Source: Rickettsiales bacterium (GTDB lineage: Bacteria > Pseudomonadota > Alphaproteobacteria > Rickettsiales > JALZUV01). Taken from it: a stretch of DNA of 64,000 nucleotides. The notes beneath the pieces are model-generated. The model was not told where the DNA came from, searched no databases, and saw only the letters and a list, made by a program, of their open reading frames with translations. Within the stretch, counting starts at the first letter, position 1. The number at the start of each line of letters is the position of its first letter. Shown here piece after piece: positions 1 through 64,000 of this stretch. The translations under genes were made by a program, and so were the position numbers. The stretch lies in assembly GCA_029252805.1 (NCBI GenBank), contig JAQXAR010000025.1:1-64000 (forward strand). Direction: 5' to 3'.

Positions 1-145
1 GCCGTAGAACCCGCAATGAAATATTTTATCAACTCTAACTGCTTATTTCTCGATAACTTACAATGCTTTATATACATCAATAACTCCTAACAATTTAAAT
101 GTTAGGTGTCAGCCCCTAAGTTTAAGTTAAAAAATATCCTGAATA

Positions 146-159
146 CTATAGCGCTATAG
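146..159. repeat. 14-bp perfect palindrome beyond the aroA-cmk end
   Basis: CTATAGCGCTATAG is its own reverse complement. It lies about 30 bp past the stop codon of the minus-strand aroA-cmk gene, in a 190-bp AT-rich stretch where I see no gene. It has no loop, so it is more like a protein-binding site or a cruciform than a classical terminator. A T-rich stretch does follow it on the minus strand. Confidence 0.4.
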
Positions 160-190
160 CGCGTGCGTTGTGTGACAATCGTGTGAAGAT

Positions 191-2173
191 TTACGCTGCC
201 AGCTTCTGTTCGATAATATCTAGCACTTGGGCAAATACGCCGTCAGCATCTAGCGTTGAGGTATCTAGCTGGGTCGCGTCATCTGCTGCTTTGAGTGGTG
301 CGGCTTTGCGCTTGCTATCGCGTTCGTCGCGCTCGACTAGGTCTTCTAGTACGGATTCAAAAATGACAGTGATGCCTTGGCCAGAAAGTTCGCGGTGGCG
401 ACGTGCCGCGCGAGTTTCAACATTGGCGGTGACGAAAAATTTGAAATCTGCCTCAGGGCAAACCACGGTGCCAATATCGCGACCATCGAGTACGGCGCCA
501 CGATCATCAGCGGCGACTTTGCGTTGGAAGTCTAGCAGTGAGGCTCGTACTTCTGGCATGGCGGAGACGATGCTGGCGGCGCGGCCAACATGCTCTTGGC
601 GTAAGCGCGGGTTGCGAAGGTCTTGCAACTCGATATTATTGGCGGCATGTAGAGCTGCGGGTGCATCTTCCGGTTTGAGGCCAGCATAAACCAGTTTCAT
701 GCCGACGGCGCGGTATAAGCTGCCTGTATCCAGATATTTCAAGCCAAGTTCGTTGGCGAGGCGGCGCGCTAAGGTGCCTTTGCCGCTGGCCGCAGGGCCA
801 TCAATGGCGATAACGAGGCGTTGGCTAGGTAGGGTGGAAACAATATCCGCAGGTTTTGGCGGTTGGGTTGCGCCGAGGCTTTCCATGAGTTCAAAGAAAT
901 TCGGGAAGCTGGTGGCGATGGTATCGATACCGCTGACTTTAATGCGGTTCTCGCTCTGTAATCCCATAATAAGGAATGACATGGCGATACGGTGGTCGTG
1001 TTGGCTATCAATCGTGGCGCCGCCTTGAACGGTACCGCCAGTGATGATGAGGTCGTCGCCCTCAATCTCGGCTTTGACGCCGCAAGCAGTCAAGCCTTGA
1101 TGCATGGTGGTGAGGCGATCGGATTCCTTGACGCGCAGTTCATGTAATCCGCGAAAGCGCGAGGTGCCCTTGGCAAATGCGGCGGCGATACAAAGGATTG
1201 GATATTCGTCAATCATTGAAGGTGCGCGGTTGGCTGGTACATCGATGGCGTTTAACTGACTGCCTTTTACGGTAATATCGACGACTTGCTCGCCACCGGC
1301 ATCACGCTCATTATGTATATGCAACTCTGCACCCATTTCCTGCAGGGTGGTGAAAAGACCGGTGCGAAGTGGGTTCATGCCGATATTTTTCAACGTGACT
1401 TCGGAACCTTTAGTGATGAGTGCAGCGACCATTGGGAAGGCCGCAGAGGAAGGATCGCCCGGAACGATAATCTCGCGATTTTTCTTAGTGGTTTCCTGTT
1501 GCCCCTCAAAGGTGATTTTGCGTCCGCCGTCTGGCGTTTCCTGCGTCTCGCATTTCCAGTCGAAGAAATTGAACATCTTCTCCGTATGATCGCGGCTTGG
1601 GGTGGGCTCAATAACGGTGGTCGTGCCTTTAGTGTTTAAGCCTGCGAGCAAGATTGCTGATTTTACCTGAGCTGACGCTATGGGCAATGTATATTCAATT
1701 GCATTTAATTTGCCGCCGGTAATGGCGAGCGGGAAGGTGTTGTTCTCGGAGGCGGTGAATTTTGCGCCCATCTCGGATAAGGGGGTGACGACGCGTTTCA
1801 TTGGGCGTTTGCGTAAGCTCGCGTCGCCGGTGAAGAAGCTGGTGAAATCATAAGCGGCGGCTAAGCCCATCAGCAGGCGTGCGCTGGTGCCGCTATTGCC
1901 GCAATCAATCACGTCGCTACTGGCGGTGAGCCCGCCGAGCCCTTTGCCTTGTACAAGCCAATCCTCGCCTTGTTTCTCAATCTTGATACCCCATTTGCCA
2001 ATCGCGGTGGCGGTGGCCATCACATCGGCGCTTGTCAGTAAGCCTTTAATGCGTGTTTCGCCTTGTCCATGGCTGGCGAGAATAAAGCTTCGGTGAGAAA
2101 TGGATTTATCACCTGGAATGGTGACTTCGCCCTGTAGGGCGTGGCCGGCGAGTTTGAGGCGTGTGACTGTCAT
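191..2173 (-). CDS. aroA-cmk: Fused EPSP synthase - cytidylate kinase (AroA-Cmk)
   Basis: One uninterrupted 660-residue protein carries two complete enzymes. Residues 1 to about 440 are 5-enolpyruvylshikimate-3-phosphate synthase (shikimate pathway, PEP plus shikimate-3-phosphate), with GDKSISHR near the N-terminus, DPSSAAFPM, RVKESDR and DHRIAMSF. After a short Pro-rich linker (QPPKPADIVSTLPSQ), residues about 452-660 are cytidylate kinase (CMP/dCMP phosphorylation), with the P-loop GPAASGKGT, LDTGSLYRAVG and DGRDIGTVV. Each domain has roughly the length of the free-standing enzyme. In alphaproteobacteria aroA and cmk are commonly neighbours, so loss of the intervening stop and start is the simplest origin. 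The start ATG follows a divergent promoter region shared with the AsmA-like gene. A sequencing error joining two genes is the main alternative. Confidence 0.93.
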   Translation of the reverse strand: MTVTRLKLAGHALQGEVTIPGDKSISHRSFILASHGQGETRIKGLLTSADVMATATAIGKWGIKIEKQGEDWLVQGKGLGGLTASSDVIDCGNSGTSARLLMGLAAAYDFTSFFTGDASLRKRPMKRVVTPLSEMGAKFTASENNTFPLAITGGKLNAIEYTLPIASAQVKSAILLAGLNTKGTTTVIEPTPSRDHTEKMFNFFDWKCETQETPDGGRKITFEGQQETTKKNREIIVPGDPSSAAFPMVAALITKGSEVTLKNIGMNPLRTGLFTTLQEMGAELHIHNERDAGGEQVVDITVKGSQLNAIDVPANRAPSMIDEYPILCIAAAFAKGTSRFRGLHELRVKESDRLTTMHQGLTACGVKAEIEGDDLIITGGTVQGGATIDSQHDHRIAMSFLIMGLQSENRIKVSGIDTIATSFPNFFELMESLGATQPPKPADIVSTLPSQRLVIAIDGPAASGKGTLARRLANELGLKYLDTGSLYRAVGMKLVYAGLKPEDAPAALHAANNIELQDLRNPRLRQEHVGRAASIVSAMPEVRASLLDFQRKVAADDRGAVLDGRDIGTVVCPEADFKFFVTANVETRAARRHRELSGQGITVIFESVLEDLVERDERDSKRKAAPLKAADDATQLDTSTLDADGVFAQVLDIIEQKLAA

Positions 2174-2252
2174 AAAAACGTTATGGTTTGTGTATAAGAT
2201 AGAATCAAGCTTTGCGTGACAACATCTTACTCTTTATAAGTCATATTCATAT

Positions 2253-5066
2253 ATGAAAAAATCCGCGATTAATTTGCCAAGTAAAAAACTGCTCATTGGA
2301 GTAGGTGGAGCGCTGTTGGTGCTCTATGTGGTGTGGTATGCCGTGTTAACGATGGTCTTTTCAGCTGATGATATTCGTAAAAAGACATTGGCTGCGCTCT
2401 CGCAGCATTTGGGCGCAGAAGTAACTGCGACGGATCATCAGCAATTTTCACTGATGCCTACCCCGCGACTGACCTTAAATAATGTGCAAATCAAAAACCA
2501 TGCGAAAGCCCGCCATCCAAGCATGTTAACGTCGGGAATGGTGCGCGTTATTCCGTCTTTAGGGTCTATCTTCGGTGATTTGGTGGTGAGCGTTACGTTC
2601 TTTGATCCAAAAATCGAGTTTGAAACCTTTGCCGATAAGACTCACAGTTGGGATTTACCTGAGCCGGAGCAAGAATCGAATCAGGCCATTGCGCTGTTAC
2701 AGCAAATTCATTTTGTCGATAGCATACTGCACTATTCAAACTTAACCGATAAGCGCGATATTACATTTGATAAACTTTCGGCTAGTTTTGATTTTAGTTC
2801 GGCGCAAGATTATGTGGCGCAAGGTTACTTTAAACTCGCTCGCGATATGTTCAAATTTTCAGCCACGATTTCAGGTACTGAGCGAGAGATTCGGGTTAAT
2901 AATTCTTCTTCAACTTACCATCTCAAAGGCACGTTAGAGGAGGGGACTGGCTTTACAGGGGAGCAGAAGTTGGAAAGCACGGATCTCGGGCATTTGCTGG
3001 AAGTCTTCCTTGTTTCAGGTAAAAAAGCACCCGAGACGATGGCCCCAGAGGATGCGTTTCCATTTAACTTCTCAAGTGCCTTAAAGCTGCGTGGTAAGCG
3101 TTTAACGCTATCAGACGTTGTGCTGGGTGGTGGCGCGATCGAAGGGACGGCGCAGGCAATCGGCCTGATGGGTGCCAATCCTGAGATGAATGCACAGATT
3201 GAACTCAAGGCATTTTCCATTGATAAATTGTTGGAACGTGGGGTGCTTGATGAGTTTATCGCGGACAGCTCTCAGGCAGAAAATATTGACGGCTACCGGA
3301 TTGAGTTACCTGAAGATAAAGCCTCCTCTTTGCCTAGCGGAGTAAAAATGACCATTTCACTAAAGAGTGAACAGGCGATGTTTAAGGGCTTGGATATTTC
3401 AAACCTTCAGCTTGCAGCAAAACTTGATAATTCGGTGATTGATGTCGCGCAATTAAGCGGAAAATTGCCAGGTAATGGCCAGTTTATTTTAAAAGGTAAG
3501 GTCGAGGGAAGCTATGATGGACTTGCCTTTAAAGGGGCGGCGGATGTTGCCGGGCAGGAATTTGCAAAAACCTTCCAGCCTTTATTAAAAAATGAAACGG
3601 AAGCCGTGATTGCTTTCCCGGAAAGTTTGAAGCGTTTTCGAGGGAAGGCAAATCTGTTTGTTAACCCTGAAGTGATGCGATTATCTGAAGGGTTGATGCG
3701 TGTTGAGAAAATGCAGTGGCTAGGCACGCTCGTTCGCCAGCGCTTGAAGGCGGCTAAATCATCATTGGTAGCAACCAATAGTCAACCGGCTAGCGCGCTT
3801 GGTTATCGTTATGAGGGAGCGTTTCGTTTTACGAATGTGGATCTTGATGAGCTCCGCTCTGCTCAGGTGAGGGGTGAAGAGAATGCTGATGTAAGCGATA
3901 GTGAGCAAGTGCCAGAGGAGTTTGATCGTGATAAACTTTTCGCGTGGATGCAGGGTATGATGAAATCTGCTCAGAATTCATGGTTTAATTTGAAGCTTAA
4001 TTTTGTGGATGCCTTTCTGGATGGAAAGAAGCGTGAGACGGCGAATTTACGCTTGATTTTAAATCGTCAACTTTTTGCACTTGAGGAAATAGAGATGCCT
4101 TATAATGGTAGCTTTATTAAAGGTTTAACTCACTTCACGTTCCCGAAAAAGGGTAAGCCGAAATTCTCTGCGCATTTGCAGTTAGATCGCTTTGACAGCG
4201 AAGAATTTTTTGGCGAAGCATTTGATAAAGATGCGTTGTTCTGGCGTGAAGGAAATGGCCTATGGTCGCGAAAAGAATTTAACATTCTAGGGCTTGGCGA
4301 TATGGATGTGGATCTCACTTTCCGTGTTGGGGCGGTGAAGCATGCTGAATATGATTTAACGGATATGAGTGGGAAGCTACTGATTGACAATAGTGCAGTG
4401 CGACTTAATGATTTTACGGTGGGTGCTTGGGGTGGAAAACTAACCGGCCATGGTAAAATGCTGATTGCAAAATTGCCCACAATTTCAGGTAATGTCAGTT
4501 TGAATGGGTTTGATTTTGCTAAACTGCACGGGGTGACGGATCTATTCTCAAACCTATATGGTAATGCAAATTTACGTGGTCAGTTTTCGACAACAGGGGT
4601 GAACCCTCATTCTGCAATTCAGAATATGAAGGGGAGTTTGGCCTTTGCTGGTAGTGGTTTAAAAGTGATCGGTTTTAATTTGGCAAATATGGTGCGTGCG
4701 GCCAATGCAGTGCGTACGGTTAAAGATATCGAGACGCTGGTTAAGTTTGCCAATCGCGGAGGAGAGACCAAAATTAATACCGTCCAGGGAAATATGAATA
4801 TTGATGGTGGTTATCTGCGTACACCGATGATGCGTATTGCTACACCGATAGGTAACGGAGGGGTTAAAGGACAGATCAATTTAATGGATTGGAAGGTTAA
4901 TGTTGCCATTTCCGTGTTCTTAACGGCGCTCCAAGCGCAAAACCCGCCCGATATTCGCTTAGTATTTGTAGGCCCATTGAATGAAGTGGGACGTAGTTTA
5001 GATACGCAGTCACTAGAATCGTTCATTGCAAAGACCGCTGCGGAACGCTTATTGGTGAATCCTTAA
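2253..5066 (+). CDS. AsmA-family envelope protein
   Basis: This 937-residue protein has one N-terminal membrane anchor (about residues 13-35, LLIGVGGALLVLYVVWYAVL) followed by a very long periplasmic beta-rich region. The first 120 residues show the AsmA pattern: a membrane helix, then a segment like VTATDHQQFSLMPTPRLTLNNV. The C-terminal part has the AsmA_2-type repeat region (GNANLRGQFSTTG, then MKGSLAFAGSGLKVIGFNL). Members of the family are linked to outer-membrane biogenesis and to phospholipid transport between the membranes; the particular role here is not visible. It diverges from aroA-cmk and is followed after 25 bp by the EAL-like gene, so the next two genes may share its transcript. 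Confidence 0.85.
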   Translation: MKKSAINLPSKKLLIGVGGALLVLYVVWYAVLTMVFSADDIRKKTLAALSQHLGAEVTATDHQQFSLMPTPRLTLNNVQIKNHAKARHPSMLTSGMVRVIPSLGSIFGDLVVSVTFFDPKIEFETFADKTHSWDLPEPEQESNQAIALLQQIHFVDSILHYSNLTDKRDITFDKLSASFDFSSAQDYVAQGYFKLARDMFKFSATISGTEREIRVNNSSSTYHLKGTLEEGTGFTGEQKLESTDLGHLLEVFLVSGKKAPETMAPEDAFPFNFSSALKLRGKRLTLSDVVLGGGAIEGTAQAIGLMGANPEMNAQIELKAFSIDKLLERGVLDEFIADSSQAENIDGYRIELPEDKASSLPSGVKMTISLKSEQAMFKGLDISNLQLAAKLDNSVIDVAQLSGKLPGNGQFILKGKVEGSYDGLAFKGAADVAGQEFAKTFQPLLKNETEAVIAFPESLKRFRGKANLFVNPEVMRLSEGLMRVEKMQWLGTLVRQRLKAAKSSLVATNSQPASALGYRYEGAFRFTNVDLDELRSAQVRGEENADVSDSEQVPEEFDRDKLFAWMQGMMKSAQNSWFNLKLNFVDAFLDGKKRETANLRLILNRQLFALEEIEMPYNGSFIKGLTHFTFPKKGKPKFSAHLQLDRFDSEEFFGEAFDKDALFWREGNGLWSRKEFNILGLGDMDVDLTFRVGAVKHAEYDLTDMSGKLLIDNSAVRLNDFTVGAWGGKLTGHGKMLIAKLPTISGNVSLNGFDFAKLHGVTDLFSNLYGNANLRGQFSTTGVNPHSAIQNMKGSLAFAGSGLKVIGFNLANMVRAANAVRTVKDIETLVKFANRGGETKINTVQGNMNIDGGYLRTPMMRIATPIGNGGVKGQINLMDWKVNVAISVFLTALQAQNPPDIRLVFVGPLNEVGRSLDTQSLESFIAKTAAERLLVNP

Positions 5067-5091
5067 TAAATATGTTTTATAGTCATTAGAT

Positions 5092-6315
5092 ATGTTTACT
5101 GCGACCAAAGATGCCGAGATAAAACTCACCGAACTTGCTGAAAGCATTGAGCATGAGGCAACGCATTGGCGCGTTCTGCATTTCCATTTCTCACAACTTC
5201 AAGAGCATTATCGCAGTAATTATCAAATCAAGATTGCCGTCAATTTGATTATGGATCTGATGCGTGAAAATCAAGGTGGCATCTTTGTGTTGGGAGACTT
5301 TACCTTGATAGTGGCGGCTAAGGCGGTCACGAAAGTTCAGTTAGATAAAGTAATCTTCCAGCTACGGTATCTATTTGCGGATGACCCGTTGGCCTACGGT
5401 ATCGAGGGTGAGGAGAATCCTGCTTTTTGCGATATCTTTGACTTAAGCAAGCAATATGCCGAGTTCGATATGATGGCGCGTGCTTGTATGAGCCGTAAAA
5501 TTAGAACGCAGCAAAAAGATCGTGATGAGCGCATTACCGAAGATATGCCCGCGACTTCTGTGGAGACTGGGTTTACGCCGCATATGTTGGCAAGTATTGA
5601 ACGTCAGTTAGAAAAAGCCGATTTGAGCCGTCTATTACGTCGTCAGCCGATTTGTGCCGCTGTGCCGGATATGACGGTGCGTCAGGTTTATGATGAGTTT
5701 TACATCAACATTCAGCATTTGCGCCAGATGCTGGGAACCGAAGCCAATTTCTTCGGCAATCGCGCTCTGTTTAAATATTTAACCCAGATTCTCGACTTGC
5801 GAATGTTAGACATGATTCGTCGTGGTACCGGGCGTTATTTAGAGAAGCCCATTAGCCTTAACCTGAATGTCGATACGCTACTGTCGGATACATTTGTGGA
5901 GTTTGATAAGGCGATAAAGCCTTCGACTAAAGTTTCCATTGTGATTGAAATTCAACTCGAAGATGTCTTCGGCGATATGGCTAGTTTTATGACGGCGCGT
6001 GAGATGGTTCAGAAAATGGGCTATCGCGTGTGTTTGGACGGGTTAACGCCGCTTACTTTTACCCAGGTGGATCGCTCAAAGCTTGGCTTCGATTTGATGA
6101 AGTTGCTTTGGAATGCTGATATTGAAAGTGATCTGAACTCTAAAGATAATAAAGAACTATCTGCGGCCATCAAAAAATGCGGCGCGAATCGTGTGATTCT
6201 ATGTCGCTGTGATAACCGCGAGGCGGTGGATTACGGGCAGGCGTTGGGGCTCTCTTTATTCCAAGGACGTTTCCTTGATCAGTTGATTGATCCAACGGCG
6301 CAGATCGAAAACTAA
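5092..6315 (+). CDS. Degenerate EAL-domain-like protein
   Basis: This is a 407-residue soluble protein. The C-terminal half (about residues 230-400) follows the EAL phosphodiesterase layout. VSIVIEIQLEDV stands where the family has its glutamate-bearing strand, YRVCLDGLTPLTF stands where catalytic LDDFGTG would be, and LGLSLFQGRFLD matches the typical GxxLFQGxxxD end. The metal-binding Asp-Asp pair is Asp-Gly, and no EAL tripeptide is seen, so it is probably catalytically dead and may be a c-di-GMP sensor or a scaffold. The N-terminal 230 residues I do not recognise. The stop codon overlaps the prepilin peptidase start (TAATG), which implies translational coupling. Confidence 0.65.
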   Translation: MFTATKDAEIKLTELAESIEHEATHWRVLHFHFSQLQEHYRSNYQIKIAVNLIMDLMRENQGGIFVLGDFTLIVAAKAVTKVQLDKVIFQLRYLFADDPLAYGIEGEENPAFCDIFDLSKQYAEFDMMARACMSRKIRTQQKDRDERITEDMPATSVETGFTPHMLASIERQLEKADLSRLLRRQPICAAVPDMTVRQVYDEFYINIQHLRQMLGTEANFFGNRALFKYLTQILDLRMLDMIRRGTGRYLEKPISLNLNVDTLLSDTFVEFDKAIKPSTKVSIVIEIQLEDVFGDMASFMTAREMVQKMGYRVCLDGLTPLTFTQVDRSKLGFDLMKLLWNADIESDLNSKDNKELSAAIKKCGANRVILCRCDNREAVDYGQALGLSLFQGRFLDQLIDPTAQIEN

Positions 6316-7079
6316 TGTTTGATATTCCCCTATTTTCGGCAAGCCCGTTTTGGTATGCAGGGCTCATTTGGGCCTTGGTAATGGGATGGGCGGCTTCTAG
6401 TTATGCCAGTAACTTTTCCTATCGTTTGCCGCGTCAAGAAACGCCATTTGGCCGCGAACCTTATTGTGGTGATTGCGATGTGAAGTTAACTCCGCGTGAT
6501 TTATTCCCTGTTTTTTCTTGGGCGCTGACCGGAGGGAAGTGCCGTAATTGTGGCGCGCAAGTGCCGTGCAGTTACTTCCTGTTAGAGCTACTCTATATGC
6601 CTTATATTGGGCTCTGCTACATTGCTTTTGGCTTTGGTGACATGTTCTTGTTGATGGGCTTCGCGGCGATGTTACTGCAAATTTCTGCCATGATGGCGTG
6701 GGATGATGATTATGTTTCATCAAATGTCACGGTGATCTTGTTGGCGGCGGGGCTTATTTTCCAAATTCTACAAGGTAACCTGTTGGTAGATGGTTTGATG
6801 GGGATCTTTTTTGGCCTGTTTGGGGCGCTCTTATTATATGCGATGATCGAACGAAAGTCGCCGCCGAAAGATGTTTATGTATTGCCAAAATGGATATGGC
6901 TGCTCGCCGCGACAGGCGCATGGTTGAATGCGCATACGATGTTGGTTTTTATCGGTGTAGGCGCGACTTTGTTGTTAGTGAGCCGTGTGTTAGGCATTAA
7001 AAAACCGATACCAGCGATGATCGTTGTCGCACAGGCGCCGGCATTGTTGTTGGCGTTATGGTGGGGATTAGCCTCCTAA
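6315..7079 (+). CDS. Prepilin peptidase (type IV leader peptidase family)
   Basis: This is a 254-residue polytopic membrane protein of family A24. The N-terminal domain has the paired CxxC zinc-site motifs (YCGDCD and CRNCG), the PVFSW and GG segments between them, and the following FLLELLY helix. The two expected catalytic aspartates can be placed in WDDDYV (about residue 137) and PPKDVYV (about residue 183). Both surroundings are atypical: the usual GGGD before the second Asp is PPKD. Such enzymes cleave and N-methylate type IV prepilins or pseudopilins. No pilin or pilus gene is visible here. It starts inside the stop of the EAL-like gene, so both are likely made from one mRNA. Confidence 0.75.
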   Translation: MFDIPLFSASPFWYAGLIWALVMGWAASSYASNFSYRLPRQETPFGREPYCGDCDVKLTPRDLFPVFSWALTGGKCRNCGAQVPCSYFLLELLYMPYIGLCYIAFGFGDMFLLMGFAAMLLQISAMMAWDDDYVSSNVTVILLAAGLIFQILQGNLLVDGLMGIFFGLFGALLLYAMIERKSPPKDVYVLPKWIWLLAATGAWLNAHTMLVFIGVGATLLLVSRVLGIKKPIPAMIVVAQAPALLLALWWGLAS

Positions 7080-7338
7080 CTGGTTGCCTTTACTCTGGTT
7101 ATTCGCGCGTTCATCGAGGATTTTAGGGCCTCAATGCCATGCTTAAGAGCAATAATGTCTGCGCTTTCAGTCATTCTTCTACTTCTTGCCTTTTGGTTTT
7201 TCTATTCCTATCATCCGAGCAATTTTGTGTTACAGGATGATGACGCTTGAGTGACAGTCTCATGGCGGTTTCGGGGGTGAGTTGAGAATTTTTTGATTTT
7301 ACCTTTCGCTTAAACATTTCAGGCTTAAACTAAAGGCT

Positions 7339-9042
7339 ATGGCAGAAGCACAGCAGGATACAGAACTCTCCCCAGAGATAAAAGATGCGTTTGTGGCGTT
7401 GAAGAAGCCTATCTTCTCGTTATTAATATTTAGCCTTTTCAGTAACTTGCTAATTCTTATCGTGCCGCTTTATACGCTGCAGGTGCTTGATCGGGTGATT
7501 AGTAGTGGTAGCTTGGCGACGCTTTTATTTATGTCGATCATTGCGGTGGTTTGCTTGCTCACTTGGGGTGCAATTCAGAGCATGCGCAGCCTGATTGCGA
7601 CGCGTACGGGGCGTTGGGTGCGTTATGAGATGGCGCCGCAAGTATTTGGCGGAACGATTGAGCATTCACGGGCGCATAGCTCGATGGAGGGCGTGCGTTT
7701 GCAGCAAACCTTGCAGCAATTAGAGCAGTTTATGGCCTTCTCGCTTAACACGATGCTGGATGCGCCTTGGGCGATGATCTTTATGGCCATTCTCTTTATG
7801 ATTCACCCTTTGATCGGCAGTATTGCTTTATTTGGCGGGTTGCTTCTGTTGGCGCTGGCCATCCTCAACCATCGGATGACGCGCGACGTGTTTAAGGAAG
7901 GCCAAGGACATTTCCAAAAGAGTCAGCGTTTTATTGGCAATAGCGATCAGGCGATGGAAACTGCTTATGTGATGGGGATGCGTGAATCGCTCCTGTCGCG
8001 TTGGAGAGAGATTGCGGTCCCCTCTTACGACAAGAACTGTACGGGCAATGAGCGGAACCTCGTGCTTGGCCATGTGACGAAAACGATCCGTTATACTTTG
8101 CAGATTGGCGTGATGGGAACGGGGACGTACCTCGCGCTTGAAAATGAAATGACGATGGGGGCGATTATCGCAGGTTCTATCCTGATGGGTAAGGCCTTGC
8201 AGCCGTTTGATGCGGCGTTAAACCTCTGGAAGTCAGTATTACAGGTGAGTGAGGGCGTTAAGAGTCTCGATACGTTTATGAAGGAAGCGCCTAAAGCGAA
8301 GCAGGGACTTCCTCTGCCTAAACCTGCCAGTAACATGGAAGTGCGCGGTGTATTTTACATTCCTAAAGGGGGCAAAGATCCGATTTTGGATAATATCACC
8401 TTCAGTTTGCCAGAGGCGAGCACGCTTGCGGTTATTGGCTCTTCCGGTGCGGGTAAAACAACCTTGAGTAAAGTGCTGGTAGGTTATCTTCCGCTGACCG
8501 CAGGTTACGTGCGTTTAGGCGGCGCGGATATTCACCAGATGGATCGTAATTATGCCGGGCCTTATTTTGGTTATTTATCGCAGGATGTCGGGTTCATTCA
8601 GGGAACAGTGGCAGACAATATCGCGCGTATGACGACCGACTATGATCCCGCCAAAGTGGTGGAGGCAGCACAATTTGCAGAAGCACATGATACGATTTTA
8701 CATCTGCCGATGGGCTATGATACGCCGGTGTTGGACTATCCGCTTTCGGCAGGGCAGAAACAGCGTGTCGCCTTAGCGCGTGCCTTCTATAATATGCCGT
8801 CGCTGGTGGTGATGGATGAACCAAATGCGAACCTTGATTTACATGGTGATCGTGACCTCAATAAAACGCTCGTGAAAGCACGCGAGGCTGGCATTACGAC
8901 GATTATTATTTCGCATCGTAGTGGCGCGTTAAAGCATGCGAGTCATGTGCTTATTGTGAAGAGTGGTCGATTGGTTGAATTTGGTACGCGCGAAGAAATA
9001 CTGCCTAAGCTTCAAGGTAAGGCAAAGGCGGCTTCATCATGA
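7339..9042 (+). CDS. Type I secretion ABC transporter (permease-ATPase, PrtD-like)
   Basis: This is a 567-residue fused ABC exporter. Residues about 20-300 hold the transmembrane domain (VPLYTLQVLDRVISSGS is typical of PrtD/HasD-type exporters). The nucleotide-binding domain follows, with Walker A GSSGAGKTT, Walker B LVVMDEPNANLD and the H-loop IISHR. The signature motif reads LSAGQ instead of LSGGQ. There is no N-terminal C39 peptidase domain. It would power export of a C-terminal-signal protein (RTX, protease or S-layer type) from cytoplasm to outside, together with the adaptor downstream (4-bp ATGA overlap) and a TolC-like protein encoded elsewhere. No obvious substrate gene is adjacent. 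Confidence 0.9.
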   Translation: MAEAQQDTELSPEIKDAFVALKKPIFSLLIFSLFSNLLILIVPLYTLQVLDRVISSGSLATLLFMSIIAVVCLLTWGAIQSMRSLIATRTGRWVRYEMAPQVFGGTIEHSRAHSSMEGVRLQQTLQQLEQFMAFSLNTMLDAPWAMIFMAILFMIHPLIGSIALFGGLLLLALAILNHRMTRDVFKEGQGHFQKSQRFIGNSDQAMETAYVMGMRESLLSRWREIAVPSYDKNCTGNERNLVLGHVTKTIRYTLQIGVMGTGTYLALENEMTMGAIIAGSILMGKALQPFDAALNLWKSVLQVSEGVKSLDTFMKEAPKAKQGLPLPKPASNMEVRGVFYIPKGGKDPILDNITFSLPEASTLAVIGSSGAGKTTLSKVLVGYLPLTAGYVRLGGADIHQMDRNYAGPYFGYLSQDVGFIQGTVADNIARMTTDYDPAKVVEAAQFAEAHDTILHLPMGYDTPVLDYPLSAGQKQRVALARAFYNMPSLVVMDEPNANLDLHGDRDLNKTLVKAREAGITTIIISHRSGALKHASHVLIVKSGRLVEFGTREEILPKLQGKAKAASS

Positions 9043-10427
9043 GTGAAACCCCAAATTCAAAAGATCTTTTAAGCAAGTCAGGTGACCGCCTAAAAACCTT
9101 TCTCAGCTTAAAATCTGACAATGCTGAAATGAGCCTGAATTTAGGCAAAGAGATTGCGCCATTTTATCGTGCTGGGTGGCTGATTGTTCTCGTCTTTGTG
9201 GCAGTGAGTATAACGTGGGGGTGGCTTGCTCCATTGGAGGGTGCCGCGGTGGCAAGCGGTAAAGTCATCGTCTCAGGTAACCGTAAAAAGGTGCAACATT
9301 TAGAAGGCGGTATTATCGCTGCTATTCACGTGAAAGAAGGCCAAACGGTTGCGGTGAATGAGCCCCTTGTTGATATGATGGATACGCAAGCAAAGTCTCG
9401 TCACCTAACGATTGAACATAATTTATTGGCGATGCTTGCGCAGGTAACCCGTTTGATTACGGAGCGTGATAATAAGCCGAAACTAATCTTTGATTGGCCA
9501 AAAGTGAGTAAAGAGGTCGCTAAGAAAATTCCAGAATTGCGTAAACAGCAGCTTGAAATTATCACCTATCGTCGCAATGAAGTGAATCTGCAGCGCCGTA
9601 CGTTGAACCAACAGATTCAACAATTGAAAAATGATGTTTCGGGGGTGAAGAAACAAGGCGTAAATTCAAAAGAGCAGTTGAAGCTCTTACGTGATCGTTT
9701 GCAAATTGCTAGAAAATTGAAGCGCGACAAGCTTTTCTCGCAGGATCAGTATCTCACGCTGCAAATGCAGGAGACCGATCAGAAAACGCAATTAGGGCAG
9801 GCAGAAACGCAGCTCCAGAATCTCAAAGAAGAGATTAAATCCAAAGAGATCGAATATGAGAATGTGGTCAATCTCTACCAAAAAACAGTGGTGGAAGAGC
9901 TACAGCAAGCGAGCGAAGAGTTGCAAAACTTGCGCGAGCAACGCAAAGAACTGGGCGATGTTCTAGGCCGTACATTGATTCGTGCGGCGCAATCAGGCGT
10001 GATAACGGGCTTAACTGCCAGTAACATTGGTCAGGTGATCAGTCCGGGTGAAGTGCTGATGGAAATTGTGCCGCAAGATGATGCTCTCGTCGTTGAGGCG
10101 CGGGTACAGCTGCAGGATATTGATAGTGTGTTTGTCGGGCAATCAGCCAAAATCGTGCTGGTGCCATATCGTACGCGTTATTTGCCAACCATTATGGCCA
10201 CGGTCGAGTCAGTATCGCCGGATGCGTTCTTGGATGAGATGACAGGTGAGAATTATTATTCAGCGCGCCTTACCATTGGCAAAGAGTATCTCGATTTGAT
10301 TGAAGGGGTGTCGCTCTATCCGGGTATGCCGACGGAGGTGTTCTTGGTCACAGAGTCACGCAGCATGTTTAATTACCTGCTAGATCCGCTGCGCCAAAGC
10401 TTCAGCCACGCCTTCAGAGAAGACTAG
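9039..10427 (+). CDS. Type I secretion membrane-fusion (HlyD-family) protein
   Basis: This 462-residue adaptor has a cytoplasmic N-terminus of about 45 residues, one membrane helix (WLIVLVFVAVSITWGWLAPL) and the lipoyl/barrel half-motif GKVIVSGNRKKVQHLEGG. A long coiled coil follows (about residues 150-310, rich in Q, L, K, E), and the closing beta-barrel contains LIRAAQSGVITGL and LYPGMPTEVFL. These are typical of HlyD/PrtE proteins, which bridge the inner-membrane exporter and the outer-membrane channel in the periplasm. Its start overlaps the exporter stop by 4 bp. A strong hairpin terminator follows directly, so the operon appears to have only these two genes. Confidence 0.92.
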   Translation: MSETPNSKDLLSKSGDRLKTFLSLKSDNAEMSLNLGKEIAPFYRAGWLIVLVFVAVSITWGWLAPLEGAAVASGKVIVSGNRKKVQHLEGGIIAAIHVKEGQTVAVNEPLVDMMDTQAKSRHLTIEHNLLAMLAQVTRLITERDNKPKLIFDWPKVSKEVAKKIPELRKQQLEIITYRRNEVNLQRRTLNQQIQQLKNDVSGVKKQGVNSKEQLKLLRDRLQIARKLKRDKLFSQDQYLTLQMQETDQKTQLGQAETQLQNLKEEIKSKEIEYENVVNLYQKTVVEELQQASEELQNLREQRKELGDVLGRTLIRAAQSGVITGLTASNIGQVISPGEVLMEIVPQDDALVVEARVQLQDIDSVFVGQSAKIVLVPYRTRYLPTIMATVESVSPDAFLDEMTGENYYSARLTIGKEYLDLIEGVSLYPGMPTEVFLVTESRSMFNYLLDPLRQSFSHAFRED

Positions 10428-10478
10428 AAAAAAGAAATCTCCATACCGGGCGTAATGCCGATATGGAGAATTTCTTTT
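10428..10478. terminator. Rho-independent terminator after the type I secretion genes
   Basis: Arms at 10433-10445 (AGAAATCTCCATA) and 10462-10475 (TATGGAGAATTTCT) pair with one bulged base. They are flanked by an A-run on the left and TTCTTTT on the right, so the hairpin can stop transcripts from both sides. It sits between the plus-strand HlyD gene and the minus-strand lipoprotein gene. Confidence 0.8.
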
Positions 10479-10506
10479 GTTCCCTTTGGAACGAGCTACC
10501 CTATGG

Positions 10507-10929
10507 CTATTCGACGGCCATAGTTTTGAAACAGTTATCGGGGGCATAAGCCGATGTGTTTACGCAATGAATAGCCCCATCCAGTAATAAGAAAGGATAC
10601 CCAGCTAAGGTTCCTGAATTATTTTTCGGAAAGTAGATAATCCAGACTTCGACTGTTTTCCCCTTTGCCGCTTTTTTAGCATTGGGGTGTGGTCGTGTGT
10701 AAGTGGCCAACCAATAGTTAAGGTCTGGGTAGAACTCAGCTTTGTCTTTTAGGGTTAGCAGAAAGACGTTAAAGTTGACTTGTACATCTACTAATTTGTT
10801 CATCCACTTCGGTGCGGACTGGGAAGTGGTTTTCTCGTACTGATCTGCTGGTACCGTTAGGTATTTTCCGCAGCCCGTAAGGGAGAAAACCAAGGCAAAA
10901 AGAATTAAGACATTAAAGCTTTGCTTCAT
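10507..10929 (-). CDS. Small lipoprotein, function unknown
   Basis: This 140-residue protein has a lipoprotein signal peptide (MKQSFNVLILFALVFSLTGC) whose lipobox LTGC puts the acylated Cys at residue 20. The rest is a small globular domain with no motif I recognise; it has two further cysteines near the C-terminus (IHCVNTSAYAPDNCF) that could form a disulfide. It stands alone: the type I secretion terminator lies downstream and about 300 bp without a convincing gene lies upstream. I cannot assign a function. Confidence 0.75.
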   Translation of the reverse strand: MKQSFNVLILFALVFSLTGCGKYLTVPADQYEKTTSQSAPKWMNKLVDVQVNFNVFLLTLKDKAEFYPDLNYWLATYTRPHPNAKKAAKGKTVEVWIIYFPKNNSGTLAGYPFLLLDGAIHCVNTSAYAPDNCFKTMAVE

Positions 10930-11163
10930 GATTGAAGTTTTTAATTAAGAGTTAAATAATAAGGTTAATGTCCTTAACGCTCTCTTTCGCATACACGGTA
11001 TAAAGAATTAAGTGATTTTGGTGACTAAATAAAAATTAAGGATCCGCTAAAAAGAGGGCGAAAGGACCCTTTAACTATAGCCAAATTGCTTATGAGTAGT
11101 GTGACAGTTTGATGAAGATTGAGAGTTGGCCTTGTGTCACTGAGGATTGTGAGGGGATAAAAC
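10930..11163. other. Intergenic region without a convincing gene
   Basis: This stretch separates the start of the minus-strand lipoprotein gene from the porin terminator. It is AT-rich near the lipoprotein start and presumably holds its promoter. A short plus-strand reading frame beginning near 11109 runs into the porin gene in antisense and has no support. I see no RNA gene. Confidence 0.5.
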
Positions 11164-11196
11164 TTAGCCCACCCATGATAAACATGAGTGGGCTAA
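11164..11196 (-). terminator. Terminator downstream of the porin gene
   Basis: TTAGCCCAC (11164-11172) pairs with GTGGGCTAA (11188-11196). A further 3 bp (CAT/ATG) pair inside after one mismatch, around a 7-nt loop. On the minus strand the hairpin is followed by GTTTTAT. It lies 30 bp beyond the porin stop. Confidence 0.8.
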
Positions 11197-11225
11197 AGAG
11201 TGTCGATAATAGTATTTATGTTCGT

Positions 11226-12575
11226 TTAGAAATCCCAAGCGGCGCGGGCAGAGTAGATTTGGGGAGAGTCATTACCCACGACTGCATTGGAATCCGTATC
11301 CACATCGATAAAGTTGAACATCACGCGGCTGTTATTATTTAGATACCAATTCAGGCCTACGGTCGTTGCATCTAGCTCGCCGCCGAGGATGCCGGCGCCG
11401 CTATCGTTCAAGTCTAGGTTCTCATAGCGTGCGAGGATTTCCCATGCGCCGATACCGCCTTGGCTCAAAGAGAATGGCTCATTCGGCTTAACACGTTTGA
11501 AGGTACCTGATTTGGCGCTGTAAGGGCGCGACTCACCCGTTAGCAAATAACCTGCTTGTACGGCGTAGCCATCGAAACCAGCATCGGTTGAAGCATCACG
11601 GCTTACATCTGCACGGAAGTATTCTGCTTGGGCTGAGAAGCTATTGTAAACACCCGCAAGCTCTGCACCGAGCACCACCGTGTTATCGACGCCAGTGATG
11701 GTCCCGGTGGAAACTAAACTATCGCCGATGCCTGATTCTTTGGCTTTGAAGCTTGTTGTGTCAGCACCTGCGCGGTAGCTAGCACCGATCCCCACATGGA
11801 GGGTTTTGCCTTTTTCGGCAATGGGGGCGAAGCTGCCGCGGGCATCGAAAGAGTAAGCTTCATCGTCGTTGGTAGACGTATTACCGGCATCACCCGTAAA
11901 GCCACCAAGTGCGAAAGACCAGTTATCGCCACCGCTGAGCACGGCGGCACCGATTTCTTCGTCACGTGCGAAAGCATTGCTGGCGTTTGATCGTTCCATA
12001 AATTGGATATAGTTAGAGCTGGTATTCTCTTCTAGGCCGAGGGATGGCTTGAAGTGACCGAGTTTTAGATCCGCCGTTTCAAAGCCCCCATAAGTGAGGC
12101 TAATTTCTTTAAAGTTTACGGCTTCTTTGGCGAAGTCCATTTCAAATTTATAGTTGAAATCTTTAGCAAATTTACCTTTGAAGCCTAAGCGTGCGCGGCG
12201 GAAGTTTCCGTTGCTTGGGTGGTCTTTAATATCATCATTAAAGGCAGTGTAATCCAAGTGAGCGCGGCCAAAGGGTTGGAACGAGAATTGACCGTCCGTT
12301 GATTCAATCTTCGGGCTGGGCTTGAATGAGATTTTATAGTTGCTGCCTGATTTTTCTGCTTTCGCGGCAGCCATTTTTTCGACCTTGGTGGTTTTTGTTT
12401 TTTGCGTCGCTAATTTGTCTTCTTGCGCATCCAGCTTATTTTGCATCATTTCAAGTTGCTGCTGCATTTGCTGCATTTGCGCGCGAAGGGTTTCGATTTC
12501 AGAATCACTTGCAAGCGCTGGGTGAGCCGTTGCCAGTGCGGCGATAATAGAAGTGGAGATAAGTAAATTTTTCAT
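11226..12575 (-). CDS. Phosphate-selective (OprO/OprP-type) porin
   Basis: This 449-residue outer-membrane protein has a signal peptide (about residues 1-22, ending ATAHPALA). A coiled-coil segment rich in Q, M and L follows (residues 24-60), as in many OprO/P-like porins. The rest is a beta-barrel with alternating aromatic strands, including FQPFGRAHLDYTAF and GFKGKFAKDFNYKFEMDFA. It ends in Phe (AARAAWDF), the usual outer-membrane insertion signal. The family forms trimeric anion or phosphate channels. The adjacent orphan PstS supports a phosphate role, though family members also take up other anions. A terminator between the two genes suggests separate transcripts. Confidence 0.85.
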   Translation of the reverse strand: MKNLLISTSIIAALATAHPALASDSEIETLRAQMQQMQQQLEMMQNKLDAQEDKLATQKTKTTKVEKMAAAKAEKSGSNYKISFKPSPKIESTDGQFSFQPFGRAHLDYTAFNDDIKDHPSNGNFRRARLGFKGKFAKDFNYKFEMDFAKEAVNFKEISLTYGGFETADLKLGHFKPSLGLEENTSSNYIQFMERSNASNAFARDEEIGAAVLSGGDNWSFALGGFTGDAGNTSTNDDEAYSFDARGSFAPIAEKGKTLHVGIGASYRAGADTTSFKAKESGIGDSLVSTGTITGVDNTVVLGAELAGVYNSFSAQAEYFRADVSRDASTDAGFDGYAVQAGYLLTGESRPYSAKSGTFKRVKPNEPFSLSQGGIGAWEILARYENLDLNDSGAGILGGELDATTVGLNWYLNNNSRVMFNFIDVDTDSNAVVGNDSPQIYSARAAWDF

Positions 12576-12621
12576 TTTCTACGTTCCTGCATTTATAACA
12601 ATCTGGGGTTTTAAGATAAGA

Positions 12622-12653
12622 AGGCGGTGTAAATGATGGAATCTACACCGCCT
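12622..12653 (-). terminator. Terminator between pstS and the porin gene
   Basis: AGGCGGTGTA (12622-12631) and TACACCGCCT (12644-12653) form a perfect 10-bp stem with a 12-nt loop. On the minus strand it is followed by TTCTTATCTT. It lies 9 bp after the pstS stop. The plus-strand side also has a short T-run. Confidence 0.8.
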
Positions 12654-12661
12654 AATTTTGT

Positions 12662-13702
12662 TTATTGAACCGATTTTCCGTTTGTTTGCGTTTTCGTAAG
12701 TTCGATCTCAGTGAGGGGGATTAGTCCCTTCTCAAGCAAGTAACCTTCGTCGCCAATGGCTTCGCTGCTGGTAAGTTCAGCGGTAAATTCTTTCATGCCT
12801 TTGATCACTTTCGCATGCGCTGCTTTTGCATAGACAAAGAGCGACCGAGAGACAGGGTATTTGCCGCTAGAAATATTGTCGAAGCTTGGACTGACATTAT
12901 CAACTAAGCTGCCTTGAAGTGCGGAGCTATTCTCTTCAAGGAAACTGAAACCGAAAATACCAAGAGCGTCCGCATTGGCTTTGAGCTTCTGTACGATCAC
13001 GTTATCATTCTCGCCGGCTTCAATATAAGCGCCATCTTCGCGTAGGAGGTGGCAGGCTTTCTTGCGGGCTTTTTTATCGGGGAACGCTGCTTTGAATTCG
13101 GGCAAATCTTTACATGCTTTTTCCATGACCAATTCAACAAAGGCGTCACGTGTGCCAGAAGTGGGAGGAGGCCCGTAGACTGAAATTTTAGTCGCCGGTA
13201 AAGTAGGATCAATATCGTTCCAGCTTGTGTAAGGGTTGTCGATGAGTTTGCCCTCCTGAGGAAGCTGTTTCGCGAGTGCTTTGAAGATCTGATTGAGCGT
13301 GAGTGAATATTGCTTCGTCTCTTTAGAGTTTGCCATCACGATGCCATCAAAGCCGATTTTTAGTTCGGCGATTTCTTTCACACCATTGGCAGCACACATC
13401 TCGACTTCTGTCTGTTTAATCATACGTGATGCGTTTGAGAAATCAGGGAACTTCTCGCCAATACCGGCACAGAAAAGCTTGAAGCCACCCCCGGTTCCTG
13501 TCGATTCTACGATAGGCGTTTTATAGTCCGTGTTATTGCCAAATTGTTCCGCTGCCACGGTTGTGAAAGGGTAAACCGTTGAAGAGCCAACGATACGGAT
13601 TTGCTCACGTGCTTCGCTAGGAGTCGCAGTGAGCATGGTGGTTCCGATGATTGCAGTAGCTGTTACAGCGATAGCGCAAGTGGTCGCACAGATTTTTTTC
13701 AT
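12662..13702 (-). CDS. pstS: Phosphate-binding periplasmic protein, PstS family
   Basis: This 346-residue protein has a Sec signal peptide of about 31 residues (ending ATPSEA). The PstS/PBP-like fold follows, with VGSSTVYPFT at the start of the mature protein and ESTGTGGGFKLFC and PPTSGTRDAFVEL as phosphate-loop segments. It would capture phosphate (or a related oxyanion) in the periplasm for an ABC importer. No pstC, pstA, pstB or phoU is adjacent, so it is an orphan here. It diverges from an ArsR-type regulator gene 127 bp away, which may control it. Arsenate-linked PstS proteins also occur next to arsR genes, so an arsenic-related role is possible. Confidence 0.88.
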   Translation of the reverse strand: MKKICATTCAIAVTATAIIGTTMLTATPSEAREQIRIVGSSTVYPFTTVAAEQFGNNTDYKTPIVESTGTGGGFKLFCAGIGEKFPDFSNASRMIKQTEVEMCAANGVKEIAELKIGFDGIVMANSKETKQYSLTLNQIFKALAKQLPQEGKLIDNPYTSWNDIDPTLPATKISVYGPPPTSGTRDAFVELVMEKACKDLPEFKAAFPDKKARKKACHLLREDGAYIEAGENDNVIVQKLKANADALGIFGFSFLEENSSALQGSLVDNVSPSFDNISSGKYPVSRSLFVYAKAAHAKVIKGMKEFTAELTSSEAIGDEGYLLEKGLIPLTEIELTKTQTNGKSVQ

Positions 13703-13829
13703 GAGTAGGTTCTCCGTCGTTTATGTTGTGTTGTTCTGGTTGATTTTTAGGTTTCTGACTGTTAGATTGCAAGTACATTATTAGTTTTATTATATTATTA
13801 TAATTATAGAAATAAGAAGAGTTTAAAAC

Positions 13830-14117
13830 ATGAAAGTTCGCAATGCTGTTATTGCTTTTGACGCCCTGTCACATAATCTTCGGGTGAAGGTTTTCCGTAA
13901 ATTACTTGCCTGCGGAAAGCAAGGTATGGGTGCGGCGGAAATTTGCGAAGCGATGGAGGTTGCGCCTGCGACTCTCTCATTTCATATGTCTAAGCTCGTG
14001 AATGGCGATCTGGTTGATATTCGTAAGAAAGGTAAATTTGTGATTTATACCGCGAATTATAACCAAGTGGAAAAGCTTACGGGATTCCTCACCGAAAAAT
14101 CTTCAATGGAAGATTAA
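13830..14117 (+). CDS. ArsR-family winged-helix regulator
   Basis: This is a 95-residue winged-helix DNA-binding protein. LSHNLRVKVFRKLL starts the fold, EICEAMEVAPATLSFHMSKL is the recognition helix-turn-helix, and VDIRKKGKFVIYTAN is the wing. The classical arsenic-site motif ELCVCDL is not present; only two cysteines occur (LLACGKQG and EICEAM). The ligand is therefore unknown. It diverges from pstS, and its 3' end is only 3 bp from that of the convergent dioxygenase-like gene. Control of pstS and of its own gene is the natural guess. Confidence 0.82.
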   Translation: MKVRNAVIAFDALSHNLRVKVFRKLLACGKQGMGAAEICEAMEVAPATLSFHMSKLVNGDLVDIRKKGKFVIYTANYNQVEKLTGFLTEKSSMED

Positions 14118-14120
14118 CTC

Positions 14121-14792
14121 CTAATATTGCGAGAACTTTTCTTTGCCACGCAACACAATCTCTATATAGGCGCGTAAGCCGTGGGGTGTGGGGGTAACTT
14201 CTCTGGCATGTATCACGGCGAGTAGGCGGTCACGCAGGTCAGGGGCGAGTCCTTTCACTTTAGGATCCCAGACATTGCGGCGATCATTGCGGAAGAAAAT
14301 TTCCGTCGTTAGCGGCACTAAATCCGGATGGGTAATGCGCACATTGAAGTGGGGTGCGCGATCTGCATAAGGACCAGGGAAAATTGTGTCGAACTGAAAC
14401 TCGCCGAGATTATTAGTAATTGCCGTGCCGGATCCCGTAAAAGCGGCGCTCGGTGCCATAAGCTGGCCTTTGGTTGCCCATTTATACTGGCCGTTCGTAT
14501 TGGCTTGCCAAAGTTCAATATGTGCGCCTTCGACTGGCATGCAGCGTTCATCTAGGACTTTACCCATAAAGAATAAGCGCTCACCCTCTGCAATGACTGC
14601 CTTACCTGCAGCATGCGAGAGCTTGTTTGATTTTTCGACCTTGCCTTTGCCGGGATAGCTCTCATCGGCTCCGGTCATGGTTGGGGTTAGCGCGCAGTTC
14701 ATGGCCAATGACGGAGCCAAAATCACAGGATCCGAAGCCGCAGCCATAAGCGGCGTTAAAAGAATAAGGCAGAACAGAAGAATGCGACGCAT
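14121..14792 (-). CDS. Secreted intradiol ring-cleavage dioxygenase-like protein
   Basis: This 223-residue protein has a signal peptide (about residues 1-19, ending MAAAS). The fold matches protocatechuate/catechol intradiol dioxygenases, with VEGAHIELWQANTNGQY, LGEFQFDTIFPGPY and APHFNVRI. Of the four iron ligands expected in the family, Tyr103, Tyr142 and His148 can be placed. The second His of the HxH pair is Asn150, so iron binding or catalysis may be altered. Secretion is also unusual for a catabolic enzyme. The gene sits alone between oxyR and arsR, both on their own transcripts, and no aromatic pathway genes are nearby. Confidence 0.75.
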   Translation of the reverse strand: MRRILLFCLILLTPLMAAASDPVILAPSLAMNCALTPTMTGADESYPGKGKVEKSNKLSHAAGKAVIAEGERLFFMGKVLDERCMPVEGAHIELWQANTNGQYKWATKGQLMAPSAAFTGSGTAITNNLGEFQFDTIFPGPYADRAPHFNVRITHPDLVPLTTEIFFRNDRRNVWDPKVKGLAPDLRDRLLAVIHAREVTPTPHGLRAYIEIVLRGKEKFSQY

Positions 14793-14818
14793 GAGGCTGT
14801 TATAGCAGCCGTCATAGG

Positions 14819-15685
14819 TTACGCCACTAACAAATCTATCATTTCTTCAATCACCGTGGTGCGGGCGGTGGTTTTTCGCCAGACTAGGCCGATTTCTCGG
14901 CGTGGGGCGGGGGATTGAAAGGAGAGATAATGGATGCCGGTCTCGTCTCCTGAAATGGCAATTTCAGGCATGAGGGTAATGCCGGTGCCGGCTTTGACCA
15001 TTTGGCGTAATGTCTCTAAGCCTGTCGCGCGGAAATCTTGTTCAGCGGCACCGGTCAGTTGACAGACTTCCATTGCCTGGTCGCGCAGGCAATGGCCTTC
15101 TTCTAATAATAGGAGGCGGTGGCGTGAGAGGTCAGTCATGCGTACCTGCGGTTCTTGTGCGAGTTTATGATCCAGCGGTACAGCGAGGCGGAACTTATCC
15201 TCAAAGAGCTTCTTGCTGACCAGTGAATCCTCAGTAATAGGTAGTGCGATGAGCGCGGCATCTAGTTCGCCGCGTTTGAGTCTTTTTATCAGGGCGGCGG
15301 TTTTATCTTCTACGAGGATGAGGCGGAGCTTAGGGAGTGCCTCTTTTACTAGCGGTACGAGTTGCGGGAAGATATAAGTGGAAAGCGTTGGGAAGGCGCC
15401 CAGGCGGAAGGTTCCGGAGCGAGGGTCTTGCGCCAACCTGCCTATTTCGCGGATCGTTTCGGCCTCATGCAGGAGACGGCGGGCGGCTTTGATAATTTCG
15501 GCTCCAGTTTCGGTCACCATTACTTTCTTATTGGAGCGCTCAAAGATGGGGGTTTGCAATGTCTGTTCCAGCTTCTTTATTTGCGCGCTGAGTGTTGGCT
15601 GACTCACGTTGCATTGCTCAGCAGCCCGGCTAAAGCTGCTTAAGTCAGCGACTGTGACTAAATATTCCATGTCTCGTATATTCAT
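14819..15685 (-). CDS. oxyR: Hydrogen-peroxide-sensing LysR regulator OxyR
   Basis: This 288-residue LysR-type regulator begins at MNIRDMEYLV; AAAGG lies 8 bp upstream. The N-terminal helix-turn-helix is SSFSRAAEQCNVSQPTLSAQ. The C-terminal sensor domain has the OxyR redox pair in EGHCLRDQAMEVC, matching Cys199 and Cys208 of the E. coli protein by context and spacing. Oxidation to the disulfide would activate antioxidant genes. It diverges from ahpC-ahpD-dps across a 230-bp region that contains an OxyR-type site, so it very probably controls those genes and itself. Confidence 0.92.
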   Translation of the reverse strand: MNIRDMEYLVTVADLSSFSRAAEQCNVSQPTLSAQIKKLEQTLQTPIFERSNKKVMVTETGAEIIKAARRLLHEAETIREIGRLAQDPRSGTFRLGAFPTLSTYIFPQLVPLVKEALPKLRLILVEDKTAALIKRLKRGELDAALIALPITEDSLVSKKLFEDKFRLAVPLDHKLAQEPQVRMTDLSRHRLLLLEEGHCLRDQAMEVCQLTGAAEQDFRATGLETLRQMVKAGTGITLMPEIAISGDETGIHYLSFQSPAPRREIGLVWRKTTARTTVIEEMIDLLVA

Positions 15686-15799
15686 AAGGCTTACCTTTTG
15701 CGTCATTTCGACTAAGTGAAGCGTATGGAGAAGTCTCATGCAGAATGCGGGAATCTCTCCTCTCTCCTTGGTCGGTCGAGATGATGGTGTTTATAAGTT

Positions 15800-15836
15800 A
15801 TAGTTTATATCTATCATAATCATCATAACAATCAAT
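15800..15836. promoter_or_regulatory. OxyR binding site in the oxyR-ahpC divergent promoter
   Basis: The first half, ATAGTTTATATCTAT (15800-15814), matches the OxyR half-site ATAGnTnnnAnCTAT at every defined position. Seven bases later a second 15-bp block (15822-15836, ATCATAACAATCAAT) matches about half of the defined positions, giving the expected tandem arrangement. It lies about 100 bp upstream of ahpC and 115 bp upstream of oxyR. Confidence 0.75.
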
Positions 15837-15915
15837 TATACGATGATAATATTTATCGATATAACTTAATGCATAGAAAATAATTATCATAATTAACACA
15901 ATAGGAGGTCATATT

Positions 15916-16485
15916 ATGACCATTTCAGTCGGAGATCAGTTCCCAGAATTTAACCTTAAAGCGGTGGACGGTAAGCCGTTTGACGACATCAATATCGACA
16001 ATGTATTTATCGATGTTGATAACAGCATCCATAAAGGAAAGTGGCTGACGATCTTTTTCTATCCCAAAGATTTCACCTTTGTTTGTCCAACGGAAATTGC
16101 GGCTTTCGGTGATTTGAACGAAGAGTTTGAAGATCGTGACACGGTGCTTGTGACGGCCAGCACCGATAGTGAATTCACTCACTGGGCGTGGAGAAAACAC
16201 CAAGATGAGCTGCGTGAGTTGCCTATTCTCATGCTTGCAGATGTGAAACGTGAACTAACAACCGCGCTTGGTATTTTAGATAAAAATGAAGGTGTGGCGC
16301 AGCGTGCCGTCTTCATTGTCGACCCAGAGGGCATCGTTCGCTTCTCCATGGTGACGGATTTGAATGTCGGTCGTAATCCCAAAGAGGTGCTTCGCGTGCT
16401 CGATGCATTGCAAACCGATGAGCTCTGTCCATGTAACTGGAGTAAAGGCGATGAGACGATTGATTTAGAAGAAGTAACGAAATAA
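15916..16485 (+). CDS. ahpC: Alkyl hydroperoxide reductase AhpC (peroxiredoxin)
   Basis: This is a 189-residue 2-Cys peroxiredoxin of the actinobacterial/alphaproteobacterial AhpC type. The peroxidatic Cys is in DFTFVCPTEI (about residue 56). The C-terminus carries the resolving cysteines in ELCPCNWSKGD, the form that is reduced by AhpD rather than AhpF. It reduces hydrogen peroxide, organic peroxides and possibly peroxynitrite in the cytoplasm. An excellent ribosome site, AGGAGG, lies 8 bp before the ATG. It is the first gene of a plus-strand run with ahpD, dps and Ni-SOD, under a putative OxyR site. Confidence 0.95.
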   Translation: MTISVGDQFPEFNLKAVDGKPFDDINIDNVFIDVDNSIHKGKWLTIFFYPKDFTFVCPTEIAAFGDLNEEFEDRDTVLVTASTDSEFTHWAWRKHQDELRELPILMLADVKRELTTALGILDKNEGVAQRAVFIVDPEGIVRFSMVTDLNVGRNPKEVLRVLDALQTDELCPCNWSKGDETIDLEEVTK

Positions 16486-16493
16486 TTTTACCT

Positions 16494-16531
16494 CCTCCTG
16501 GCCATTAGAGGTGACTCTGGTGGCCAGGAGG
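16494..16531 (+). promoter_or_regulatory. Strong intercistronic hairpin between ahpC and ahpD
   Basis: CCTCCTGGCCA (16494-16504) pairs perfectly with TGGCCAGGAGG (16521-16531) around a 16-nt loop. The plus strand continues with A-rich sequence and no U-tract. The hairpin is therefore not a standard terminator for the operon but could attenuate transcription or protect the upstream ahpC mRNA. On the minus strand it would be followed by T-rich sequence. Confidence 0.7.
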
Positions 16532-16550
16532 GGAAAAAGGAATATAGATT

Positions 16551-17078
16551 ATGTCTATCAAAGAAATCCGCTCACAATTAGGTGAGTATGCCAAAGATAT
16601 CAAACTGAACCTTGGTAATGTATTAAGTGAAGAAGGGGCTGCAGGCCTTGATGCAAATCAAATCGCAGGTATCGCATTAGCCTCGGCTTGTGCGACCAAG
16701 AACGTACAGTTGATTGAGGCAGTTACGGCTGAAGCATCGGAGCGTTTATCCGCAGAAGAAGTACAGGCAGCAAAAGCAGCAGCGACCATTATGGGTATGA
16801 ATAATATCTATTACCGTTTCGTGCATTTAGTGTCGGATGGCGGTTACATGAAAATGCCAGCTAACCTGCGTATGAACGTGATTGCTAACCCCGGTATTGA
16901 TAAAGTAACGTTTGAGCTGGAAAGCTTGGCCGTATCCGCTATTACAGGGTGTGGTATGTGCATTGACGCACATGTTCGTGAAGTCGAAAAAGCTGGAATT
17001 AGCAAGCAGGGCGTGCAATCAACCATTCGTATTGCCGCCGTTATTAACGCTACCGCGCAAGCACTAGTCATTGGTTAA
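16551..17078 (+). CDS. ahpD: Alkylhydroperoxidase AhpD
   Basis: This is a 175-residue all-helical AhpD/CMD-family protein. The redox centre TGCGMCIDAHVREVEKAG (near residue 130) has the CxxC pair and the downstream His. It regenerates AhpC, drawing electrons from dihydrolipoamide-type donors, and has weak peroxidase activity itself. It follows ahpC after a 65-bp gap with a strong hairpin, so its expression relative to ahpC may be reduced. Confidence 0.94.
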   Translation: MSIKEIRSQLGEYAKDIKLNLGNVLSEEGAAGLDANQIAGIALASACATKNVQLIEAVTAEASERLSAEEVQAAKAAATIMGMNNIYYRFVHLVSDGGYMKMPANLRMNVIANPGIDKVTFELESLAVSAITGCGMCIDAHVREVEKAGISKQGVQSTIRIAAVINATAQALVIG

Positions 17079-17106
17079 GTATAGAGTATTAGGCAAGTTT
17101 ATGTTA

Positions 17107-17157
17107 TTGAGAGATTCTCAAGGATAGGCGAGCAAGGCTCGTCCGGCGTTAGTGCCG
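17107..17157 (+). repeat. Cluster of three small inverted repeats upstream of dps
   Basis: Three consecutive stem-loops can be drawn: TTGAGA/TCTCAA (17107-17121), GGCGAGC/GCTCGTC (17127-17143) and CGGC/GCCG (17144-17157). The 125-bp ahpD-dps gap is clearly more GC-rich here than other gaps in the window. No U-tract follows, so the role (mRNA processing, attenuation, small RNA) is unclear. Confidence 0.45.
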
Positions 17158-17203
17158 TAAGCCTGCGTGGCGCTTGAACGAAAAACAAAAAGGAAAAAAC
17201 AAA

Positions 17204-17638
17204 ATGAATAATCCCGTTGCAGAATCACTGAAAGCCGTATTGGCCGATAGCTATACGCTTTATTTAAAAACCCAAAATTATCACTGGAATGTAACGGGGC
17301 CGCATTTTGCCTCTTTGCATGTTTTGTTTGAGCAGCATTATACCGAGTTGACGATGGCGATTGATGAGATTGCAGAATTAATTCGTGGATTAGGCGAGAA
17401 AGCACCGGGAAGTTTTGAAGCGTTCCAGGAGATCTCTACGATCGCATCAGGGGATGTGAATGCCTCGGCTGAACAGATGGTGAAAGAGTTGGCCGCAGAT
17501 CAACTAGCTGTCTCTAAAACCGTTCAAGCAGCGTTAGAAGCAGCGCAAGCAGCAGAGGATGAAGTCGTCATCGGCGCATTGACCGAGCGTTTGACCGTGC
17601 ATCGTAAAAATGCATGGATGCTCAAAAGCAGCCTTTAA
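17204..17638 (+). CDS. dps: Dps-family DNA-protecting ferritin-like protein
   Basis: This is a 144-residue Dps protein starting at MNNPVAESLK; an AGGAAA ribosome site precedes the ATG. An in-frame TTG 30 bp upstream has no such site. The ferroxidase-site residues are seen in the first and second helices: YHWNVTGPHFASLH and FEQHYTELTMAIDEIAELIRGLG. Dps dodecamers oxidise Fe(II) with hydrogen peroxide, store iron and coat DNA. Its position after ahpC-ahpD and before the superoxide dismutase fits an OxyR-type stress regulon. Confidence 0.94.
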   Translation: MNNPVAESLKAVLADSYTLYLKTQNYHWNVTGPHFASLHVLFEQHYTELTMAIDEIAELIRGLGEKAPGSFEAFQEISTIASGDVNASAEQMVKELAADQLAVSKTVQAALEAAQAAEDEVVIGALTERLTVHRKNAWMLKSSL

Positions 17639-17659
17639 TATAACGGAGAGTCGAAGCAT

Positions 17660-18148
17660 ATGGTGGTCCACAGAAAATCTACGATAACTATTATCGGCGT
17701 TTTGGTCTGGCTGATGGGTGCAAACGCTGCGCTAGCACATTGTGAAATCCCGTGTGGAGTGTACGATGATGGCGCGCGTTTCGTGAGCATTATGGGGCAT
17801 GCGAATACGATTGAAAAATCAATGAATGAGATTAATCGTTTAAGTGCGCAAGTGAAGCCTGACTTTCACATGATCTCTCGATGGACTGCCAATAAAGAGA
17901 AGCTTGCGCAAGAGGTGCAGGAGATTGCGTCCGTTTATTTTCTGACGCAGCGTGTCAAAGCACCTAAAGCTGATGCAAGTGATCAGATGAAACAGGCTTA
18001 TGCAATGCATACTGGCTTGCTACACCAGATTCTCGTCGCAGCGATGAAAGCCAAGCAATCCACCGATGTGAAAGCAGTGGGAATTCTACGTGATTTAACA
18101 GAAGAATATAAAGCGCATTATTTTAAAAAACATGGCCACAACCACTGA
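17660..18148 (+). CDS. sodN: Nickel superoxide dismutase with secretion signal
   Basis: The 162-residue precursor carries the nickel-hook sequence HCEIPCGVYDDGAR. His27, Cys28 and Cys32 match His1, Cys2 and Cys6 of mature Ni-SOD, and Tyr35 matches Tyr9. A hydrophobic signal peptide stands directly before His27 and ends NAALA, a normal signal-peptidase I site. Cleavage there would expose His1 without a dedicated SodX-type protease, and the enzyme would work in the periplasm or outside. The following four-helix region (MGHANTIEKSMNEI, DLTEEYKAHYFKKHG) fits the family. The C-terminus is His-rich (KKHGHNH). No sodX gene is adjacent. It is the last gene of the oxidative-stress run. Confidence 0.9.
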   Translation: MVVHRKSTITIIGVLVWLMGANAALAHCEIPCGVYDDGARFVSIMGHANTIEKSMNEINRLSAQVKPDFHMISRWTANKEKLAQEVQEIASVYFLTQRVKAPKADASDQMKQAYAMHTGLLHQILVAAMKAKQSTDVKAVGILRDLTEEYKAHYFKKHGHNH

Positions 18149-18156
18149 GTGAGAAT

Positions 18157-19203
18157 TTAAAGCGCCAGCTCTACGCGGTTGCGGCCCTTTTCTTTGGCTT
18201 GGTAAAGGGCGTTGTCAGCGCGTTTGATAAAGGCAGCAATGCTTTCGTCAGCGCTGCTAACATGGTAGCGGCTGACGCCAATCGAAAGGGTGATTTGGCC
18301 AATTTCTTCGGTTGAGTTTTTGCGTCGGATACGATTTTTTGCGATGAGCGAACGAATGCTTTCTGCGACAATTTGTGCGCCACGTGCGGGAGTCTCAGGC
18401 AATAAAATGGCAAATTCTTCGCCGCCATAGCGGCAGACGATGTCTTTTCCGCGTACGGTGCGGCGCAGTACGCCGGAAACTATTTTAAGCACTTCGTCGC
18501 CAATTTGGTGACCCCAAGTATCGTTGAAGTCCTTGAAAAAGTCGATATCCATCATCAATAAGCAAAGCTCGGTTTTGTTTTCTGTCGCTGTTTCGACTTG
18601 CTCTTGCATGAGTTCGTCAAAGGCACGGCGGTTATTGAGGCTGGTGAGGCCGTCGATACGTGCTTCCGTGGTTGCTTTTTCAAGGTTCTGGCGTAGTTCC
18701 GTAATTTCTTGCTGAGATTCTTTCATCTTCGAGCCAAAATCGGAGCCGCTTTGTTTGATCTCTTGGAGTTGTCCCACGACTTCACCCAATAGTCCTTCAA
18801 GGTTATCATCCCCTTCGATCTTTGAGGAAAGGTCATCAGTTTGTTCGCCTAATTTTTCGTTATAGGCTTTTGCTTCGGTTGAGAAGTTCCCAACCATACG
18901 CATAAATTTATTCATCGCATCGTTAATACCTTGGACGGCTTCTTCATTGTTTGATGCTTTAGAGAAGTATTTTTCATGCAAGCTGTGACTGACTTCATCG
19001 GTGAATTCTACACCTTGTTTGTTCATATCTTCCACTTCTTTGGAAAGCGCTGGCATATGATTGCCAACATGATGGTACCAAAGTTCGTAATTCTCCGGTG
19101 TCGGCAGCACATTAGCCTCAACCATTGCTCGCAATGCCGCTTGTGATTGGCTTTGTGGGTTCGGCTTCGAGCGTGCATCAAATATTTTGGGCTTTAGTGG
19201 CAT
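18157..19203 (-). CDS. Diguanylate cyclase (GGDEF), soluble
   Basis: This is a 348-residue protein with no membrane segment. Residues 1-175 are helical and charged, with a probable coiled coil near 150-175. The C-terminal 160 residues are a GGDEF domain with the active site RYGGEEFAILLPE. The allosteric I-site RxxD (RGKD) stands five residues before GGEEF, so product feedback inhibition is expected. It makes cyclic di-GMP from two GTP. It ends 8 bp from the convergent sodN stop and diverges from pyrD. Confidence 0.92.
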   Translation of the reverse strand: MPLKPKIFDARSKPNPQSQSQAALRAMVEANVLPTPENYELWYHHVGNHMPALSKEVEDMNKQGVEFTDEVSHSLHEKYFSKASNNEEAVQGINDAMNKFMRMVGNFSTEAKAYNEKLGEQTDDLSSKIEGDDNLEGLLGEVVGQLQEIKQSGSDFGSKMKESQQEITELRQNLEKATTEARIDGLTSLNNRRAFDELMQEQVETATENKTELCLLMMDIDFFKDFNDTWGHQIGDEVLKIVSGVLRRTVRGKDIVCRYGGEEFAILLPETPARGAQIVAESIRSLIAKNRIRRKNSTEEIGQITLSIGVSRYHVSSADESIAAFIKRADNALYQAKEKGRNRVELAL

Positions 19204-19283
19204 ATCCTTATCTTAAGCCCAAAAGTGTTGAGAATTTGTTAAAATCATTCACTTTTTTGCAAGAAAATGGCATAAGCTGCTTT

Positions 19284-20309
19284 ATGAGTTTTTATTCCCT
19301 GATTCGCCCATTGATTTTTCAGTTGTCGCCCGAGCGTGCGCACAAGCTAGCCCTGCGTTTTGCGGGGGTGGGGGGTGCGACTTATAAGAGTGAAAAGTTA
19401 AAGCAAAAACTTTTCGGATTAGAATTCTCAAATCCAGTTGGGCTCTCTGCTGGGTTTGATAAGAATGCAGAGGCCGTTAATGGCCTTTCCAAAATGGGCT
19501 TTGGCTTTTTAGAGTTGGGTACGGTGACGCCCTTAGCGCAGCCGGGGAACCCGCAGCCACGATTATTTCGATTGATAGAAGATGAAGCGGTAATTAACCG
19601 TTTAGGATTTAATAATAGCGGTTTAGAAGTTTTTTGTCAAAATTTACAAGCTGCAAAACGTACCCTTCCGCTGGGCGCAAATATCGGTAAGAATAAAGAT
19701 CAAATCGATGCAGCGGCAGATTATGTGAGAGGCTTGGAGGCGGTGAGCTCGCTGGCAGATTATGTGACGGTGAATATTTCTTCGCCGAATACGCAAGGCC
19801 TGCGTGACTTGCAGGAAAAGGATGCGCTGGGCCAGTTATTAGCGGCTTTGATGGAAAAACGTACAAAACCGATTCTGTTAAAAGTGGCGCCGGACTTAGA
19901 TGAAGAACAAATTACCCGTATTGCCGAAGTGGTATTGGAACAAAAGGTCGATGGCTTGATTGTTAGCAATACGACGCTTGATCGACCGGAGAGCCTGAAG
20001 AGTATCCATCGGCCCGAAAGCGGTGGATTAAGCGGCAAACCTGTTTTTACAAAATCGAACCGTACGTTGAAATTATTTGCGCAGCAGATTAATGGGAAGA
20101 TTCCGCTGGTTGGTGTGGGCGGTATTGCGAGCGGTTCCGATGCTTATGCGAAGATTCGTGCCGGAGCATCGCTCGTGCAGCTTTATACCGCCTTGGTGTA
20201 TCAAGGGCCGGGTTTGGTGGCGCGGATTAACCGTGAATTGTTGCAATTGCTTGCACAAGACGGATTCAACCATATAAGTGAGGCAATTGGAGCAGATTTA
20301 AATGAGTAA
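19284..20309 (+). CDS. pyrD: Dihydroorotate dehydrogenase (quinone), class 2
   Basis: This 341-residue enzyme starts at [12 protein letters not shown]; the reading frame is open further upstream but only that ATG fits the family N-terminus. The first 30 residues form the membrane-associated helix pair of class 2 enzymes. [25 protein letters not shown] (catalytic Ser) and [18 protein letters not shown] (FMN phosphate site) are present. It oxidises dihydroorotate to orotate in pyrimidine synthesis and passes electrons to quinone. It overlaps trpS by 8 bp. Confidence 0.94.
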
Positions 20310-21315
20310 AAAACGTGTATTTTCGGGCGTGCAGCCCACCGGTAATCTCCATTTAGGTAACTATCTGGGAGCGATTCGCCATTGGGTGAAAATGCAGGAT
20401 GATTATGAGTGCATTTATGGCATCATGGATTTACACGCGATTACTGTTGCGCAAAATCCGAATGATTTACGCAACTCGATTCGTGAAGTGGCGGCGGCTC
20501 TGATTGCGAGTGGGATTGATCCGAATAAGAGTATTCTCTTTCCCCAATCGGCGGTTTCTGCACATGCTGAACTTGCGTGGATTCTCAACTGTCATACGCC
20601 GCTTGGCTGGCTTAACCGTATGACGCAATTTAAAGAGAAAGCCGGTAAGAAACGGGATAACGCCTCACTTGGGCTTTATGGGTATCCTGTGTTGATGGCA
20701 GCAGATATTCTGGCTTATAATGCGACGCATGTACCGGTGGGTGAAGATCAGAAACAGCATTTGGAACTGTCTCGCGATATTGCGGGTGCCTTTAACCGCG
20801 CTTACGATCAGGAATATTTCGAGTTGCCAGAGCCCCTCATTATGGGGGAAGCAACGCGTGTGATGAGCTTGCGTGACGGTACGAAGAAGATGAGTAAATC
20901 AGATGCATCAGAAATGTCGCGTATTGACCTGACGGATACACAAGATACGATTGCCAAGAAGTTCCGTAAGGCGAAGTCCGATATGGAAGAAGGCGTGACG
21001 TACGATGTAGAGAAGCGGCCTGAGGCAAGTAACTTGCTTACTATTTATGCCGCGCTTGCTGACACATCACGCACGCAAGTTGAGGCACAATTTGCTTCCA
21101 GTGCTTTCTCGGATTTCAAGAAAGAGTTAACGGATTTGGCAGTGGCAAAGCTTGCGCCACTCACCTCTAAAATGCGTGTGTTGATGGAAGATCCTGAAAG
21201 CATTGATCGCTACCTACAGAACGGTACGGAGCGGGCTCACGAAATTGCGCAGAAGCAATTGGCCGAAGTGCGCGAGATTGTTGGTTTTCCTGTATTTAAA
21301 GAGTCATCCTTTTAG
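20302..21315 (+). CDS. trpS: Tryptophanyl-tRNA synthetase
   Basis: This is a 337-residue class I aminoacyl-tRNA synthetase. The HIGH-type motif is [12 protein letters not shown] near the N-terminus and the KMSKS loop is [11 protein letters not shown] near residue 198. Length and motifs fit the bacterial enzyme throughout. It overlaps the pyrD stop by 8 bp and is followed 3 bp later by a small membrane protein gene, so the three are probably one operon. Confidence 0.96.
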
Positions 21316-21318
21316 CTT

Positions 21319-21927
21319 ATGGACCGTGAAAAACTAAAATACACAATTACAGAAACCTTCCGTTTGAAGGGATGGTGGTATTTTACCTGGCGAATTTTAG
21401 CGGTGGTTGCATTGGTTTGGTTTTTCTTTCCAGAAATGGCGATAAACCCTGCTTCGAAGGAAAATGCATCTGAATCTGAGCAGGCTGAACCTTTTGTGGC
21501 GAAAGCCTGGCATCAAACAGCGGAGACCAAGCGAGACTTGCGCGCCATTTTAACGACGACCCAAAGCAGTTTCTATTGGGATAGTTTCAATTGGATGATG
21601 GAATATGGCAAGGCCAGCCAGCCGAAAGATTTTGAAAGCAAAATACTTTCCCTCCTTATGGTTATGGGCGAGACTGCGGTGAATGAAAAGCAGCAACAGT
21701 GTCGACAATTTCGTGAAAAGTTAATGGTGGTCGGCCAAGTAAACACGCGCACGGGCATTGCGTGTAAGCGTGGGGTTGCGGATTGGTGTAAGCAAGTGGC
21801 AGGTGAAAAAATGCATTGCCGCGATAAACAACCAACCGGTCTGGATGCTTTAACCGGTGATGCGCTTGGTAGTCATAACCTCGATACCAAGCTTAAGCGC
21901 GGATTGCACAGTCTTCCAAGCTTTTAG
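21319..21927 (+). CDS. Hypothetical single-pass membrane protein
   Basis: This 202-residue protein has one membrane helix (about residues 22-42, WRILAVVALVWFFFP) after a basic N-terminus. A hydrophilic, probably periplasmic domain follows, containing four cysteines (QQCRQF, IACKRG, DWCKQV and MHCRDK). No family is recognised. It starts 3 bp after the trpS stop, so it is likely co-transcribed with pyrD-trpS, but nothing links its function to theirs. Confidence 0.7.
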   Translation: MDREKLKYTITETFRLKGWWYFTWRILAVVALVWFFFPEMAINPASKENASESEQAEPFVAKAWHQTAETKRDLRAILTTTQSSFYWDSFNWMMEYGKASQPKDFESKILSLLMVMGETAVNEKQQQCRQFREKLMVVGQVNTRTGIACKRGVADWCKQVAGEKMHCRDKQPTGLDALTGDALGSHNLDTKLKRGLHSLPSF

Positions 21928-21977
21928 TCCTGCTCATTTGGTTGAGTCGTATATTCAAATTGATATGGGGTCAGAGA

Positions 21978-23402
21978 TTAATTTGCGATTGGCTTAAGTG
22001 ATTTGAACGCTTCCAGTGCGCGGTTGCGTGAGGTTTTTAAATCCACGATGGGGTTAGGATAGGTTTTTCCGAGTGTCACGCTTGCGCCTTGCAGCACCGT
22101 ATCGGGCGCCTCCCACGGATTGAATAGATATTTATCGGGTAATTCTCTTAATTCAGGCACAAATTGTCGGGTATATTCACCTTGCGGATCAAATCTCTTA
22201 CCTTGGGTTACGGGATTGAAAATACGGAAAAACGGCGCTGCATCCGCTCCACAACCAGCGATCCATTGCCAGCTAGCACTATTGCTGGCTAAGTCAGCAT
22301 CGACTAAACAATCCCAGAACCAATGTTCGCCATGGTGCCAGTGCAAGAGGAGGTTTTTTACGAGAAAAGAGCCTACAATCATACGCACTCGGTTATGCAT
22401 TACGCCGGTTTGCCAAAGCTCGCGCATACCGGCATCGACAATCGGAATACCAGTTTGGCCTTTTTGCCATGCGTGTAATGTTTCAGCATCCTCAATCCAG
22501 GGGAAAATGTCGAATTTGGATTGCAGGTTTTTACGTGGAAGTTCTGGATTGTAATAGAGCTGGCTGTAAGAAAATTCGCGCCACCCTAGTTCGCTACAAA
22601 AATGATCAATGTTTGTATCTTCGCCTCGTGCAATGGCTGAGTGCCAGACTTGATTAGGAGAGATCTCGCCAAAATGCAGGTGAGGCGATAAGCGAGAAAC
22701 ATACGGTTTGGCAGGAATATTTCGTCCCTCCTTATAGTGGTGTAATCCTTCCTCAAAAAAGGCATATACCCTGTCGACGGCTCCGGTTTCACCAATGTTC
22801 CAATGCGGCTCTAGCGGTGTATCCCAGCGAATTTTAGGGAGGAGGTCAAGCAGGTCAATCGAGCGGCTGTTTGCCGCATTCTCATATAGTTCCAGTGGCG
22901 TGGGGGTAGGCAGTGGCTGCCGAGGTGGGGTCGCATTTAAGCACCCTCTGCGGTAAAAGGGGGTGAATACTTTATAAGGCGTTCCATCCGCTTTATGAAT
23001 CTCCCATGGTTCCCATAGGAGCGATCCATTATGGGTCTTCGTTTCAATACCTTGTGCTTCTAGCGTTTCTTTTATCTTTTTGTCACGCGCAATACGCCAT
23101 GGCTCATAACAACGATTCCAGTGAATAGATTGCACGCAATGTTGCTGCGCTAAATCGCTCAAAATGGTTTCGGGATCACCTTTATAAACGCAAAGCTTGC
23201 CGCTTAAAGATTCATTCAGTGCCTGCAGTGAATGATGTAACCACCAGCGGCTAGCGCTGCCCATTTGATGTTGCGCCGCATTCTCATCATCCAAAATATA
23301 AACAGGTAGCACCTTTCCACACTCAGCGGCTTGGGTGAGTGCAGGGTTATCCGCAAGCCGTAAATCTTGACGGAACCAATGGATGGAAACGGGGGTACTC
23401 AT
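21978..23402 (-). CDS. phrB: Deoxyribodipyrimidine photolyase (class I CPD type)
   Basis: This is a 474-residue cryptochrome/photolyase-family protein. It has the N-terminal antenna domain (IHWFRQDLRLADNPAL) and the C-terminal FAD domain (LGWREFSYSQLYYN, MRELWQTGVMHNRVRMIVGS, DADLASNSASWQWIAG and PFFRIFNPVTQGKRFDP). It repairs UV-made cyclobutane dimers using blue light. It stands alone, on the opposite strand to its neighbours. The lipid-modification run at 33-39 kb belongs to a gene set that often travels with a photolyase in other proteobacteria. Confidence 0.94.
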   Translation of the reverse strand: MSTPVSIHWFRQDLRLADNPALTQAAECGKVLPVYILDDENAAQHQMGSASRWWLHHSLQALNESLSGKLCVYKGDPETILSDLAQQHCVQSIHWNRCYEPWRIARDKKIKETLEAQGIETKTHNGSLLWEPWEIHKADGTPYKVFTPFYRRGCLNATPPRQPLPTPTPLELYENAANSRSIDLLDLLPKIRWDTPLEPHWNIGETGAVDRVYAFFEEGLHHYKEGRNIPAKPYVSRLSPHLHFGEISPNQVWHSAIARGEDTNIDHFCSELGWREFSYSQLYYNPELPRKNLQSKFDIFPWIEDAETLHAWQKGQTGIPIVDAGMRELWQTGVMHNRVRMIVGSFLVKNLLLHWHHGEHWFWDCLVDADLASNSASWQWIAGCGADAAPFFRIFNPVTQGKRFDPQGEYTRQFVPELRELPDKYLFNPWEAPDTVLQGASVTLGKTYPNPIVDLKTSRNRALEAFKSLKPIAN

Positions 23403-23641
23403 AAGTTTGTGTCCTTTTTAGTTCCTTGGCGCGGATGAAAGTGCTCTCTGGCTGGTTTCCGAGTAGATTTCTGACATCAAACGCTTCCATGTTCGCATTA
23501 TACCAAGTTCGAACTTTCACAACAGTTACATCTAGGTAATCTTGTTTTAGTGATTCCATTCCAAAGAGAGCGCTACATTACAAATTTTCAATATAATAGT
23601 CTTTGCAACTCGACCGTTTCACGCCTATTTTTGTTTCCTTA

Positions 23642-24748
23642 ATGAAAGCTTATAGGGTGTTGGCAATGCGTTTAGAACGATGTTTTTATGGAATGGCTTT
23701 TGCGGCATCAATGCTGCTGGCAATGCCTGTTTTTGCACAGAAACTTTCTGCTCCAGCAGTGATTGTTTCGATTGTCAAAATCAGTCCTATCTCGGATCGG
23801 GTGGAGGCGCTTGGTACGCTGCAGGCCAATGAATCGGTTGAAATCACCGCGACGGTGACGGAGAAAATCACTGCCCTGCATTTTGACGATGGGCAGCGGG
23901 TCGAGCAAGGCGATACGCTGGTGGAGATGACCAGCAGCGAAGAGCATGCTCTATTGCGTGCAGCGCGCTCCACTTTGAACGAAGCCCGCAAGCAATTTAC
24001 CCGTTATAAAGAGCTAACGGCGACCAGTGCGGCCAGCAAATCGGTGCTGGATTTACGCCGCCGTGATATGGAAACCGCCAAAGCACGCCTGAACGCGATT
24101 GAATCGCGCATGAGTGACCGGTTGCTTAAAGCGCCTTTCTCCGGAGTGGTTTCGTTACGTAATATCAGTGTGGGGGCGCTGGTGGAGCCGGGAGATATCA
24201 TTACCACTCTGTATGACGATACGATGATGAAGTTGGATTTCTCCGTTCCTTCGACCTTTCTACCCGTACTCAAAACCGGATTGCCAATTATCGCCCGCGC
24301 CCGCGCCTTTGGTGATCAGCAATTTCACGGCACGGTGAGCAGCATTGATCCTGCTATCAATCCTATCACCCGTTCAGTGCAGGTGCGTGCGGTTTTGCCT
24401 AATGAGGCTAACTTATTGAATGCCGGACTTTTAATGTCGGTTGAGCTACTCAAAAACCCTCGTAAATCCATTACGGTGCCTGAGGAAGCCTTGGTGATGA
24501 AAGGTGACCAGCATTATCTTTATGTGGCGACAGAAGATTTGCTCGCGGATCAGCGCCCGGTTAAAATTGGCACGCGTTTTCATGGATCGGTAGAGATTCT
24601 AAAGGGCATTGAAGTCGGAGAAAAACTCATCACGCGTGGGATGATGAATCTACGGCCCAACCAACTCGTGACGATCCGCGGTGAAGATACGGGCGGCGAT
24701 TCGTTAGATAGCATGCTAAACGGCAATGCTAAGGGCAGCACCCCATGA
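23642..24748 (+). CDS. RND efflux periplasmic adaptor (membrane-fusion protein)
   Basis: This protein of about 368 residues begins at MKAYRVLAMRLERCF; a second in-frame ATG at 23666 is equally possible and keeps the signal peptide (ending MPVFAQ). It has the lipoyl half-motifs VEALGTLQANESVEIT and LKAPFSGVVSLRNISVGALVEPGD around a short helical hairpin. A beta-barrel and a membrane-proximal domain follow (VPEEALVMKGDQHYLYV). It should couple the downstream RND pump to an outer-membrane channel. It overlaps the pump gene by 4 bp. Codons look somewhat more GC-rich than in the polysaccharide locus. Confidence 0.92.
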   Translation: MKAYRVLAMRLERCFYGMAFAASMLLAMPVFAQKLSAPAVIVSIVKISPISDRVEALGTLQANESVEITATVTEKITALHFDDGQRVEQGDTLVEMTSSEEHALLRAARSTLNEARKQFTRYKELTATSAASKSVLDLRRRDMETAKARLNAIESRMSDRLLKAPFSGVVSLRNISVGALVEPGDIITTLYDDTMMKLDFSVPSTFLPVLKTGLPIIARARAFGDQQFHGTVSSIDPAINPITRSVQVRAVLPNEANLLNAGLLMSVELLKNPRKSITVPEEALVMKGDQHYLYVATEDLLADQRPVKIGTRFHGSVEILKGIEVGEKLITRGMMNLRPNQLVTIRGEDTGGDSLDSMLNGNAKGSTP

Positions 24749-27700
24749 TGATTTCTGATATCTGCGTGAAGCGTCCGGTACTGGCTTCCGTTATTTCGTT
24801 GTTGCTGATTGTTATTGGCGTGGTGGCCTTTATGGAGCTACCTTTGCGCCAATATCCTGACATTGATCCGCCGATTATTTCGGTCGACACGATCTATCCC
24901 GGTGCGGCGGCCAATGTGGTCGAAACGCGCATTACCGAACTCGTCGAGGACCGTATTGCGGGTGTCGAGGGTATCCGATCCATTTCTTCGGTGAGTGAGG
25001 ATGGCCGTTCGCGCGTGACGATCGAGTTTAGCGTGAATCGCGATATTGACGCCGCCGCTAACGATATTCGTGATCGTGTTTCAACGATTCTGGACGATCT
25101 GCCCGAAGAAGCCGAACCCTCAGAGATCCAAAAAGTGGATTCCAATGATGATGTGATTATGTGGCTGAATCTGGTGTCCGATCGGATGACGGTGCCGGAG
25201 CTGACCGACTATGCAGAGCGATATTTGGTCGATCGTTTTTCGGTGCTGGACGGTGTGGCTCGGGTACGTGTGGGCGGTGGGCTGACCTATGCCATGCGGG
25301 TGTGGTTGGATCGAAACCAGCTTGCGGCACGGAACCTGACTGTTGCGGATATTGAGAATGCCTTGCGGCAGGAAAATGTCGAGTTACCGGCAGGTAGCTT
25401 GGAATCGAAGAATACGCAATTTACGCTGCGGTTGGAGCGCTCTTTCCGCTCGGCTGAAGATTTTTCCAATCTGGTGATTGCGCGTGGCGCGAATGGCTAT
25501 CTAGTACGCTTGGGCGATGTCGCTAAAGTGGAAAAAGGCGTCGAGGAAAATCGTATCTTTTTCCGTGGCAATGAGGTGCCGATGGTGGGCCTGGGGGTCA
25601 TCAAGCAATCGACCGCCAACACGCTGGATGTAACCCGTCTTGCCAAAGCAGAGGCGCTGCGTTTGGTGGGTAAGCTACCCGCAGGGATGGAGATCAAGCA
25701 AAGCTACGATAGTTCCGTCTTTATTGAAGGGGCGATTAACGAGGTCTATAAAACCCTCGCCATTGCCATTTTACTGGTGATCATCGTTATCTATCTATTC
25801 TTGGGAGATATCCGCTCCGTCATTATCCCGGCCGTCACGGTGCCTATCTCGCTTACGGCAACCTTTATCGTGCTTTATGCATTGGATTACTCGGTTAACC
25901 TGCTGACTTTACTCGCGCTGGTTCTGGCGATCGGACTGGTGGTGGATGATGCGATTGTGGTGCTGGAAAATATTTATCGTCGGATGCAGAAATTTGGTGA
26001 AACACCGCTGGTCGCTGCTTTTCGGGGTACGCGGGAGATTTCATTTGCGGTGATTTCGACCTCGCTGGTGTTAGTATCAGTCTTTGTGCCGCTCGCATTT
26101 TTAGAAGGCGATATCGGTCGATTATTTTCAGAGTTTGCCGTGACAATGGCGGCAGCAGTGGGATTCTCCAGTCTGGTAGCGCTCACGCTGACCCCGGTCA
26201 TTGCCTCGTTTCTGCTAAAGCAGGACCCTAAGCCTTCCATTATCAGCCAGAAAATCACGGCGGGGTTTACGAGTGTGCAGAATGCTTATGGTCGACAATT
26301 AGGCTGGGTACTAAGGCATCCTCGACTCATGTTTTTCGTCCTCTTGAGTTTACTTGGGTTCGTTGGCGCAATGCTCTCGATCATCCCTAGCGAATACGCG
26401 CCAAAGGAAGATCGCGGGGCATTTTTCGTATTGGTCAATGGTCCTGAGGGCGCCTCCTACGATTATATGACCGAATATATGGATGAGATCGAAGCGCGGA
26501 TGATGCCCTATGTGGAGTCGGAGGAATTTACCCGCCTTCTGGTGCGTGCGCCGCGTAGTTTCGGTAGTTACGAATCCTTTAATAGTGGTATTGTGATTGT
26601 CGTGCTCAATGATTGGAGTAAGCGCCGCGATGCTAATACTATTATGAATGAAGTACGTGGCAAACTGGCTGACCTGCCCGGAGTGCGTGCATTTCCGGTC
26701 ATGCGGCAAGGCTTTGGCGGGCGTATTCAGAAGCCGGTGCAGTTTGTCATTGGCGGGGGTACGTATGAGGTGCTTGCTGGGTGGCGCGACACTCTTATCG
26801 AGCAAATCACACAGCAGAATCCCGGATTTTTGGGCATTGATTCTGACTATAAGCAAACCAAACCGCAGCTACAAATCACCATTGATTACAATCGCGCTGC
26901 TGAATTGGGCGTGACGGTCAGCGAAATTGGCCGAACGCTGGAAACTATGATGGGGTCACGCAAAGTAACCACCTATATCGAAGCGGGTGAAGAATATGAT
27001 GTGATTGTGGAGGGGGAGCGCGCGTTTCAGAGTACTCCCACCAGTATCGAGAATATTTATATTCGCTCCAGTCGTGGCAATGCACTTATCCCGCTTTCTA
27101 ATTTGGTCTTCATCAAAGAATTCGCCGATTCACCCACACTGAACCGCTATAATCGCGTGCGTGCGATTACGATAGAGGCGAACCTGCAAGATGGCTATAC
27201 GCTGGGCGAAGCGCTGGCGCATCTGGAAGGAGTGGTCGCCGAGCACCTTCCAGAACAGGTGATTATCGATTATAAAGGTCAGTCGGAGGACTTCCAATCG
27301 TATGGCAGTTCCATTTTCTTCACCTTCCTGATGGGGCTCTTAATTGTTTATCTGGTGCTGGCCGCGCAGTTTGAAAGTTATGTGCATCCCATTACCATCA
27401 TGCTGACGGTGCCCTTAGCGATTGCGGGAGCGTTGGCGGGCATGGCCTTATTGGATGTCACGATGAATATTTATACGCGGATTGGTTTGATTATGTTGGT
27501 TGGGCTAGCGGCTAAAAACGGTATTCTCATTGTAGAGTTTGCCAACCAGCTGCGTGATCAGGGAAAAACGATCCCCGAAGCACTGCGCGAGGCATCGCTG
27601 ACTCGCTTGCGTCCTATTGTGATGACGGGTATCACCACTGCCGCTGGCTCTATCCCGCTTGTACTCGCTTTTGGGCCGGGCGCCGAAACTCGCGCCGCGA

Positions 27701-27840
27701 TTGGTATCGTTATTTTGTTCGGTGCGATTGCGGCGACTTTGTTTACCCTATTTGCGGTACCCGTCGCCTATCAATTCTTGGCACGCTTTACCTCTTCGCC
27801 TGAAGCAACGGCGCGTAAGCTGGAAAAAGAGAGTGAGTAG
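24745..27840 (+). CDS. RND multidrug efflux pump, HAE1/AcrB family
   Basis: This 1031-residue inner-membrane protein has 12 expected membrane helices and two large periplasmic loops. The N-terminal RPVLASVISLLLIVIGVVAF is typical. The proton-relay pair lies in IGLVVDDAIVVLENIYRR (TM4), and the TM10 lysine in GLAAKNGILIVEFANQ. The adaptor gene overlaps upstream by 4 bp. No outer-membrane channel gene and no TetR/AcrR regulator gene is adjacent. The substrate (drugs, bile-like compounds or lipids) cannot be told from sequence. Confidence 0.95.
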   Translation: MMISDICVKRPVLASVISLLLIVIGVVAFMELPLRQYPDIDPPIISVDTIYPGAAANVVETRITELVEDRIAGVEGIRSISSVSEDGRSRVTIEFSVNRDIDAAANDIRDRVSTILDDLPEEAEPSEIQKVDSNDDVIMWLNLVSDRMTVPELTDYAERYLVDRFSVLDGVARVRVGGGLTYAMRVWLDRNQLAARNLTVADIENALRQENVELPAGSLESKNTQFTLRLERSFRSAEDFSNLVIARGANGYLVRLGDVAKVEKGVEENRIFFRGNEVPMVGLGVIKQSTANTLDVTRLAKAEALRLVGKLPAGMEIKQSYDSSVFIEGAINEVYKTLAIAILLVIIVIYLFLGDIRSVIIPAVTVPISLTATFIVLYALDYSVNLLTLLALVLAIGLVVDDAIVVLENIYRRMQKFGETPLVAAFRGTREISFAVISTSLVLVSVFVPLAFLEGDIGRLFSEFAVTMAAAVGFSSLVALTLTPVIASFLLKQDPKPSIISQKITAGFTSVQNAYGRQLGWVLRHPRLMFFVLLSLLGFVGAMLSIIPSEYAPKEDRGAFFVLVNGPEGASYDYMTEYMDEIEARMMPYVESEEFTRLLVRAPRSFGSYESFNSGIVIVVLNDWSKRRDANTIMNEVRGKLADLPGVRAFPVMRQGFGGRIQKPVQFVIGGGTYEVLAGWRDTLIEQITQQNPGFLGIDSDYKQTKPQLQITIDYNRAAELGVTVSEIGRTLETMMGSRKVTTYIEAGEEYDVIVEGERAFQSTPTSIENIYIRSSRGNALIPLSNLVFIKEFADSPTLNRYNRVRAITIEANLQDGYTLGEALAHLEGVVAEHLPEQVIIDYKGQSEDFQSYGSSIFFTFLMGLLIVYLVLAAQFESYVHPITIMLTVPLAIAGALAGMALLDVTMNIYTRIGLIMLVGLAAKNGILIVEFANQLRDQGKTIPEALREASLTRLRPIVMTGITTAAGSIPLVLAFGPGAETRAAIGIVILFGAIAATLFTLFAVPVAYQFLARFTSSPEATARKLEKESE

Positions 27841-27912
27841 GTCTATTTCACCTGATAGTGCCGAATAGGTGACGGCTAATCCTGTTGGAATCGGTCGGAA
27901 ACTTTACTACGC

Positions 27913-27942
27913 TTGACAAGCCTCCGATAAACCGCCTTATTC
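27913..27942 (+). promoter_or_regulatory. Candidate promoter directly before the MscS-type gene
   Basis: TTGACA (27913-27918) is a perfect -35 hexamer. TTATTC (27937-27942) 18 bp later is a weak -10. Transcription would start near 27949, which is the ATG itself, and there is no ribosome site before that ATG. Either the mRNA is leaderless or translation starts at a later Met such as 28003. Confidence 0.4.
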
Positions 27943-27948
27943 CAGCCT

Positions 27949-29061
27949 ATGTGGGAAAAATGGACAGTATTTTTTGAAACGAGTTTAGCTTCAACCATTG
28001 ATATGGGCTGGATGACGCAGGTCTTCATCGTTGTGTTATTCACTCTCATGTTGAGCCTGATTGCGGGCTTTTTATTACGGCGCTTGGAAGGCAAACTCGA
28101 GAAAACTCAGACGCTATGGGATGATGCGTTAATCGCGTCTATTCGCAAGCCCTTACGTGCCATCATCTGGATATTGGGTATTGGTTTCGCCGCAGAGATT
28201 ATTCATACTGAAACAGACACTCCTTTATTTTCATCGGTTCCAAAGCTGAGCGAGCTATTATTTATTATCGTCATCGGATGGGCATTGCTTCGCTTTACCC
28301 GAAATGCGGCGCAGGCCATCATACAACACCAAAAGCACAAGGGAAAAACGGTTGATCTCACAACCATTGATGCCATTAGCAATCTACTAAAAGCCTCCAT
28401 TGTGATTACCACGGGGCTGATTATTCTTCAGACGCTGGGGTATTCGATTAATGCGGTACTGACCTTCGGAGGAATCGGGGGAATTGCTGTTGGTTTTGCA
28501 GCCAAGGATTTGCTGGCTAATTTCTTTGGCGCCATGATGATTTATCTGGATCGTCCGTTCAGCGTTGGCGACTGGGTTCGCTCGCCCGACCGCGAGATTG
28601 AGGGCACGATCGAACAAATTGGCTGGCGTATGACGACGATTCGTACGTTTGATAAGCGCCCGCTTTACGTTCCGAATGCGGTATTTACGCAAGTGGCGGT
28701 AGAGAATCCTTCGCGTATGAGTCATCGCCGGATTTATGAAACGATTGGCATACGCTATGATGATATTAGCCAGATGCATGCCATTACCGACGCTGTGCGT
28801 GAGATGTTAAAGGTGCATTCGGAGATTGATGAGTCACAAACCTTAATCGTGCATCTCAATGCCTTTAGTCCTTCGTCTTGCGATTTCTTTATCTATACTT
28901 TCACTCACACCACCAATTGGATTAAGTTCCATGAGATTAAACAGGATGTGCTGCTGAAAATTGCCGATATCATTGCGCAACATAAGGCTGAAATGGCCTT
29001 CCCAACCCAAACGCTCCATTTGCCTGAGATAGAACAGGCGCTTGCTAAGCAAGCGGGATAA
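27949..29061 (+). CDS. Small-conductance mechanosensitive channel (MscS family)
   Basis: This 370-residue membrane protein has three or four N-terminal helices. The pore helix region is FGGIGGIAVGFAAKDLLANFFG and the beta-domain start is MIYLDRPFSVGDWV, both hallmarks of MscS. The cytoplasmic alpha/beta domain completes it. It would release solutes on hypo-osmotic shock. A downstream start at MGWMTQVFIVV (28003) is possible. Its stop is 8 bp from the convergent phosphatase-superfamily gene. Confidence 0.9.
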   Translation: MWEKWTVFFETSLASTIDMGWMTQVFIVVLFTLMLSLIAGFLLRRLEGKLEKTQTLWDDALIASIRKPLRAIIWILGIGFAAEIIHTETDTPLFSSVPKLSELLFIIVIGWALLRFTRNAAQAIIQHQKHKGKTVDLTTIDAISNLLKASIVITTGLIILQTLGYSINAVLTFGGIGGIAVGFAAKDLLANFFGAMMIYLDRPFSVGDWVRSPDREIEGTIEQIGWRMTTIRTFDKRPLYVPNAVFTQVAVENPSRMSHRRIYETIGIRYDDISQMHAITDAVREMLKVHSEIDESQTLIVHLNAFSPSSCDFFIYTFTHTTNWIKFHEIKQDVLLKIADIIAQHKAEMAFPTQTLHLPEIEQALAKQAG

Positions 29062-29069
29062 GCAGCCAA

Positions 29070-30680
29070 TCAGCGTGGAAGAGATTGCGCGTGAGGCGTT
29101 TCCCCATAGGTAGATTGCCGATTATTAGTAGGGCTTTGTAAACGATCCGTAATGTCGTGTAGCTTGTAGGGAGATTGATTATATTCGAAACTGTAACTTC
29201 GATGTTCAAGTCTAGGTAAATCGATCCCGTATATTTCTGACAGAATGAGTCTAAAATTATTTACGGGTGTTGCCTCTGTTTCAAACTGAGGATAGTGGCC
29301 GGAGGGGAAGTAAATGCTATTGAGAATTCCAAATTTTTGTTTGAGCTCGGTGTCGCTGGCTTCCCAGAAATTAAACTGATCCCAATTAAGAAGATAGTTT
29401 TGCGGATAGGGCCCTTCATCTGACTGCACAACAAATATTACAGGGTAGGGTAGCTCATTTATGAGCTGGTTATGCAACCCTAGGATAAGATTATTAGTAT
29501 GTTCGATATGTTCAGTATAAGCCTGTTTTTTGTCGTCCCAAGACTTCTTCGCCCAACGAGTTTTCTCGCTACAACTTCCATCAGAATTATACAGATAAGG
29601 AGGATGAGAGGTAAATAAATGCCAATAAATAAATTGGGGGGTGGGTTCTTTAAGTCTGTCGATCACGGCTTGGCGTTGTCGTTGTATCAATTCGCATGCG
29701 TGCGGGTTATCGGTCTTGAAAAGCGGGCTGTCCTGCAAAGAAGTAAAGGGGGTGAAGCTAAGATATCCAGCAATAAATTCGGTAATGAAGCTTTTAGGCG
29801 AAACCGATAGATCAGCATGCGCGTTAACACGTGTCGCATCCCACCAGTTGCCCATATGGACGAAATAATACCCTATATCCTTTAGAATGCGCTGAACCTG
29901 ATGGTCCTCTAAGACCTCGTACATGGGTGTATGATAGGGCGTATCTTCGCCGATGGTATCTATCATGCTATCGAGATACGTCATATTGAGGGTGGAGGCA
30001 ATGGACTGAAAGGTTTTCGTATAGTTTGCATTTTGCGCGTCCCAGACATAAAACCCTTTATCTCTGAGAGACTGCGTGAATGTGTCATTGTGAAACCCGT
30101 AATAATCAAGCAGTGATTCATTACTCGCATACCTGTCAGGCACAATATAAACGATATGAGGTGTGGTGACCGGTTCATGGTTCTTGAGAGTTTCTTCCAG
30201 TTTATTAAATGAGAATTCCTGATGTTTGAATGAGTAGCGATCGTATAAATTAAAACTATTAAAGCAAACAATAACAAGAGAATAGACGATGAGTATTTTT
30301 CTGAGGTTAGGCGTAATCGACCATTTTTTTGTAGAATAAATAAGGCCGATCAATATTGCCGCGAAGCTACATTGACTGATGATGTTGGTAAAGGGCAGCA
30401 CGGCAGGTGGCAGCAATGAGATGAATGCAGTAATGGGTTTTAAAAACGCATAAGGATAGAATAGCCAGCCAAGGACCAAGATTATCAAGATTCGTTCGGT
30501 TGATTTCCAATTGCGTGTCAGGATGTATACTATCCCTGTAACGAGTAAAAAGAGACAAGCAAGAACAACAAACATTTTTGGGAAATCAAGAAAGCTTACA
30601 TAAGTTGTGTTCTGAGATGTGAAATACATCAAGTTCGTTTGGAAGATGAGAAACAGGCTTAGGAAGAATGTTTTATTCAT
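29070..30680 (-). CDS. Membrane protein of the alkaline phosphatase/sulfatase superfamily
   Basis: This 536-residue protein has about five hydrophobic helices in residues 1-150. A periplasmic domain follows with the superfamily layout: PHIVYIVPDRYASNESL (first metal Asp), FIYWHLFTSHPPYLYN (metal His) and FVVQSDEGPYP (late Asp). The arrangement resembles membrane sulfatase- and phosphoethanolamine-transferase-like proteins, but the usual nucleophile context is not clear to me, so the reaction is open. It overlaps by 8 bp the small membrane protein gene upstream, which is probably its partner. Confidence 0.7.
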   Translation of the reverse strand: MNKTFFLSLFLIFQTNLMYFTSQNTTYVSFLDFPKMFVVLACLFLLVTGIVYILTRNWKSTERILIILVLGWLFYPYAFLKPITAFISLLPPAVLPFTNIISQCSFAAILIGLIYSTKKWSITPNLRKILIVYSLVIVCFNSFNLYDRYSFKHQEFSFNKLEETLKNHEPVTTPHIVYIVPDRYASNESLLDYYGFHNDTFTQSLRDKGFYVWDAQNANYTKTFQSIASTLNMTYLDSMIDTIGEDTPYHTPMYEVLEDHQVQRILKDIGYYFVHMGNWWDATRVNAHADLSVSPKSFITEFIAGYLSFTPFTSLQDSPLFKTDNPHACELIQRQRQAVIDRLKEPTPQFIYWHLFTSHPPYLYNSDGSCSEKTRWAKKSWDDKKQAYTEHIEHTNNLILGLHNQLINELPYPVIFVVQSDEGPYPQNYLLNWDQFNFWEASDTELKQKFGILNSIYFPSGHYPQFETEATPVNNFRLILSEIYGIDLPRLEHRSYSFEYNQSPYKLHDITDRLQSPTNNRQSTYGETPHAQSLPR

Positions 30681-30900
30681 CCAGTTTCGGGTCCGCGCTT
30701 GCTTTGCTCTCTTTCGAAGGAGGAGTATCTTTGTTTCCGAAAAGGTTCATTAACCTATACCACCATAGTTTGCCGGTAGCGATTGCAGTGACCACTGCGC
30801 CGATAATAATTTGAACCAGCAGCCCTCCTGTTGCCGGGTCAATATAGGCGTAGGCTTCAACCGGTAACAAAAGGATAAAGGGGAAGAAAAAAGCTGGCAT
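30673..30900 (-). CDS. Small membrane protein with a YIDPATGG motif
   Basis: This is a 75-residue protein. A hydrophobic N-terminus (FFFPFILLLPVEAYA) may be a signal peptide. YIDPATGGLLVQIIIGAVV follows as a membrane segment, then a short charged tail. Small proteins with a YIDPGTG-type motif are often found next to sulfatase-like or methyltransferase genes in polysaccharide regions; their function is not known to me. It is translationally coupled to the downstream phosphatase-superfamily gene and diverges from the methyltransferase gene (50-bp gap). Confidence 0.7.
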   Translation of the reverse strand: MPAFFFPFILLLPVEAYAYIDPATGGLLVQIIIGAVVTAIATGKLWWYRLMNLFGNKDTPPSKESKASADPKLDE

Positions 30901-30950
30901 TTCTATGTCTCACTACTAAATTCGGAAATTACCTGTACATTGAGGCATAT

Positions 30951-32354
30951 ATGATAGAGCTAAAGAAAAGCGGAAGTTCGTTCCGCGATCCCAGCGGGCA
31001 GATTTTATACGATGAAAATGCGAATGTCTATCGTGTTATTACTCGCTGTGGAGAAGCTAATTTTAAATTAGGTGAGGATTCAGGGCTCTATCAATCTCTT
31101 ATTGAGAGCGGAAAATTAGTTCCTTATAAGCATGAGAAAAAAGAACGGTTTGATATACCGGTCGAATCAGCTGAGATTCTCGTTTCACATCCCAAAATTC
31201 CGTTTATATCCTACCCTTATGAATGGGGGTTTGAGCAATTGCGTCAGGCGGCATTGTTGCAACTCGATATCTATCTGGAGAGTCTGGAATATGGGATGAC
31301 GCTTTCCGATGCAACAGCCTATAATATCCAGTTCATAGGTGCGCGTCCGGTCTTCATCGACCTGCTTTCATTTCAGCCCTATGATGAGGGGATGTTGTGG
31401 AAAGCCCAGCAACAATTTGTGGATCAATTTTTGAGTCCATTATTGCTTTGGGCTGGTGCTGATATTCCGTACAATGAATTATACCGGGGACATTTTAAAG
31501 GCATTCCGGCAGAAATAGTGCATGCCGCAATGCCGTGGTATAAGAAATGTTCCATCCGCTATTTAAACTATATTTATCTGCCTATGTTATTCGAACGAAA
31601 ACAGCTTGGCTCAACGGATAGATCCAAAAAGACGGTGAAGGGGAAATTGCCAAAGGCCGGCTTTGAATTTATTTTAAAGCAATTGCGCAAGTGGATAGTA
31701 TCGCTGCCCAATCCTGAGAAGCAAACGGTCTGGAGTCATTACGATACCATGCGTAATTACGATAATCAGGAGGTTAAAAGCAAGCACGCCTTTCTTGAAA
31801 AGATCGTCAGTGAGGTCAAACCGGAAATGTTATGGGATATTGGCTGCAATACGGGCGAGTTCAGCCTAACCGCCCTTGAATCCGGTGCTAGCTACGTTGT
31901 TGGAATGGAAATGGATCATGGCGCATTGGCTAAATCCTTTAAGCGAAGCCAAGATACAGGAAGCAACTTCTTACCTATTTATCAGAATTTACTGAACCCA
32001 TCGCCTAATTTGGGATGGTGTGAGAGGGAACGTTCTGGGCTTTTGGAGCGGAGTCAGGCGGATATGGTTATATCACTGGCAGTGCTGCATCATATTGTGA
32101 TTGGTGGGAATGTGCCTTTGGAAGATGCGATCACCTATTTAACGGCGATGGCGCCAAGCGGCATTATCGAATGGGTTCCTAAAAATGATGGCATGGTGCA
32201 AACGATGCTCGCCAATAGAGAGGACATTTTTAAGGATTATGATGAGGCAAGTTTCTCTAGAATTTTGCAGGAAAATGCAAAAATAGTCACAACCGAACAA
32301 ATTTCTGCTTCGGGTCGCAAGCTATTCTATTATACGCAGTTGGAAGCTGCCTAA
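30951..32354 (+). CDS. Two-domain class I methyltransferase (NoeA-like)
   Basis: This is a 467-residue soluble protein. The C-terminal part (about 270-467) is an SAM-dependent methyltransferase: MLWDIGCNTGEFSLTALESG is motif I, VVGMEMDHGALAKS follows, and ADMVISLAVLHHIVIGG is a motif IV-like segment. The N-terminal 250 residues contain SDATAYNIQFIGARPVFIDL, which looks like the catalytic-loop-to-DFG stretch of kinase-like folds (Asp, then Asn, then IDL). That reading is inference. The substrate is unknown; similar proteins are annotated as nodulation-protein-related methyltransferases. It diverges from the YIDPATGG gene. Confidence 0.78.
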   Translation: MIELKKSGSSFRDPSGQILYDENANVYRVITRCGEANFKLGEDSGLYQSLIESGKLVPYKHEKKERFDIPVESAEILVSHPKIPFISYPYEWGFEQLRQAALLQLDIYLESLEYGMTLSDATAYNIQFIGARPVFIDLLSFQPYDEGMLWKAQQQFVDQFLSPLLLWAGADIPYNELYRGHFKGIPAEIVHAAMPWYKKCSIRYLNYIYLPMLFERKQLGSTDRSKKTVKGKLPKAGFEFILKQLRKWIVSLPNPEKQTVWSHYDTMRNYDNQEVKSKHAFLEKIVSEVKPEMLWDIGCNTGEFSLTALESGASYVVGMEMDHGALAKSFKRSQDTGSNFLPIYQNLLNPSPNLGWCERERSGLLERSQADMVISLAVLHHIVIGGNVPLEDAITYLTAMAPSGIIEWVPKNDGMVQTMLANREDIFKDYDEASFSRILQENAKIVTTEQISASGRKLFYYTQLEAA

Positions 32355-32397
32355 TTTTCACCAACGAGTGTCTTTAGATAGGGAGTTTACCTATGCG

Positions 32398-32922
32398 TTA
32401 GGACAGTTCTTCGGCCAATTCTTTTATGGACACATAGTCGAGTTTCCCAGTTCCGAGTAAAGGAATTTCATCGATAATATGAATGGTTTTGGGGTTTGAT
32501 AATTCGCCGATACCCTCTTGTTTGGTATAGGCGATGATAGCGGAACGTTCCGCATCGCGTTGTTCGGTGAATAAAATCAGTTGCTCGCCTTTTTTGGGAT
32601 CGGGAAGTGCTACGACGGCATGTGCGGCATTAGGCCAGAGGTTGGAGAGATAGCTTTCCACTGCTGTTAGTGAAACCATTTCCCCGCCAATTTTTGCGAA
32701 GCGTTTGGCGCGGCCTTTAATGCTAATGAAGCCTTGTTCGTCAATATCGACAATGTCACCCGTGTCGTACCAGTTATCTTGTGGGGGTATGAGTTCTCCC
32801 GGGTTATTGGCCAGTAGGTACCCTTTCATTACATTGGGGCCGTGAACGAGTAGTTTTCCGCCTTCCTCTATGCCGGGTATCATCGTTGCTGCTTCGCTCA
32901 TTGAACGCCACGGTGCGGTCAT
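32398..32922 (-). pseudogene. Remnant of an acyl-ACP synthetase/AMP-ligase (C-terminal part only)
   Basis: About 174 residues match only the C-terminal end of Aas-type AMP-binding ligases. IPGIEEGGKLLVHGPNVMKG starts the match, then WYDTGDIVDIDEQGFISIKG (hinge) and LGTGKLDYVSIKEL (catalytic Lys region). The ATP-binding P-loop domain and the acyltransferase part are missing. The reading frame is open up to 33018, but its first 30 residues are read through the SDR terminator and are not protein-like. The fusion point is near 32880. I read this as a decayed or rearranged gene; whether the piece is still translated is unknown. Confidence 0.7.
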
Positions 32923-32984
32923 GAAACTAAAATGGGAGCAGTTTACCCTTACCAGAAAGGCATAAGTCGAACAGCATTGAGTCT

Positions 32985-33016
32985 GAAAAAGGGTGGGGTG
33001 ATTCCTACCCTTTTTC
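32985..33016 (-). terminator. Terminator at the end of the lipid-modification run
   Basis: GAAAAAGGGT and ACCCTTTTTC form a perfect 10-bp stem. Two or three more pairs (GG/CC) are possible inside, around a short loop. On the minus strand the T-run TTTTTC closes it. It overlaps the last codons of the SDR gene and separates it from the ligase remnant. Confidence 0.8.
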
Positions 33017-33760
33017 ACGCATTTTGCGTGTGATCCATAAGGTCAGCGAATAGGGTAAAAGCTTTAGGAACTTCGTCATCAGCGTAAAACCTTTTGGGAA
33101 ATGGATTTCAAACGCGCGGGCTCTTAAGCCTTTCGCAATGGCTTTGACCGCCTGTTCTGGCTCAATCCGCATGGGCATGTGGAATTTGTTTTTATCGGTG
33201 ATGCGGGTGCGGACGAAGCCTGAATTGATGAGTTTGATATCGACATACTCTTGCGCCTCAGCATGCAAGCTTTCGGCAAAATTGATAATGCCGGCCTTAG
33301 TGGCGCTATACGGTTGGCCGCCGGGTAAGCCCGTATATCCGGCCACACTACCGCAGAGCACTAACTGGCCTGCTTTCTGTTTATCGAAAATAGGGAGGGT
33401 GGCATAGGTCACGTAAATTGCACCGAGTAGATTTACCTCCACTAGTTTTTTTGCAAACTCCACATCCATCTTATCGACATCATTTGGGCGATAAAGTGCG
33501 GCCATAAAGATGACGCGATCAAGCTTTGGCGTGTGTAAAGAAACATCCTTAAACGCTTTCTGTACCGCATCACTATCCGATACATCTAGTGGCACGACAC
33601 TATGGTCGCCCCCTAGTTCGCCATTAAGCGTTTCTAATTCTTCCTGCCGGCGTGCCGACAGGATCAGCGTTGCGCCTTGTGAGGCTAACTCTTTCGCTAG
33701 CGCTTCGCCGATGCCGCTACTGGCACCGATAATCCAGATATGTTCGTTTTTGAAGGTCAT
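33005..33760 (-). CDS. Short-chain dehydrogenase/reductase
   Basis: This 251-residue protein starts at MTFKNEHIWIIGASSGIGEA, the only start that fits the fold. The cofactor motif GASSGIGE, LCGSVAGYTG (catalytic Ser) and YSATKAGIINF (catalytic Tyr and Lys) are present. It is an NAD(P)-dependent oxidoreductase of unknown substrate. It is the last gene of a tightly packed minus-strand run with DUF3833, MFS, chalcone-isomerase-like, CFA synthase, DUF1365 and FAD amine-oxidase genes, so a role in fatty-acyl or lipid modification is likely. It follows DUF3833 after 4 bp. Confidence 0.9.
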   Translation of the reverse strand: MTFKNEHIWIIGASSGIGEALAKELASQGATLILSARRQEELETLNGELGGDHSVVPLDVSDSDAVQKAFKDVSLHTPKLDRVIFMAALYRPNDVDKMDVEFAKKLVEVNLLGAIYVTYATLPIFDKQKAGQLVLCGSVAGYTGLPGGQPYSATKAGIINFAESLHAEAQEYVDIKLINSGFVRTRITDKNKFHMPMRIEPEQAVKAIAKGLRARAFEIHFPKGFTLMTKFLKLLPYSLTLWITRKMREKG

Positions 33761-33764
33761 AATA

Positions 33765-34295
33765 TTATTGTTTCTGCATGAAGAGCGTGAGTTCAGCCAC
33801 CGTAATACCAAATTTTTTCATATAGGAACGATTTATCAGCACTCCATCATTCATTTGCCACATCCAGTCATCGAATTTTAGGCGGTAAGTGGTGTCATCG
33901 ACAGGGACATCCATCGTGTAGGCCCACTGCACAGCGCTGCCGGAAACACCGCCGACGGCTTTGCCAAGGATATCGCCTGCCGTACCTTCATAGGTTCCAT
34001 CATCAAGCTTTGTGATAGTCCAGGTGCGTTTTTGGGTTTTGCCATCGTAAAAGATGAAGTCTTCTTCGAGGGTGCCGATATCGCCTTCCCAGCTGCCGAC
34101 CATGGTCACGTCAAAACGGTTTGTGACACGTCCACGCCAATCTTGCACGATACCCCATGCTTTTATAGGGCCGTCAAAATAGGCCTTAATATCGGCTTTA
34201 GGGGTGGTGTCTTTGTAATAGTCTAGTGAATTTCCCATACAGCTACTGAGCGTTACGCCCACTCCTATCAGTATTAAGGTTAATATCTTTTTCAT
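33765..34295 (-). CDS. DUF3833-family lipoprotein
   Basis: This 176-residue protein has a lipoprotein signal peptide with lipobox LSSC (Cys19). The DUF3833 body includes YFDGPIKAWGIVQDWRGRV, RTWTITKLDDGTYEG and FDDWMWQMNDGVLINRSYM. The fold is probably lipocalin-like, suited to lipid binding in the envelope. A strong ribosome site (AAAGGAGA) precedes the ATG, although the gene starts 53 bp inside the MFS gene. DUF3833 genes commonly occur with CFA synthase and chalcone-isomerase-like genes. Confidence 0.88.
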   Translation of the reverse strand: MKKILTLILIGVGVTLSSCMGNSLDYYKDTTPKADIKAYFDGPIKAWGIVQDWRGRVTNRFDVTMVGSWEGDIGTLEEDFIFYDGKTQKRTWTITKLDDGTYEGTAGDILGKAVGGVSGSAVQWAYTMDVPVDDTTYRLKFDDWMWQMNDGVLINRSYMKKFGITVAELTLFMQKQ

Positions 34296-35550
34296 TTATC
34301 TCTCCTTTATTGATGGCATGCCAAAGCATTAGTACGGCGCCTAATTTAATAATGCAGGGAATCAGCGCGTAGGTCAGGCTTAGACCAAACAGTGCTTTGT
34401 TAGAGTTGCTAGCTGCCGCGGTGAAGCCCATAGAGTCGAGTATTGGTAGGGCAATAATGCCAGCAAAGGCCAGTGCGGATTTTGCGATGAAGGTCATAAT
34501 TGCGAATTGGCTTGAGGCACTATTTTGCGTTGCTTGTCCATGCATGTGACGCGCAAGAATTGCAGGAGGTAAGGCTAAGTCTCCTCCTAGCGAGAAGCCA
34601 GAGGCGATGCAAATAATTAGATAGGGAACGAGGTTGCCTTCATTCAGCAAGAAGGCGCCGATAAAGCTAATCACGGCCAGTAGCATCGCGGCCAGCCATG
34701 CGCATTCGGGGCTATAATTGTTACTGAGTGTTTTCCATAAAGGCATGGCGATAACGCCTGATAAGAAATAGGTGAGCAGGAATAATCCTGTATATTCTTC
34801 CAACCCCAAGCGGTCACGAATGAAAAATAGCACAAGTACCGCTGGCATGGCGGAGGCCAGCATGCTGACGGCATAAGTCGTATAGAAATGGCGCGTTCTA
34901 GGTGAGAGGTTTTTGATATTCTTCCAAAAAGAAACAGGTGACTGGGCGGCTTTGGGCTTTGGTGAAGCATACTGCTTATACCAGCCGGAAAATCGCCAGA
35001 ATCCGAGCAGACTCAATAGAAGTAATAAGGCGCTCATCCATGAAAAGGCTTGCGAGATATCCATCCATTTTTGCAACAGAGGGGGGAGTACGACCGCGCA
35101 GGTGAGGCCAATAAGCGTTATGCCTTCGCGCGTGGTAGTGATGCGAGTTTGTTGGTGTGATTCGGAACTCCAGAGTGCGCCTAAGGCGTTTAAATTCACG
35201 GTGAGTATGCTGAAGGCGGTTGTCGCCAGCAGCATACTCACTACAAACCATCCTGCAACATGGTTGGTAAAAGGTGTAAATAAGGCGTAGAAAGCTACTG
35301 CTAAGATAACTAGCGCAATCAGCATGAAGCTAAAACGTTTCTGTGCGAATTTGTCGCTCAATATGCCAATAAGTGGATCTTGAATGGCATCAATAACACG
35401 CAACCCTAATAATAATGCCGCAAGGGTGGAAAGCGATAGCCCGTGCTGTGTCACGTAAAAATCAGGCGCGTGGATATAAAGCGGCAAACCAACAAAGGCT
35501 AAAGGCAGCGCCAGTAAGCTATAGTTCAAAATATCTTTGCGTAGCAGCAC
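34243..35550 (-). CDS. MFS transporter, GPH/MelB-like
   Basis: This 435-residue, 12-helix transporter begins at a GTG that shares its first base with the stop of the gene upstream (TAGTG), giving VLLRKDILNYSLLALPLAFV as the N-terminus. The longer open frame would overlap the chalcone-isomerase-like gene by 61 bp and is less likely. DAIQDPLIGILSDKFAQKRF matches the sugar:cation (GPH) symporter motif. Within this lipid-linked run the cargo may be a lipid or precursor rather than a sugar; that is inference. Confidence 0.85.
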   Translation of the reverse strand: MLLRKDILNYSLLALPLAFVGLPLYIHAPDFYVTQHGLSLSTLAALLLGLRVIDAIQDPLIGILSDKFAQKRFSFMLIALVILAVAFYALFTPFTNHVAGWFVVSMLLATTAFSILTVNLNALGALWSSESHQQTRITTTREGITLIGLTCAVVLPPLLQKWMDISQAFSWMSALLLLLSLLGFWRFSGWYKQYASPKPKAAQSPVSFWKNIKNLSPRTRHFYTTYAVSMLASAMPAVLVLFFIRDRLGLEEYTGLFLLTYFLSGVIAMPLWKTLSNNYSPECAWLAAMLLAVISFIGAFLLNEGNLVPYLIICIASGFSLGGDLALPPAILARHMHGQATQNSASSQFAIMTFIAKSALAFAGIIALPILDSMGFTAAASNSNKALFGLSLTYALIPCIIKLGAVLMLWHAINKGEINEKDINLNTDRSGRNAQ

Positions 35551-36065
35551 TAGCGTAACCCTAATAACTGGCGGCGAAGTTGGGGTTCCGATGTTTTGTC
35601 CGATAACCAAATGTCGAAGAACCAGTGCCCGAATTCAGGGTCTTTTATCATGCCGATTGCTTTGCCATCTTTATAGAAACGTGTCGGCGCGTTGGGAGTA
35701 TAAAGACCGACCAGTTTTGTGTCTTTTTTCACATCGGGGAAAATATCACGCATTTGCGAGTACCACGCGGCCAGCTTTATTTCATTGGTGAACCCCTGTT
35801 TGCGCATTTCTGCGGCGGAGCGTTCAGCAATCGCCTCGCCGTCTAATGCGCGTAAATAATGCAGCGTCAGGGCGAAAGGTTTATCCGCACTCCATTGACC
35901 TTTCGGCGCATGTAGAGTGACATCATAGACATCCCATAGCAGATAAGTCATCCGTGCTTCACCTACTTGCTTGGCATTTGGGATATGTTTTTGCGCCATC
36001 TCGAAAGCAAGTGCCTGAGTTGCTGATAACCAAAATACGATGGCCATTAGTAGTAGTTTACGCAT
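35550..36065 (-). CDS. Chalcone isomerase-like protein, exported
   Basis: This 171-residue protein has a signal peptide (MRKLLLMAIVFWLSATQALA). The chalcone-isomerase-like body includes GEARMTYLLWDVYDVTLHAPKG, LHYLRALDGEAIAERSAAEM and FYKDGKAIGMI. Bacterial members are not flavonoid enzymes. Some plant relatives bind fatty acids, and the bacterial genes cluster with CFA synthase, so periplasmic fatty-acid binding is a fair guess. Its start overlaps the CFA synthase stop by 8 bp and its stop overlaps the MFS start by 1 bp. Confidence 0.85.
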   Translation of the reverse strand: MRKLLLMAIVFWLSATQALAFEMAQKHIPNAKQVGEARMTYLLWDVYDVTLHAPKGQWSADKPFALTLHYLRALDGEAIAERSAAEMRKQGFTNEIKLAAWYSQMRDIFPDVKKDTKLVGLYTPNAPTRFYKDGKAIGMIKDPEFGHWFFDIWLSDKTSEPQLRRQLLGLR

Positions 36066-37218
36066 GCTGTAACTCCAACTGCATCACATCAGTGCGGCCT
36101 GTTTCAAAGCCTGCGATACATACCGCCAGATAAAAACGCCATAGGCGAATAAACGATTCATCAAATCCGAGTGCTCGCACTTGGGGTAATTTAAGTTCGA
36201 ACGTTTCGAGCCAGTGGCGTAGCGTGCGAGCGTAATCTTTGCCGAAGGCGAAGCTATCTGTCACCTGCAGCCCTGCTTTATTCGCCTCTTGTGCGAAGCG
36301 AGTCGGTGTCGGCAGCATGCCGCCGGGGAAGATGAAGCTGCGAATCATATCGCCAGTTTTGCGATATTGGTCAAAATAAGGTTCGCCGATAGTGATGGTT
36401 TGTACGACTGCTGTGCCTTTATCTTTGAGCAGAGATTCCATCTTTTGGAAGTAAGTGGGCCAGAATTTTTCGCCCACAGCTTCGAACATTTCAATCGAGA
36501 TAATGGAATCATATTTGCCTTGTTGATGGCGGTAATCTTCCAATACAATCTCGGCATTACCGCCTAATCGTTGGGTGGCATAGGTGTGCTGTTGTGCAGA
36601 GAGGGTAATGCCTTTTACCTCAAAGTCATGCTGAGTGATCGCCCGTTCGGCCAAGCCACCCCAACCGCAACCCACTTCCAGCAAACGACCTGATGAAACG
36701 TTTAAACGATCTAACATGCGGTCATATTTGTTATATTGAGCCTGCTCTAGAGACTCACCGCCCTCTTTAAATAGAGCGGCAGAGTAGCTCATGCTGGGGT
36801 CGAGCCATAGCTTGTAGAACTCATTGCCGAGATCATAATGCGCATGAATATTACGCTTGCTGCCTTTTAATGTATTGCGTGTAAATCGATACAGAAATTG
36901 AGTCATGAGGCGTGAGAGAAATCCACCATAAATATAGGGTCCAATCGCTTTTTCATTCTGCGCGCCGACCAGCAGAAGATCCGTCAAGTTTTCGGAACTC
37001 CAGCCGCCATCACGGTAGGTTTCGGCCAGTCCGATATCGCCTTTGGCAGACAGTGCTGAGATCATTCGCCAATCGTGGATATGTAAGGTGCCATGTGCGC
37101 CGGGTTGGGTGCCTTGAAAGCTGTAAAGCGTGCCATTGGGCAAAGTGCATTGGAAAGAACCATGTTCAATCTTCTCTAACGTTCTTAAAAAACGATCCGT
37201 CACGGATTTTTGCCACAT
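36058..37218 (-). CDS. Cyclopropane-fatty-acyl-phospholipid synthase family methyltransferase
   Basis: This protein of about 386 residues begins at MWQKSVTDRFLRTL; AAAGG lies 7 bp before that ATG. Upstream in-frame ATGs at 37245 and 37281 are alternatives. RLLEVGCGWGGLAERAI is the SAM site, and YDLGNEFYKLWLDPSMSYS and FIFPGGMLPTPTRF are family hallmarks. It methylates the double bond of membrane phospholipid acyl chains, yielding a cyclopropane or methyl-branched product. Relatives next to DUF1365 and FAD amine-oxidase genes include enzymes that start furan or methylated fatty-acid synthesis, so the product need not be a cyclopropane. Confidence 0.9.
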   Translation of the reverse strand: MWQKSVTDRFLRTLEKIEHGSFQCTLPNGTLYSFQGTQPGAHGTLHIHDWRMISALSAKGDIGLAETYRDGGWSSENLTDLLLVGAQNEKAIGPYIYGGFLSRLMTQFLYRFTRNTLKGSKRNIHAHYDLGNEFYKLWLDPSMSYSAALFKEGGESLEQAQYNKYDRMLDRLNVSSGRLLEVGCGWGGLAERAITQHDFEVKGITLSAQQHTYATQRLGGNAEIVLEDYRHQQGKYDSIISIEMFEAVGEKFWPTYFQKMESLLKDKGTAVVQTITIGEPYFDQYRKTGDMIRSFIFPGGMLPTPTRFAQEANKAGLQVTDSFAFGKDYARTLRHWLETFELKLPQVRALGFDESFIRLWRFYLAVCIAGFETGRTDVMQLELQHA

Positions 37219-37282
37219 GGAAATGCCTTTATTATTTCGTTTCATTATAAGGAAGGCGCCTAACGGGTTGCTTACCATCACA

Positions 37283-38050
37283 TTACCATTTGGTAAGGTT
37301 GTCTGTACTGCTGAGTCGCTCTTTGCGTTGCGTAGGTTTGGAAATGTATTTGAGGCCTTTCGAGAGTAACTTTATTGCCTGCCAGTGAATCAAGAAGATG
37401 GTTTTGAGTGTGACCAGCGGATGCGTCCAGAAAGCTCGGCGTAGGGACTGCTTGGTAAGGGGGGTTAATGTTCCTGTCAGTGAGGTGATGAGCTGCTTTT
37501 CGCCTTGTGCATCGTAGAAATCAATCCAGATACCTAGTGTGTTTTTATTTAAGGAAAAACGGAATTGGTAACTTCCTTCACGTTTTAGGAAAGGCGAAAC
37601 ATGAAAGAGTTTTTGCGCCACTAGTAGGTCATCAGCGTCAATCACGCGGTGGTCGGTATGGGCGCAGAGATAATGATGCGTTTCCCCGAATGTGTTATTC
37701 ACCTGTGCCAGCACTGCCCGTAATTGTTTATTTTCATCAAGGCATAACCAGAAACTAACCGGGTTAAATACATAACCCAGAATACGCGGCATACTGATGA
37801 GAGTGATATGTTCGGTAACGTCATTCAATCCGTAATCAGCCAGAATAGCTCTTATCCACGGTTCTAAATCTGCGCCCTCTTTGGCGCCATGGTCTTTTGC
37901 ATGAAAGCTCATCATGGCGGGGAGTTTAATTTCGGCGATTTCCACCAAAGGAAGCGCCAGGTAATACATGCTATAGGTAAAAGCATTCACCTTGGGGAAT
38001 AGCCGTTTATGCATCACCTTGGCCGTATAAATCTGTGGGGTTATTTCCAC
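37283..38050 (-). CDS. DUF1365-family protein
   Basis: This protein of about 255 residues starts at a GTG inside the end of the amine-oxidase gene (10-bp overlap), giving VEITPQIYTAKVMHKRLFPK; GGAG stands about 10 bp before it. MHKR at 38014 is a later alternative. Family segments include VNAFTYSMYYLALPL, RILGYVFNPVSFWLC and NTFGETHHYL. The function is not established, but DUF1365 genes are nearly always between an FAD amine oxidase and a CFA-type methyltransferase gene, as here. Confidence 0.88.
   Translation of the reverse strand: MEITPQIYTAKVMHKRLFPKVNAFTYSMYYLALPLVEIAEIKLPAMMSFHAKDHGAKEGADLEPWIRAILADYGLNDVTEHITLISMPRILGYVFNPVSFWLCLDENKQLRAVLAQVNNTFGETHHYLCAHTDHRVIDADDLLVAQKLFHVSPFLKREGSYQFRFSLNKNTLGIWIDFYDAQGEKQLITSLTGTLTPLTKQSLRRAFWTHPLVTLKTIFLIHWQAIKLLSKGLKYISKPTQRKERLSSTDNLTKW
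37291..37300 (-). repeat. Shared 10-mer before CFA synthase (copy 2)
   Basis: AACCTTACCA on the minus strand lies at the end of the DUF1365 gene, about 75 bp before the likely CFA synthase start. It is part of the inverted repeat TTACCA-TT-TGGTAA (37283-37296). See the copy at 39341-39350. Confidence 0.35.
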
Positions 38051-39297
38051 GGAATATCGACTCCGAGTTCCTTTGCGACACGCACGGCACTCCATAGTCC
38101 ATCCTCATGAAAGCCGTTGCGCTGCCAAGCACCGCAATACCAGATGCGGTCTTTGCCTTGAATTTCATGCATCCGCGATTGTGCATGAATCGCGGATGCA
38201 TCAAATACCGGATGTTCAAATGAGTAGCGATCCTGAATGGTTGCAGCATCCGGTGCGCGCCCGGGGTTAAGGGTAACAATCACAGGAATTTTCGTGTCTA
38301 GTGGTTGGAGGTTATTCATCCAATAACTTAAGGAAACAGCAGGGTTCTGGTCGTTACGCTGTTCGGATAGATACACCCAGCTTGACCATGCATTGCGTCG
38401 CTTCTGCATAAAGCTAGTATCTGTATGCAGTACCATCTCGTTAGGTTGGTAACGGATAGAACCCACGATATCCTGTTCCTTAGGCGTTGGGTTTTGCAAC
38501 AATTGCATCGCCTGATCAGAGTGGCAGGCAAAGATGACTTGGTCGTATTTGTGAGTCTCGCCTTGCGCATCTTCAATCTCAACATAACCCTCATGACGCG
38601 TTACATGCTTGACGCCACAATTGAGTTTTATACGTTCTTTGAAAGAGGCACTAAGGCGTTTCACATATTCACGACTACCGCCCACCACCGTATGCCATTG
38701 GGGTTGGTCATTGATGCTGAGTAGGCCGTGATTATCAAAAAACTGCAGAAAGGCTTGTGCTGGAAAGGCTAACATTTTCTCCAGCGGTGTGCTCCAAATA
38801 GCCCCGCCCATCGCCAGCAAGTAATAATCGCGGAACCATGGGCCCAGTTTCATTTCATCGAGGCATTCACCTAGGGTAAGCGTGGTGTTTTGCTCTAGGT
38901 ATTTGCCTGCTTGTTTATTAAAAGTGAGAATATCGCGGATCATCCTCCAATAAGCGGGGCGTAGTAAGTTACGCTTTTGTGCGAACATATCACCTAATTG
39001 CTGCGTGCCATATTCTAGCCAACCCTTATCAATGCTTACTCCGAAGGACATATCGCTTTTTGCTGTGGGAACCTTTAGATGCTCAAATAATGCCGTGAGA
39101 TGCGGGTAATTGCGATGGTTAAACACGATGAAACCGGTATCCACTGGCACTTTTCCCTCCGGTACTTTTACCTCTACCGTGCGGCTATGTCCGCCGAGTA
39201 CTTCGTTCTTTTCATAAACCGTAATCTCGTGGTGAGGGTGTAGAAGGTAGGCAGAGCTCAGCCCCGATATTCCTGTTCCGATAATAGCAATTTTCAT
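38041..39297 (-). CDS. FAD-dependent amine oxidase-family protein
   Basis: This 418-residue flavoprotein starts at MKIAIIGTGISGLSSAYLL, the dinucleotide-binding motif. DTGFIVFNHRNYPHLTALFE and the C-terminal RIWYCGAWQRNGFHEDG complete the FAD fold. The family is annotated as amine oxidase or NAD(P)-binding protein, but in this genomic setting it more likely oxidises or desaturates modified acyl chains. It is the first lipid gene of the run, 51 bp after the histidine-kinase stop. Confidence 0.88.
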   Translation of the reverse strand: MKIAIIGTGISGLSSAYLLHPHHEITVYEKNEVLGGHSRTVEVKVPEGKVPVDTGFIVFNHRNYPHLTALFEHLKVPTAKSDMSFGVSIDKGWLEYGTQQLGDMFAQKRNLLRPAYWRMIRDILTFNKQAGKYLEQNTTLTLGECLDEMKLGPWFRDYYLLAMGGAIWSTPLEKMLAFPAQAFLQFFDNHGLLSINDQPQWHTVVGGSREYVKRLSASFKERIKLNCGVKHVTRHEGYVEIEDAQGETHKYDQVIFACHSDQAMQLLQNPTPKEQDIVGSIRYQPNEMVLHTDTSFMQKRRNAWSSWVYLSEQRNDQNPAVSLSYWMNNLQPLDTKIPVIVTLNPGRAPDAATIQDRYSFEHPVFDASAIHAQSRMHEIQGKDRIWYCGAWQRNGFHEDGLWSAVRVAKELGVDIPWK

Positions 39298-39340
39298 GAC
39301 TTCTTTATAACGCAATTGGTGCGCTGACCAACTTACAAAA

Positions 39341-39350
39341 TGGTAAGGTT
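39341..39350 (-). repeat. Shared 10-mer near the amine-oxidase start (copy 1)
   Basis: AACCTTACCA on the minus strand lies across the histidine-kinase stop, about 45 bp before the amine-oxidase gene. With its flanks it makes an imperfect inverted repeat (CTTAC/GTAAG, 39332-39347). The same 10-mer recurs at 37291-37300 before the CFA synthase gene. Confidence 0.35.
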
Positions 39351-40695
39351 AGAAGATAATCTTTACCCATAAACCCGGGTGATTATCTCCGAGCGAAATC
39401 GTGCCTTTATGGAGCTCGAGCACCGCTTTGACTAAGCTAAGTCCCAAGCCACTACCGGCTTCATGGCGGCTCAGGTCGGAACGGTAGAAACGATCAAATA
39501 CTTTTTCGCGTTCACCCTGTGCGATCCCAATGCCATGATCGGAAATGATGATTGTAATGCCATTACCCTGTTGTGTTAGTTCAAGTTGAATTTCGCTGTT
39601 TTGAGGTGAGAATTTAATCGCATTATCTAGCAAGTTTGCGAAGAATTGGAACAGCAAGTCGCGGTCTCCAGAAAAGGCTGAACTCTCTAAAATTTTGGCA
39701 TTAATGGAGATTCCTTTCTCTTCTGCTAACGGTTCATATAGTTCGACGACGTCTTGTAGTAATGACCCCAAATCCAGTACTTTAAAACTCTGATGGCGTT
39801 TGCCTTTCTCTATATTGGCAATTCTGAGTAATGCATTAAAGGTGGAAAGGAGGCCATCTACCTCACTTAAAAGGACTGCTTGCTCTTTCTTGGTGGTGGA
39901 TTCTTCTTGTAGTGATTCCAGTTGATTACGCAGGCGTGTTAGGGGAGTACGTAAGTCATGAGCGATATTATCAGCAACATCACGAACATCTTGCATCAAC
40001 TCTTCAATGCGTGCGAGGAGGAGGTTCAAGGCTTCGCCCAGATTGCTTAAATCATCCCAGTTAGAATCAATCTGTACGCGGCGGCTTAAATCGCCTGTTT
40101 CAATGATTTGTCCGGCGATTCCACCGATTCGGTTAATGCGGCTCACCACAAAATAACTGATGAAAAAGCTGACGCAAATGACGGTGAGCATAAATAAGAA
40201 CATCAATAGACTGAGCCATTTTAAACGTTGATGGCTGGCGATAATATCGTCAATATTACGGGCGACCAGCAAACGAGTGCCATCATCAAAGGTATGTATT
40301 TTAGCGGCGAGTTGACGGTTTTCACTTTGAAAGCTAATCAACCCTTCGGCGATACGGTCGACCTGTTTGGGTGTTTGGGGTAGGTTCCCGGCCAGCTTTT
40401 GTTCTTGCGTATTTTGATAGAGATAGAGCGGGTGGGCTTGTTGTGCCGATTTTTCGGCAATGAATGCGGTTTTCTCTTCTTTTGAAAGTGCTTCCATAAG
40501 CGACAAAGTGTTAGTAATTTCAGAATCAATCGCCGCTTCTGTCTCACGAATAAAATTCTGTTGGCCAAAATCATAGAGTAGCCAGCCCAGAATCAATCCA
40601 CACCCGGTTAACAGCACCGTGAATAGCACCGCCATCTTGAAGCTGGAACTCTGCGTATAGCGAGTGCTTTTAATTTTCGATGATGTAGCCTGCAC
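39349..40695 (-). CDS. Sensor histidine kinase (HAMP-HisKA-HATPase)
   Basis: This protein of about 448 residues has an uncertain start: I take the GTG at 40695 inside the response-regulator gene; a Met at 40635 is an alternative, and the frame is open to 40764. Two membrane helices (FKMAVLFTVLLTGCGLILGW and WLSLLMFLFMLTVICVSFFI) bracket a periplasmic sensor of about 120 residues. Next come HAMP, the H-box DNIAHDLRTPLTRLR, the N-box FFANLLDNAIKFS, and ISDHGIGIA and GSGLGLSLVKAV. It forms a pair with the overlapping regulator gene, and the lipid genes follow in the same direction. Confidence 0.9.
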   Translation of the reverse strand: MQATSSKIKSTRYTQSSSFKMAVLFTVLLTGCGLILGWLLYDFGQQNFIRETEAAIDSEITNTLSLMEALSKEEKTAFIAEKSAQQAHPLYLYQNTQEQKLAGNLPQTPKQVDRIAEGLISFQSENRQLAAKIHTFDDGTRLLVARNIDDIIASHQRLKWLSLLMFLFMLTVICVSFFISYFVVSRINRIGGIAGQIIETGDLSRRVQIDSNWDDLSNLGEALNLLLARIEELMQDVRDVADNIAHDLRTPLTRLRNQLESLQEESTTKKEQAVLLSEVDGLLSTFNALLRIANIEKGKRHQSFKVLDLGSLLQDVVELYEPLAEEKGISINAKILESSAFSGDRDLLFQFFANLLDNAIKFSPQNSEIQLELTQQGNGITIIISDHGIGIAQGEREKVFDRFYRSDLSRHEAGSGLGLSLVKAVLELHKGTISLGDNHPGLWVKIIF

Positions 40696-41344
40696 CGCGC
40701 ACCGTCTGAATAAGTTTGCCTTCTTTATCGCCGATTTTCTTGCGTAATCGGCTGATATGCACATCGATCACATTGGTTTGCGGATCGAAGTGATAATCCC
40801 AAACCGCCTCTAATAGCATTGTGCGTGTCACAATCTGGCCTTTATGGCGTAATAAATATTCCAACAGACTAAACTCGCGGGTTTGTAAATCGATCGCTTC
40901 AGTAGCCCGTATGACTTTTCGGGATAATAAATCAACTTTCAAATCAGCGACGGATAGCGCGGTCACTTGATTTCCACCTCCCTGTGGGTTTCGCCTACCT
41001 AAGACTTCAACCCGTGCCATCAGTTCGGCAAAAGCGAAGGGTTTGACCAGATAGTCGTCGCCGCCGGCATGCAGGCCTTTGACGCGATCATCCACTTCGC
41101 CTAAAGCGCTTAGAATGATGACAGGGGTTTGGTTTTCTGATCCACGCAAGGTTTTTAAAATTGTTAAACCATCCAGTGATGGCAGCATACGGTCTAGAAT
41201 GATTACATCATATTCTTCGGTTGTCGCCAGAAACAGCCCCTCTTTGCCATCACTGGATACATCCACGGTATGTCCCGCTTCCTTCAGCCCTTTTACGATA
41301 TAGGCTTGCACTTGTGCATCATCTTCAATCAGTAATATTTTCAT
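40670..41344 (-). CDS. OmpR-family response regulator
   Basis: This is a 224-residue two-domain regulator. The receiver domain has the acidic pair EDD, the phosphorylation site DVIILDRMLPSLDG (Asp about 51) and the Lys of YLVKPFAF. The C-terminal winged helix has SLLEYLLRHKGQIVTRTML and VIDVHISRLRKKIGD. It should bind DNA as a phosphorylated dimer. It is the first gene of the minus-strand run, and a perfect TATAAT -10-type hexamer lies upstream (41409-41414, minus strand) without a good -35. It may control the lipid genes downstream; that is inference. Confidence 0.93.
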   Translation of the reverse strand: MKILLIEDDAQVQAYIVKGLKEAGHTVDVSSDGKEGLFLATTEEYDVIILDRMLPSLDGLTILKTLRGSENQTPVIILSALGEVDDRVKGLHAGGDDYLVKPFAFAELMARVEVLGRRNPQGGGNQVTALSVADLKVDLLSRKVIRATEAIDLQTREFSLLEYLLRHKGQIVTRTMLLEAVWDYHFDPQTNVIDVHISRLRKKIGDKEGKLIQTVRGAGYIIEN

Positions 41345-41452
41345 ATTAAATCGCTTAAGCTTCTCAATTATTTGCCGTTACCCGTTTATAGCAGAAGTTT
41401 GGTGAGTCATTATAACGATAATCCTTTTATCATCTATACTGTAAGGCGAAAT

Positions 41453-41467
41453 CGTTTAAAATAAACG
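41453..41467 (+). promoter_or_regulatory. Inverted repeat directly before the saccharopine-dehydrogenase-like start
   Basis: CGTTTA-AAA-TAAACG (6-bp arms, 3-bp spacer) ends 2 bp before the ATG. No purine-rich ribosome site is visible there. It may be an operator in the short divergent promoter region with the response regulator, or an RNA hairpin at the start codon. Confidence 0.4.
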
Positions 41468-41469
41468 GT

Positions 41470-42570
41470 ATGAGAGTCTTGATTCTAGGCGGTTATGGGG
41501 TGTTTGGTAAGCGTATTGCTGAAGCGCTGGCGAGTGAAGGGAATCTGACACTCATTATTGCCGGGCGCAGTGTAGGGAAGGCGCGAAGGTTTGCTGATAC
41601 GTTAGGCGTAGAGGCCGTTTATATCGATATCTATCAAAATCTAAAGGCGGCGTTGGAAGAGGTGAACCCTCACATTATCATCAATTGTTGTGGGCCATTC
41701 CAGGGGCAGGATTTTACCGTCTTTGAGCAATGCATGTCGCAGGGAATTCACTATATCGATTTAGCGGATGGCCGTGACTATGTGGCGCAGTTTGTGCAAA
41801 AAGATAAGCAAGCCAAAGACGGTAATATGATGGCTTTTACGGGTGCAAGTACGGTTCCGGCAATCTCCTCAGCGATTATCGATAGTTTGCTGGAAACGGA
41901 TTTTTCCGAGATTCACGTACTGGATTATGGAGTGACGCCAGGTAATCAAACCGAACGCGGTGTCGCTACGGTGGCCGCGATCTTAAGTTATGTAGGTAAG
42001 TCTTTTTTGACTTTGGTCGAGGGAGAAAAAAACTCAATATGGGGCTGGCAGGACTTAAAGCGTGTGACCTATCCCTTTATAGGTAAACGCTGGATGGCGA
42101 ATTGCGATATCCCTGATTTAGATTTTTTTCAAGCGCGGTACCCTACACTTAAAACAATCCGTTTCTTTGCCGGGTTAGAGCTGTCGATCTTACATTTAGG
42201 ATTATGGTTAGTGTCGTGGCCCGTGCGCTGGCGATGGCTAAGCAGTTTAACGCCTTTTGCATCATTATGCCGTACTATTAGCCTATGGTTTTACCCATTG
42301 GGAAGTCAAAATGGCGGGATGCACCTGCATGCCAAAGGGATTGATCGGGAGAATCGAGCCAAAGCAGTTCAATGGTATCTCATTGCAAAGGAAGGGCATG
42401 GGCCGTATATCCCTGCAACGCCCGCTGTGATTATCACCAAGAAAATTGCTTCCGGGGAATTAAAAGATAGGGGGGCTTATGCTGCAGTTGGATTCATGAG
42501 TAAGGATGAATTGATGGCGCAATGGCAGGCGCTGAATATTCGCGAGGTCAAGCATGAAGCCGCTTTATAA
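41470..42570 (+). CDS. Saccharopine dehydrogenase-like NAD(P)-binding protein
   Basis: This is a 366-residue protein. The Rossmann motif is MRVLILGGYGVFGKRIAEAL. The segment VNPHIIINCCGPFQGQDFTV is typical of saccharopine dehydrogenase-like NADP-binding proteins (not true lysine-pathway enzymes). A hydrophobic stretch (about 238-275) suggests membrane contact. It overlaps the DUF4166 gene by 17 bp. In other genomes these two domains can be one protein, so the pair here probably acts together, perhaps in lipid metabolism. Confidence 0.8.
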   Translation: MRVLILGGYGVFGKRIAEALASEGNLTLIIAGRSVGKARRFADTLGVEAVYIDIYQNLKAALEEVNPHIIINCCGPFQGQDFTVFEQCMSQGIHYIDLADGRDYVAQFVQKDKQAKDGNMMAFTGASTVPAISSAIIDSLLETDFSEIHVLDYGVTPGNQTERGVATVAAILSYVGKSFLTLVEGEKNSIWGWQDLKRVTYPFIGKRWMANCDIPDLDFFQARYPTLKTIRFFAGLELSILHLGLWLVSWPVRWRWLSSLTPFASLCRTISLWFYPLGSQNGGMHLHAKGIDRENRAKAVQWYLIAKEGHGPYIPATPAVIITKKIASGELKDRGAYAAVGFMSKDELMAQWQALNIREVKHEAAL

Positions 42571-43081
42571 ACGAATTCTCGGCGATACCTATGCGCAACT
42601 TCCGCAAGCCGTGCAAGCGCTGCATGCCTATGAGGGGGAGGCGCTATATCGCGGGCATTGCGATGTAGAGCGTGGGAGTCATGGCCTATCAAATTTCTTC
42701 GCGAATTTGTTATCATTACCCAAAGCGGGGAAAGCGGTGGAGGTGGCAGTGAAGTTCTCTCAACAAGGCGAGAAGGAAGTTTGGCAGCGTAGTTTTGCAG
42801 GGAAACCGTTTAAGTCAGTGCAGTGGTTGCAGGGTGGGTTGCTCTATGAACGTTTGAATTTTACGACCTTGTTATTTGAGGTGGTTGCAAATTCTGAGTG
42901 CTTATCCTTGAACTTAAAGGGAGTGCGAGTTTTAGGCATACCCATGCTTGCATTTCTACGTCCCAATGTTGTGGCGCAGGAGCATGAGGTGGAGGGGAAG
43001 TTTCAATTTACTATTCATACCATTGTGCCGATTATCGGTTTGCTGGTCGCCTATAAAGGCACGTTAGAGAAGGTGGATTAG
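42554..43081 (+). CDS. DUF4166-family protein
   Basis: This 175-residue protein fits DUF4166: LGDTYAQLPQAVQALH at the start, HCDVERGSHGLSNFFANLL, then WQRSFAGKPFKSVQWLQGG and LGIPMLAFLRPNVVAQEHE. The function is unknown. It overlaps the saccharopine-dehydrogenase-like gene by 17 bp and is 3 bp ahead of an SRPBCC gene, so the three form one operon. Confidence 0.8.
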   Translation: MKPLYKRILGDTYAQLPQAVQALHAYEGEALYRGHCDVERGSHGLSNFFANLLSLPKAGKAVEVAVKFSQQGEKEVWQRSFAGKPFKSVQWLQGGLLYERLNFTTLLFEVVANSECLSLNLKGVRVLGIPMLAFLRPNVVAQEHEVEGKFQFTIHTIVPIIGLLVAYKGTLEKVD

Positions 43082-43084
43082 AAG

Positions 43085-43510
43085 ATGCCCAAAGTTTCAA
43101 ATAAGCGAACTGTCAATTCCCCCATTGCGGATATTTTTCATGCAGTGCTGGATGTGGAATCTTACCCAAAGGTTTTGGCGTTTGTGCGCGAGGTGAAGGT
43201 ATTGGCTCGCACGGAAGGCGAGTTAACAGCGCGAGTCTTTGTCGGACTGCCAGCGCTTAACTTTTCCTATGATTGCCAGATTACTCATGCGACTCCTGAA
43301 TTGATTGAGATCGTTATGATTAAGGGGCCATTTAAGCGGTTAAATGCGTCATGGAAATTTGCGTCGTTGAGTGAGAAGCAAACTGAGATTACCTATTCGC
43401 TTGATTCACAATTTAGCAACCCATTGATGGAAATGACGGCTGGCGCCATTTTCGCGAGTCAGTTGAACCAGTCGATTCGGGCGTTTGAAGATTATTTGCG
43501 TAACGTGTAA
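43085..43510 (+). CDS. SRPBCC-fold protein (RatA/COQ10-like)
   Basis: This is a 141-residue START/SRPBCC-type lipid-binding domain: SPIADIFHAVLDVESYPKVL at the N-terminus and a long C-terminal helix (ASQLNQSIRAFEDYLRNV). It resembles RatA and COQ10 proteins, which bind ubiquinone or related lipids; no specific evidence for either. It ends 19 bp inside the 3' end of the convergent FAD monooxygenase gene. Confidence 0.78.
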   Translation: MPKVSNKRTVNSPIADIFHAVLDVESYPKVLAFVREVKVLARTEGELTARVFVGLPALNFSYDCQITHATPELIEIVMIKGPFKRLNASWKFASLSEKQTEITYSLDSQFSNPLMEMTAGAIFASQLNQSIRAFEDYLRNV

Positions 43511-44688
43511 TCGCTTGCCCATCTCCCTGGATTAAGGCTGGAGAATAAACCTGTTTTCGTGCCCGTTAGTACCTGTGCGGCAATGCGGCGGGTAATCGAA
43601 ATTTTGCAGGTCAAATCACAAGTAAAAAACCGCAACTTGGCGAAAAATAAACTATCCGATTGGAAAAATGGCGTTAAGAAGCGACTGGCTGTTTGGTAAA
43701 AATTTATATGTTTGCGTCGGCGTTTCTCATAGAGCATGAGTGCTTGTGAAACCGACTCAGACTCGGCAATGGATTCGGAAAGCACCAGCGCATCTACCAG
43801 CGCTAAATTAGCACCTTGCCCTAATTGTGGGCTGGTGCAATGGGCCGAGTCACCGATAAAGACGATGTTATCCGTATAATATTTGCGCAAGACAACATCG
43901 CGGTAATTGGCAAACATGAGATCATCATGCGAGGTGAATTGCTCCACGACCGATTTTGTTTCTGGCCATAAGGAAATAACATAATCTTGCCACTCCCTAA
44001 AATCTTGCTCTCGCCATGCCGCATAGTCTTTTGTTTTCATGCTCCAAAAGAAAGCGGCTAATTCTTTGCCCGTTTTTGCCGATTTCCCGACCGGCAATAT
44101 GCCAATCATATGGTAGGCGCGTTTATAGCGTTGTTCAAGGGTATCAAGCTGAAACACGTTTGTGTCAATTTCGACAATCGACCAAACCGCACCAAAGGGG
44201 TAAGACCTATCGCGCTTTACATCTGCATATTGGTCGCGCAGGACTGAGCCCGTTCCGCTTGCATCAATGATCATGTCAGCGACCTGAAAGTCATCAACCG
44301 TCGTGATGTTGCTGTTTGGGATAATGTTGACTCCCGTAGCGATGGCTTTTTCATAAAGCGCTGAAAATAAGTTGCCACGGTGTGTGCCAACCCCGAAAAG
44401 ATGTGATGCAAAGTCACGGTAATGCACTTCTAGCGTTGAAGATCTTTTATGCGCCACTTTGCCATAGAGCCGGTCAATTCGGCTGCCAGTATTAATGATA
44501 TGCTGATCTAAACCGAGTTTCGCCAATACTGCAAGCCCGGTGGGTTGAATCAATAGCCCTGCACCAATGGGTTTCGGGTGCTCAAATTTCTCATATAAGG
44601 TGACGTGATTCCCATTTTCCTGAAGGAAAGTTGCGGCAGAAAGTCCCGCTGTTCCTGCGCCGATAATCGAAATTTTCAAATTTTTCAT
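43492..44688 (-). CDS. FAD-dependent aromatic monooxygenase-type protein
   Basis: This is a 398-residue flavoprotein. The FAD motif ISIIGAGTAGLSAATFLQ is at the N-terminus and the second motif IGDSAHCTSPQLGQGANLAL is near residue 285, as in UbiH/PHBH-like hydroxylases. The middle DMIIDASGTGSVLRDQYADV fits the group. The substrate is unknown. It converges on and overlaps the SRPBCC gene by 19 bp, and its start is 75 bp after the wzc stop on the same strand. Confidence 0.88.
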   Translation of the reverse strand: MKNLKISIIGAGTAGLSAATFLQENGNHVTLYEKFEHPKPIGAGLLIQPTGLAVLAKLGLDQHIINTGSRIDRLYGKVAHKRSSTLEVHYRDFASHLFGVGTHRGNLFSALYEKAIATGVNIIPNSNITTVDDFQVADMIIDASGTGSVLRDQYADVKRDRSYPFGAVWSIVEIDTNVFQLDTLEQRYKRAYHMIGILPVGKSAKTGKELAAFFWSMKTKDYAAWREQDFREWQDYVISLWPETKSVVEQFTSHDDLMFANYRDVVLRKYYTDNIVFIGDSAHCTSPQLGQGANLALVDALVLSESIAESESVSQALMLYEKRRRKHINFYQTASRFLTPFFQSDSLFFAKLRFFTCDLTCKISITRRIAAQVLTGTKTGLFSSLNPGRWASDYTLRK

Positions 44689-44763
44689 GCAAAGTTTTCT
44701 GTAATTTCTCTGGTAAGAGCAGTAGAGGAATCACGGTAAAATTCAAGAAATGGTGAAGCTTAT

Positions 44764-47010
44764 TTAAGCCACATCTTCTGTGTACCCATAATATCCGTAG
44801 AGCGTTACTGCCTCGGAGTCGACTTGTGTCAATAAAGATCCGACGGTTTTTTCGGCGACTTCTGGAGAGCGCAGGAGTGCTTTTCGCACCATATTTGGGT
44901 TTGTTTGTCCCCAATGCGCGAGGAAGATAAAACCATCGATAGAATGGGCTACTGCACGCGCATCTGCAATATTCATAATCGCGGGGAGATCAATTAACAC
45001 CACATCAAATTTTGGTTTTAGCCGGGCAATCAATTCATCCATTTGACCTGACGCCACCAAATTCAGGTTGGTGGTCGGGGTGCTGAGCCCTTTTGCCGGG
45101 ATGAAAGAGAGGTTCGCTACGTTTGTTTCGTGGCAAATAGCATCAATCTGAGCGGTGAAATCTTTTTTATCTTTCCCACCCATTGCATGCGCTAACTCAT
45201 AAAATCCACTCTGAGCTTGAGGGAAGAGCAATTTTGTCAAACTCGGGCGTCGGAAATCACAGTCAATCAATGCGACTTTGGCTCCTGTTGTTGCGAGATG
45301 TTTGGCGAGAAAACAAGAGGTGGTAGACTTTCCTTCTCCCGGTTGAGCAGAGACAAAAGAAACCGCCTTGGTCTTCTCATGTGGCGCACTGAACTTAATG
45401 GCAAGCTGTATCGTTCGCATGACTTCTGAAACAATGCCGGTTTGCTGATCTAACATCTCGGTCATCGTATCAAATACGTCTGAATTGAATGAGGGATTCT
45501 TGTCTCGATGCGATGTTTTTGTGCCTAAAGGAAGTGTCTTGCTTTCGTCTTTATGCAGCTCGACCTTTGGAATCATACCAAGGCAGGTGCGCTGGGTGGC
45601 TTTCTCGAGTTCCTCGGCTTTGCGAATATATTTATCGAGCCGTTCGCGTAAGAAGATGAGACCAATCCCTGCCGTTGCACCGAGGAAAATAGATAAAATC
45701 AATACAAGCGGCGTATTAGGCCAGCTAGCATAAGCGGGAAGAGCGGCGTAGCTTATGACTCGTCCTTGAACAAAAGGAGCGGATTGGCGTTGCACTTGTT
45801 CATTAAGGTTGTTCAAAAGTTTGGTGTAAAGTTCTTGTATTGAGCTGGCGCCGCGTTGCAATTCACGCAATTCAATTTGGTCTCGCTGACCTGACAGGGA
45901 GATATCCGTGACCGCCGCTAACTCTTCCTGTAATTTCTCTTGTTTTGAGAGTGCGATATCATATTCATTTTTATGGCCCTGAACGACGCGCGTATATTCG
46001 TCGGTCATTAGATTTTTAATGTCGTTTAGTTGGCTCTCAAGGTTGGTATATGCCTGATGGTCTCTCCCTTGATCTCGTTTAATTTTTGACGCCCGTTGTG
46101 ACAGGTCAATATATTGGCTGCGAAGGTTATTTAAGACCCTGTTATCTGTTAAATTTCCAATCACTTTATCGGGGCTGTCATCTTCTAAAAGAGCATTCAG
46201 ACTCTCATAACGCGCCTTTGCGTGAGCTGTATCTGTACGCGCAATAATTAAATTCCTGTTTAATTCGGAAAGTTGCTGGTCCGTCAGAGAGTCAACACGC
46301 GAGGTATCGACAATACTTTTTTGCGATTTGTAATTTTCAATTTTTTGTTCTGCTAAATTTAGATTTCCGCGTAATTTTTGGACACCTTCTGATAGCCATG
46401 TATTGATGCGTTGTGAGGCTTCATATTGTGTGACAAGCTCTTCTTCTAAATAAACATCTGCGATAAGATCGGCCAGTGTCTGTGCTTTCTTTCGGTCATG
46501 CGAAGTATAGCTAATATCCAGCACGTAAGTGCGCCTGACACGCTCTACCACTAAACCATCTCGAAATTCTTGAAAGGTGGCTTTTTTCAATTTCTCTTTT
46601 TCAAGGAGTTTTTCTGCTTTTTCATTGCCAAATAATAGACCTCTGAAGGAGTGGAGTAACCCATTGCGTGATGTTTCTAAATCTTTGTAGATATTTGCAC
46701 GTTCAGCGGCTTTTTCGAGCAATTTACTTGAGTGCATCACTTCTATTTGACTATCAAGAATCAAATTCTCTCGGAAATTCATCATTTGCATTAGCCGGTC
46801 TGGCATAACGGCCGCCTGACGTGGGTCAATAAGAATGGAGGTCGTCGCGGTGTAAAGAGGAGCCGTTACCGTAATGTAAAAAACGCCAAGCATAAAACAG
46901 GTGACCATACATAAAGCGACCAACTTGCGTTTTCGGTGTAAAGTGGCAAGGAATTCTTTTGCATAGAGCAGCGCATCAAATTCATATTCCGTATCCGTAT
47001 TATTTTGCAT
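44764..47010 (-). CDS. wzc: Polysaccharide co-polymerase / tyrosine autokinase (Wzc-type)
   Basis: This 748-residue inner-membrane protein has a Wzz domain between two membrane helices (about 35-55 and 425-450) with a long periplasmic coiled coil. A cytoplasmic BY-kinase domain follows: Walker A SAQPGEGKSTTS, Walker A' ALIDCDFRRPS and Walker B VVLIDLPA. The C-terminal tyrosine cluster is LYGYYGYTEDVA. Cycles of tyrosine phosphorylation control chain length and export. It diverges from wza across 559 bp, and both would serve the polysaccharide made by the genes that follow. Confidence 0.93.
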   Translation of the reverse strand: MQNNTDTEYEFDALLYAKEFLATLHRKRKLVALCMVTCFMLGVFYITVTAPLYTATTSILIDPRQAAVMPDRLMQMMNFRENLILDSQIEVMHSSKLLEKAAERANIYKDLETSRNGLLHSFRGLLFGNEKAEKLLEKEKLKKATFQEFRDGLVVERVRRTYVLDISYTSHDRKKAQTLADLIADVYLEEELVTQYEASQRINTWLSEGVQKLRGNLNLAEQKIENYKSQKSIVDTSRVDSLTDQQLSELNRNLIIARTDTAHAKARYESLNALLEDDSPDKVIGNLTDNRVLNNLRSQYIDLSQRASKIKRDQGRDHQAYTNLESQLNDIKNLMTDEYTRVVQGHKNEYDIALSKQEKLQEELAAVTDISLSGQRDQIELRELQRGASSIQELYTKLLNNLNEQVQRQSAPFVQGRVISYAALPAYASWPNTPLVLILSIFLGATAGIGLIFLRERLDKYIRKAEELEKATQRTCLGMIPKVELHKDESKTLPLGTKTSHRDKNPSFNSDVFDTMTEMLDQQTGIVSEVMRTIQLAIKFSAPHEKTKAVSFVSAQPGEGKSTTSCFLAKHLATTGAKVALIDCDFRRPSLTKLLFPQAQSGFYELAHAMGGKDKKDFTAQIDAICHETNVANLSFIPAKGLSTPTTNLNLVASGQMDELIARLKPKFDVVLIDLPAIMNIADARAVAHSIDGFIFLAHWGQTNPNMVRKALLRSPEVAEKTVGSLLTQVDSEAVTLYGYYGYTEDVA

Positions 47011-47231
47011 ATTTGGAATAGACCGTCCTAGCTCTTCTTATCTGTGTCGATATTAGACGAAATTCTTAACGATGGAAAGAGAGCAATACAATCAAAAAGA
47101 GTGAGTAGGGGGATAAGTTGTGTCTCCGCAACTTTTACATGAACCGCTTAAGGCGATTTTTATGAAAGGCAAAAAATTGTCCCCAACCTTTGACGCTGAA
47201 TAGTTTGCTAAGATATTTGCGGGGATCAAAC

Positions 47232-47259
47232 GGGCTTAAGAATAGCTATTCTGAAGCCC
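47232..47259. promoter_or_regulatory. 28-bp near-perfect palindrome, probable operator
   Basis: Outer arms GGGCTT and AAGCCC flank a perfect 14-bp core, AGAATAGCTATTCT. Only one symmetric pair (47238 and 47253) does not match. There is no loop and no T-run, so a dimeric regulator site is more likely than a terminator. It lies 10 bp before the sigma-54-like element and 310 bp before wza. Confidence 0.55.
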
Positions 47260-47513
47260 TACGACTTTTGGCATTTTGTTTGTGGTATTTAAAGGTTTAT
47301 TTTTGATTCTCTTTCAAAGAGAATTTTTTATTACTCAGGTATTTATGAGACAGGTATTTTTTAAGAGGTGTTGTGATATCTTAATGTGTTACGCCTGTTT
47401 TCCCAAAACTGTTCTAATATTAATACAGTTTTCTATAAAACCAACGCTCAGGTACGTTTAAATTTCCTTCGTTTCGAGTATTGCTCTACTATTGGGTTCT
47501 CTATTTGATACAT

Positions 47514-47543
47514 TTCTTGAAGTTTTGGTACGCTTCTTGAAGT
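47514..47543. repeat. Direct repeat TTCTTGAAGT, 20-bp period
   Basis: Two exact 10-bp copies start at 47514 and 47534, two helical turns apart, 27 bp before the wza start. This layout suits a response-regulator site or a leader element. Confidence 0.5.
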
Positions 47544-47569
47544 GAGTTCCAAAAGGAGTACCTAATAGG

Positions 47570-48820
47570 ATGTTGATACGTAGTATGATGGCAGGCAAAT
47601 TGGTAGACACTATAACGACTTGTGGTTCTTCTGCAGGGCGATGCGGGGGTTTACTGTTGATAACTTCTTTCATGCTGAGTGGCTGCGGTGCTGTTCCAGC
47701 GGATGGACCTTCTGCAAGCTCAGTTGCGGAAGCCGCGGGCGAGCGCATTACCGGTAGTAGGGATGGTAAGTCCGATGGTAACCTTCCTTTCGTATTTATT
47801 GATGCCAATGATGAGAATGTCGATATTGTCTCGCAGGCAAATGGCGATGGCTATTTCAAAGAAGAGTTTACCGATCGCCGGGATGCTGCTGATATTCGTA
47901 TTGGGTTAGGCGACACTATCCGCGTGACTATTTTTGAAGCAGGCTCCGGCGGGTTATTCGTGCCGGCAAGTGGCTCGCTAAGCTCTGGGAATTTCGTTTC
48001 CATCCCTGACCAAGAGGTGGACCGTACCGGTAGTGTTACCGTTCCTTATGCTGCTAAAGGTAAAGATGGTGGTGTTGTAAAAGTCTATGGGCGTCGTCCT
48101 ATCGAAGTGCAGGCAGATATTGAAAAGCGTCTTGCGGATAGAGCCATTGAGCCACAGGTCGTTGTCACGATTGTTAGTCGAACGTCGAATCTTTATTCTG
48201 TGATCGGTGATGTGAATGGGTCTGGACGTTTCAACGTACCGCAAGGGGGCATTCGTATCTTGGATGCTATCGGTATGGCGGGTGGTCTTAGCGGTACTGA
48301 TTATGAAACACTGGTTACGTTGCAGCGTGAGGGTAAGTCGGTGACGGCAAGAATCCTTTCATTGTTGAAGCGACCGCAAAATAACATCTTTGTCCGCCCG
48401 AACGATATTATTTCTCTCAAGAAAGAGGAGCTCTATTACAATGTTCTTGGAGCGGTGACGGAGAGTGGCCGTGTCGCGTTGAGTGAAGAGAAAGTTATGT
48501 TAGCAGATGCGATTGCGCGAGCTGGTGGGCTGGATATTGAACGTGCTGAAGCAAGTTCGGTGCTGATTTACAGAGAAGAGAAGAAAGAAGTTCTTCAAGG
48601 TATTGGGGCGCAAATAGAGAGCCCTCAATTAGCTCAACGCGAGACAATTCCAACGGTTTATCGTGTCAATTTACGCGATCCTAAAGGGGTCTTTATCGCG
48701 CGAAAATTACAGTTGCACCATAATGATATGATCTATGTTGATAATCATCCGATTGTAGGAACAAGCCGTATTCTGTCGATTGTACGTGACCTTCTCGTCG
48801 TCCGCGTCATTGATGGCTAA
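47570..48820 (+). CDS. wza: Outer-membrane polysaccharide export protein (Wza-type)
   Basis: This 416-residue lipoprotein has the lipobox MLSGC (Cys near residue 39) after a longer than usual N-terminal extension; the hydrophobic core LLLITSFMLSGC fits a start at 47570. The Poly_export domain reads IRIGLGDTIRVTIFEAGSGG. SLBB domains follow (YSVIGDVNGSGRFNVPQGG and YYNVLGAVTESGRVALSEE). It forms the outer-membrane channel for the polymer, opposite Wzc. It is followed by the O-antigen ligase/polymerase-family gene after 23 bp. Confidence 0.92.
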   Translation: MLIRSMMAGKLVDTITTCGSSAGRCGGLLLITSFMLSGCGAVPADGPSASSVAEAAGERITGSRDGKSDGNLPFVFIDANDENVDIVSQANGDGYFKEEFTDRRDAADIRIGLGDTIRVTIFEAGSGGLFVPASGSLSSGNFVSIPDQEVDRTGSVTVPYAAKGKDGGVVKVYGRRPIEVQADIEKRLADRAIEPQVVVTIVSRTSNLYSVIGDVNGSGRFNVPQGGIRILDAIGMAGGLSGTDYETLVTLQREGKSVTARILSLLKRPQNNIFVRPNDIISLKKEELYYNVLGAVTESGRVALSEEKVMLADAIARAGGLDIERAEASSVLIYREEKKEVLQGIGAQIESPQLAQRETIPTVYRVNLRDPKGVFIARKLQLHHNDMIYVDNHPIVGTSRILSIVRDLLVVRVIDG

Positions 48821-48843
48821 AGCGCGGAGTTTCATTTTCTAAA

Positions 48844-50190
48844 ATGCAGGCGCTATTAAAACGTAATCGATTAGAATATTGCGCGATGTTTCTTGCTTTA
48901 CTTCTATCGATTGCCTGCGCCGCACGCGGCTTAGTTTATGATGATTTGCTAATCGTTGGGTTGTGTTTTTCCGTACCGCTTATGTGGTTTAGTTTTAGCG
49001 ATGATTATAAAGCACATCCGTTTTTTGCAAAGCTTGGGCTGTGGGTCGTTACTGTTTTCTTACTATGGAGCGGTTTGCAATGGGTGCTGGTTACTTCAAT
49101 CGATATCTCTGCTTGGCAATCTTCGGTGAGTAGGGTGATTTTTGTGGCAACGATTGGGTTTATTGCTTTGCAGGTTGGCTCGAGCGTTTCGGCCTCACGG
49201 TTGTTTTTCCTCAGCCTATTACTCTTAAGTATTATCATGGTGTGTATTAGCTTTTTTTTGCACCGGTCGGAGGTGTCGCTGATTTCTACCTATTACGCCT
49301 ATGAGTTCATTAACCCTAACAATGCCGCAAGTTACTTGGGGGTGATGCTCATTATTTGCATTTCGCAGCTGCACAGTCTTATTCGCCAGCATATGAAAGG
49401 AGCAGGGCAATCCATAGCAGAGCGAATTGAGAACATGAAGTTGAGCATTGTCATACAAATCTTGTTGGTGCTATTTGGCTGTGTGTTATTTCTAGCTGCG
49501 CTTTTTCTAACCGGTTCGCGTGGCGGAGTGATTATCTCGCTCGCGGTATGTGGCCCTCTTTTTATAGGGCTGATCCTTAAGCGACGCATGAGTCGTGGTA
49601 TCAAAAAGCGTTCACTTTCGCTCTTTTTTGGGAGTGTGTTGACGGCTCTGGTGATGGGGTGGGTTTTTAACCAGCACGGCTCCGGTTTGATGCAAGATAT
49701 TCTTGTCCAAGGGCTTGATGGGGATGTTCGACCTGAGCTATTTGAGGCGGTTATTCCCATGATAATGGACCAACCTATTTTAGGGCATGGGCTTGGCGGG
49801 TTTGCTTCGCACTTTCAGCCCTATCGTTCCGAAGTGATGCCAGTGGAAGGGTTATACGATAAAGCGCACAGTCATTATTTGGAGTTGGCCGCTGAGATGG
49901 GGCTCATCGTGTTCGGAGGAGTGCTTTTGGTCGCTGTTATAGTGCTTCGTCAATTTATCGTCGCTATTCGAACGCGCAAAAAACATTATGCAATACCAAG
50001 TATGGGGATCGCGGTGTTGACGTTGATGGCGCTTCATTCCACCATTGATTTCCCGTTACAGATACCGGCTATCTTAGCGTTGGTTACCTCTGTGTTGGTC
50101 ATTAGTGTGGTTCAATCGGATAAGCATTATATTCTCAGTCGGTCGAATAAATCTCGTAAAAAGGCTCGCAAGCGGGTTCGTACAGTTTAA
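48844..50190 (+). CDS. O-antigen ligase / polymerase family membrane protein
   Basis: This 448-residue protein has about 10-12 membrane helices and a large periplasmic loop holding LGHGLGGFASHFQPYRSE and KAHSHYLELAAEMG, the conserved Wzy_C/WaaL pattern with its His. LTGSRGG before the loop also fits. The C-terminal tail is strongly basic (KSRKKARKRVR). It either polymerises repeat units or ligates them to a lipid; family membership alone cannot separate the two. It lies directly after wza, so polymerase for the same polymer is the better guess. Confidence 0.88.
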   Translation: MQALLKRNRLEYCAMFLALLLSIACAARGLVYDDLLIVGLCFSVPLMWFSFSDDYKAHPFFAKLGLWVVTVFLLWSGLQWVLVTSIDISAWQSSVSRVIFVATIGFIALQVGSSVSASRLFFLSLLLLSIIMVCISFFLHRSEVSLISTYYAYEFINPNNAASYLGVMLIICISQLHSLIRQHMKGAGQSIAERIENMKLSIVIQILLVLFGCVLFLAALFLTGSRGGVIISLAVCGPLFIGLILKRRMSRGIKKRSLSLFFGSVLTALVMGWVFNQHGSGLMQDILVQGLDGDVRPELFEAVIPMIMDQPILGHGLGGFASHFQPYRSEVMPVEGLYDKAHSHYLELAAEMGLIVFGGVLLVAVIVLRQFIVAIRTRKKHYAIPSMGIAVLTLMALHSTIDFPLQIPAILALVTSVLVISVVQSDKHYILSRSNKSRKKARKRVRTV

Positions 50191-50201
50191 GCGAGAGTGG
50201 C

Positions 50202-51320
50202 TTATTGGATGAGCGATTCGATTTTATTCAAATAAGCATCCAGAACGATTTGCTGATCAAATTCTTTTTCGGCCTTTCGGCGGCTTGCTTGCCCCATTTT
50301 GGTGCGCTCCTCGGGTGAGAGTTTAATGAAGTCGATCATCTTGTTCGATAAGTCTTCTGCATCTTTTAAGTGACAGAGGAAGCCATTCACACCTTCATCA
50401 ATCGTATGTTTGCAGCCCGGTACGTTCGTGGCGATTAAGGGGGTGCCCATCGCTAGGCCCTCTAGTAATACACGCGACATTCCTTCGCGGTAAGAGGGGA
50501 GAACTACCACATCATTTTCTGCGATAATATCGCGTACATCATCGCTTTCGCCAAGGTAGTTAATAACACCTTCTTCTGCCCAGCTTTGAATCTGATCGGG
50601 CGTGATGGCCGTTCGGTTTGCAATGCCATGTGGGCCTAGTAAGTGAAATATCGCATGAGGGTGGCGCTTCTTCACAATACGTGCCGCATCCACATATTCG
50701 CCGATCCCTTTATCCCATAACATACGGGCGATCAGCACAAAGCGAATCGTGTCTTCGGGCTGTTTGGGGCGGGGTTGATAATGCTTTAAATCGATGCCAG
50801 AGCCAGGAAGAAGTTCTGTTTTCGAGGCGCTAACGAGCTTTTCTCGGATGAAAAGCGCACGGTCCTCGTCATTTTGGAAAAATACGCAAGATGAAAATTT
50901 GAATGCCTGACGGTAGAGCATTTTGGCGATGAGCGTCATCCAATTGCGTTTGATGAAAACGGTCCCCAACCCAGAGACATTATTGATGATCGGTATGCCT
51001 AGTAAGCGACAAGCGAAGCTGCCATAAACATTGGGTTTGATCGTATAGCCTAACATCACTGCTGGCTTTAGTTTTTTCAGTAAGCGAACATAGCGACAAA
51101 ACAGTATGAAGTCTTGTAGTGGAGAGGTGCCAGCATTGCTCATTGCGATAGGGTGGTGCTCGTCAACGAGTTTTTCTAGTCGCGCGCTATAAGCATCCTC
51201 AGGTGCGGCGGTGACGACTTCATGACCCTTCTCCTGCAGCATCTTAATTAAGGAGCTTCGGAAGTTATAAATGTTCCAAGAGGCGTTGATCGATATGAGA
51301 ATGCGGGTTTTATTACTCAT
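50202..51320 (-). CDS. Glycosyltransferase family 4
   Basis: This 372-residue GT-B enzyme has RILISINASWNIYNFRSSLI at the N-terminus, KPNVYGSFACRLLGIPIINN, the nucleotide-sugar site VLPSYREGMSRVLLEGLAMG (E-x7-E) and GVNGFLC. It resembles PglA/CapM-type transferases, often for HexNAc on lipid-linked oligosaccharide. It is the only minus-strand gene between wza and the window end and is convergent to the ligase gene (11-bp gap). Confidence 0.9.
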   Translation of the reverse strand: MSNKTRILISINASWNIYNFRSSLIKMLQEKGHEVVTAAPEDAYSARLEKLVDEHHPIAMSNAGTSPLQDFILFCRYVRLLKKLKPAVMLGYTIKPNVYGSFACRLLGIPIINNVSGLGTVFIKRNWMTLIAKMLYRQAFKFSSCVFFQNDEDRALFIREKLVSASKTELLPGSGIDLKHYQPRPKQPEDTIRFVLIARMLWDKGIGEYVDAARIVKKRHPHAIFHLLGPHGIANRTAITPDQIQSWAEEGVINYLGESDDVRDIIAENDVVVLPSYREGMSRVLLEGLAMGTPLIATNVPGCKHTIDEGVNGFLCHLKDAEDLSNKMIDFIKLSPEERTKMGQASRRKAEKEFDQQIVLDAYLNKIESLIQ

Positions 51321-51472
51321 GAGCTGAACCTATTGAAACAGAGCGTTTGGGTAAGGAAGGTAGGCAGTTGAGTTATTGGCAAAAAGGGGTCTAGACGGAA
51401 ATGCAGTACGCCTCAAGTTTAGTGGAGTGAAAAAAGGTGGAAGCAAAATAAGTGCGATATAGGCTGACATAG

Positions 51473-51531
51473 GGTTCCTATGTTTTTGACAGAAGGTTCC
51501 TAAATTTTATACAGTTTTTAGAATAAGTTCC
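51473..51531 (+). promoter_or_regulatory. Spaced GTTCC repeats upstream of asnB
   Basis: GTTCC occurs at 51474, 51496 and 51527, with spacings of 22 and 31 bp (about two and three helical turns). The first two lie in GGTTCCTA. The third follows an AT-rich stretch that resembles 47414-47436 in the wza leader. This looks like a repeated activator site, and it starts 118 bp before asnB. Confidence 0.4.
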
Positions 51532-51591
51532 AAGCGAAGAAAAATGAAAAACCAATAGTCATTCTCCCTAGATTCTGTGATAATTCGCCGC

Positions 51592-53436
51592 ATGTGCGGC
51601 ATTGCAGGAATATGGTCATCAAAAGCGGTTGATTTGGAAAAGATCGCTGGGGATATGGCTAATCGCTTAACCCATCGCGGACCCGATGATCAGGGGGTGT
51701 GGAGCGATGCACAGGCCGGAATCGCGCTGGCGCATCGTCGTTTATCAATCATCGATCTCTCATCTGCGGGGCATCAGCCTATGGTGTCAGCATCGGAACG
51801 CTATGTGCTGAGCTATAATGGTGAGATTTATAATTTTCAAATATTGCGCGAGCAACTTGATACTCCTTGGTGCGGCTCTTCCGATACAGAAGTTTTATTG
51901 GCAGCCATAGAGGCATGGGGTGTTGAGAAGGCACTGCAGACCTTTAACGGCATGTTCGCTTTTGCTTTATGGGATAGAAAAGAGCAAACCCTGACGCTCG
52001 CGCGTGACCGTATTGGTGAGAAGCCGCTCTATTATGGTAGGTGGAAAGATGAGTTGATTTTCGCCTCTGAGCTTAAAGCTTTTAAGGCATTGGATGAATT
52101 CGCTTCCGCCATCAACCGTGATGCGCTTTTGCATTATGCACGCTACAGCTATATCGCCGCACCCCAGTCCATTTATGAAGGCATAAATAAGCTTGAGGCA
52201 GGGCATTATGTCACGATTCCTCAGGGTGAGCATAATCCTAAGCCTCAAAGTTATTGGTCTTTGAGCGAGCAGATGCAGGTGGCGTCATCGAATCGCTATA
52301 CGGCGCCCGAAGATGAACTGGTGGGTAGATTAGAAGAAGTGCTGGGTGGGGCGGTTAAAAAGCGTCTTATTGCCGATGTTCCATTAGGGAGTTTCCTATC
52401 CGGCGGGATTGATTCGACCGCCATCACCTTGCTGATGCAGCAGCAATCTTTGAGGCCGGTCAAGAGTTTCAGTATCGGGTTCGATGAGGTAGGGTTTGAT
52501 GAAGCCCCCCACGCGAAAGCGATCGCGAATTATTTAAAAACAGAGCATACGGAGCTTTACGTCACCGCAAACCAAGCGCTGGATGTTATCCCTAAATTAC
52601 CGCAGATTTTTGATGAACCGTTTGCCGATTCCTCGCAAATTCCGACTTACCTAGTTGCTGCAATGGCGAAAGAGCATGTGACGGTTGCGCTGTCTGGCGA
52701 TGGCGGGGATGAACTTTTCGGTGGCTATAATCGCCATATTCATGCGCCGGGATTATGGAAAAAAATCCAGCTTATGCCATATCCACTTCGCAGCATGGCA
52801 GCGCATTTTCTGGGAACATTGCCAATTCGTTCGTCGGGACATCGTCAGAAACTAATGCAGGCTATGGATGCTCGCACGCAAATCGAATTTTACCAATCGC
52901 TTTGCTCAATTTGGCATGAACCGGAATCGCTGGTGATTGGTGCTAGCGAGCGCATTCCCGAGCAAAGCCTCGATAAGCCCTTTGCCGAGTGGATGATGCA
53001 GCAAGATACGCTGACCTATCTTGCGGGGGATATTTTAACCAAAGTCGATCGTGCGGCGATGGGGGTCAGTCTGGAAACACGTATCCCGTTCTTAGACCCA
53101 GAGGTGATGAATTTTGCGTGGCAATTGCCGGCAGAGATGAAAATTCGAGATGGGCAGGGGAAATGGATCCTACGTCAACTCCTGTATCGCCATATCCCTA
53201 AAGAACTGATAGATCGGCCAAAGGCTGGATTCGCGCTCCCGCTGGGGCAATGGTTGCGAGGGTCTTTGCGTGAATGGGCGGAGGCGTTGCTGGATGAATC
53301 ACTTCTGCGCCAGCAAGGTTATTGGCGGCCTGAGCCGATTCTTTCCGCTTGGAAGGAGCTCCTCAAAGGCAATGATTTCATGGAAGCGCGTGTATGGAAT
53401 GTGCTGATGTTTCAAAGCTGGCTTGAGAGCCAATAA
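51592..53436 (+). CDS. asnB: Asparagine synthase (glutamine-hydrolysing), AsnB-type
   Basis: This 614-residue enzyme starts at MCGIAGIW, where Cys2 becomes the N-terminal nucleophile of the glutaminase domain; the open frame extends 15 bp upstream from a GTG but that would block the active site. The synthetase domain has the PPi-loop LSGGIDSTAI and SGDGGDELFGGYNRH. In polysaccharide loci such enzymes often amidate uronic acids or other sugars rather than make free asparagine. It is 18 bp ahead of the ABC flippase gene. Confidence 0.92.
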   Translation: MCGIAGIWSSKAVDLEKIAGDMANRLTHRGPDDQGVWSDAQAGIALAHRRLSIIDLSSAGHQPMVSASERYVLSYNGEIYNFQILREQLDTPWCGSSDTEVLLAAIEAWGVEKALQTFNGMFAFALWDRKEQTLTLARDRIGEKPLYYGRWKDELIFASELKAFKALDEFASAINRDALLHYARYSYIAAPQSIYEGINKLEAGHYVTIPQGEHNPKPQSYWSLSEQMQVASSNRYTAPEDELVGRLEEVLGGAVKKRLIADVPLGSFLSGGIDSTAITLLMQQQSLRPVKSFSIGFDEVGFDEAPHAKAIANYLKTEHTELYVTANQALDVIPKLPQIFDEPFADSSQIPTYLVAAMAKEHVTVALSGDGGDELFGGYNRHIHAPGLWKKIQLMPYPLRSMAAHFLGTLPIRSSGHRQKLMQAMDARTQIEFYQSLCSIWHEPESLVIGASERIPEQSLDKPFAEWMMQQDTLTYLAGDILTKVDRAAMGVSLETRIPFLDPEVMNFAWQLPAEMKIRDGQGKWILRQLLYRHIPKELIDRPKAGFALPLGQWLRGSLREWAEALLDESLLRQQGYWRPEPILSAWKELLKGNDFMEARVWNVLMFQSWLESQ

Positions 53437-53454
53437 TCGCTAAGGTGCAGCAGT

Positions 53455-55278
53455 ATGGTTGAGATGAATAGTTGGCGCAAAGCATGGGCGCTTTTGGATG
53501 AACGTGAGAAGCGACTCGCTTATATTACGTTGGTCATCATTTGCATCGGGGCGCTTTCTTCAGCCTTTATGGTTGGTTCGGTCGTGCCGTTCTTATCAGT
53601 TCTAGCGGATCCTTCGCAGATTCAAAGTCAGCCTTTGCTGGCTTGGGGCTATGAGTATTTCGGTTTCACCTCCTCTTACAATTTTTTGGCCGGTTTGGCA
53701 TTTGCTAGCTTCGCGGCCATTATGCTGGCGAGCGTTATTCAGATTATCAAAACTTATGCCGTATTTCGGTTCTCGTTGATGCGTATGCACAGCATCAGTT
53801 ACCGTTTGATGCGAAATTATTTAAGCCATCCGTATGAATTTTTCCTCAATCGCCATTCCGGTGAATTAGGGACGCGTATTCTGGCCGAAAGCCGCGAGGT
53901 GGTGTTGCAGTTTTTGCGCCCCGCAGCAGAGTTAGTGGCTTCCATTACGACGGTTATTGCCATTGTCGCTTTGCTTTTATGGATAGAGCCCGTGCTAGCT
54001 GCCTGTGCCTTTTTGGTATTTGGAACGCTTTACGGCATTACCTATAGCACCGTGCGGCGTTATTTACGCCGGTTAGGAAAAGAGCGTTTGGATAGTAATA
54101 GTGAGCGTTATCGCATTGCGACAGAAGCCTTTGGCGGCGTGAAGGTGATTAAGCTCTTAGGTCGAGAGATCGCTTACTTAAAGCGTTATACGAAATCATC
54201 TTACTATATGGCAAAGACGGAGGTGATCATCAACACGCTTTCATTCGTGCCACAATATGCATTGCAAGCTTTTGCTCTTGGCGGGATTTTACTGATTTGC
54301 GTGGTGATGTTAGAGCCTCCTGCTGAAGGGCAGGCAGCCTCGCTTGAGGGGGTGCTTCCATTATTAGGGGTATTGGCATTTGCAGGACAAAGGCTGATGC
54401 CGGAACTCTCAGTGATTTACCATTCGCTCGCTAAAATTCAGGCTGGCCGTGCGGCGGTCGATGCGGTTTACGAGGATCTACTCGCCTTGAAAGGTGTAGC
54501 CTCCATCGCCCAGAGCGAAAATACGATTGGACTCAAAGATGCTATTCATTTTAAAGGAATTTCCTATCATTATCCCGCGGCGGAAAATGCTGGCCTTAAG
54601 GAGATTGAACTGAGCATTGAAGCCGGCGAGCGCATCGGTGTTGTCGGTACGACCGGCGCAGGAAAGACCACCTTAGCTGATATTACCTTAGGATTACTGT
54701 CGCCTCACTTAGGCGAAATCATCGTCGATGGAACTCCCGTCACGGATGAAAATGTACGCGATTGGCAAAGTAATGTTGGCTATGTGCCGCAGGATATCTT
54801 TTTGACCGATGCTTCCGTATCGGAAAATATCGCCCTCGGTATTCCGGCAGAAGAGATCGATCAGCAAAAGGTCGAAGAATCTGCGAAAATTGCGAAACTA
54901 GATCGTTTCATCCGTGATGAATTGGCGGCAGGTTATGCTACTTTGGTTGGCGAGCGTGGGATTAGGCTTTCCGGTGGGCAAATTCAGCGTATCGGTATTG
55001 CGCGTGCGCTCTATCACAATGCCGATTTTATCGTATTTGATGAAGCGACCAGCGCGCTCGATAATGTGACTGAGCATGATGTTATGAGCGCGGTGGACGC
55101 GCTTCCAGGCGATAAAACGATTCTGCTGATCGCTCATCGCCTGACAACGGTGAAGCGATGTGACCGTATTGTTGTGCTAGATAAGGGCCGTATCGTTGGC
55201 TGTGATACATGGGAAGTTTTGATGAAAAATAATAGCGTATTTCAAGCTATTGCTAAAACAGGTCAATCGGAAACGTAA
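53455..55278 (+). CDS. ABC exporter, PglK/MsbA-type lipid-linked oligosaccharide flippase
   Basis: This 607-residue half-transporter has six membrane helices (residues about 20-330) followed by an ATPase: Walker A VGTTGAGKTTL, signature LSGGQIQRIGIARAL, Walker B FIVFDEATSALD and LIAHRLTTV. Residues such as HPYEFFLNRHSGEL fit PglK-like flippases of lipid-linked oligosaccharides. No Wzx-type flippase gene is seen here, so this protein may move the lipid-linked repeat to the periplasm. The start may also be MNSW at 53464. Confidence 0.85.
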   Translation: MVEMNSWRKAWALLDEREKRLAYITLVIICIGALSSAFMVGSVVPFLSVLADPSQIQSQPLLAWGYEYFGFTSSYNFLAGLAFASFAAIMLASVIQIIKTYAVFRFSLMRMHSISYRLMRNYLSHPYEFFLNRHSGELGTRILAESREVVLQFLRPAAELVASITTVIAIVALLLWIEPVLAACAFLVFGTLYGITYSTVRRYLRRLGKERLDSNSERYRIATEAFGGVKVIKLLGREIAYLKRYTKSSYYMAKTEVIINTLSFVPQYALQAFALGGILLICVVMLEPPAEGQAASLEGVLPLLGVLAFAGQRLMPELSVIYHSLAKIQAGRAAVDAVYEDLLALKGVASIAQSENTIGLKDAIHFKGISYHYPAAENAGLKEIELSIEAGERIGVVGTTGAGKTTLADITLGLLSPHLGEIIVDGTPVTDENVRDWQSNVGYVPQDIFLTDASVSENIALGIPAEEIDQQKVEESAKIAKLDRFIRDELAAGYATLVGERGIRLSGGQIQRIGIARALYHNADFIVFDEATSALDNVTEHDVMSAVDALPGDKTILLIAHRLTTVKRCDRIVVLDKGRIVGCDTWEVLMKNNSVFQAIAKTGQSET

Positions 55279-55286
55279 CGATGCTT

Positions 55287-55375
55287 GTCAGGCTGAATTT
55301 ATTTCAGCCTCCATTCATCTATTTGCAAGATTATTAAGTGTGGCGCGATGGACCCTGAAACAAGTGCAGGGTGAC
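55287..55375. repeat. REP-like palindromic repeat
   Basis: Two 28-bp arms, 55287-55314 and 55348-55375, are inverted copies with several changes, joined by a 33-bp spacer. Each arm folds on itself: AGGCTGAA/TTCAGCCT on the left and ACCCTG/CAGGGT on the right. The wording (TGAA..ATTTCAG, CCCTGAAACAAG, CAGGGTGAC) is that of the short dispersed repeats common in many alphaproteobacterial genomes. It follows the ABC flippase stop by 8 bp and may protect or end its mRNA. Only one copy was seen in the window. Confidence 0.8.
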
Positions 55376-55497
55376 TCTCGAGAGAGGGTGTTAAAGTTTA
55401 TCAAGTGGGCGAGAGTGCTATTTGTGTTAGAAGTTAGATAGAGGTTGCCGCTCTGCATTGAACGGTTTATCGGTAGTAATTAAGTAATATAGAAAGA

Positions 55498-55505
55498 GGG
55501 GGGGG
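55498..55505 (+). repeat. G8 tract inside the neuB ribosome-binding region
   Basis: Eight consecutive G bases form most of the purine-rich sequence 6 bp before the neuB ATG (AGAG, G8, AG, TTTT, ATG). A change in tract length would alter the ribosome-site spacing. Confidence 0.7.
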
Positions 55506-55511
55506 AGTTTT

Positions 55512-56540
55512 ATGTTTCTGGAGAAATTGAAAGATCAAAGCCAACCGCTTATCATTGCGGAGATTGCACAGAACCACGATGGCTCGCTCGGTATGTGCTA
55601 CGCTTATGTTGATGCTCTGGCAGATGCGGGCGCCCATGCGGTGAAATTTCAAACCCATATTGCTTCGCAAGAATCGACACTTGATGAGCCGTTTCGCATC
55701 AAGTTCTCGAACCAAGATGAGACTCGCTACGATTACTGGCAGCGTATGGAATTTACGGAAAGCCAGTGGGTCGGTTTAAAAGAACATGCCGATACAAAAG
55801 GCATTCAATTCCTTAGTACGCCTTTCTCCGTTGCGGCGGTTGAATTGCTGGATCGTGTCGGAGTGCCGATATGGAAAGTTGGCTCTGGCGATACACTCTC
55901 TCGCGAATTGCTGGAGGCTATGATTGCCACCGGCAAGCCTATTATTGTCAGTACAGGTATGAGTGCATGGGCGGAAATTGATGCAGTGATTGATATGCTA
56001 AAACAAAGTGGCTCAGATTATACGATCATGCAATGTACCAGTATGTATCCGACACCGCTTCAGCAGACAGGCTTAAATATTCTAGACGAATTAAGCCAGA
56101 AATATGGTTGCCGTGTTGGGTTATCTGATCATTCCGCATCACTCTCTCCTGCTACGGCGGCCATCGCGCGTGGCTATAATTTAATTGAATTACACGCGAC
56201 GTTTGACCGTCGTATGTTCGGGCCGGATATGAGCTCCTCGATCACCATTGAAGAGGTCGCGCAGCTCGTACGTTTCGCTAATGATGTGGCTGAAATGGAT
56301 GCGAACCCCGTTGATAAAGATGAGATGGCCGCGCGGTTAAAAAATCAAAAAGCGTTATTTGCAAAGAGCGTTGCGCTCAAAATGGATTTGCCCATAGGGC
56401 ATGTGATTGCTGAATCAGATATCACGTCGAAAAAGCCGGCAACGGGTATTGCTTGGGCCGATAAAGACCAAATAATAGGGCGAGAATTAGTGAAAGCTGT
56501 CGCCAGCAATAGGCTGTTAACGTTAGAGGATTTAAAGTAA
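55512..56540 (+). CDS. neuB: Sialic (nonulosonic) acid synthase
   Basis: This 342-residue enzyme of the NeuB family has a TIM-barrel with LIIAEIAQNHDGSLGMCYAY, AHAVKFQTH, QFLSTPFSVAAVELLD and RVGLSDHSAS. A C-terminal antifreeze-like SAF domain follows (AESDITSKKPATGI). It condenses PEP with an N-acetylmannosamine-type sugar. Whether the product is N-acetylneuraminate or legionaminate cannot be settled from sequence here; the absence of the legionaminate dehydratase and aminotransferase nearby favours N-acetylneuraminate. Its stop overlaps the neuC start (TAATG). Confidence 0.9.
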   Translation: MFLEKLKDQSQPLIIAEIAQNHDGSLGMCYAYVDALADAGAHAVKFQTHIASQESTLDEPFRIKFSNQDETRYDYWQRMEFTESQWVGLKEHADTKGIQFLSTPFSVAAVELLDRVGVPIWKVGSGDTLSRELLEAMIATGKPIIVSTGMSAWAEIDAVIDMLKQSGSDYTIMQCTSMYPTPLQQTGLNILDELSQKYGCRVGLSDHSASLSPATAAIARGYNLIELHATFDRRMFGPDMSSSITIEEVAQLVRFANDVAEMDANPVDKDEMAARLKNQKALFAKSVALKMDLPIGHVIAESDITSKKPATGIAWADKDQIIGRELVKAVASNRLLTLEDLK

Positions 56541-57706
56541 TGCGAAAAATATGTGTCGTCGTCCATAGCCGTGCCAATTACGGGCGTATTAAATCGACTA
56601 TGCAGGCGATTAAAGACCATCCAGATTTGGAGTTGCAATTGATTGTTGGAGCCTCCGCTTTATTGCGTCGGTTCGGTGCGGTTATCAATATCATGCGCGA
56701 AGATGGTTTTACAGAAGATGCCGTCGTGCATTCCGTTTTAGAAGGTGAGGCACCCATAATAATGGCAAAATCAACGGGGCTAGCCATCATCGAATTGGCG
56801 ACGCATTTTGAGAATTTAAAACCAGATATTGTGCTTACGGTCGCTGATCGATATGAAACGCTTTCGACAGCGGTTGCAGCAAGTTATATGAATATCCCCG
56901 TGGCGCATACCCAAGGTGGCGAGGTTACAGGCTCGATTGATGAAGCGGTTAGGCATTCCATTACCAAGCTCTCTCATATCCATTTTCCGGCCACAGAACG
57001 TGCAAGAGATTATGTCGTTCGAATGGGTGAGGACCCTGCTAAAGTATTTTTTACGGGCTGCCCGGCCATTGATTTGGTGGCTGGTTTAGATGTAACGTTA
57101 CCCGCTGATATTTTTCAGCGCTATGGTGGCGTTGGGTCAGGCTTGAGTGTTGATAAAGATTATATCGTTGTTCTGCAGCATCCTGTAACAACTGAGTTTG
57201 GTTCAGGGCTAGAACAAATTAATGAAACGTTAAGTGCGGTTTATGAATTGGCAAAAGAAGGTATGCAAGTAGCGTGGTTATGGCCGAATGTTGATGCGGG
57301 GTCAGATGATATCTCGAAAGGTATTCGCGCTTTCCGCGAAAATAACGAAACGCCAAATATGCATTTTTTCTTGAATTTTGAGCCGGAAGATTATGCGCGC
57401 CTGATTGCGAATGCGAAATGCATTATTGGGAACTCCTCTTCAGGGCTGCGCGAGGGAGCGTTTTTAGGTATCCCTTGTGTGAACGTCGGAACGCGACAAG
57501 AAGGCCGTGAGCGGGCGAGTAATGTGATGGATAGCGATTATGACTCCACTCAAATTCTCGAAGCAACACGTAAGCAAATCGCTCATGGAAAATATGAATG
57601 TGATACGCTGGTGGGAGATGGTACGGCAGGCCTGAAAATGGCCGAGATTTTAACAACCGTTCCATTAGGTGTGCAAAAGAAAATTCATTATATTTATGAC
57701 GAATAA
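56540..57706 (+). CDS. neuC: UDP-N-acetylglucosamine 2-epimerase (hydrolysing)
   Basis: This 388-residue GT-B-fold enzyme shows KICVVVHSRANYGRIKSTM, HTQGGEVTGSIDEAVRHSI, LQHPVTTEF and GNSSSGLREGAFLGIPCVN. It converts UDP-GlcNAc to ManNAc plus UDP and so feeds NeuB. The legionaminate pathway uses a similar enzyme on a different UDP-sugar. It starts on the last base of the neuB stop and runs 11 bp into neuA, so the three are one coupled operon. Confidence 0.9.
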   Translation: MRKICVVVHSRANYGRIKSTMQAIKDHPDLELQLIVGASALLRRFGAVINIMREDGFTEDAVVHSVLEGEAPIIMAKSTGLAIIELATHFENLKPDIVLTVADRYETLSTAVAASYMNIPVAHTQGGEVTGSIDEAVRHSITKLSHIHFPATERARDYVVRMGEDPAKVFFTGCPAIDLVAGLDVTLPADIFQRYGGVGSGLSVDKDYIVVLQHPVTTEFGSGLEQINETLSAVYELAKEGMQVAWLWPNVDAGSDDISKGIRAFRENNETPNMHFFLNFEPEDYARLIANAKCIIGNSSSGLREGAFLGIPCVNVGTRQEGRERASNVMDSDYDSTQILEATRKQIAHGKYECDTLVGDGTAGLKMAEILTTVPLGVQKKIHYIYDE

Positions 57707-58400
57707 GGGTATGGAAGAACCGTCTTTTTGTATCATTCCTGTTCGCGGTGGAAGCAAAGGAATCCCACGCAAGAATTTGGCAGAATTTAACGGCATTTCG
57801 TTATTAGAATGGACAATTAACCAAGCCATGGAAGTCTATCGTGCTGAGCATATTATGGTTTCCACTGAAGATGAAGAAATGGCGCAAGTCGCAAATGTAT
57901 GTGGCATAAGGTTGATTAACCGGCCAGATGAATTAGCACAAGATAGCAGCACGACCAACGTCGTTGTCGATCATTTGCTGGCCGAAGTCGACCCTGATGG
58001 CGAGTTGTTCGGCCACTTCACAATTCTGCAAGTGACCTCGCCTTTGCGAAATGCGCAAGATATTGAGAAAGCCGAAAGCATGATGCAAGCGGGGGGGTAT
58101 GATTCGGTCATCAGTGCCTATCAAGAGCAGAAGTCGCATCCCGCTAAAATGTATCAAATGCAAGAGGGTATGGCAGTGTCTGTCGCGCCTGAGATGGAGT
58201 ATATGCGCCGTCAGGATTTGCCAAAAATATATCGTCGTAATGGCGCTATCTTCTCTTGTACGCGAGAATATTATGACCGTACCGACAAGCTATGGGGCGG
58301 CAATATGGGCATTGTTGAAATGCCACGCCAGCGCTCGGTTGATGTAGACGCATCGGATGATTTAGAACTCGCACGCGAGATATTTGAAACCTTATCTTAG
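57696..58400 (+). CDS. neuA: CMP-sialic acid (acylneuraminate) cytidylyltransferase
   Basis: This protein of about 234 residues starts at MTNKG (57696, 11-bp overlap with neuC) or at MEEPSF (57711); the frame is open to 57669. FCIIPVRGGSKGIPRKNLAE is the CTP-binding loop. LLEWTINQAM, LQVTSPLRNAQDIEKA and YRRNGAIFSCTREYYD follow. It activates the nonulosonic acid to CMP-sugar for transfer. A G7 tract lies in the coding part (58091-58097). Confidence 0.9.
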   Translation: MTNKGMEEPSFCIIPVRGGSKGIPRKNLAEFNGISLLEWTINQAMEVYRAEHIMVSTEDEEMAQVANVCGIRLINRPDELAQDSSTTNVVVDHLLAEVDPDGELFGHFTILQVTSPLRNAQDIEKAESMMQAGGYDSVISAYQEQKSHPAKMYQMQEGMAVSVAPEMEYMRRQDLPKIYRRNGAIFSCTREYYDRTDKLWGGNMGIVEMPRQRSVDVDASDDLELAREIFETLS

Positions 58401-58551
58401 AATAGAATTGGGGAGTCTTTTATACTGATGTTATGTAACGTATAGAAACTCAAACCGTTATTATTTGGATACTTCTTGACACAAAATACGATACGGCTGA
58501 TGGTGTTGATCTTTCACCCATTATCACTCAAAGATTGTCAGAAATGCAAGT

Positions 58552-59676
58552 ATGGTAGACGCTCCTGAAATGCGTATTATTCACGTGACAGTCTATAGCG
58601 ACTTGCCATCTGGTGTGCGCAAGCAAATTTCGTGGGAGCAAAAAGCCAGTAAGGAACTGGTCGGCATCGAATGGAATCAGTTGGCCCTCCACGGCGGAGA
58701 GTCAAAAGAAGCGTTCGAGAAGCGTATACCCGCTATTTTTAGGTTGATAATTTTAAGAAATTTATATGCGTGGGTAGTCGTTAGAAGGCTGTGCCGCACC
58801 TATGATTTTGTTCTGTTGCGACATATGCCCTTTGACCCATTTGTATTTCTTTTCGCCCCCTTTCTATCGAATAGAATAGGCATTCATCACTCGAAAGAAA
58901 TTGAAGAGTTACGTCTTATTCGCTCTGGCTTTAAAGGGAAGTTAGCTTCGTTCTTGGAGCGCTTCTCAGGGAAGTGTGCCGTAAAGAATGCACGTGCCAT
59001 TCTTGGTGTGACGCCTGAAATTGCACAGTATCAGGTTGAATTAAGAGCAGCAGGCAAGCCTTACTCTGTCTATGCAAATGGGATCGATATGAGCAGCGTA
59101 GAACTATTGCCTGATAATAGGGATTCCCAAAAGATAGAAGTGGCATTCATTTGCCATACTTTCAGCAGGTGGCATGGGCTTGATCGCCTTTTCGATGCAA
59201 TAAAGGAAGATGCAAACGCCGAACTTCCAACCAACCGAAGCGCTTCACTCATCATTCATTTGATTGGAAATCTATCGGATGAGCAGAGAATGACAATTGA
59301 GACAATCGAGAGTTTAAGTTCTGTTATTGAGATTCATGGTCACCTAGAGAGTGATGATTACCGTTCGCTTCTGTCGCGCTGCGATATAGGTATAGGCTCG
59401 CTTGCGATGGATAGGCAAAGCCTAACACAGGGGACCACATTAAAGGTGCGTGAAATGTTGGCCTTGGGCTTGCCTGTTTATTCAGGGCATGAAGATAGCT
59501 CGCTTCCTGAGAATTTTGCCTATTATAAAAATAATAAAATAGCGATACCTGATATGTGTGAATTTGCACGTTTGATGCAATCGCATACACGCGGGCAAGT
59601 GCGAGAGGACTCAGCGCCTTATATTGAGAAGGTTGTTTCAATGCAAAAAGTCATCCATTGGTTGCAGAGTCTATGA
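58552..59676 (+). CDS. Glycosyltransferase family 4-like
   Basis: This 374-residue GT-B-type protein begins at 58552, or at MRIIHVTVYS (58570). The N-terminal SDLPSGVRKQISWEQKAS, RIGIHHSKEIEELRLI and the late LAMDRQSLTQGTTLKVREML with GLPVYSGHED fit family 4. It could transfer the activated nonulosonic acid, but it resembles ordinary GT4 enzymes rather than known sialyltransferases. A 151-bp gap after neuA contains TTGACA at 58476 but no convincing -10. Confidence 0.8.
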   Translation: MVDAPEMRIIHVTVYSDLPSGVRKQISWEQKASKELVGIEWNQLALHGGESKEAFEKRIPAIFRLIILRNLYAWVVVRRLCRTYDFVLLRHMPFDPFVFLFAPFLSNRIGIHHSKEIEELRLIRSGFKGKLASFLERFSGKCAVKNARAILGVTPEIAQYQVELRAAGKPYSVYANGIDMSSVELLPDNRDSQKIEVAFICHTFSRWHGLDRLFDAIKEDANAELPTNRSASLIIHLIGNLSDEQRMTIETIESLSSVIEIHGHLESDDYRSLLSRCDIGIGSLAMDRQSLTQGTTLKVREMLALGLPVYSGHEDSSLPENFAYYKNNKIAIPDMCEFARLMQSHTRGQVREDSAPYIEKVVSMQKVIHWLQSL

Positions 59677-59783
59677 AAAGGGTTTTGCGCAGAAAAGAGC
59701 ATAAAAATGAGGCCGGAGACATTGTGAATAGATGGTGCGGTTGTGCCGTTAACTATTGTCATGTTTTTGAGGTGTTATAAGCG

Positions 59784-60836
59784 ATGTTTTCTTATTACAT
59801 GCTATTTATGATGGCTGCTGTCCCCACAATGCTTGGCTATAATAGCCAAAGCATGCGCGCTAGCAGTGGTATTGCGCTCTATTGGCGGTTTATAGGTTTT
59901 CTCCTCATGGTGCTGATTGGCTTTCGCTACGAAGTAGGGGGTGATTGGTCCACCTATATGGAATATCTCGAACGTGTCAGGTATTTGTCATTTTTTGAAG
60001 CAATGCAAATAGAGGATCCAGGCTATATTGTTTTCAATGTCTTATCTGCAAAGCTGGGCCTCGGAATTGCCGGTGTAAATAGTTTATGTGCCATCATTGT
60101 TGTTACCGGTTTATTTGCCTTTTTAAGAACGCTTCCACGCCCGTGGCTTGGCCTTGTCTGTGCCATCCCCTATCTCGTCATTGTTGTAGGTATGGGATAT
60201 ACAAGGCAATCAGTTGCGCTAGGGCTTGTCATGCTAGGGATGGTCGCCATTAAGCGATCAGATTATAGAAAGTTCGTGTTCTGGGTTTTGTTAGGGGTTG
60301 CTTTCCATAAAACAGCGGTATTACTATTGCCGATGGCCGCACTGATTTCCACTCAAAGTCGGATTCAAAAAATTGGGATTGTGGCACTGGCAAGCATCGT
60401 GAGTTTTAACCTGTTCCTTGCTGACCAGACCGATTATTTGTATGATACTTATATTGATAATCAAGATATGAGTTCTGAAGGAGCCTTAGTTCGATTGCTA
60501 ATAAATGCCATTCCTGGTGCCATATTTCTAGTACTATCTCGCCGATTCAAAATGACGCTAGCAGAGCGCACCTTTTGGAAACATTTATCGTGGTTATCTC
60601 TACTGATGCTTGTGCTGTTGTTTGTTACTGGTTTCTCTACGGCTCTTGATAGAATGGCGCTTTATTTAATTCCGCTACAATTACTGGTTTTTGCTCATTT
60701 TCCCGAGGCGGTAAAAGGAAATAGAGGAGGGGTTATTCTTGCAGTTATTCTTTATTATGCAGTCATTCTGATTGTATGGCTAAACTTTGCTGCCCATGCA
60801 AAATACTGGCTGCCATACCAGTTAGGTATAGGCTAG
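59784..60836 (+). CDS. EpsG-family membrane protein (polysaccharide polymerase-like)
   Basis: This 350-residue protein has about ten membrane helices and the EpsG signature LIGFRYEVGGDWSTYMEYLE near residue 50. GMGYTRQSVALGLVMLGMVA and GVAFHKTAVLLLPMAAL also fit. EpsG proteins act as Wzy-like polymerases. It is the second polymerase-type protein of the locus besides the one at 48844. Confidence 0.85.
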   Translation: MFSYYMLFMMAAVPTMLGYNSQSMRASSGIALYWRFIGFLLMVLIGFRYEVGGDWSTYMEYLERVRYLSFFEAMQIEDPGYIVFNVLSAKLGLGIAGVNSLCAIIVVTGLFAFLRTLPRPWLGLVCAIPYLVIVVGMGYTRQSVALGLVMLGMVAIKRSDYRKFVFWVLLGVAFHKTAVLLLPMAALISTQSRIQKIGIVALASIVSFNLFLADQTDYLYDTYIDNQDMSSEGALVRLLINAIPGAIFLVLSRRFKMTLAERTFWKHLSWLSLLMLVLLFVTGFSTALDRMALYLIPLQLLVFAHFPEAVKGNRGGVILAVILYYAVILIVWLNFAAHAKYWLPYQLGIG

Positions 60837-60980
60837 CAGTTTAAGAGACGATCAACTGAGCAATTTATAACACTCCGGCGGGCTCTATGTTGATTAGCGG
60901 TTGTAAGTATGAGCACATACGGTAAACAAATATAAAAAGCGGTATAAAAAACTGCTAAAGATAGGGTGAAGGGGCAAGGC
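60837..60980. other. Intergenic gap before the CDP-glucose genes
   Basis: This is 144 bp without a gene. It ends in the ribosome site AAGGGG before rfbF. No clear promoter or hairpin was found. Confidence 0.4.
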
Positions 60981-61751
60981 ATGAAGGTAGTTATTCTAGC
61001 GGGTGGACTTGGCACACGAATCTCAGAAGAGACAAGTTCAAGACCAAAACCAATGATCGAAATCGGTGGGAAACCCATCCTTTGGCACATCATGAAAATG
61101 TATTCCAGTCACGGCTTGAATGAGTTTATCATTTGCTGTGGTTACAAGGGCTATATCATCAAAGAGTATTTCGCCAATTATGCGCTGCACATGTCGGATT
61201 TAACCTTCGATATGGAGAGTGGCCAGATGGAAGTGCATCAACAAAAAGCGGAGCCTTGGCGTGTCACGCTTGTTGATACGGGCGAAAATACGATGACAGG
61301 CGGGCGATTGAAGCGCCTAAAAAGCTATATCGAAGAAGAGGAAAACATTTGCTTTACCTATGGTGATGGTGTCAGTGATGTCGATATAAGCGCGCTGATT
61401 AAGTTTCATAAAGACCATGGGAAATTGGCGACCGTGACTGCGGTTGTGCCGCCGGGGCGCTACGGTGCGCTTGAATGTGAAGGTAATCAGGTGCGCGGAT
61501 TTACCGAAAAACCTCCAGGCGATGGAGGGCTTATCAATGGCGGATTTTTTGTGTTATCGCCCAAATGCCTTGATCTGATTGAAGGTGATACCACTCATTG
61601 GGAATCTGGCCCTTTAAACAACTTAGCCAAAAACGGAGATCTTATGGCCTTCGCACATAAAGGTTTCTGGCAGCCTATGGATACATTGCGAGAAAAGCGA
61701 ATGCTTGAAAATCTCTGGAGTAACGGTGAGGCTCCTTGGAAGACATGGTAG
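60981..61751 (+). CDS. rfbF: Glucose-1-phosphate cytidylyltransferase
   Basis: This 256-residue nucleotidyltransferase starts at MKVVILAGGLGTRISEET; AAGGGG lies before the ATG. RPKPMIEIGGKPILWHIM, FTYGDGVSDVDI and FWQPMDTLREKRMLENL are typical of RfbF. It makes CDP-glucose from CTP and glucose-1-phosphate, the first step to CDP-linked deoxyhexoses. It overlaps rfbG by 16 bp. Confidence 0.94.
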   Translation: MKVVILAGGLGTRISEETSSRPKPMIEIGGKPILWHIMKMYSSHGLNEFIICCGYKGYIIKEYFANYALHMSDLTFDMESGQMEVHQQKAEPWRVTLVDTGENTMTGGRLKRLKSYIEEEENICFTYGDGVSDVDISALIKFHKDHGKLATVTAVVPPGRYGALECEGNQVRGFTEKPPGDGGLINGGFFVLSPKCLDLIEGDTTHWESGPLNNLAKNGDLMAFAHKGFWQPMDTLREKRMLENLWSNGEAPWKTW

Positions 61752-62851
61752 TACAGCCAGTAAACGATACCCTGCCGAAACAAGAATTTTGGTCGGGGAA
61801 ACGTGTTCTGTTGACCGGGCATACTGGGTTTAAAGGAGCATGGCTTGTTCTTTGGCTTCGCCGACTTGGGGCTGAGGTTGTGGGCGTCGCATTAAAGCCA
61901 GAGACTGCGCCTAATCTTTTTGATGCAGCATCAGTGGCTGACCATATCAGCGAAAATCATTTTTGCGATATTCGAGATGTGGGCGCTCTGACAGAGATTG
62001 TCAGAAATTCCCGTCCGGAAGTTGTGTTTCATCTAGCGGCGCAATCTCTCGTCTTAACGGGTTACGAAAAGCCGCTGGAAACCTTCGATACTAATGTCAT
62101 AGGTACGGCTAATCTTTTGGAGGCGGTTCGATCCTCCGAGACTGTTCGCTCGATTGTGGCGATTACCACCGACAAGGTTTACGAAAATAATGAAACAGCC
62201 GAACTATTTAGCGAGACAGACAGGTTGGGGGGGCGCGACCCCTATAGTGCCAGTAAAGCGGCATCCGAGTTGGTCATTTCGTGCTATCGTTCGTCCTTCT
62301 TATCGCAGCGAGGTATTGCCATTGCCTCCGCCAGAGCGGGCAATGTCATTGGCGGTGGAGATTGGGCAGATAACCGTCTTATTCCCGATGCGGTACGTGC
62401 TTGGGAAAGCGATACTCCGCTCTCTATACGCAGCCCCAATGCGATTCGCCCGTGGCAACATGTTTTGGAACCCTTGGCGGCTTATTTGCGTTTAGCGCAG
62501 CGGATCCATGAGGAGCCAGAACTGGCTGATAGCTACAATTTTGGCCCTGAGCCGCAGGAGGCCGCCACCGTGCGCGAGGTCATCTCTTTTGCTCAATCGG
62601 CATTTGGCCGAGGGGATACGACATGGGGAGAAGTTTCAGAAGATAATTATGAAGCGAAATGGTTGGCGCTGGAAACGGCAAAAGCTCAACAGCTACTTGG
62701 CATCGTTCCGCGGTGGCCCTTAGCCAAAGGAATTGAACAAACGATGGCTTGGTATAGGAATTTTCTGGATGATGGTGATGCCTATGAATTGTGCGCGAGA
62801 GATATCGAGGCATTTGAAAAATGTGTTCCTAATAAGGAGCGCACGTCATGA
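61736..62851 (+). CDS. rfbG: CDP-glucose 4,6-dehydratase
   Basis: This 371-residue SDR enzyme (start at 61736, or M at 61745) has VLLTGHTGFKGAWLVLWLRR for NAD binding and HLAAQSLVLTGYEKPLETF. The catalytic YSASKAASELV is present, and SARAGNVIGGGDWADNRLIP is characteristic of RfbG. It converts CDP-glucose to CDP-4-keto-6-deoxyglucose. A G7 tract lies in the coding sequence (62227-62233). It overlaps the next gene by 4 bp. Confidence 0.94.
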   Translation: MEDMVVQPVNDTLPKQEFWSGKRVLLTGHTGFKGAWLVLWLRRLGAEVVGVALKPETAPNLFDAASVADHISENHFCDIRDVGALTEIVRNSRPEVVFHLAAQSLVLTGYEKPLETFDTNVIGTANLLEAVRSSETVRSIVAITTDKVYENNETAELFSETDRLGGRDPYSASKAASELVISCYRSSFLSQRGIAIASARAGNVIGGGDWADNRLIPDAVRAWESDTPLSIRSPNAIRPWQHVLEPLAAYLRLAQRIHEEPELADSYNFGPEPQEAATVREVISFAQSAFGRGDTTWGEVSEDNYEAKWLALETAKAQQLLGIVPRWPLAKGIEQTMAWYRNFLDDGDAYELCARDIEAFEKCVPNKERTS

Positions 62852-63384
62852 AGTTTGAGAAGACTCCACTAGAGGGTGCTTATCTGGTTGCGCTGGATCG
62901 CCTCTCCGATGAGCGTGGTTTTTTTGCGCGAACCTTTTGTGCCAAAGAGTTCGCAGAACACCAGTTGGAAACGCAGTTTGTTCAGGCTAATTTGAGCCAA
63001 AATACAGAGGCTGGCATTGTACGAGGTATGCATTTTCAACGTGGCGCCGATGCAGAAGTAAAATTAGTACGCTGCATTAGTGGTGCCGTTTATGATGTAA
63101 TTGTTGATATTCGTGAAACTTCTCCCACTTATTTAAAATGGTTTGCAGCGGAGTTGTCGGCGGAAAATGGGATGCTTATGTATGTGCCCAAAGGCTTCGC
63201 CCACGGCTATCAGGCACTCACCGAGAATGCGACAGTGCATTACATGGTAAGCACCTATTACGCCCCTGATGCTGAAGGCGGATTGTGCTATGATGACCCT
63301 GCCATGGGTATTGAATGGCCATTACTCGTATCGTCTACTTCGCCCAAAGATGCCTCGTGGCCTCTCATGAAAGGCCACGAATGA
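62848..63384 (+). CDS. RmlC-like sugar 3,5-epimerase
   Basis: This is a 178-residue cupin. RGMHFQRGADAEVKLVRC carries the catalytic His, and YVPKGFAHGYQAL and GLCYDDPAMGIEWPL are hallmarks of dTDP-4-dehydrorhamnose 3,5-epimerases. Placed between rfbG and an NAD-dependent epimerase, it probably acts on the CDP-4-keto-6-deoxy sugar rather than on a dTDP sugar. Start and stop overlap the neighbours (ATGA). Confidence 0.88.
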   Translation: MKFEKTPLEGAYLVALDRLSDERGFFARTFCAKEFAEHQLETQFVQANLSQNTEAGIVRGMHFQRGADAEVKLVRCISGAVYDVIVDIRETSPTYLKWFAAELSAENGMLMYVPKGFAHGYQALTENATVHYMVSTYYAPDAEGGLCYDDPAMGIEWPLLVSSTSPKDASWPLMKGHE

Positions 63385-64000
63385 GTCGCGGAAAAATACT
63401 TGTAACCGGAGCCTCCGGTTTTATTGGAAGTGCGCTGGTTAAGCGTCTTGTGAAGGAAAAAAAGGATGTCATTCCCACGGCACGACGCCGCATTGATCTT
63501 TTATCGCAAGAACTTGGTGTCACCTTTTCAGAACTAAATGTAATGGGAGAGCTGCCCGATTTTGATGGCATCGAAACCATTATCCATTGTGCGACTCCAA
63601 ACGACATTCAATCCCGTGAAAACGATGGTGGGGTGCCGCTTGCAGTGATGGGGACGCGTCGGTTGTTGGAACAGGCTGCTAAGCAAGGGGTGCGCCGCGT
63701 GGTATATCTATCAACGCTTCAAGTTTATGGCACGGAGTTGCAGGGAGGTGTTGATGAGACGACCCCCGTTAGCTGCGAGACCCCTTATGCGCTCAATCAT
63801 TATCTAGGGGAGGAAGTCTGCCGCTACATGGCGCAGACAACCAAACTTGATATCGTAGCGCTGCGGCCATCAAACGTCTATGGCGTGCCAAGCGTATCCA
63901 CGGTTAATCGGGAAACACTGGTGCCGATGTGTTTCGTCAAGGAAGCCCTTGCAACCGGAAAGGTATGTTTGCGGTCGTCAGGCCGGCAGCTACGAAATTT
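63381..64000 (+). CDS. NAD-dependent epimerase/dehydratase (cut by the window end)
   Basis: The first 206 residues are present; the frame is open at the window end. GKILVTGASGFIGSALVKRL is the NAD site. STLQVYGTE, then YALNHYLGEE and LRPSNVYGVP follow the extended SDR pattern. The catalytic triad region reads YALNH, that is, Tyr without the usual Lys three residues later (Asn, His), so the active site may be unusual. It starts within the epimerase stop (ATGA). It should reduce or epimerise the CDP-4-keto-deoxy sugar. Confidence 0.82.
   Translation, partial: MSRGKILVTGASGFIGSALVKRLVKEKKDVIPTARRRIDLLSQELGVTFSELNVMGELPDFDGIETIIHCATPNDIQSRENDGGVPLAVMGTRRLLEQAAKQGVRRVVYLSTLQVYGTELQGGVDETTPVSCETPYALNHYLGEEVCRYMAQTTKLDIVALRPSNVYGVPSVSTVNRETLVPMCFVKEALATGKVCLRSSGRQLRN

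Follow-up and report, generated by a model that had tools for sequence, protein, structure and literature searches.

A nickel superoxide dismutase gene in an oxidative-stress cluster of a Rickettsiales bacterium, and a branch of Ni-SODs probably exported and matured by signal peptidase I

The window analysed here is a stretch of 64,000 nucleotides from a Rickettsiales bacterium, and it carries a group of oxidative-stress genes in the order oxyR, ahpC, ahpD, dps and sodN, in which oxyR is divergent from the others and sodN is last. The regulator (14819–15739, minus strand) is an OxyR-type protein of the LysR kind, for which the best NCBIfam model was OxyR (286 bits, cut-off 329) and which has an OxyR-like C-x8-C pair. 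On the plus strand, the first gene of the predicted operon encodes an AhpC-type peroxiredoxin (15916–16485; PF00578, with TIGR03137 below its cut-off), followed by genes for an AhpD alkylhydroperoxidase (16551–17078; TIGR00777 at 195.8 bits, over the cut-off) and for a Dps-like ferritin (17204–17638; PF00210, with the Dps models below their cut-offs) that ends 21 nucleotides before sodN. The initial annotation had grouped sodN with ahpC, ahpD and dps, and all three indeed precede it immediately, on its own strand; the divergent OxyR-type regulator at the head of the cluster was absent from that account. The four genes ahpC-ahpD-dps-sodN are likely to form an operon. A promoter scan returned 12 promoter-like sites against 4.8 expected, none of them convincing, and a terminator scan returned 4 terminator-like sites against 3.1 expected.

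The open reading frame of sodN (17660–18148, plus strand) starts with ATG, is preceded at a distance of 9 nucleotides by the ribosome-binding site GGAGAG (17645–17650, plus strand; read from the sequence), and encodes a precursor of 162 amino acids. In profile searches the precursor scored 83 bits with PF09055 (Sod_Ni; gathering cut-off 25) and 41.9 bits with the curated sodN model TIGR02753 (cut-off 90); since the latter score lies below the cut-off, the protein is regarded as a divergent member of Sod_Ni and is not filed as a TIGR02753 equivalog. The first 26 residues, MVVHRKSTITIIGVLVWLMGANAALA (17660–17737, plus strand), are predicted to be a Sec-type signal peptide, a feature conserved in relatives: the best 12-residue mean hydropathy is 2.4, the core is without charge, a net charge of +2 precedes it, and A-L-A occupies positions −3 to −1. 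By these simple measures of hydropathy, charge and the A-x-A rule, the presequence qualifies as an ordinary Sec signal. The nickel hook HCEIPCGVY (17738–17764, plus strand) begins with His1 directly after the predicted cleavage site, as the initial annotation had it, and conforms to H1-C2-x-x-P5-C6-x-x-Y9; among 69 aligned relatives H1, C2, P5, C6, G7 and Y9 are invariant. The mature domain (17738–18145, plus strand) would comprise 136 residues, of which Cys2 and Cys6 are the sole cysteines, and it ends in the His-rich sequence KKHGHNH (18125–18145, plus strand).

The AlphaFold2 model of the mature protein (pLDDT 92.8, pTM 0.86) is a four-helix bundle (helices at residues 11–36, 43–72, 82–107 and 111–130), which is the NiSOD fold, and the top 15 PDB matches of the model were all NiSOD, with E values of about 5e-3 to 7e-2 and TM scores of 0.63–0.70 by query length. 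Model confidence is low in the His-rich C-terminus and, at 63, lower in the hook than in the domain, as is expected without nickel. A phmmer search of the PDB with the single window protein found nothing, and a profile matched NiSOD weakly. Of the 40 columns that are 85% or more conserved among its relatives, the window protein deviates at six; E20 (94% conserved) is replaced by Gly (codon 17795–17797) and H56 (99% conserved) by Leu (codon 17903–17905), both residues being retained in the nearest relative, L017. The H56 column aligns with Arg47 of Streptomyces NiSOD, a second-sphere residue near His1. Because of H56L and E20G, the activity of the window protein itself is less certain than that of the family, and the enzyme may be less active or tuned.

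Textbook Ni-SODs are assembled in the cytoplasm and require a dedicated protease, SodX, an S26 peptidase related to signal peptidase. The host assembly (2,193,791 bases, 63 contigs) is 99.2% complete, and its sole S26 peptidase is LepB, signal peptidase I (TIGR02227, 163.7 bits). No sodX adjoins sodN, as had been recorded at the outset, and a TIGR02754 search of the whole assembly, which the initial annotation had proposed as the test that could overturn its reading, found none either, the weak matches being LepB and an HTH/S24 repressor. The genome encodes one Fe-SOD of the cytosolic type, without a signal peptide, and a CuZn-SOD was not found in it. Within the order, 87 sampled genomes, one of them of the same genus (86% complete), lack sodN; its distribution is therefore patchy and the gene was probably acquired. 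A phage or viral origin was looked for and none was found.

PF09055 was surveyed in whole genomes sampled by taxonomy, the presequence not being a criterion; the sample comprised 385 genomes of the same class and 398 of the phylum, together with 345 from the phylum of Desulfatibacillum (G830) and 294 from Planctomycetota, the phylum of Candidatus Anammoxibacter (G837). The family splits into an Asp3 (HCD) branch and a Glu3/Gln3 (HCE/HCQ) branch, and in a tree of 81 rows, from which the first 11 mature residues (the hook columns) had been removed, the two kinds fall on opposite sides of a single branch with a support of 100/100. The window protein, which is 61% identical to an alphaproteobacterial relative, groups with three other alphaproteobacterial proteins (99/89) and next with Desulfoluna (95/84); it has Glu3 and Asp11, not the Asp3 and Pro11 of the classical HCDxPC..YDP. 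Presequences of the Asp3 branch (n=29) are short, with a hydropathy of at most 1.26 and no signal peptide in any, whereas those of the 46 Glu3/Gln3 sequences with a regular hook are typical export signals with a hydropathy of at least 1.80, so that the two distributions, drawn from Pseudomonadota, Desulfobacterota and Planctomycetota, do not overlap. Six more Glu3/Gln3 sequences, with Phe for Tyr9, were missed by the hook pattern and have export signals by eye; Phe replaces the otherwise invariant Tyr9 in the planctomycete exported-type sequences L161, L163, L170, L178, L186 and L187. Another 80 loci, every one of the Glu3/Gln3 kind, came from a scan of named genomes guided by patterns; as one of these patterns contained A-H-C and so favoured Ala at −1, the loci were excluded from the hydropathy comparison. 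Going by record titles, they belong to Desulfobacterota, Bacteroidota, Acidobacteriota, Calditrichota, Nitrospirota, Verrucomicrobiota/Kiritimatiellota, Latescibacterota, Gemmatimonadota, Omnitrophota, Aquificota and others.

The exported branch can be defined by a hydrophobic export signal that abuts HC[EQ]xPCG[IV][YF]xD and by the lack of an adjacent SodX, and the window protein has these features. Asp3 is found in 29 of 29 SodX-type relatives and in none of 123 sequences of the exported branch. At least two His residues occur among the last 12 positions of 65 of the 123 exported-branch sequences, against 0 of 29 in the Asp3 branch. The initial annotation had suggested that KKHGHNH assists nickel loading: the tail is there, and similar ones end about half of the relatives, but it is common rather than universal, and the loading role therefore stays a guess; it may help but is not required. 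Two unusual architectures were also seen. L188 (G1204) has an exported-type hook domain in a mature chain of 452 amino acids with a long C-terminal extension. At L013:967-1947 (G191, same class), an HCD sodN shares one open frame with a HupE-like membrane protein encoded upstream, which itself has a His after its signal peptide; this is either a fusion of nickel permease and pro-SodN or a gene whose translation starts internally, 24 codons ahead of His1.

The split between the branches is matched by the distribution of SodX, which was searched genome-wide with TIGR02754 in 106 different genomes. In 28 of the 29 Asp3 genomes a full-length match lies no more than a few hundred bases from sodN, and in the missing case (G1300) sodN ends 87 bases from the contig end; SodX lies beside sodN in 0 of the 77 genomes with the exported form only (Fisher p 9e-25, without correction for kinship, the association being essentially one split on the tree and not many independent events). 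In the three planctomycete genomes that harbour both forms (G1298, G1367 and G1389), SodX adjoins the Asp3 copy and never the exported one. In the exported-only genomes, weak TIGR02754 matches are distant from sodN or on a different contig, or no SodX motif was found within at most 4 kb on each side of exported sodN, some flanks being cut by contig ends. The weak matches inspected in genomes with the exported form are mostly longer S26 proteins with a LepB box of the GDNRxxSxDSR type; L118 of G829, L204 of G1249 and L210 of G988 lack this box, and these three genomes may encode an unlinked SodX-like protein. Among the neighbours of exported-branch sodN within 4 kb, no recurrent nickel or protease gene was found; the largest cluster of conserved neighbours (13 loci) was rejected as an antisense artefact of sodN itself.

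A hydrophobic export signal stands directly before the hook in all 123 Glu3/Gln3-branch sequences, which indicates that the junction of signal and hook is more than chance. The presequences of the relatives are mostly 23–28 residues long and differ in their letters. The −3/−1 rule is obeyed by 118 of the 123 (pooled); the remaining five, all planctomycete, lack a proper −3/−1 pair before His and may be cut elsewhere. In the planctomycete exported-type sequences L180, L181, L184 and L185, Arg, Trp or Leu precedes His1, against the signal-peptidase rule, and a second cut or a different mature start may apply. Motif tests of the 123 presequences found no strict Tat (twin-arginine) motif, and Tat export of the branch was accordingly rejected.

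Taken together, these observations favour, with a probability of roughly 0.8, the reading of the window sodN as an exported nickel superoxide dismutase whose His1 is freed by signal peptidase I and which would remove superoxide in the periplasm. The precursor, having no twin-arginine motif, would be exported unfolded through Sec, and LepB would cut after Ala26, a single event that would both complete export and leave His1 with a free alpha-amino group. Folding and nickel uptake would then take place in the periplasm, the predicted ligands being the amine and imidazole of His1, the amide and thiolate of Cys2 and the thiolate of Cys6; in this oxidising compartment a Cys2-Cys6 disulphide could form before nickel binding. 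Hydrogen peroxide arising from superoxide removal would be met by the OxyR-linked AhpC, AhpD and Dps genes of the same cluster. SodN would fill the slot that the periplasmic CuZn-SOD (SodC) has in other bacteria, with the Fe-SOD serving the cytoplasm. The survey of sodN products for signal peptides, also proposed in the initial annotation, bears on its central claim that signal peptidase serves both maturation and export: a signal peptide and sodX exclude each other across the two sister branches, the claim is supported and probably right, and in the exported branch ordinary signal peptidase probably replaces the dedicated protease. Its description of Ni-SODs as cytoplasmic holds for the Asp3 branch only and fails for the exported branch, which is large.

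The most serious competitor, though an improbable one, accepts export and cleavage by signal peptidase and takes the product for a periplasmic protein of nickel (or copper) binding, buffering or delivery rather than a working SOD. Exported nickel or copper binders with an N-terminal His that are not SODs are known (DUF4198, Ang-1 and CopC; PMC12537917), many members of the branch have His-rich tails, Glu or Gln stands at position 3 in place of Asp, and the window protein has lost the near-invariant E20 and H56. This reading fits poorly with the invariance of H1-C2-P5-C6-G7-Y9 in the 69 aligned relatives, where the Cys2 and Cys6 thiolates amount to a SOD-type ligand set, with the oxidative-stress setting of oxyR, ahpCD and dps, and with the finding that no nickel transport gene recurs beside sodN of the branch. 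The same two substitutions, together with the finding of sodN only here in the search of the order, would also suit a degenerate, horizontally acquired gene without present function; with reading frame, ribosome-binding site, hook and signal peptide all intact, a place in the stress cluster and the 61% identity noted above, such decay is very unlikely.

The remaining readings concern the N-terminus. An in-frame ATG (Met19) lies 8 codons before His1, and a start there would leave the propeptide MGANAALA on a cytoplasmic enzyme trimmed by an unlinked protease. Propeptides of the Asp3 kind also end in A/V-x-A before His, which is compatible with such trimming; the shared ending also fits the kinship of SodX, as an S26 peptidase, with signal peptidase, with the same cleavage rule applied by two different peptidases. 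The good ribosome-binding site is the one before 17660, however, the relatives keep the hydrophobic presequence and mostly have no inner ATG at that place, and the genome has no SodX, all of which make the inner start highly improbable. Least credible of all is a lipoprotein, cut by signal peptidase II before a Cys2 that is then lipidated: a hydrophobic signal with an A-x-A site does have a Cys at the second position downstream, but His always precedes this Cys, which misfits the lipobox (0 of 123 branch sequences have one at the hook), and such cleavage would take off His1.

For the branch as a whole, the proposal is put forward with somewhat less assurance, as being on balance probable: in the sampled Planctomycetota and Desulfobacterota, half or more of the Ni-SODs would be exported, matured by signal peptidase I and supplied with nickel once outside the cytoplasm, a dedicated protease playing no part; the cytoplasmic form that depends on SodX would be an alternative way to free His1, and some planctomycetes would keep one enzyme per compartment. 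The single case in the window belongs to a broad branch that follows a clear rule open to test. The branch is large, extends across many bacterial phyla and is little-studied; a search of the open-access literature, subscription papers lying outside it, found no description of it. Signal-peptide-bearing SOD_Ni sequences are already visible in that literature, as PMC12537917 (2025) attests: the signal peptide of SOD_Ni from Roseiconus lacunae (WP_230780104.1) served there as bait for other metal proteins, and 'many Ni-superoxide dismutases' were recovered. That work seems to have made use of the signal peptide only, and not to have studied the enzyme, its maturation or the link to SodX. In work on cyanobacteria (PMC8346466), lack of sodX was treated as a possible lack of Ni-SOD function. 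If the branch is active, the rule that sodN without sodX is perhaps an unusable enzyme would fail for exported forms, an unusual nickel-thiolate enzyme would be assembled outside the cytoplasm, and many anaerobes and microaerophiles would have a copper-free periplasmic SOD.

Among known systems, the periplasmic CuZn-SOD (SodC) shares the proposed role of removing superoxide outside the cytoplasm, with a fold and metal unrelated to those of SodN, and it is not encoded in this genome. LPMO, CopC, DUF4198 and Ang-1 likewise have a metal-chelating N-terminal His freed by signal peptidase (PMC12537917), but their folds are unrelated, they have no Cys2/Cys6 thiolates and they are not SODs. The Roseiconus lacunae sequence of the same source, annotated as a Ni-SOD, has like the window protein a signal peptide just before His, in its case ending in ASA, and probably belongs to the same exported branch. 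The classical cytoplasmic Ni-SOD (TIGR02753; Streptomyces, PDB 1q0d/1t6u) shares PF09055, the hook HCxxPCxxY and the four-helix-bundle fold; it differs in its short propeptide cut by an adjacent SodX (TIGR02754), where the window protein has a Sec signal peptide and no SodX, and the exported branch has Glu or Gln3 for Asp3, D11 for P11 and often a His-rich tail.
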